Shown here in pieces: positions 1-20,536 of a DNA stretch of 20,536 nt. The DNA lies in the NCBI GenBank assembly GCA_019637645.1, contig JAHBVH010000110.1:1-20536 (forward strand), written 5' to 3'. Each line of letters begins with the position of its first letter. The first letter of the stretch is position 1. Made by a program: the position numbers and the translations under genes. The notes under the pieces are model-generated. The model was not told the DNA's origin. It made no database searches and was given only the letters and a program-made list of their open reading frames with translations. This DNA is from Caldilineaceae bacterium (GTDB taxonomy: Bacteria; Chloroflexota; Anaerolineae; Caldilineales; Caldilineaceae).

Positions 1-1
1 C

Positions 2-1582
2 AAGATCAAGTTGGAGGCGATTGAAAAGCTCCAGAATCGGCCCAACGCCAAATATGTGGTGGTAACCGCGATCACACCGACACCCTTGGGCGAGGGCAAA
101 TCCACCACCACTGTGGGCTTAGGCCAGGCGCTGCACCATGTGGGCAAGTCGGCCACCATTGCTATTCGCCAACCATCCCAAGGGCCGACCTTTGGCATCA
201 AAGGCGGCGCGGCAGGAGGTGGCTATAGCCAGGTCGTGCCGATGGAGCAGTTCAACCTCCACATGACGGGCGATATCCATGCCATTACCGCGGCCAACAA
301 CCTGCTCGCGGCCATGATCGACAATCATATCTATCAGGGCAACGAACTCAAGCTCGACCCCTATAATATCACTTGGCGGCGGGTGCTCGATGTCAACGAC
401 CGCGAGTTGCGTAATATCATCAGCGGCTTGGGGGGCAAGGCCGATGGTCGTCCCCGCCAAACAGGCTTTGACATTACTGTCGCCAGCGAAGTGATGGCCG
501 TCCTCGCGCTCACCACCAGTTTGCGTGATATGCGGGAGCGCTTTGAGCGCATCGTCGTCGGCCAAAGCACGGACAAGCAGCCGGTTACCGCGGGCCAACT
601 CAAGGCCGCTGGCGCGATGACCGTCCTCATGAAAGAAGCGATCAAGCCCAATCTCTTCCAAACCTTGGAAAACACCCCGGCTTTGGTCCATGCTGGCCCC
701 TTTGCCAACATTGCCCACGGCAACAGTTCGATCCTGGCCGACCAGATCGGCATCAAAAGCGCGGATTTTTTGGTCACCGAAGCGGGTTTTGGCGCGGACA
801 TTGGGGCCGAAAAGTTCTTCAACATCAAATGTCGTTACAGTGGCCTGCGCCCCGACGCTGCCGTAGTTGTGACCACCGTGCGGGCCCTCAAACTGCATAC
901 CGGCAAATATCGGGTAGTGCCGGGGCGGCCTTTGCCCCCCGCCATGGTCAAAGAAAACCCCGATGACATTCACATTGGCGGGGCCAACTTGCGCAAACAG
1001 GTCCAGAATATGCAGCGCCACGGCGTCAGCCCGGTAATCTGTATCAATCATTTTACGAGTGACCACCCGAGTGAGATCGAAGCCATCTTTGCCATTGCCA
1101 AAGAGTTGGGCGTCCGCTGCGCCCTAGCCAACCACTGGGCCGAAGGCGGCGCGGGTGCGGCGGATCTAGCCCGTGCCGTGGTCGAAGCGGCGGAAGAGCC
1201 GACCGAATTTCAATTCTTGTATGAGCTGGAACAGCCCATCAAGCAGAAGATCGAAATTCTGGCGAAGGAGATCTATGGCGCGGCGGCGGTCAGCTATGAG
1301 GCCACTGCCGAAGCGCAGATCAAGAACTATGAAGCGAATGGTTTTGGCAACCTGCCCATCTGCATGGCCAAGACCCATTTAAGCCTTTCCCATGATCCAA
1401 CCCTGAAAGGCGCGCCCACGGGCTTCACCTTCCCGATCCGCGAAGTGCGGGCGAGCGTGGGCGCGGGCTTTATCTATCCGCTCGCGGGGGAAATGCGCAC
1501 TATGCCTGGTCTGCCCAGCCAACCAGCCGCCGAGCAGGTCGATATTGACTTTACGACGGGACGCGTCGTTGGGCTGTTTTGA
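2..1582 (+). CDS. fhs: Formate-tetrahydrofolate ligase, 5' end cut off by window edge
   Basis: This cytoplasmic enzyme makes 10-formyl-tetrahydrofolate from formate, ATP and tetrahydrofolate, the entry step of folate one-carbon metabolism. The reading frame is open from base 2, so the visible 526 residues lack the true start. By family comparison roughly 40 N-terminal residues lie upstream, and the TTG at 11 is unlikely to be the start. The ATP-binding loop GEGKST is encoded at 89-106 within the family signature [13 protein letters not shown]. It is followed by the conserved stretch [18 protein letters not shown] and the segment [11 protein letters not shown]. The C-terminus ends in the typical GRVVGLF just before TGA at 1580. 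The next gene starts 173 bp downstream behind its own possible -10 box, so the two may be transcribed separately, though both concern one-carbon units. Identification is very secure. Confidence 0.97.
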
Positions 1583-1628
1583 GCCGATGAGCGAGGAAAA
1601 AGCGAGGAGCGAATCTACCCGATTAGTG

Positions 1629-1634
1629 TATAAT
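1629..1634 (+). promoter_or_regulatory. Possible -10 box for the corrinoid-protein unit
   Basis: A perfect TATAAT lies in the 173 bp gap after the ligase gene, about 120 bp upstream of the corrinoid-protein start. No convincing -35 box is found at 16-18 bp spacing, so this is a candidate only. It would give a long 5' leader of about 115 nt. Confidence 0.35.
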
Positions 1635-1755
1635 AGCAGAAGATAGAAACAGGTCAGCGTATGCGCTTGACCAGCAATCGGTTGGGTTCTTCCATGTCCG
1701 TGTGATCGTTCTCTTTTATAAGCTAGTAAATCGTTTTGTTTTGGGGAGTGATTGA

Positions 1756-2439
1756 ATGAGCTACACAGAATTAGATTTAGAAGATCTCTATTTACAGATG
1801 CAAGATGATTTGTATGATGGCATCAAGGAGGAGATTCCTGTCCAAGTACGTGATGCATTAGCGCGTGGACAAAGCCCCCAGGAAATTTTGGACGGTGGCC
1901 TCGTGGCCGGTATGGACATTGTTGGCGTCGATTTTCGGGATGGCATCCTCTTTGTGCCAGAAGTGCTCATGGCCGCCAATGCGATGAAGGCGGGTATGGA
2001 AGTGTTGCGCCCACTCCTCACCGAAACGGGCGTGCAACGGATTGGCAAGGCCATTGTCGGCACCGTGAAGGGTGATATTCATGACATTGGCAAAAATCTG
2101 GTGGCGATGATGTTGGAAGGGGCCGGTTTCGAGGTCATCAACCTGGGCATTAATGTGGATGCCGATACCTTCCTCAAGGCCATCGAAGAACATGATCCCG
2201 ACATTCTCGGCATGAGCGCCTTGCTCACCACCACTATGCCCTATATGAAGGTGGTGGTCGATGCCTTGGGCGAAGAAGGCATTCGTGAGGAAATTTATGT
2301 CATGGTCGGTGGTGCGCCAGTCACCGAAAACTTTGCCCGCGAAGTCGGGGCCGACGCCTATGGACGCGACGCCGCCGTGAGTGTTGAAATCGCCAAACGC
2401 TACATGCAGCGCAAACATGAAAAAGCCCGTGCCGCATAA
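1756..2439 (+). CDS. Corrinoid (B12-binding) methyl-carrier protein
   Basis: A 227-residue protein of the MtbC/MttC/MetH-type corrinoid family. Residues about 15-95 form the helical cap domain (VRDALARGQSPQEILDGGL, with conserved FVPEVLMAANAM). Residues about 96-220 form the Rossmann-like cobalamin domain. The cobalt-ligand motif DxHxxG is present as D107-I-H109-D-I-G112, followed by the family signatures SALLTTTM (154-161) and GGAPV (185-189). Such proteins shuttle a methyl group between a substrate-specific methyltransferase and a methyl acceptor such as tetrahydrofolate. The start at 1756 is supported by GGGGAG at 1743-1748. The gene is followed after 37 bp by a Gfo/Idh/MocA oxidoreductase, probably in the same transcript. 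No methyltransferase subunit or corrinoid reactivase lies in the window, so the methyl donor cannot be named. Confidence 0.93.
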   Translation: MSYTELDLEDLYLQMQDDLYDGIKEEIPVQVRDALARGQSPQEILDGGLVAGMDIVGVDFRDGILFVPEVLMAANAMKAGMEVLRPLLTETGVQRIGKAIVGTVKGDIHDIGKNLVAMMLEGAGFEVINLGINVDADTFLKAIEEHDPDILGMSALLTTTMPYMKVVVDALGEEGIREEIYVMVGGAPVTENFAREVGADAYGRDAAVSVEIAKRYMQRKHEKARAA

Positions 2440-2476
2440 AACAACCTGCGCCGGAAAGATGAGGAAGTGACCAGTC

Positions 2477-3553
2477 ATGGCTACCTTGTCCATTGCCCAA
2501 AAGGCGGTGCTCCCCACAGCCCCCCGCCCCATTGTTAGCATCGGGGCAGGGGGCATCGTTCATGATGCCCACTATCCTGCCTACCAGAAAGCTGGCTTTG
2601 CCGTAGCCGGTCTCTTTGACGCCAAGCCGGAACGCGCCCAATGGATGGCAAGCCACTTCAACGTTCCGACCGTTTATGGCTCCTTGGCCGACGTGGCGGC
2701 CCAAGCTCCCGCCGATGCCATCTTTGATATAGCGGTGCCCGCCAGCCAACTTATCGAAGTGCTGCGCCAACTTCCCAAGGATCGCGCCGTCCTCATTCAA
2801 AAGCCCATGGGCGAGAATCTGGGCCAGGCACGCGAAATTTTGGCACTTTGTCAGGCCAAGCAGCTCACCGCGGCGATCAACTTCCAGATGCGTTGGGCGC
2901 CCTTTATCATTGCGGCGCGCAGCCTGATCGAGCAAGGGCGCATTGGCGAAGTGCATGACATGGAGGTGCGGGTGACGGTCTACACCCCTTGGCATTTGTG
3001 GCCTTTTTTGCAGCAGGTGCCCTATGCCGAGATTCTCTATCACAGCATTCACTACATCGACCTTGTCCGTTCGTTCCTTGGTGAGCCACAGGGCGTCTAT
3101 GCCAAAACGGTACGCCACCCCAAGCTGCCCCAAATGCAGTCGCGCACCAACCTAATCTTCGACTATGGCGACACAGTGCGTTGTAATGTCGAGACGAATC
3201 ATCACCACGAGTATGGCTTGCGCCATCAAGAAAGTTATGTGAAGTGGGAAGGGACCCAAGGCGCGATCATCGCGAAGATGGGGCTGCTCATGAACTATCC
3301 CACTGGCATGCCCGATACTTTTGAATATTGTATGCTAAGGGCCGGCCAGGAGCCCCAATGGCAAACCCTGACGCTGGAGGGTTCCTGGTTCCCCGAAGCC
3401 TTTATCGGCAGCATGGCGAGTTTGATGCGCTACGTCGCTGGCGAAACTGATCAGCTGCCCACCACGGTGGCCGATGCCTTCCAAACCATGGCCGTCGCCG
3501 ACGCCGCCTGTCGCGCCAGCGACACCGGAGCGACCGCCATTTTTACAGAGTAG
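2477..3553 (+). CDS. Gfo/Idh/MocA family NAD(P)-dependent oxidoreductase
   Basis: This 358-residue protein has the family's two-domain layout: an N-terminal Rossmann fold (about 18-125) and a C-terminal alpha/beta substrate domain. The nucleotide loop reads SIGAGGIVHDAH (21-32). The usual EKP motif appears as QKP (K109, P110). The catalytic-region motif YHSIHYIDLVRSFLG (188-202) carries H189, H192 and D195. Family members oxidise or reduce sugars, inositols and related polyols with NAD(P). The ATG at 2477 follows GAGGAAG at 2461, a good ribosome site. It lies 37 bp after the corrinoid-protein gene, so the two are probably co-transcribed. That pairing suggests, as inference only, a methylated sugar or polyol as the physiological substrate. 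The QKP variant keeps the lysine and proline expected for activity. Confidence 0.92.
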   Translation: MATLSIAQKAVLPTAPRPIVSIGAGGIVHDAHYPAYQKAGFAVAGLFDAKPERAQWMASHFNVPTVYGSLADVAAQAPADAIFDIAVPASQLIEVLRQLPKDRAVLIQKPMGENLGQAREILALCQAKQLTAAINFQMRWAPFIIAARSLIEQGRIGEVHDMEVRVTVYTPWHLWPFLQQVPYAEILYHSIHYIDLVRSFLGEPQGVYAKTVRHPKLPQMQSRTNLIFDYGDTVRCNVETNHHHEYGLRHQESYVKWEGTQGAIIAKMGLLMNYPTGMPDTFEYCMLRAGQEPQWQTLTLEGSWFPEAFIGSMASLMRYVAGETDQLPTTVADAFQTMAVADAACRASDTGATAIFTE

Positions 3554-3615
3554 CAGCGGGAGAGCAAGGCAATCTTGTAGGACGTAGAAAGCAGGGTTGA
3601 TCTGTCACCAAAGAG

Positions 3616-3641
3616 CTGACAGGTTTTGGGAAACCTGTCAG
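3616..3641. repeat. Palindromic repeat, copy 1; probable bidirectional terminator
   Basis: A perfect 11-bp inverted repeat (CTGACAGGTTT at 3616-3626, AAACCTGTCAG at 3631-3641) with a TGGG loop. It lies between the convergent 3' ends of the Gfo/Idh gene and an aldo/keto reductase. Closely related copies occur at 7270-7303 and 14578-14610, also between convergent genes. There is no long T-tract, so a terminator role is inferred from position and stem strength. Confidence 0.85.
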
Positions 3642-3677
3642 GTGTGGATGAGTCCGATCCCCGCGCCAAACAGTTTC

Positions 3678-4691
3678 CTATAAACTGGGCATCTTCACGG
3701 CGCTGTTACGCCGTTCATGCATGTTCTCTTCCATAGAGCGGGGATACCGCAGGGGAAGCTGCGAAACGGCGGTTAAGCGGGTGAGCGCTTCCTGGGGCAG
3801 CCGCCAACCGCTGGCGAGGAAATTGTCGCGGGCCTGTTCCACCGTCCGTGCGCCGATAATCGCGCTGGTGATCGCGGGCTGCGCCAAGGCCCAACGCAGG
3901 GCCACTTGAGCCGGACTATGGCCGACGGCTTGCGCCACCGCCAGCAACACGCCCAAGCTTTCATCGGCGTTGGCCGCAAAATAACGTTCAGGATAGGCCC
4001 ACCCCTCCGCCGAACGAGTGCCAGTGGCCGTGCGAGTGCCCGGTTGATACTTGCCAGTGAGAAAGCCGCCCGCCAATGGACTCCAGATCACCACCCCCAG
4101 CCCCTTGAGCTGACAAACCGGGAGGATCTCCTCTTCGATATCACGCACGACCAGGCTATATTGGGGCTGATAGCATTCAAAGCGCGCTAAATTTTTGGTC
4201 TCGCTAAGCCACAGCGCTTCCATTAAACGCCACGCCTCATAATTACTACACGCAATATAACGCACTTTGCCTTGCCGCACGAGATCATCAAAAGCGCGCA
4301 GCATCTCCTCTAGCGGCGTTTGCGTATCGATATGGTGGATGTAGTAAATATCAACATAGTCGGTCTGGAGCCGCGTAAGGCTATCCTCAATGGCCCGCAA
4401 AATATGGACCCGTGACATGCCCGAATCGTTGGGGCCACCGCCCATCGGGTTAAAGACCTTGGTCGCGATGATCGCCGCTTGGCGTCGCCCCTTGAGGGCA
4501 TTGCCCAACAGGATCTCGGATTGGCCACTGCCATAGGCGTTGGCGGTATCGATAAAGTTGACGCCCGCGTCAAAGGCCAGATCCACAATGCGAGTCGCTT
4601 CGGCTTGATCGGTGCCATGCCCAAAGGTCATTGTTCCCAGACAAATTTCCGAAACTTTCAAGCCACTGCGGCCCATTCGACGGTATTCCAT
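3678..4691 (-). CDS. Aldo/keto reductase, Tas/YajO-like subfamily
   Basis: A 337-residue (alpha/beta)8-barrel reductase that would reduce carbonyl compounds with NADPH in the cytoplasm. The AKR catalytic tetrad is complete: D48 and Y53 in FIDTANAYGSGQSE, K78 in IATKVF, and H119 in YYIHHIDTQTP. The opening MEYRRMGRSGLKVSEICLGT is the classic start of this subfamily, and SAIIGARTVEQ near the C-terminus is the conserved cofactor-binding segment. I chose the ATG at 4691 because AAGGAGG lies just upstream. The frame stays open for another 50 codons upstream, but that stretch has no family similarity. The gene is divergent from another AKR at 4970 and convergent with the Gfo/Idh gene, with a palindromic repeat between. 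A weak 6-bp hairpin overlaps its stop codon (3671-3687). The substrate is unknown. Confidence 0.92.
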   Translation of the reverse strand: MEYRRMGRSGLKVSEICLGTMTFGHGTDQAEATRIVDLAFDAGVNFIDTANAYGSGQSEILLGNALKGRRQAAIIATKVFNPMGGGPNDSGMSRVHILRAIEDSLTRLQTDYVDIYYIHHIDTQTPLEEMLRAFDDLVRQGKVRYIACSNYEAWRLMEALWLSETKNLARFECYQPQYSLVVRDIEEEILPVCQLKGLGVVIWSPLAGGFLTGKYQPGTRTATGTRSAEGWAYPERYFAANADESLGVLLAVAQAVGHSPAQVALRWALAQPAITSAIIGARTVEQARDNFLASGWRLPQEALTRLTAVSQLPLRYPRSMEENMHERRNSAVKMPSL

Positions 4692-4892
4692 GCTTTCCTC
4701 CTTGTGGTTGTGGGTTCGGCAACCCATTATCAAGCATTCAAGCTGCAAAAAACGCAGGATTGGTGGTGAGCAGGTTTCATTGTGGCCGATTGTGGATGAT
4801 TCTGCAAAGTCCAGGCAGGAAGATAGACGCGGCCCCAGCACCTTGCTCGCGTGCCAACCGCTTCTATGCTACGGGAATTGGGGAGACGTGAA

Positions 4893-4902
4893 GTATACTG
4901 AC
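4893..4902 (+). promoter_or_regulatory. Possible -10 region for the 2,5-DKG-type reductase
   Basis: TATACT at 4894-4899 lies inside the ten-mer GTATACTGAC. The same ten-mer is the -10 region of the strong promoter at 5817-5845 in front of the next plus-strand gene. No good -35 box is visible. If used, transcription would start near 4906, downstream of the in-frame ATG at 4904, which favours the start codon at 4970. Confidence 0.35.
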
Positions 4903-4969
4903 CATGGCGAACGTAGGACAAAAGTTACATAACACTAGCGTATGCGGTAGCAAACGAAAGGTTGATACC

Positions 4970-5797
4970 ATGACAATCCCAAGCCTCTCCCTCCATGACG
5001 GTTATACGATTCCCCAAATCGGTCTAGGCACCGCCTCGCTCAACGATGAGACGGTTGCTCGTGTGCTCATGACAGCGTTCGAAGCTGGCTACCGCCACAT
5101 CGACACCGCCTATCGCTATGGCAACCAGCGGGGCGTGGGCCAGGGCATCCGCGACAGCGGCCTCCCGCGCGAAGATCTCTTTATCACCACCAAGTTGGAT
5201 GGCGAATTCCAGGGCAATGACCGCGCCGTGGCGGGTCTCGATGAGTGTCTGCAACAGCTCGGGCTGGAGTATGTGGATCTCCTGCTGATCCACTGGCCGC
5301 TGCCCCAGCGCAACGAATATATCGCCACTTGGAAGACCTTTGAAACATTGGCCCAATCGGGCAAGGCGCGGTCGATTGGCGTCTCGAACTTCAAACCGGC
5401 CCATCTCGAGCGGCTGCTGGCCGAGACAACCATCCGCCCTGTCGCCAACCAGATCCAGTTGAGCCCACGCATCACGCGGACTGACCACGTTGAGTACGAC
5501 CGCGCTCATGATATTGTCACCGTGGCGTGGAGCCCATTGGGCGCGGGAAAAGATCTGTTGGCAGAACCGCTGCTCACCCAGATCGGGGCGCGCTATGGCA
5601 AGAGCCCGGCCCAGGTTGTTCTGCGCTGGAATATGGAGCTGGGCATTGTGACGATCCCGCGCTCATCCAACCCCACCCGGTTGGCCGCAAATCTTGCCAT
5701 CTTCGACTTTACGCTCACGGCAGACGAAGTCGCGGCCATCTCTGCCTTGGATGACGGAACGGCGAAACGGGCCGACTCCGACACCGGGGGGCATTGA
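4970..5797 (+). CDS. Aldo/keto reductase, 2,5-diketo-D-gluconate reductase type
   Basis: A 275-residue NADPH-dependent reductase of the AKR5-like group. The tetrad is complete: D45 and Y50 in YRHIDTAYRYGN, K75 in ITTKL, and H108 in LLLIHWPLP. Also visible are the substrate-barrel motif GVSNF and the cofactor motif IPRSSNPTRLAANL, which is typical of the 2,5-DKG reductase branch. I chose ATG 4970 (GAAAGG at 4956-4961) over the in-frame ATG at 4904, because the extra 22 codons look unlike the family and precede the likely transcription start. It belongs to a different AKR branch from its divergent neighbour, so the pair is not a recent duplication. The physiological substrate cannot be told from sequence. 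Confidence 0.93.
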   Translation: MTIPSLSLHDGYTIPQIGLGTASLNDETVARVLMTAFEAGYRHIDTAYRYGNQRGVGQGIRDSGLPREDLFITTKLDGEFQGNDRAVAGLDECLQQLGLEYVDLLLIHWPLPQRNEYIATWKTFETLAQSGKARSIGVSNFKPAHLERLLAETTIRPVANQIQLSPRITRTDHVEYDRAHDIVTVAWSPLGAGKDLLAEPLLTQIGARYGKSPAQVVLRWNMELGIVTIPRSSNPTRLAANLAIFDFTLTADEVAAISALDDGTAKRADSDTGGH

Positions 5798-5816
5798 GGA
5801 ATATAACCGCCTTTGA

Positions 5817-5845
5817 TTGACAATCCGGTGGGGCGTCGGTATACT
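5817..5845 (+). promoter_or_regulatory. Near-consensus sigma70 promoter for the M20 peptidase
   Basis: TTGACA at 5817-5822 and TATACT at 5840-5845 are separated by exactly 17 bp. The expected transcription start is near 5852, giving a leader of about 43 nt before the ATG at 5895. This is one of the two best promoters in the window and implies a housekeeping-sigma, probably constitutive, gene. Confidence 0.8.
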
Positions 5846-5894
5846 GACTTAAAAATAGCACACTGGATAAGATCAACAACGAACTGAGTCAACC

Positions 5895-7265
5895 ATGAAT
5901 GAAACCTTAACCAAAGAACTGGAAACCCAGACCCAAAACTTCAAAGCGCTCATCACTGAGTATTGCCGTCTGGAAAGTGTGGCCGCACAGAATCGGATGA
6001 TGCAAGAGACCGCGGATTGGGTGGAAAATTTGCTCCAAGCGACGGGCTTTACCACCCGCCAACTACAGGTGGCAGGCGCGCCCAACTATGTCTATGGCGA
6101 GATCAAAGGGAAAAGCGATTTCACCCTGTTGCTCTATAACCACTATGACGTGCAGCCGGAAACCCCGATTGAATTGTGGGAAAGTCCCCCGTTTGAGGTG
6201 ACGGAAAAAGAAGGCAAGCTTGTCGCGCGTGGCATCTGCGATAACAAAGCAGAACTGATCTCGCGTATCTGTGCTCTTCGCGCCCTGCAAGCAACACAAG
6301 GCGAATTGCCCATTACCATTAAGTGGATCATTGAAGGCGAAGAAGAGATCGGCAGTACCCACTTCGACGCCATGACCCGTGAGTATGGTGATCTCTTGAA
6401 GACCGATGGGGCGCTCTGGGAAGGGGGCGGCTTTAATGAAAAAGGCCAAGCCGCGCTGGCCTTGGGCTTCCGCGGGATGTTGTATGTCGAGTACAGCGTC
6501 GAAACAATGAAACACGATGCCCATTCTGGTGGAGCTCATAACCTCCCCAGTGCAGCCTGGCGTTTGGTCAAGGCATTGGCAAGCTTAAAGGATGACCATG
6601 GCCGCGTCCTAATTCCCGGCTTCTATGATGATGTGCGCGAGCCCACCGCCATGGAGCAGCAAACCGCCCACGCGAATGTCGATCCAGAACAGGAAGCACG
6701 CGCCAAGGCGATGTATGGTCTGGACACGTTCCTCCACAACCGTAGTGGCTATGAGCTGGAGATTGCCGTCTATGAGCCGACCGCCAACATCGCGGGTTTT
6801 CTCTCTGGCTATACCGAGCCGGGTGTCAAGACTGTGTTGCCAGCCAAAGCCATGGCCAAGATGGATTTTCGGCTGGTGCCCGATCAGCGTCCGGATGATA
6901 TTTTAATGAAATTAAAGGCCCACCTCATCGCCCAAGGCTTTGACGATGTCCAGGTCAAGAAACTTGGCGGCGGTGATCCGGTCGTCACGCCCATTGAAGG
7001 GCCGTTTGTCCAAAAGATTGCGCAGATCTGCCAAGCCTTTACAGAGCAGGAGCCCAAAGTTACTACCCTCGTCGGCGGCACACTGCCGCTGCTCGGCGCG
7101 ATGAAAGAAAATGTTGGGGTGTTGGGCGTTTCCACGTCGGGCAACCCGGCCTACTATGGCAGCGGTGCCCACGCCCCCAATGAGCATATTCGGGTGCGCG
7201 ATATTCCGCGGGCGATTGAATTCAATATGTTTATGTTCACCCAGTTAGGTGAAACACAGGCATAA
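5895..7265 (+). CDS. M20/M28-fold zinc dipeptidase or deacylase, M20A-like
   Basis: A 456-residue cytoplasmic metallohydrolase of the M20 family (CNDP/ArgE/DapE relatives), which cleaves dipeptides or N-acyl amino acids with two metal ions. Visible active-site elements are H83 and D85 in YNHYDVQP, D116 in RGICDNKAE, the EGEEEIGS motif with E149 and E150 as catalytic base and metal ligand, D171 in the TDGAL segment, and H426 in GAHAPNEHI. The dimerisation domain sits between about 198 and 315 and contains the conserved HDAHSGG (207-213). Length matches the 450-470-residue M20 dipeptidase group. The ribosome site is weak (CTGAG about 7 nt before ATG), while the promoter is strong. The gene ends 4 bp before palindromic repeat copy 2. 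The exact substrate is not determinable. Confidence 0.93.
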   Translation: MNETLTKELETQTQNFKALITEYCRLESVAAQNRMMQETADWVENLLQATGFTTRQLQVAGAPNYVYGEIKGKSDFTLLLYNHYDVQPETPIELWESPPFEVTEKEGKLVARGICDNKAELISRICALRALQATQGELPITIKWIIEGEEEIGSTHFDAMTREYGDLLKTDGALWEGGGFNEKGQAALALGFRGMLYVEYSVETMKHDAHSGGAHNLPSAAWRLVKALASLKDDHGRVLIPGFYDDVREPTAMEQQTAHANVDPEQEARAKAMYGLDTFLHNRSGYELEIAVYEPTANIAGFLSGYTEPGVKTVLPAKAMAKMDFRLVPDQRPDDILMKLKAHLIAQGFDDVQVKKLGGGDPVVTPIEGPFVQKIAQICQAFTEQEPKVTTLVGGTLPLLGAMKENVGVLGVSTSGNPAYYGSGAHAPNEHIRVRDIPRAIEFNMFMFTQLGETQA

Positions 7266-7269
7266 GCTC

Positions 7270-7303
7270 ACACTTGACAGGTTTTCAAAAACCTGTCAAG
7301 TGT
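7270..7303. repeat. Palindromic repeat, copy 2; probable bidirectional terminator
   Basis: A perfect 16-bp inverted repeat (ACACTTGACAGGTTTT at 7270-7285, AAAACCTGTCAAGTGT at 7288-7303), separated by two bases. It sits 4 bp after the M20 peptidase stop and 45 bp from the 3' end of the convergent alkyltransferase-like gene. The inner core matches copies 1 and 3. Confidence 0.87.
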
Positions 7304-7348
7304 ATAGGCTCCATCTGCTTGTTAGCTTCTCTAACCCAGGCAACAGCC

Positions 7349-7732
7349 CTAGAACAACGCTCCCTGTTCAGGCTCATCTTCAGAGCCAGGGCCTTGCCAC
7401 TGGTAGCGCTTGAGCTCAACCCTATCCTTCACAAAGACGATGCCCTCTTGTTCCAAGAGCCGACGTTGGCGTTCCGCACCAGCTCTTTGGCTGATCTTGC
7501 CTTGGGCGTTGATGACCCGTTGCCACGGCACGTCCGGAGGGCAGGCGGCCATGGCATCACCAACCCAGCGCGGGCTCCATGCCTTGTACACCTCCGGCTC
7601 AACCCCCGCAGGCAATGGCAACAGGTGAGCAAGTTGGCCGTAGGTTGCCACCTTGCCCTGTGGCACCTGGCGGGCGAGCTGCCAAACTTGTTCATTATAA
7701 TATTGTTGGTTCGGCGGGGCGGGATATTGCAT
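7349..7732 (-). CDS. Alkyltransferase-like protein (ATL), MGMT family without catalytic cysteine
   Basis: A 127-residue protein consisting of the DNA-binding domain of O6-alkylguanine-DNA alkyltransferases. The family helix-turn-helix is clear (GKVATYGQLAHLL, about 26-38; PRWVGDAM, about 54-61). The active-site PCHRV of true alkyltransferases reads PWQRV here, so tryptophan replaces the methyl-accepting cysteine. Known ATL proteins carry the same type of change: they bind alkylated guanine without repairing it and hand the lesion to nucleotide-excision repair. NAQGKIS follows as in the family. The ATG at 7732 is preceded by GAGGAG. The gene lies 52 bp after the AraC gene on the same strand and may be the last gene of that run. 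The role in lesion recognition is inferred from the family. Confidence 0.92.
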   Translation of the reverse strand: MQYPAPPNQQYYNEQVWQLARQVPQGKVATYGQLAHLLPLPAGVEPEVYKAWSPRWVGDAMAACPPDVPWQRVINAQGKISQRAGAERQRRLLEQEGIVFVKDRVELKRYQWQGPGSEDEPEQGALF

Positions 7733-7784
7733 CGGTGCTCCTCTCCATCATCCTGGACCACATGGGGATCCAATGCCCTGTCCA

Positions 7785-8807
7785 TCAAAGGCTGCTGGCC
7801 TTGGCACCCCGCCACTGGCCAGGTGATAGCCCTTCCCACTGCTGGAATGCCCGATGAAATGAACTAGCTTCTTTGTAGCCAAGCAGAAACGCAATTTCAG
7901 TCAGCGCTAGCGATGATGCTTGCAAATACTCCTTAGCCAGCTCATGCCGCACCGTTTCCAAGAGTTGGTAAAAAGACAATCCTTCCTCTGCTAACCGGCG
8001 TTGCAAAGTCCGTGTACTCATCATCAGTTCACTTGCAATCTCCTGTACCGTTGGTAATCCGCCAGCGATGCGATTCCGAATTAACCACTTCACCTGGTCG
8101 ATTACGTGGGGAGGAATGATCCGGTTGCGTCGTTCTGTCTCCAGTTGTGGCTCGATCAGGGCCAGCAGATCTGGGTTGGCCGTCACAAAAGGCTGCATGA
8201 TGACCGCATGGCTAAAGACCAACCGGTCGCAGCTAGCCGAAAAATCAACCGGGCAGTGAAAATAGTCTTCGTACAGGGAGCGATGCGCCTCATCACGGCG
8301 TAACATGACGTGTGTAGGATAGAATAACTGCCCAGTGCCCTGTTGCCCAACTTCGACGATATGGGCGAAGGAGGCATCGATCAACCGGGGCGGTGGTAGC
8401 TGCGCCGTTGCCAGCCATATCACTTCGATATGCCATTCGCTCCGGTGGCTGGCAACCTGGAGATCTTCCGCGCTGAAGAGACGCTTGTAGCGCGCGATCT
8501 TGTGCAATGCGGCGTGGAAGGAAGGCGCCGAGAGGGCGGTGATCATCAGCGCGTCATAGGGCGCGCCGCGCATCAAGCGTGGCAGCTTCAAGCCAAACGC
8601 CGGGTCATCCACATAGCTATCCAGCGCGGCCCACAGCGCAAACCATTGTGCGGTCGTCACCACCATCGATTCTTGTTGGAGCAGGGTAGCTGGCAGACGT
8701 GCGCGGTGCAGAAGCTCCGCCAACGAGAAGCCACTATCCTTGATGCGGGCGAGCACGGCGTGTGATAAGCGAATCCGATCCTGTGGGTGGGCAGATGCGA
8801 CAGTCAT
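7785..8807 (-). CDS. AraC family transcriptional regulator, OruR-like two-domain type
   Basis: A 340-residue regulator. The N-terminal about 200 residues resemble the arabinose-binding-type sensor domain found in OruR/ArgR-like AraC proteins (FALWAALDSYVDDPAFGLKL; SFHAALHKIARYKRLFSAED). The C-terminal about 95 residues carry the double helix-turn-helix: VQEIASELMMSTRTLQRRLAEEG for the first, and ALTEIAFLLGYKEASSFHRAFQ for the second with its AraC signature. It starts 13 bp after the SDR gene stop on the same strand, with only a weak ribosome site (AAGGAC). It is therefore most likely co-transcribed with the SDR gene and may control it. The inducer is unknown. Confidence 0.92.
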   Translation of the reverse strand: MTVASAHPQDRIRLSHAVLARIKDSGFSLAELLHRARLPATLLQQESMVVTTAQWFALWAALDSYVDDPAFGLKLPRLMRGAPYDALMITALSAPSFHAALHKIARYKRLFSAEDLQVASHRSEWHIEVIWLATAQLPPPRLIDASFAHIVEVGQQGTGQLFYPTHVMLRRDEAHRSLYEDYFHCPVDFSASCDRLVFSHAVIMQPFVTANPDLLALIEPQLETERRNRIIPPHVIDQVKWLIRNRIAGGLPTVQEIASELMMSTRTLQRRLAEEGLSFYQLLETVRHELAKEYLQASSLALTEIAFLLGYKEASSFHRAFQQWEGLSPGQWRGAKASSL

Positions 8808-8820
8808 TCCGATTTTGTCC

Positions 8821-9852
8821 TTACCGATTTTTCACTAAGCCAAAGCGCACCAAGCTCTCCGCGGTGGCGACAATCGTCTCTTCATTCGAGCGCGGCTGCC
8901 AGTCGAGGAGTTGGTGCGCCTTGGCATTGCTCGCATGGCGCACCTGGCCCAATTCACGGAGGAGAGGTTGCGCCGAGGCACTGAAACGCGCCACCAAGCG
9001 TACTAACCAGTCGGGCAGGGGGCGCGTCGGCACGCGTTGTGCCACTGGGCCAAGCTCGCGCTTCAAAACGTAGACTAGCTCCTGCAAGGTGATGCTTTTG
9101 TCGCTGGCCGCAATCAACCGTTCACCATTGGCCGCGGGATGGGTCATGGCGCGCAAATGCAGATCGACCACATCGCGCACATCAACCATCGTCACGGATA
9201 TGCGTGGAACCGCGGGAAGGGCACCATTCAGCAAAAGCTGCATAATCTCGATCGTGGCGGCAAAATCTCGCCCAAGCACGGGGCCGAAGATCCCAACTGG
9301 GTTGACAACCGCAAGCTCCAGCCCATCCCCTTCACGCGCGATAAAATCCCAGGCCGCCTGTTCAGCCAATGTTTTAGATTTCATATACGGGTTGACATCG
9401 CCATGGATATCCGTCCACATCTCTTCAGAAAAGGGGCGAGTGGTTGGCCTATGCCCATACGCAATGGCAACAAACGATGAGGTCATCACAACACGTTTCA
9501 CCCCTGCGTCGCGCGCGGCCCGCAACACGCGCAGGGTGCCATCGCGTGCGGGAATAATGACATCATCTTCGTCTTTGGGCGTGCTGAATGGAAAAGGTGA
9601 CGCGACATGGAGCACGTAATCACACCCAGCCACAGCCGTAGGCCAGTTCGCATCATCAGTAAGATCGGCGGCCATGAAGGAAAGGTCACCGTTTTGCGCG
9701 CCGCCTTCCTTGAGCATTGCCCGCACATCCGCTTCCCGCGCTAGCGAACGTACTGTTGTTCGCACCCGATAGCCAGCATTCAAAAGCTGTACGATACTAT
9801 GCGCACCGACAAAGCCTGATCCGCCTGTCACTAGCACTAGTTCACCACTCAT
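8821..9852 (-). CDS. Extended SDR, dihydroflavonol-4-reductase/cinnamoyl-CoA-reductase-like
   Basis: A 343-residue NAD(P)-dependent reductase of the extended short-chain dehydrogenase type. The nucleotide motif TGGSGFVG is at 9-16, the catalytic serine in VVMTSSF at S125/S126, and the YxxxK pair in NPYMKSK at Y156/K160. The segments LHVASPFP and NPVGIFGPVLG are typical of the DFR/CCR-like group, whose bacterial members reduce assorted aldehydes and ketones. I chose ATG 9852 because AGGAGGT lies just upstream and because the glycine motif then falls at the usual distance from the N-terminus. An 11-residue-longer start at 9885 is less likely. It leads the minus-strand run SDR, AraC, ATL with gaps of 13 and 52 bp. 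A TATAAT lies about 48 bp upstream. Confidence 0.93.
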   Translation of the reverse strand: MSGELVLVTGGSGFVGAHSIVQLLNAGYRVRTTVRSLAREADVRAMLKEGGAQNGDLSFMAADLTDDANWPTAVAGCDYVLHVASPFPFSTPKDEDDVIIPARDGTLRVLRAARDAGVKRVVMTSSFVAIAYGHRPTTRPFSEEMWTDIHGDVNPYMKSKTLAEQAAWDFIAREGDGLELAVVNPVGIFGPVLGRDFAATIEIMQLLLNGALPAVPRISVTMVDVRDVVDLHLRAMTHPAANGERLIAASDKSITLQELVYVLKRELGPVAQRVPTRPLPDWLVRLVARFSASAQPLLRELGQVRHASNAKAHQLLDWQPRSNEETIVATAESLVRFGLVKNR

Positions 9853-9899
9853 ACAAGACCTCCTGCTTTTTTCTCCTAGTTTCATAGATTGCTATTACT

Positions 9900-9905
9900 A
9901 TTATA
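9900..9905 (-). promoter_or_regulatory. Possible -10 box for the SDR-AraC-ATL run
   Basis: On the minus strand this reads TATAAT, 47 bp before the SDR start codon. The -35 region at 16-18 bp spacing is poor (ATGACT-like), which would fit a promoter that needs an activator, such as the AraC protein of the same run. That regulatory link is inference. Confidence 0.4.
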
Positions 9906-9983
9906 GAAGCATAAGCAGGGTCAGTCATTAGCACAGCATGCCACACTATTCGCACTGTGCGCCACTTTAGGGCAGTGGATAGT

Positions 9984-10469
9984 TCAGTGACGCCCGAGCC
10001 AGCGCCGAACACTCGTCGCGTAGTGCTTATAGTGCCCACCAAACTTGGCGGCGAGATACCGTTCTTCCGGCGCAATCAGCAGATAATGACAAGCAACCAA
10101 GGCTGGCAATAGAAAAATTAGCCCCCAAGGCCAATTGATGGCGAAAGCAATGCCAGCCAAAACCACGCTACCGCCGAGATAAAGCGGATTCCGCGAAATA
10201 GCAAAAACACCGGTTGTGACCAGTTCACTGGTTGGCTGACCAGGGTCGGTCGGTTGCCCTTGGCGTGCCAACGCTCGCCGCGCCAGAACAACAAAGGTGA
10301 GCCCCGTCAGAATCAGTGGCGCGCCTAGCGGGATCAGTACTGACATGAACAGACCACGCGGAAATGCAAGCGGCATCGTCCAGTGTAGCGCAATGGCAAG
10401 TAAGCATGGCAAGCCAAAGACCACCTCGAAAATTTGCCACCAGCGCTTGTGGGCTGCATCCGTTGTCAT
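9984..10469 (-). CDS. Isoprenylcysteine carboxyl methyltransferase-like integral membrane protein
   Basis: A 161-residue membrane protein with about four hydrophobic helices (roughly 12-30, 41-63, 97-111 and 113-131). The conserved ICMT/PEMT-type block is present: GVFAISRNPLYLGG (88-101), then PEERYLAAKFGGHYKHY (134-150), the S-adenosylmethionine-binding region of this family. Bacterial members methylate unknown small molecules or lipids, and the name does not imply prenylated protein substrates. The ATG at 10469 follows AAGGAG at 9-nt spacing. The 75 codons open upstream are rejected because they are proline- and arginine-rich and lack family similarity. The gene is divergent from the MarR gene, whose product could regulate it from the shared 231-bp gap, though that is inference. 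Confidence 0.88.
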   Translation of the reverse strand: MTTDAAHKRWWQIFEVVFGLPCLLAIALHWTMPLAFPRGLFMSVLIPLGAPLILTGLTFVVLARRALARQGQPTDPGQPTSELVTTGVFAISRNPLYLGGSVVLAGIAFAINWPWGLIFLLPALVACHYLLIAPEERYLAAKFGGHYKHYATSVRRWLGRH

Positions 10470-10533
10470 AGGTTGCGCTCCTTCCCAATCGAGAAAATAA
10501 CGCCCTGAATCGCAGGAAGCACACGCTAGCAAA

Positions 10534-10562
10534 ACCTTACTCCTTTCTTTTGCCTTTGTCAA
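10534..10562 (-). promoter_or_regulatory. Possible promoter of the ICMT-like gene
   Basis: On the minus strand a perfect TTGACA (10562-10557) is followed after 17 bp by TAAGGT (10539-10534), a poor -10 box. The position, 65-90 bp upstream of the gene and divergent from the MarR promoter, is sensible. Confidence 0.35.
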
Positions 10563-10665
10563 TCCCGCTGCGCGCCCGCGCGCCAGTGGCAGGGCCTTTC
10601 GCAATGAACCGGGCAAATGACACAAACCGGCGGGAAAACACCTACAGAACGCAAACAGAGAAAGC

Positions 10666-10694
10666 TTGACAAAATAAGTTCTCTGCTGTATCAT
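10666..10694 (+). promoter_or_regulatory. Sigma70 promoter of the MarR gene, probably leaderless
   Basis: TTGACA at 10666-10671 and TATCAT at 10689-10694 are separated by exactly 17 bp. The expected start of transcription, about 7 bp past the -10 box, falls on the A of the ATG at 10701. No ribosome-binding sequence precedes that ATG, which agrees with a leaderless message. Confidence 0.75.
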
Positions 10695-10706
10695 TCATAC
10701 ATGAAT
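10693..10706. promoter_or_regulatory. Palindromic operator candidate over the MarR start site
   Basis: ATTCAT-AC-ATGAAT is a perfect palindrome with 6-bp arms. It overlaps the end of the -10 box, the predicted transcription start and the first two codons of the MarR gene. MarR proteins commonly repress their own promoter from such sites, so autoregulation is likely but unproven. Confidence 0.5.
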
Positions 10707-11159
10707 AAAAGTGAACCCGTCCAAGCCTGTGACCCCTATGCGCTGATCGAAGTGCTCATGCACAGCAGCAAGGCCATCGAACTTCGGCTAGACGCAGCGT
10801 TAGCGCCGGTTGGGATCTCGGCCACCAAATGGAAGGCATTGCGCCATCTGACCGAGGCTGGCGGACAACTCACCTTGGGCCAGCTTGCCGAACGGCTTTC
10901 GTGTGTGAAATCCAACGCAACCCAGTTGGTCGATCGGTTAGCCACAGAGCAACTGGTCCGACGTGTGCCTGATCCCCTCGACCGGCGCATTATTTTGGCA
11001 GAGCTAACCCCGGCAGGCCAACAACGTTATACCGAAGGCTTAGTCGTGGTCAAAGCATTTGAACGTGAGTTCTTTGGCGCTTTTCAAGAAGAGGAACGGA
11101 TCTTATTGCACAGACTGCTAGAACGACTGAGTGGCTTTACACCAGCCGCCGCGGCGTAA
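10701..11159 (+). CDS. MarR family transcriptional regulator
   Basis: A 152-residue winged helix-turn-helix regulator with the full MarR layout. N-terminal and C-terminal dimerisation helices flank the DNA-binding core: ATKWKALRHLTEAG, then LTLGQLAERLSCVKSNATQLVDRLATEQLV (about 57-87), and the wing RRVPDPLDRRIILAELTPAG (87-106). The ATG at 10701 gives the normal family length. The upstream in-frame ATG at 10617 precedes the promoter and cannot be used from it. Two cysteines (C10 and C68) are present. An N-terminal cysteine is the sensor in OhrR-type members, but the surrounding sequence is not clearly OhrR-like. The next plus-strand genes are two flavoenzyme genes, probable targets, with an inverted repeat between. 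The ligand is unknown. Confidence 0.93.
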   Translation: MNKSEPVQACDPYALIEVLMHSSKAIELRLDAALAPVGISATKWKALRHLTEAGGQLTLGQLAERLSCVKSNATQLVDRLATEQLVRRVPDPLDRRIILAELTPAGQQRYTEGLVVVKAFEREFFGAFQEEERILLHRLLERLSGFTPAAAA

Positions 11160-11206
11160 AGGGCAAGAAACGGGATCTATTTTTCCCCCATTGTTCATAT
11201 ATGCAC

Positions 11207-11222
11207 TGTACACAATTGTACA
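11207..11222. promoter_or_regulatory. Inverted repeat TGTACA-N4-TGTACA, candidate operator
   Basis: Two copies of the self-complementary hexamer TGTACA are separated by CAAT, about 115 bp upstream of the LLM-oxidase gene in an AT-rich patch. The size and symmetry suit a dimeric regulator, for example the neighbouring MarR protein. It is unlike the palindrome over the MarR start, so a different regulator is equally possible. Confidence 0.4.
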
Positions 11223-11266
11223 AATTTCAGCATTATCAGGAGTCACGTGCAAAGGTTGCTCGGTCA

Positions 11267-11286
11267 GCGCTAGCGTTGCCTAGCGC
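11267..11286 (+). promoter_or_regulatory. Stem-loop in the leader of the LLM-oxidase gene
   Basis: GCGCTAG (11267-11273) and CTAGCGC (11280-11286) form a perfect 7-bp stem with a CGTTGC loop, 50 bp before the start codon. It has no T-tract. It may shape the leader RNA or be a protein-binding site. The 176-bp gap otherwise shows no clear -35/-10 pair. Confidence 0.3.
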
Positions 11287-11335
11287 CTATGTTCTGTCGC
11301 TGTAACCATGCGACCTGGAAAGGAAGCATACGATC

Positions 11336-13603
11336 ATGAATTACGGTCATCCCTTGACCTTTGGTACATTTATTACACCGCGCAACCACGAACCCGAAGC
11401 CGTTGTCGCATTGGCACGCCAAAGTGAAGCACTAGGCTATGATCTGGTGACCTTCCAGGATCATCCCTACCAGCCAGCCTTTCTCGATACCTGGACCCTC
11501 ATGAGTTGGGTGGCCGGCCAGACGGAGCGGATCCACCTGGCCGCCAATGTACTCAATCTGCCGCTGCGCGCCCCGGCGGTTTTGGCCCGCTCCGCCGCGA
11601 CGCTTGACTTGCTTTCCGGCGGTCGGCTCGATCTCGCCCTGGGCGCGGGGGCCTTTTGGGATGCCATCGCGGCCATGGGCGGGCGCCGCTTATCTCCGGG
11701 TGCAGCAGTGGACGCGCTCAGCGAAGCCATTGATATCATCCGCGGCATATTGGATGCTGCCGAGACAACGCCCTTGCACTTCCCTGGGCAATACTATCAG
11801 GTGAATGGGGCAAAGCGCGGACCGGCGCCAGCCCACGACATTCCCCTTTGGTTGGGTGCGTATAAGCCGCGCATGCTGCGGCTGATCGGGCAGAAGGCCA
11901 ATGGCTGGCTGCCTTCGCTGCCCTACCTAAAGCCAGGGGAGTTGGCCGCGGGCCAGCAACGGATTGATGAGGCGGCGCGAGAGGCAGGTCGTGATCCCCG
12001 CGAGATCCGCCGCCTGCTGAATATTACGGGCAAGTTTTCGGCTACACCGGGTGGTTTGCTGGAGGGGCCGAGCGAGAAATGGATAGACGACCTCCTGCCG
12101 CTTGTGATCGAGCAAGGCGTGGGCACCTTCATTCTCATGATCGATGATCAAGGCACCCTGGCACAGTTTGCCAACGAGGTGGCCCCAGCCTTGCGCGAAG
12201 CCGTACAGCGTGAACTGCCCCAACTCGGGGTTGGGCCACAGATCCGCCAGACCGCGGCGCGGGCCAAACGCCGCGCCGGAATCGATTACGACGGCATTTC
12301 GCCGCTGCTAGCCACGGCAGTGATCGAGCCGGGCGATACCGCCTATGCCCGCGTCAAATCGACCTACATGCGGGGCGGTTCACCGGGGCTCGTTTTCCAA
12401 GTGGAAGATACGGCACAAGTCGTTGCCGCGTTGGCCTTTGCGCGGCAGCACCCTGCTCTGCCGCTCTCGATTCGGAGTGGTGGTCATGGCATCAGTGGCC
12501 GCTCTACCAACAAAGATGGGCTGGTGATTGATCTAAAGAAGCTAAACATCATTGAGGTTATCGATCCGGCCACCCGCCGCGTGCGCATTGGGCCAGGCGC
12601 ACGCTGGATGGATGTAGCCGCGGCGTTAGCCCCGCATGGTTGGGCGCTGAGTTCTGGTGACTATGGCGGTGTGGGCGTGGGCGGGCTGGCCACTGCGGGC
12701 GGGATCGGCTTTCTGGCCCGTGACCATGGCCTGACCATTGATCATCTGCGCGCCGTCGAGATGGTGTTGGCCGACGGTTCGGTGGTACGGGCAGACGATG
12801 AGATCAACGCCGATCTCTTTTGGGCAGTGCGTGGTGCTGGGGCCAACTTTGGCATTGTCACAGCCTTTGAATTTGAAGTAGACGAGGTTCACAATGTGGG
12901 CTGGGCCACCTTTCTCTATGATGCCAAGGAGCCGGCGCGTCTACTAGAAAAGTGGGGCGCGGCGGTGGAAGCATCCCCGCGCGATCTGACCAGCTTTCTC
13001 ATCATGGGGCCACCCCGGCGCGGGCAGCCCAGCATTGCCCAAGCCATGGTCATGGTCAATGCCGACGATCCCACCACGATTGTGAATCGGCTGCAACCCT
13101 TGGCGAACGTCGCGCCGCTCTATGATTATAATGCGGCGATCATGCCCTATGCGACGGTCATGGCCAATGCCCAGGATATGGATCATAATGGCATTGGCGA
13201 GCCGACGGCACGGTCAGGATTGCTCGAGCATATTACACCAGAATTTGCGGCAGCCGCCGCGCAGTTGCTCGAAAGCGGTGCCGTCTATTTCTTTCAGCTC
13301 CGCTCGGTGGGCGGGGCGGTGGCCGACGTTGCGCCAGAGGCAACGGCCTACGGCTATCGGTCGGCCAATTTCAGCGTGATTGGCTTTGGTGCGCCCAAGG
13401 CGCGGGTGAATGCCGCGTGGGAGCCCTTGCAACCACACTTTAATGGGCTTTACCTCAACTTTGAAACCGATCTGCGGCCCGAACGGATCCAGGATGCCTT
13501 CCCGCCCGCGACGCTCGAACGGCTTCGGGCCTTGAAACGCCGCTATGATCCGGATAATGTTTTTCGCGATAACTTTAACATTGCGCCAGTCTTGCAGGCG
13601 TAA
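11336..13603 (+). CDS. Fusion of luciferase-like oxidoreductase (LLM) and FAD-dependent berberine-bridge-type oxidase
   Basis: A 755-residue, apparently cytoplasmic two-flavin protein. Residues about 6-290 are an LLM TIM-barrel domain (VTFQDHPYQP at 38-47, NVLNLPLRAPAV, LDLLSGGRLDLALGAG at 90-105, GAYKPRML), a family using FMN or F420. After a basic linker (about 295-320), residues about 325-520 form a PCMH-type FAD domain and residues about 520-755 the substrate domain ending in the BBE signature YDPDNVFRDNFNI (737-749). The covalent-FAD histidine is present (RSGGH, H384). The cysteine that gives the second link in bicovalent members is Y443 (GDYGGVGVGG), so single attachment is expected. 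The family oxidises alcohols or carbohydrates and passes electrons to oxygen, giving peroxide. A paralogue of the LLM half follows after 25 bp. One uninterrupted frame argues against a sequencing join. Confidence 0.92.
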   Translation: MNYGHPLTFGTFITPRNHEPEAVVALARQSEALGYDLVTFQDHPYQPAFLDTWTLMSWVAGQTERIHLAANVLNLPLRAPAVLARSAATLDLLSGGRLDLALGAGAFWDAIAAMGGRRLSPGAAVDALSEAIDIIRGILDAAETTPLHFPGQYYQVNGAKRGPAPAHDIPLWLGAYKPRMLRLIGQKANGWLPSLPYLKPGELAAGQQRIDEAAREAGRDPREIRRLLNITGKFSATPGGLLEGPSEKWIDDLLPLVIEQGVGTFILMIDDQGTLAQFANEVAPALREAVQRELPQLGVGPQIRQTAARAKRRAGIDYDGISPLLATAVIEPGDTAYARVKSTYMRGGSPGLVFQVEDTAQVVAALAFARQHPALPLSIRSGGHGISGRSTNKDGLVIDLKKLNIIEVIDPATRRVRIGPGARWMDVAAALAPHGWALSSGDYGGVGVGGLATAGGIGFLARDHGLTIDHLRAVEMVLADGSVVRADDEINADLFWAVRGAGANFGIVTAFEFEVDEVHNVGWATFLYDAKEPARLLEKWGAAVEASPRDLTSFLIMGPPRRGQPSIAQAMVMVNADDPTTIVNRLQPLANVAPLYDYNAAIMPYATVMANAQDMDHNGIGEPTARSGLLEHITPEFAAAAAQLLESGAVYFFQLRSVGGAVADVAPEATAYGYRSANFSVIGFGAPKARVNAAWEPLQPHFNGLYLNFETDLRPERIQDAFPPATLERLRALKRRYDPDNVFRDNFNIAPVLQA

Positions 13604-13628
13604 TTCTGACAAGAAGGGAACCGCTAAC

Positions 13629-14573
13629 ATGAGTACGTCTACTTCTATTGCCCAACCCAAACGCGCTTCCGTGGCGGATTACGGGCACGATCTGCTCTTT
13701 GGCACCTTTATCACGCCGGTTGTACAACCGACAATGCAGGCCGTCGAATTGGCCGTGGTGGCTGATCGAGCCGGGCTGGACCTGGTGACCTTTCAGGATC
13801 ATCCCTATCAGCCAACCTTCTATGACGCCTGGACCTTGTTAGCGTTCGTAGCCTCACGCACCCAGCAGATCCGGGTGAGTACCAACGTTCTGAACCTGCC
13901 ATTGCGACAGCCCGCGGTCATCGCGCGCAGCGCGGCCAGCCTGGATCTCCTCAGTGGGGGCCGCTTTGAATTGGGCATTGGAGCCGGGGCTTTTTGGGAC
14001 GCAATTGTTGCCATGGGCGAGCGCCGGTTAACCCCTGGCGAATCCATTGCCGCGCTGGAAGAAGGTATTACGATCATTCGGGAAATCTGGGCCACCGACA
14101 AGCCGGGTGGGGTCCGGGTTACTGGGCAACACTATCAGGTGAAGGGAGCTAAGCGCGGTCCGGCACCAGCACACGCGATGGAGATCTGGGTTGGCGCGTA
14201 CAAACCCCGGATTCTAAACCTTACCGGGCGGCTTGCCGATGGTTGGCTGCCCAGTCTAACTTATATTGAAGGTGGCGTATCAGCCATCAAAGCGATGAAT
14301 CAACGCATTGACGAGGGTGCCACCGAGGCTGGCCGCGACCCGGCTGCGATCCGCCGTCTACTGAATATTTCAGGGCGCTTCACCCGCGCTGGGCAATCCT
14401 TCTTGAATGGGCCGCCCCAACAGTGGGCTGAAGAGCTGGCTGGGCTCACCATCGACTATGGGATCAGTGCGTTCATCCTGGCTGCCGATGACGCGCCAAC
14501 CATCGAGCTGTTCGCCGCGGAGGTTGCCCCTGCTACCCGCGAACTTGTCGCGGCCGCACGGGCAGCTGGATAA
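13629..14573 (+). CDS. LLM class flavin-dependent oxidoreductase
   Basis: A 314-residue luciferase-like TIM-barrel protein, the stand-alone paralogue of the N-terminal half of the preceding fusion protein. By eye the two share more than half of their residues, including the blocks DLVTFQDHPYQP, NVLNLPLR, SLDLLSGGR/TLDLLSGGR, GAGAFWDAI, GAKRGPAPAH, RIDE and IRRLLNI. Family members use reduced FMN or F420 for monooxygenation or hydride transfer. Sequence alone does not separate the two cofactors here. I chose ATG 13629 (AAGGGA upstream). It begins 25 bp after the fusion gene stop, so the two form an operon and may form a heteromeric barrel pair, as luciferase alpha and beta chains do. That pairing is inference. 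The stop is followed within 5 bp by palindromic repeat copy 3. Confidence 0.93.
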   Translation: MSTSTSIAQPKRASVADYGHDLLFGTFITPVVQPTMQAVELAVVADRAGLDLVTFQDHPYQPTFYDAWTLLAFVASRTQQIRVSTNVLNLPLRQPAVIARSAASLDLLSGGRFELGIGAGAFWDAIVAMGERRLTPGESIAALEEGITIIREIWATDKPGGVRVTGQHYQVKGAKRGPAPAHAMEIWVGAYKPRILNLTGRLADGWLPSLTYIEGGVSAIKAMNQRIDEGATEAGRDPAAIRRLLNISGRFTRAGQSFLNGPPQQWAEELAGLTIDYGISAFILAADDAPTIELFAAEVAPATRELVAAARAAG

Positions 14574-14577
14574 AAAT

Positions 14578-14610
14578 AACCCTGTCAGGTTTGTAAAACC
14601 TGACAGGGTT
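14578..14610. repeat. Palindromic repeat, copy 3; probable bidirectional terminator
   Basis: A perfect 15-bp inverted repeat (AACCCTGTCAGGTTT at 14578-14592, AAACCTGACAGGGTT at 14596-14610) with a GTA loop. It lies between the convergent 3' ends of the LLM gene and katG. Compared with copies 1 and 2, one internal base pair is flipped (T-A for A-T), so pairing is kept. Confidence 0.87.
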
Positions 14611-14647
14611 CAGTGACAAACTAGCTTGGTACGTAGATTCTATGGCA

Positions 14648-14673
14648 AAGCGTGCGTTTGCAAACGCACGCTT
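14648..14673 (-). terminator. katG terminator hairpin
   Basis: A perfect 26-bp palindrome: AAGCGTGCGTTTG at 14648-14660 meets its exact complement CAAACGCACGCTT at 14661-14673. It begins 6 bp after the katG stop codon and, read in the katG direction, is followed by a short T run (TTTG). The strength and position fit an intrinsic terminator despite the short T-tract. It is unrelated in sequence to the neighbouring palindromic repeat. Confidence 0.65.
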
Positions 14674-14679
14674 GCTCAC

Positions 14680-16971
<2,292 letters not shown>

Positions 16972-17397
16972 TCAGGTTGAAGTTGATTTACAGTTCGCGC
17001 AGACTACATCATACTCGATGCGCACGTTGAGCACAGTATGGCCGTCGGGTAACTCTGTTGGGGGGAGTAGCAGCGTATTGGGTTCTGGTTCAACATCGAA
17101 GATCGTGCCACAGATCCGGCAAATCGCGTGATCATGATGGCTCTTCGTGCCATCCACCCGTAAACGGCCATCGACCTCGGAAAGTTTGCGCACCAAGCCA
17201 GCACGCACAAATGCACTCAACGTGCCATAGACAGTTGACAGAGAAAGGGAGGGATGACGCTCAACCAGCTCCTGATAGATCTCCTCGGCGCTCGGGTGGT
17301 GACAGTTCCGCTCGACGGCATCGAGGATGGCAACACGCGATCCAGTGACCTTGAGGCCAGCGGCGCGGAGTCGCTCGGCTAAATCAGCAGCAGGCAT
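16972..17397 (-). CDS. perR: PerR-type peroxide-sensing Fur family repressor
   Basis: A 141-residue Fur-family regulator with an N-terminal winged helix (about 1-80; STVYGTLSAFVRAGLV is the recognition region) and a C-terminal metal-binding dimer domain. The structural zinc site is C93xxC96 and C133xxC136. Aligned to Bacillus subtilis PerR, all five sensing-metal ligands are kept: H34, D82, H88, H90 and D101. Aspartate rather than glutamate at the last position is the known mark of peroxide-sensing PerR as opposed to iron-sensing Fur. In the family, iron-catalysed histidine oxidation by peroxide releases the repressor from DNA. The gene is followed by katG on the same strand. A 21-bp palindrome just upstream (17413-17433) suggests autoregulation and control of katG. 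The ATG is preceded by GAGGAG. Confidence 0.92.
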   Translation of the reverse strand: MPAADLAERLRAAGLKVTGSRVAILDAVERNCHHPSAEEIYQELVERHPSLSLSTVYGTLSAFVRAGLVRKLSEVDGRLRVDGTKSHHDHAICRICGTIFDVEPEPNTLLLPPTELPDGHTVLNVRIEYDVVCANCKSTST

Positions 17398-17412
17398 TCG
17401 ATAGCACTCCTC

Positions 17413-17433
17413 AAATCATAATCATTTTGATTT
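17413..17433. promoter_or_regulatory. PerR/Fur-type operator upstream of perR-katG
   Basis: An AT-rich 21-bp palindrome centred on C17423. Nine of ten base pairs are symmetric; only positions 17419 and 17427 mismatch. Its left half reads AAATCATAAT and its right half ATTTTGATTT. It lies 16-36 bp before the perR start codon, overlapping a TATGAT on the minus strand that could be the -10 box. Size and composition fit the Fur/PerR operator class. Confidence 0.65.
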
Positions 17434-17477
17434 GGTAAATAATCCGAATTAACAAATAGTAGCAATTGGCAAATAAT
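17432..17477. repeat. Direct repeat in the perR upstream region
   Basis: TTGGTAAATAAT at 17432-17443 recurs as TTGGCAAATAAT at 17466-17477, 34 bp apart, in the AT-rich 221-bp gap upstream of perR. The first copy overlaps the end of the PerR-type palindrome. Function is unknown; the copies might be accessory binding sites or promoter elements. The rest of this gap (to 17618) shows nothing else I can support. Confidence 0.4.
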
Positions 17478-17618
17478 AGTAACACTGAATAGGGCTTGAT
17501 GCAAATGAGATTTTGGCTTAACAACAATTGATGCTAGGGACGATTCAATATCAAAATGCCCCTGAATCAGCGTTAGGGCGCGGTTAAGGTCAGCGACAAA
17601 GGTAGCCACTTCCATGGA

Positions 17619-18017
17619 TTAAGATGAGGGATAGCTGAGCCGATCAAGCCATTCGCCTAGTAATCCAGACTCGCTAGGAGTCAGATTGGTTACTTCGGGC
17701 AGCACCGCCTTCAGCGCGACGGCACGATTAGCTATCTGACTGACTGCGTTGTTTTGCGGTGCGATGACAGTAGTGGTGTTAGCATCCTTGGCCACCAGCA
17801 TGGCCGCCAGGATTGCCTCACGAGTCACAGCCGAAAGCGTCAGATCACGCGCCGCAACTGGTTGGGACAGCAATGTGAGAACGACGCCACAACAGGCCGC
17901 ATGGACCATCTGTGTGGCAAGCGCGACATGGAGGCGTAGGCGGCCAGATGCAGCAACACGCTGGACAAGCGTATGCATGAATTCAACGGTTTCTGTGACG
18001 GCCGTAAATGAGCCCTT
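17619..18017 (-). pseudogene. C-terminal remnant of a TetR family regulator
   Basis: This frame encodes about 130 residues resembling only the ligand-binding and dimerisation part of a TetR/AcrR regulator. MHTLVQRVAASGRLR, then MVHAACCGVVLTLLSQP, and the tail ALKAVLPEVTNLTPSESG with LLGEWLDRL match the usual C-terminal helices. The DNA-binding helix-turn-helix, normally the first 50-60 residues, is absent. The family-like frame runs back to about 18017 (GSFTAVTETVEF before M at 17978) and stops at a TAG at 18023-18021. A truncated SDR gene reads away from the same point on the other strand. TetR genes are often divergent from an SDR gene they control. Loss of both 5' ends at one place points to a single deletion. 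It cannot bind DNA in the normal way. Confidence 0.72.
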
Positions 18018-18596
18018 CCGCTAGAGCTCGGTGAGACCAACACATTTCCATCCTTCGCGGAACAAATTCGCGCCACTTTGAAGGAGTGGGGAAGCGAGCG
18101 ATTTCACTTCCTGATCCATAATGCCGGGGTCGGCATGGCAGGTCTCATGGCAGATGCCACTGAATCTCAGTTTGATCAGATTATGAGTATTCATGTGAAA
18201 GGACCACTGTTCCTGACTCAAGCGTTACTCCCACTCATGGCGGATGGCGGTCGAATTGTGAATATCTCCACGGCGTTAACGTGTGTGACATACCCAGGCC
18301 AGGGAATCTATGCATCCGCCAAAGGCGCTTTAGAAGTGATCACCCGCTATTTGGCCGCAGAGTTAGGTACGCGCCAGATTACAGTCAATGCCGTCGCGCC
18401 AGGCGGCATCGTCACTGACTTTGGCGATGGCCTCATGCTCAAGCCAGAAATGCAAGCAATGGCAGCCTCAATAACCGCGCTTGGCCGCGCCGGACAGCCA
18501 GAAGACATCGGTGGCGTGGTGGCATCGCTCCTATCACCGGCCATGTACTGGGTAAATGCACAACGCATCGAAGCCTCTGGCGGGCAGAGCTTGTAG
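18012..18596 (+). pseudogene. 5'-truncated short-chain dehydrogenase/reductase
   Basis: The frame carries the second two-thirds of a classical SDR. LIHNAGVGMAG contains the NAG motif, VNISTA the catalytic serine region, YASAKGALEVITRYLAAEL the YxxxK pair, and VNAVAPGGIVTDF and the C-terminal SGGQSL are typical. The first about 50-60 residues, including the TGxxxGxG cofactor loop, are missing. Family-like sequence begins right after a TGA at 18009-18011 (ALPLELGETNTFPSF, then EQIRATL), so the real gene extended further upstream. A TTG at 18078 could start only a still shorter, cofactor-site-less protein without a good ribosome site. The remnant abuts the TetR remnant and converges on the hydrolase gene with a 19-bp gap. 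Probably inactive. Confidence 0.8.
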
Positions 18597-18615
18597 GGCA
18601 ACAGAAGATAGCGGT

Positions 18616-19539
18616 TTACGTTGACGCCACGCTTTGCAAAAACTTCCGAATAAAGGGCATGGCGAGGAGCGCTTTGGCCTGCCAAGAAGCGTCGGGCGCG
18701 GCCATTTGCGCCAGGGTGGCTTGGTCATAGGCCGCCGCAAATTCCACCCAAGTCGCATTGGGCAGAAGGCGATAGAGCGCTTCGGCGGAAGTTTTAGGGT
18801 GGATCGGATCAAAGCCTTGGACAATGAGGGCAGGCATGGTCAGTTGCCCGAGTTGTGCAGCCGATAATCCCCCCAGATGGCAGCGGTCGGCCGCGGCCCA
18901 CGCCGGGCCAACCGCGCCCCATTTTTTCATGATGGTGGCGAAAGCATGGGGTTCCATGGCAAGGAGCCGTGCGTAGTTGCTAGGATTCATAGAGATGGTC
19001 ATCGCCACCCAATTGAGCAACCAATCACCTGGTTGGGCGTTGGCAAAGGCCATGCGCTGCCAGGCTTCTGCCGAATGGGCAATGACCGCCTCCATTCCCT
19101 GTGTTGCGGCCACTTCAGCTAAGGTAAGATAGTGGGCGTCAAAAATGGCCTTGATCATTGCCTGATCATTGGTTGGCGCATCGATCAGGATCAGTCCCTG
19201 CACATCTTCGGGATAGCGCTGGGCCATGATGAGCGAAAATTGGCTACCCGCGGAGCCACCCGCCAGATAGGCTGGGGAGAGCCTTAATGCGGCAAGCAAG
19301 TGATGTAGATCATCTGCCCACAGTTCATACTCGCTGGCCGCATCCTCAATAGCAAGCTCAGAAGCCCCGGTGTTCCGCCGATCCCAGAGCAAGACCGTAT
19401 AATCCGCGGCAAGGCAACCCGCGTTGAAATAGGACCACTCATCTCTTGGCAGCCAGCCACCGGGCGTCCACACAATGGGTGGCCCATTGCCCAAGCATTC
19501 GTAGGCCAAGGTCACACCATTCACCGTAATCGTTGGCAT
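18616..19539 (-). CDS. Alpha/beta-hydrolase-fold protein
   Basis: A 307-residue soluble alpha/beta hydrolase. The nucleophile elbow is GGSAG with S96 (AYLAGGSAGSQFS). The oxyanion-hole region is IVWTPGGW (22-29). The strand before the cap contains LLWDRRNTGAS, and the expected acid is D244 in VQGFDPIHP. The catalytic histidine normally found after the last strand (around residue 270) is not there: the segment reads TWVEFAAAYDQATL, with Y271 near the expected place. Either another histidine serves or the protein is not a normal hydrolase. GAGGGA lies 6 nt before the ATG. It follows the P-loop kinase gene by 23 bp on the same strand and is likely co-transcribed with it. The substrate is unknown. 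Confidence 0.88.
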   Translation of the reverse strand: MPTITVNGVTLAYECLGNGPPIVWTPGGWLPRDEWSYFNAGCLAADYTVLLWDRRNTGASELAIEDAASEYELWADDLHHLLAALRLSPAYLAGGSAGSQFSLIMAQRYPEDVQGLILIDAPTNDQAMIKAIFDAHYLTLAEVAATQGMEAVIAHSAEAWQRMAFANAQPGDWLLNWVAMTISMNPSNYARLLAMEPHAFATIMKKWGAVGPAWAAADRCHLGGLSAAQLGQLTMPALIVQGFDPIHPKTSAEALYRLLPNATWVEFAAAYDQATLAQMAAPDASWQAKALLAMPFIRKFLQSVAST

Positions 19540-19562
19540 CGATCGTCCCTCAATTGCGTGTA

Positions 19563-20045
19563 CTATAAATACTGCATGATCTCGGCCACAAGCGCTTCGG
19601 GGCGTTTGGTGCTTGTATCCAGCTTGATCGACCCTTGGATGGTTTTGGACAGCTCATGAAACAGCAAAGTTGGCTCCTGGTTGTCGTCTCTTGTTTTGGC
19701 CCGCTGCACCAAAAGGGTAGGATCACAGAGCAAAGTGATATGGATTACCGCATAATCGGTGTAGTCAATGAGGCGAATGATGCGTTCGCGCAGCGCATCC
19801 ACACATAAGACGATTGAGGAGAGGATTACATACTGGAATTTTGATTGCAGGTAATTCGTGAGGATATAGGCCATATTGAGATCGCTATTGCGCAAGCGTG
19901 GATCATCAACCCGCCACGGATTGACGCGCCAGACATCATCGCCATCAAGCCACGCCGAGTTATCTAACTGGCTATAAAGCAAGCGCGCCACGGTAGACTT
20001 ACCGGTCCATGCTTCGCCACTAAGCAGAATCAACTTCTGTTGCAT
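19563..20045 (-). CDS. Small P-loop kinase-like protein (AAA_33/shikimate-kinase-like fold)
   Basis: A 160-residue nucleoside-triphosphate-binding protein. The Walker A loop is GEAWTGKST (10-18). It is followed by the acidic LDGDDVWR (33-40), in the place where small-molecule kinases bind substrate, then a hydrophobic strand YVILSSIVLC. The segment VQRAKTRDD (about 113-121) resembles a kinase lid. Length and layout fit the group that includes gluconate kinase, chloramphenicol phosphotransferase and the AAA_33 family, which phosphorylate small molecules or nucleic-acid ends. I cannot choose between them. The ATG follows AAGGAT. It is upstream of the hydrolase-fold gene by 23 bp and 127 bp downstream of the glutaredoxin-fold gene, with a large hairpin in that gap. 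Confidence 0.85.
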   Translation of the reverse strand: MQQKLILLSGEAWTGKSTVARLLYSQLDNSAWLDGDDVWRVNPWRVDDPRLRNSDLNMAYILTNYLQSKFQYVILSSIVLCVDALRERIIRLIDYTDYAVIHITLLCDPTLLVQRAKTRDDNQEPTLLFHELSKTIQGSIKLDTSTKRPEALVAEIMQYL

Positions 20046-20100
20046 AGAGATCCTTTATGAAAGAGAGTTGGCGTTGGTTACCAAGAATCTTCTGCTAAAC

Positions 20101-20156
20101 GCCGCATTCCAGGCGAGTCGGGCGAGGGTGCTCGACCCGCCTGGCGTCTTGGCGGC
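20101..20156 (-). terminator. Large hairpin between the glutaredoxin-fold and kinase genes
   Basis: An inner stem (20109-20122 with 20131-20144) begins with seven GC-rich pairs, CCAGGCG with CGCCTGG. It continues through GTCG with one A-C mismatch and one G-T wobble, closed by an 8-base loop. An outer arm GCCGC (20101-20105) can also pair with GCGGC (20152-20156). It lies 17 bp past the glutaredoxin-fold gene stop and has no T-tract. It may be a terminator, a partial read-through element or an mRNA-stabilising structure. Confidence 0.5.
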
Positions 20157-20172
20157 GTCCATCATCTGGGCA

Positions 20173-20445
20173 TTAGCCGGACAATTTAGCGTCGAAATCA
20201 CCAACCTCTTCTAGCGCAGCGATGTCATCATAAGTACCAAAGAATGCGCCATTGACCCAGAACTGGGGAAGATCTTTCCTGCCACTGATGGCGATCATTC
20301 GGGTGTGGGCCTCAGGGTCATTGGCAACATCATACTCAATGAAGGCGAGGTGCTTCTTCTGGAACAGAAGCTTGATCGAAGCTTGATCACGCCTGACCTT
20401 GAGATTACCGGCGTTACTGCTACTGAATAGTTCGTAAGTAGCCAT
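20173..20445 (-). CDS. Cysteine-free glutaredoxin-fold protein (SH3BGR-like)
   Basis: A 90-residue protein with the glutaredoxin-like thioredoxin fold: an N-terminal strand TYELFSSS, a helix, the strand AFIEYDVANDPE (34-45), then the conserved LPQFWVNGAFFGTYDDI (59-75) with the cis-proline P60, and a final acidic helix. It has no cysteine at all. The CxxC or CxxS site of true glutaredoxins is replaced by SSNAG near residues 9-13. This matches SH3BGR-type relatives, which keep the fold but not the redox chemistry. It probably binds a partner or ligand rather than reducing disulfides. The ATG is preceded by AAGGAAA. It is the most upstream of three minus-strand genes. Its promoter may lie in the last 90 bases of the window, where only the palindrome at 20469-20478 is notable. 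Confidence 0.82.
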   Translation of the reverse strand: MATYELFSSSNAGNLKVRRDQASIKLLFQKKHLAFIEYDVANDPEAHTRMIAISGRKDLPQFWVNGAFFGTYDDIAALEEVGDFDAKLSG

Positions 20446-20468
20446 CTAAATTTCCTTTCCTGGCATTT

Positions 20469-20478
20469 TATCGCGATA
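20469..20478. promoter_or_regulatory. Short palindrome TATCGCGATA upstream of the glutaredoxin-fold gene
   Basis: A perfect 10-bp palindrome in an AT-rich setting, 24 bp before the start codon. It could be an operator half-turn pair or chance; nothing else supports a function. Confidence 0.25.
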
Positions 20479-20536
20479 TTTTAGGAATAAGGGGTGCGCA
20501 CCGCCTTCATGAAGGGTAACCATTAAAATCGGTAAG

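Follow-up and report, generated by a model that had tools for sequence, protein, structure and literature searches.

The window analyzed here, the whole stretch of 20,536 bp from an Anaerolineae-type member of the Chloroflexota, contains four convergent gene junctions, and three of them hold a palindrome. At the first junction, a gene for a Gfo/Idh/MocA-family oxidoreductase (2477..3553, plus strand) faces a gene for an aldo/keto reductase (AKR) family protein (3678..4727, minus strand). At the second, an M20-family peptidase gene (5895..7265, plus strand) faces a gene for an O6-methylguanine DNA methyltransferase DNA-binding-domain protein (7349..7732, minus strand), called ATL in the first-pass annotation. 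At the third, a gene for a luciferase-like monooxygenase family protein (LLM; 13671..14573, plus strand) faces a gene for a peroxidase-domain protein with two such domains (14680..16782, minus strand), named katG earlier. Pfam upheld all six of the earlier gene names at the family level. The stop positions of the palindrome-bearing junctions (3553/3678, 7265/7349, and 14573/14680) and of the fourth pair (18596/18616, with a gap of only 19 bp) agree with the convergent layout described previously.

The perfect inverted repeats reported at 3616-3641, 7270-7303, and 14578-14610, with arms of 11, 16, and 15 bp, are exact in coordinates and arm lengths, and all three are copies of a single family with a consensus of about 34 bp in full register, AGACCTGACAGGTTT-N3/4-AAACCTGTCAGGTCT. 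Copy 1, AGAGCTGACAGGTTT-TGGG-AAACCTGTCAGGTGT, occupies 3612..3645 in the 34-bp register; its inner perfect stem (3616-3641) has 11-bp arms and a loop of 4, and its full register has 15-bp arms with two mismatched pairs, both of them outer. It lies 58 bp past the Gfo/Idh stop and 32 bp past the AKR stop on the minus strand. Copy 2, ACACTTGACAGGTTT-TCAA-AAACCTGTCAAGTGT (7270..7303), is perfect, with 16-bp arms and a loop of 2, and begins 4 bp past the stop codon of the M20 peptidase. Copy 3, AACCCTGTCAGGTTT-GTA-AAACCTGACAGGGTT (14578..14610), is also perfect, with 15-bp arms and a loop of 3, and begins 4 bp past the LLM stop codon; on the minus strand its stem is followed by ATTTTTAT, which is terminator-like toward katG. 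In line with the two-sided changes noted before, copies 2 and 3 depart from the consensus on both arms together, at two positions in copy 2 and three in copy 3, leaving no arm mismatches in either. Four perfect hairpins with arms of at least 11 bp and a loop of at most 8 are present in the window, whereas 40 first-order Markov randomizations averaged 0.05 and never gave more than 1, so that three near-perfect palindromes at three of the four convergent junctions are far above chance. The fourth hairpin, at 14648-14673, has an unrelated sequence and also sits within the third junction. An Rfam scan of the window at the gathering threshold gave no match.

The family is present in many Anaerolineae genomes, where its copies are numerous and scattered, in keeping with the REP-like dispersal proposed from the window. 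A loose search pattern matched 179 of 396 genomes, a figure inflated by tRNA genes and other palindromes that fit it; the inspected G128 copies, for instance, mostly have AGAAACC or AGAATCC outer arms, and GTAGGGGCAGG stems turn up elsewhere. A reversed control pattern matched 43 of the 396 by hand count, with up to 68 matches in one genome, and by our criterion 13 among 30 loci returned for the loose pattern were family-like. A stricter pattern was positive in 9 of 99 Bacteroidota genomes and in none of 117 Cyanobacteria. In two genomes from the order of the window, G127 and G344, there were 43 and 27 matches, respectively, and all 49 of those inspected were family-like, as were 23 of the 28 matches in G271. 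The variants are genome specific, combining a conserved outer ACCT/AGGT block with central dinucleotides that mostly differ by genome. Of 10 genomes checked, one contained the 20-base exact palindrome, and the nearest of the 10, G001, had a single match even to the loose pattern; the family may therefore be missing from close relatives. An AraC-type protein used as a relatedness probe gave weak, uninformative matches in 11 of 46 genomes. Because detection required a perfect inner stem, decayed copies are undercounted, and the genome stretches analyzed were picked around known copies.

The first-pass annotation had confined the palindromes to convergent junctions, and this fails in the relatives: the 49 copies of G127 and G344 comprise 14 at convergent, 18 at tandem, and 4 at divergent junctions, 12 inside genes, and 1 at a contig edge. 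Convergent sites are nevertheless overused: they hold 14 of the 36 intergenic copies yet account for about 11% of the intergenic sequence in gaps of at least 40 bp. Placement directly behind genes is frequent in these two genomes, with 22 of the 36 intergenic copies lying no more than 20 bp past a stop codon where about 3 are expected (9 of 15 in G127, 1.4 expected; 13 of 21 in G344, 1.7 expected). The proposed preference for gene 3′ ends holds there, and also in G423 (3 of 8; 0.7 expected) and G436 (5 of 7; 0.7 expected), but not in G271, where 2 of 22 copies were near stops against 2.1 expected in an analysis that used all 28 matches. Genes were called by an in-house codon-usage script rather than a published caller; any copy disrupting a reading frame would have been scored as intergenic.

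The 12 copies inside called genes of G127 and G344 are read in frame, and all three frames are used; 10 of the 12 are firmer, since one open reading frame is doubtful (L187 8696) and one copy is at a protein N-terminus (L183 8702). Further in-frame copies account for 4 of the 28 G271 matches and 3 of 27 in Bacteroidota stretches. Copies adjoin the Pfam domains of a sugar kinase, an isochorismate synthase, DnaE2, and a methyltransferase, and lie within those of a GH95 enzyme and a histidine kinase; a seventh protein with a copy had no Pfam match. Filled and empty dnaE2 orthologues differ by 30 bp, and at this site, the only one compared as DNA, there is no target duplication. The net length change is small in some genes (+2 amino acids in GH95, about 0 in isochorismate synthase), so a simple insertion is not demonstrated at those sites. 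The sugar kinase kept the element in all 22 homologues examined of its clade.

The earlier suggestion that the stem itself is maintained is borne out by covariation in the relatives. Among 109 copies, the outer 8 stem pairs, which played no part in finding the copies, gave 53 cells with two-sided changes, 29 with one-sided changes, and 3 that were otherwise broken; the 109 were drawn from 119 after duplicates and edge copies were dropped. A formal count on the 43 of 49 G127/G344 copies with 4-base loops (31 of them distinct) found 21 cells with two-sided change, compared to 3.1 after shuffling. Orthologues within genes show the same behavior. The dnaE2 copies in G344 and in G127 differ at four stem pairs on both sides and at one pair on a single side, and two dnaE2 copies have decayed, with 3 and 5 arm mismatches. 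In the sugar kinase, the outer residues covary (DL..R in 15 homologues, EL..S in 3, DP..G in 2, EP..G in 1, and DV..T in 1) and the loop residue alternates between G and P, with at least three changes forced by well-supported branches; in 6 of the 22 homologues, residues of the inner arm have changed with no matching change visible in the partner. At the DNA level, the loop of one sugar-kinase orthologue reads TTTCGGAAAA and that of another its reverse complement, TTTTCCGAAA, an exact inversion, and one C-G pair has become G-C on both sides. Spread of ready-made variants could be another source of paired changes.

We consider it probable that the family is an untagged, dispersed, noncoding hairpin of about 34 bp, of the REP, RPE, or SPRITE kind, which is tolerated or co-opted as a terminator and whose arms are kept identical by correction or conversion at the DNA level. 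Were it instead a lineage-specific bidirectional intrinsic terminator, the stem would be under selection as an RNA hairpin and the paired changes would be ordinary compensatory evolution. The placement behind stop codons in four genomes, the A and T flanks of the G423 copies, and the folding stability of the window's three stems (z of -3.7 to -7.6) agree with such a role. T-rich tails, defined as at least 5 T in the 8 bases strictly after the stem and excluding the last stem base, which is usually T, speak for it in part: they follow 8 of 34 near-stop copies in G127 and G344 against a background of 13 of 242 (4 of 12 for copies farther from stops), and 7 of 16 against 28 of 133 in Bacteroidota. 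They are missing from all 12 in-frame copies within genes, however, although the paired changes recur in the gene copies examined; G271 has neither the stop preference nor a tail excess (1 of 10 near-stop copies versus 14 of 115), and copy 3 is the only one in the window with such a tail, on one strand. The terminator role suggested by the first-pass annotation may fit part of the family, and as an account of all of it we regard it as unlikely.

Mobilization by a RAYT (Y1) transposase, as for a classical REP, would account for much of the same distribution. REP repeats, as surveyed by Di Nocera et al. (2013; PMC3733652), are palindromes of 20 to 40 bp with many dispersed copies, mostly less than 20 bp behind genes and in tandem or convergent spacers, and the parts of that survey relevant here also include in-gene copies, among them in dnaE2; size, dispersal, position, and in-frame dnaE2 copies all fit. 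The survey describes GTAG- and CGTC-tagged superfamilies, linking GTAG repeats to Chloroflexi and CGTC repeats to Bacteroidetes, whereas the present family lacks an unpaired tag of either sort: none of 98 flanks carries GTAG, GACG shows the greatest excess (4 versus 1.4), and across sets of 98, 46, and 50 flanks the tags and their complements number 0 to 4 each against 0.4 to 2.4 expected by shuffling. The suspected RAYT link is at best a weak association: Y1_Tnp matches were found in 22 of 24 copy-rich genomes, as selected by loose-pattern count, and in 24 of the 36 that had no copies (Fisher p 0.03), but copy-rich genomes are also larger (median, 5.35 versus 3.7 Mb), and the copy-rich G271 and G433 have no Y1_Tnp match. 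No family palindrome occurs in 20 of the listed Y1 loci (134 kb), where density predicts only about 1. This explanation is weakened by these results and appears quite improbable. Slightly less probable still are MITE fragments moved by an IS-type transposase, in which case the hairpin would be the center of larger inverted-repeat elements and isolated copies their remnants. Many of the 15 copies inspected in G191 are indeed central in a longer repeated hairpin, several are bordered on both sides by CTAAG or CTTAG, and four G127 copies have longer, diverged flanks in common; the flanks of most G127 and G344 copies, however, are unrelated right up to the 34-bp core, and the target duplication is absent at the dnaE2 site. 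The unrelated flanks likewise rule out or weaken simple duplication of one locus, as had been argued from the window. Finally, the single arm might be the unit, a DNA-uptake or protein-binding signal with secondary hairpins, like the Neisseria DNA uptake sequences, short repeated words that make terminator-like hairpins according to the coverage of them in PMC3049150. The outer ACCT/AGGT block with its genome-specific dinucleotides does resemble dialects, and G271 has more solo arms than expected (AGACCTGACAGG, 7 observed against 0.03). Unlike those uptake words, the single arm is near chance in most stretches tested: outside hairpins, most arm words in G127 and G344 are close to expectation (GCCAGGTTT, 7 versus 9.7 expected; CTGCCAGGTTT, 3 versus 0.7), as they are in 16 of 20 Bacteroidota stretches. 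We hold an uptake signal to be very improbable.

The family thus resembles known bacterial palindromic repeats, as a variant without their usual end tags. Like the Rickettsia palindromic elements (RPE), it forms in-frame palindromes in unrelated protein genes; RPE, as described in the pertinent part of PMC10969869, are about 150 bp long, compared to 34 bp in this mostly intergenic family of Chloroflexota and Bacteroidota, and the CGTC in which R. conorii RPE sequences end, as given in the survey (PMC3733652), is missing here. The SPRITE hairpin of Streptococcus pneumoniae, an 18-bp duplex dispersed near gene 3′ ends, differs in sequence and phylum and carries a long T-rich tract; it is thought to have been co-opted as a terminator, with few partial copies, and the sections on it in PMC3049150 do not describe the in-frame copies or paired arm changes seen here. 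The coding palindromes of Nematomorpha mitochondria are also perfect inverted repeats within genes, with arms kept identical, for which arm conversion or template switching has been proposed; these repeats, from the mitochondria of animals, reach 284 bp, and the passages concerned in PMC6649704 do not describe a single dispersed family. Mainly open-access literature, covered largely at the title and abstract level, yielded no description of this hairpin family; searches for the stem words as strings gave nothing relevant, as judged by title, and nothing was found on Chloroflexi palindromes, terminators, or convergent genes.

Under the preferred explanation of an untagged hairpin, copies would arise at new sites and survive where they do least harm, directly behind stop codons or, read in frame, in protein linkers. 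Some of the intergenic copies that carry T-rich tails would probably serve as intrinsic terminators, sometimes in both directions. Arm complementarity would persist through processing of the hairpin at the DNA level, either with one arm templating the other by quasipalindrome template switching, a documented mutation type in the accounts given in PMC3820800 and PMC6649704, or with other copies overwriting an arm; inversion of the loop would also be possible. The family itself, its spread and placement, the in-frame copies, the paired changes of the arms, and one exact loop inversion between orthologues were observed directly; we infer terminator activity, template switching or conversion, and selfish persistence. 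No transposition event and no mobilizer was seen for the family in the genomes analyzed. A more speculative extension, which we consider unlikely, is a transposase-free palindromic element that is common to two phyla and relies for its persistence on the chemistry of its own hairpin, in which arm-on-arm templating would perfect the stem, invert the loop, overwrite host codons, and drive coupled nonsynonymous changes in linkers without benefit to host RNA or protein.

The family bears on whether dispersed palindromes in bacteria are kept by selection for RNA structure or by correction between arms at the DNA level. The same hairpin is found in coding and noncoding DNA, with orthologues over a wide range of distances, which allows the two explanations to be distinguished. 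Its spread over two phyla, with central dinucleotides that are mostly specific to a genome and without an end tag, raises the further question of how so short an element travels.

The three palindromes of the window, one at each of the Gfo/Idh-AKR, M20-ATL, and LLM-katG convergent junctions, are copies of one element. Copy 1 occupies 34 bp in full register (positions 3612 to 3645) with two of its outer pairs mismatched, while copy 2 (7270 to 7303, 34 bp) and copy 3 (14578 to 14610, 33 bp) are perfectly paired despite departures from the family consensus, which affect two positions in copy 2 and three in copy 3, each on both arms. A stop codon lies 4 bp ahead of the start of copies 2 and 3 alike. 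Perfect hairpins with arms of at least 11 bp number four in the window, compared to a mean of 0.05 in 40 Markov randomizations. The palindrome positions given by the first-pass annotation were exact for all three, and its names for the six flanking genes were borne out by Pfam at the family level; an Rfam search of the window matched no family. The fourth perfect hairpin, a 26-bp palindrome (AAGCGTGCGTTTGCAAACGCACGCTT, 14648 to 14673) located 6 bp behind the katG stop, shares its junction with copy 3 and is unrelated to it in sequence.

The best relatives of the window's Gfo/Idh protein come from Chloroflexi MAGs, with identities of 68 and 63%, and most of those ranking next are from Anaerolineae MAGs. 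The formate-tetrahydrofolate ligase of the window has 84% identity to that of genome G001 and 79 to 80% to those of G127, G344, G381, and G396, all five being members of one order. Judging by these two proteins, the window probably belongs to this order as well, and Caldilineaceae names among the hits of other searches suggest that the order is Caldilineales. A loose inner pattern (CAGGTTT, 1 to 8 bases, AAACCTG) matched 179 of the 396 genomes of the class, with a maximum of 258 matches per genome and a single match in G001; the reversed control pattern matched 43 of the same 396 (hand count). The loose pattern is over-inclusive, as only 13 of 30 returned loci were family-like in outer arm sequence and pairing. 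Copies inspected by reading gave the consensus AGACCTGACAGGTTT-N3/4-AAACCTGTCAGGTCT in many genomes, the middle being GCC or GGC in G127 and G344. A stricter pattern, ACCTNNCAGGTTT plus its complement, found a total of 44 copies in 9 of 99 Bacteroidota genomes and none in 117 Cyanobacteria genomes. Each of these Bacteroidota genomes has, for the most part, one central dinucleotide: CA in G423 (10 of 11), AA in G432 (4 of 4) and G436 (8 of 9), and GA in G433 (14 of 15). The exact GA form also occurs in 10 stretches of a viral collection (L081 to L090), 8 of them family-like.

Viral-collection stretch L088 has three copies of the exact palindrome 51 bp apart, and five family palindromes about 490 bp apart, with alternating repeated flanks, lie on contig C165 of G433 (L299, 9397 to 11386). 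In genome G191 (L122 to L136), the core palindrome is central in longer MITE-like hairpins, several copies having CTAAG/CTTAG flanks, and in L131 it is central in a second, unrelated longer hairpin.

Placement was scored in 20 stretches each for G127, G344, and G271 and in 20 for the four Bacteroidota genomes jointly, with genes called by our own script. The first-pass annotation had the palindromes confined to convergent junctions; this confinement does not extend to the relatives G127 and G344, whose 49 copies comprise 14 convergent, 18 tandem, 4 divergent, and 12 in-gene copies and 1 at an edge. Convergent spacers hold 14 of the 36 intergenic copies versus about 11% of intergenic bases. Copies lie 20 bp or less after a stop codon in 9 of 15 cases in G127 (1.4 expected) and 13 of 21 in G344 (1.7 expected), and the Bacteroidota counts are 3 of 8 in G423 (0.7 expected), 5 of 7 in G436 (0.7), 1 of 2 in G432 (0.2), and 0 of 3 in G433 (0.2). 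Such placement is not universal, because G271 has 2 of 22 against 2.1 expected.

We scored a T-rich tail as at least 5 T's among the first 8 bases beyond the stem, no stem base being counted, with "near" a stop meaning within 60 bp. The frequencies in G127 and G344 were 8/34 near stops, 4/12 farther away, and 0/12 in genes, against a background of 13/242; in Bacteroidota they were 7/16 near and 1/16 farther (background, 28/133), and in G271 1/10 near (background, 14/115). Within the window, a T-rich tail is found at copy 3 only, pointing towards katG. By these counts, therefore, only the smaller part of the copies resemble ready-made terminators, and these may act as such.

Other hairpins are also present in G127 and G344. 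A second dispersed family of perfect palindromes, AGAAGTTCGACTTTTC-n-GAAAAGTCGAACTTCT, is present in L170 to L209 (e.g., L190 17958, L199 10096, and L189 14354), where a pattern count gives 19 copies, none of them inside a called gene and 5 in divergent spacers; two-sided variants (AGTCCGACTT) occur. Intergenic DNA of L171, L173, L183, L187, L205, and L206 has locus-specific perfect hairpins with arms of 20 to 35 bp, far longer than in usual terminators.

The 12 copies within called genes of G127 and G344 use all three frames, encoding DLPGFxKPGRS, TCQVSENLAGL, or RPARFSETWQV by frame. They are stop-free because of the calling method, under which frame-breaking copies would count as intergenic; the open reading frame at L187 8696 is doubtful, and the L183 copy is at an N terminus. 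Elsewhere, 4 of 28 matches in G271 and 3 of 27 Bacteroidota copies are in called genes. By Pfam, which had no match for one of seven element-bearing proteins, the element (234 to 245) lies in the linker between domains 5 to 223 and 250 to 392 of a four-carbon sugar kinase; in isochorismate synthase, DnaE2, and a methyltransferase it comes shortly ahead of the catalytic domain; and it falls inside a GH95 N-terminal domain and a histidine-kinase ATPase domain. P0241, a homologue of the GH95 protein of L192, has about 30 further residues inserted within the palindrome-encoded peptide.

In dnaE2, G344 has a 34-bp palindrome. At this place G354, which is 85% identical where the two match, has CAAACATCGGACGAG; the sequences thus differ by a net 30 bp, and there is no duplication of the target. 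More distant orthologues have the short linker (four) or other linkers (two). The G127 palindrome has the length of that of G344, from which 4 stem pairs differ two-sidedly and 1 one-sidedly, and decayed palindromes with 3 and 5 arm mismatches are found in G401 and G406. The aligned dnaE2 sequences point clearly to insertion of the element. In GH95 the element is absent from four of the seven closest full-length homologues, its presence meaning a net gain of two residues, and isochorismate synthases are nearly equal in length with and without it; from these small differences it appears that native linker sequence was replaced there, or had shrunk. A further dispersed repeat, around NADEHRWRRIEEGNGTRMTRIEQIKADLIRANPPFPRHPR, is in frame in dnaE2 (L202, 3255 to 6530; DnaE2 residues ~857 to 895) and has numerous matches elsewhere in G371, G401, and other genomes; exactly where G344 has the palindrome, the dnaE2 of G381 has a repeat with some similarity to it (NTDERGWEDEGKD).

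The element is hardly a DNA-uptake word: outside hairpins the single arm is near chance in 16 of the 20 Bacteroidota stretches and also in G127 plus G344, with a slight surplus of some longer words in the latter, although G271 is contrary in having solo arms in excess. Matches to Y1, the REP-mobilizing transposase, were found in 22 of the 24 genomes rich in copies versus 24 of the 36 lacking them (p 0.03), but the copy-rich genomes are larger; G271 and G433 had none, and 20 loci around Y1 genes contained no family palindrome, with about one expected. An association with this transposase (RAYT) is at best weak. REPs are like the element in size and in being dispersed, in lying close to the 3' ends of genes, and in having in-frame copies, with dnaE2 again among the genes concerned (PMC3733652), SPRITE of pneumococcus is likewise a terminator-like repeat behind genes (PMC3049150), and RPEs are in-frame palindromes like the in-gene copies (PMC10969869). 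REP super-families have a GTAG/CGTC tag, whereas a tag test found neither on the element, which we place among the dispersed palindromic repeats, working like REP, SPRITE, and RPE.

Paired arm changes, claimed by the first-pass annotation, proved real. Across 8 outer pairs of 109 of the 119 copies (872 cells), 787 cells are consensus, 53 are two-sided, 29 are one-sided (9 of them G-T), and 3 are otherwise; the inner seven pairs, used for finding copies, are uninformative on pairing. For 43 of the 49 G127 and G344 copies, 98.3% of cells are paired, two-sided cells number 21 versus 3.1 when shuffled and 1 to 6 with the partner column slid, and covariation is 0.160 versus 0.033. The sugar-kinase copy persists in each of the 22 clade homologues examined, despite their deep divergence, and its outer residues are linked (DL..R in 15, EL..S in 3, DP..G in 2, EP..G in 1, and DV..T in 1), each pair encodable by a perfect palindrome (from codon reading, with DNA for four). 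Against linkage, six homologues have inner-arm residue changes with no partner change visible; arm changes in the DNA of four orthologues are one two-sided and one one-sided. In the loop, well-supported sisters (P0015/P0018 and P0004/G344) differ in having G or P, an alternation that requires at least three changes, and at the DNA level one orthologue has TTTCGGAAAA and another the reverse complement, TTTTCCGAAA.

Protein selection does not call for such linkage, and there is no obvious RNA reason for loop inversion. Both would be explained if one arm templated the other, keeping the pairing and inverting the loop, or, alternatively, if a different copy, whichever way round it lay, converted the element. 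For arm-on-arm templating we infer template switching at the element; one report documents quasipalindrome correction by template switching (PMC3820800), and another proposes arm conversion or template switching for coding palindromes of nematomorph mitochondria (PMC6649704). The paired arm changes are the most interesting part of the finding.
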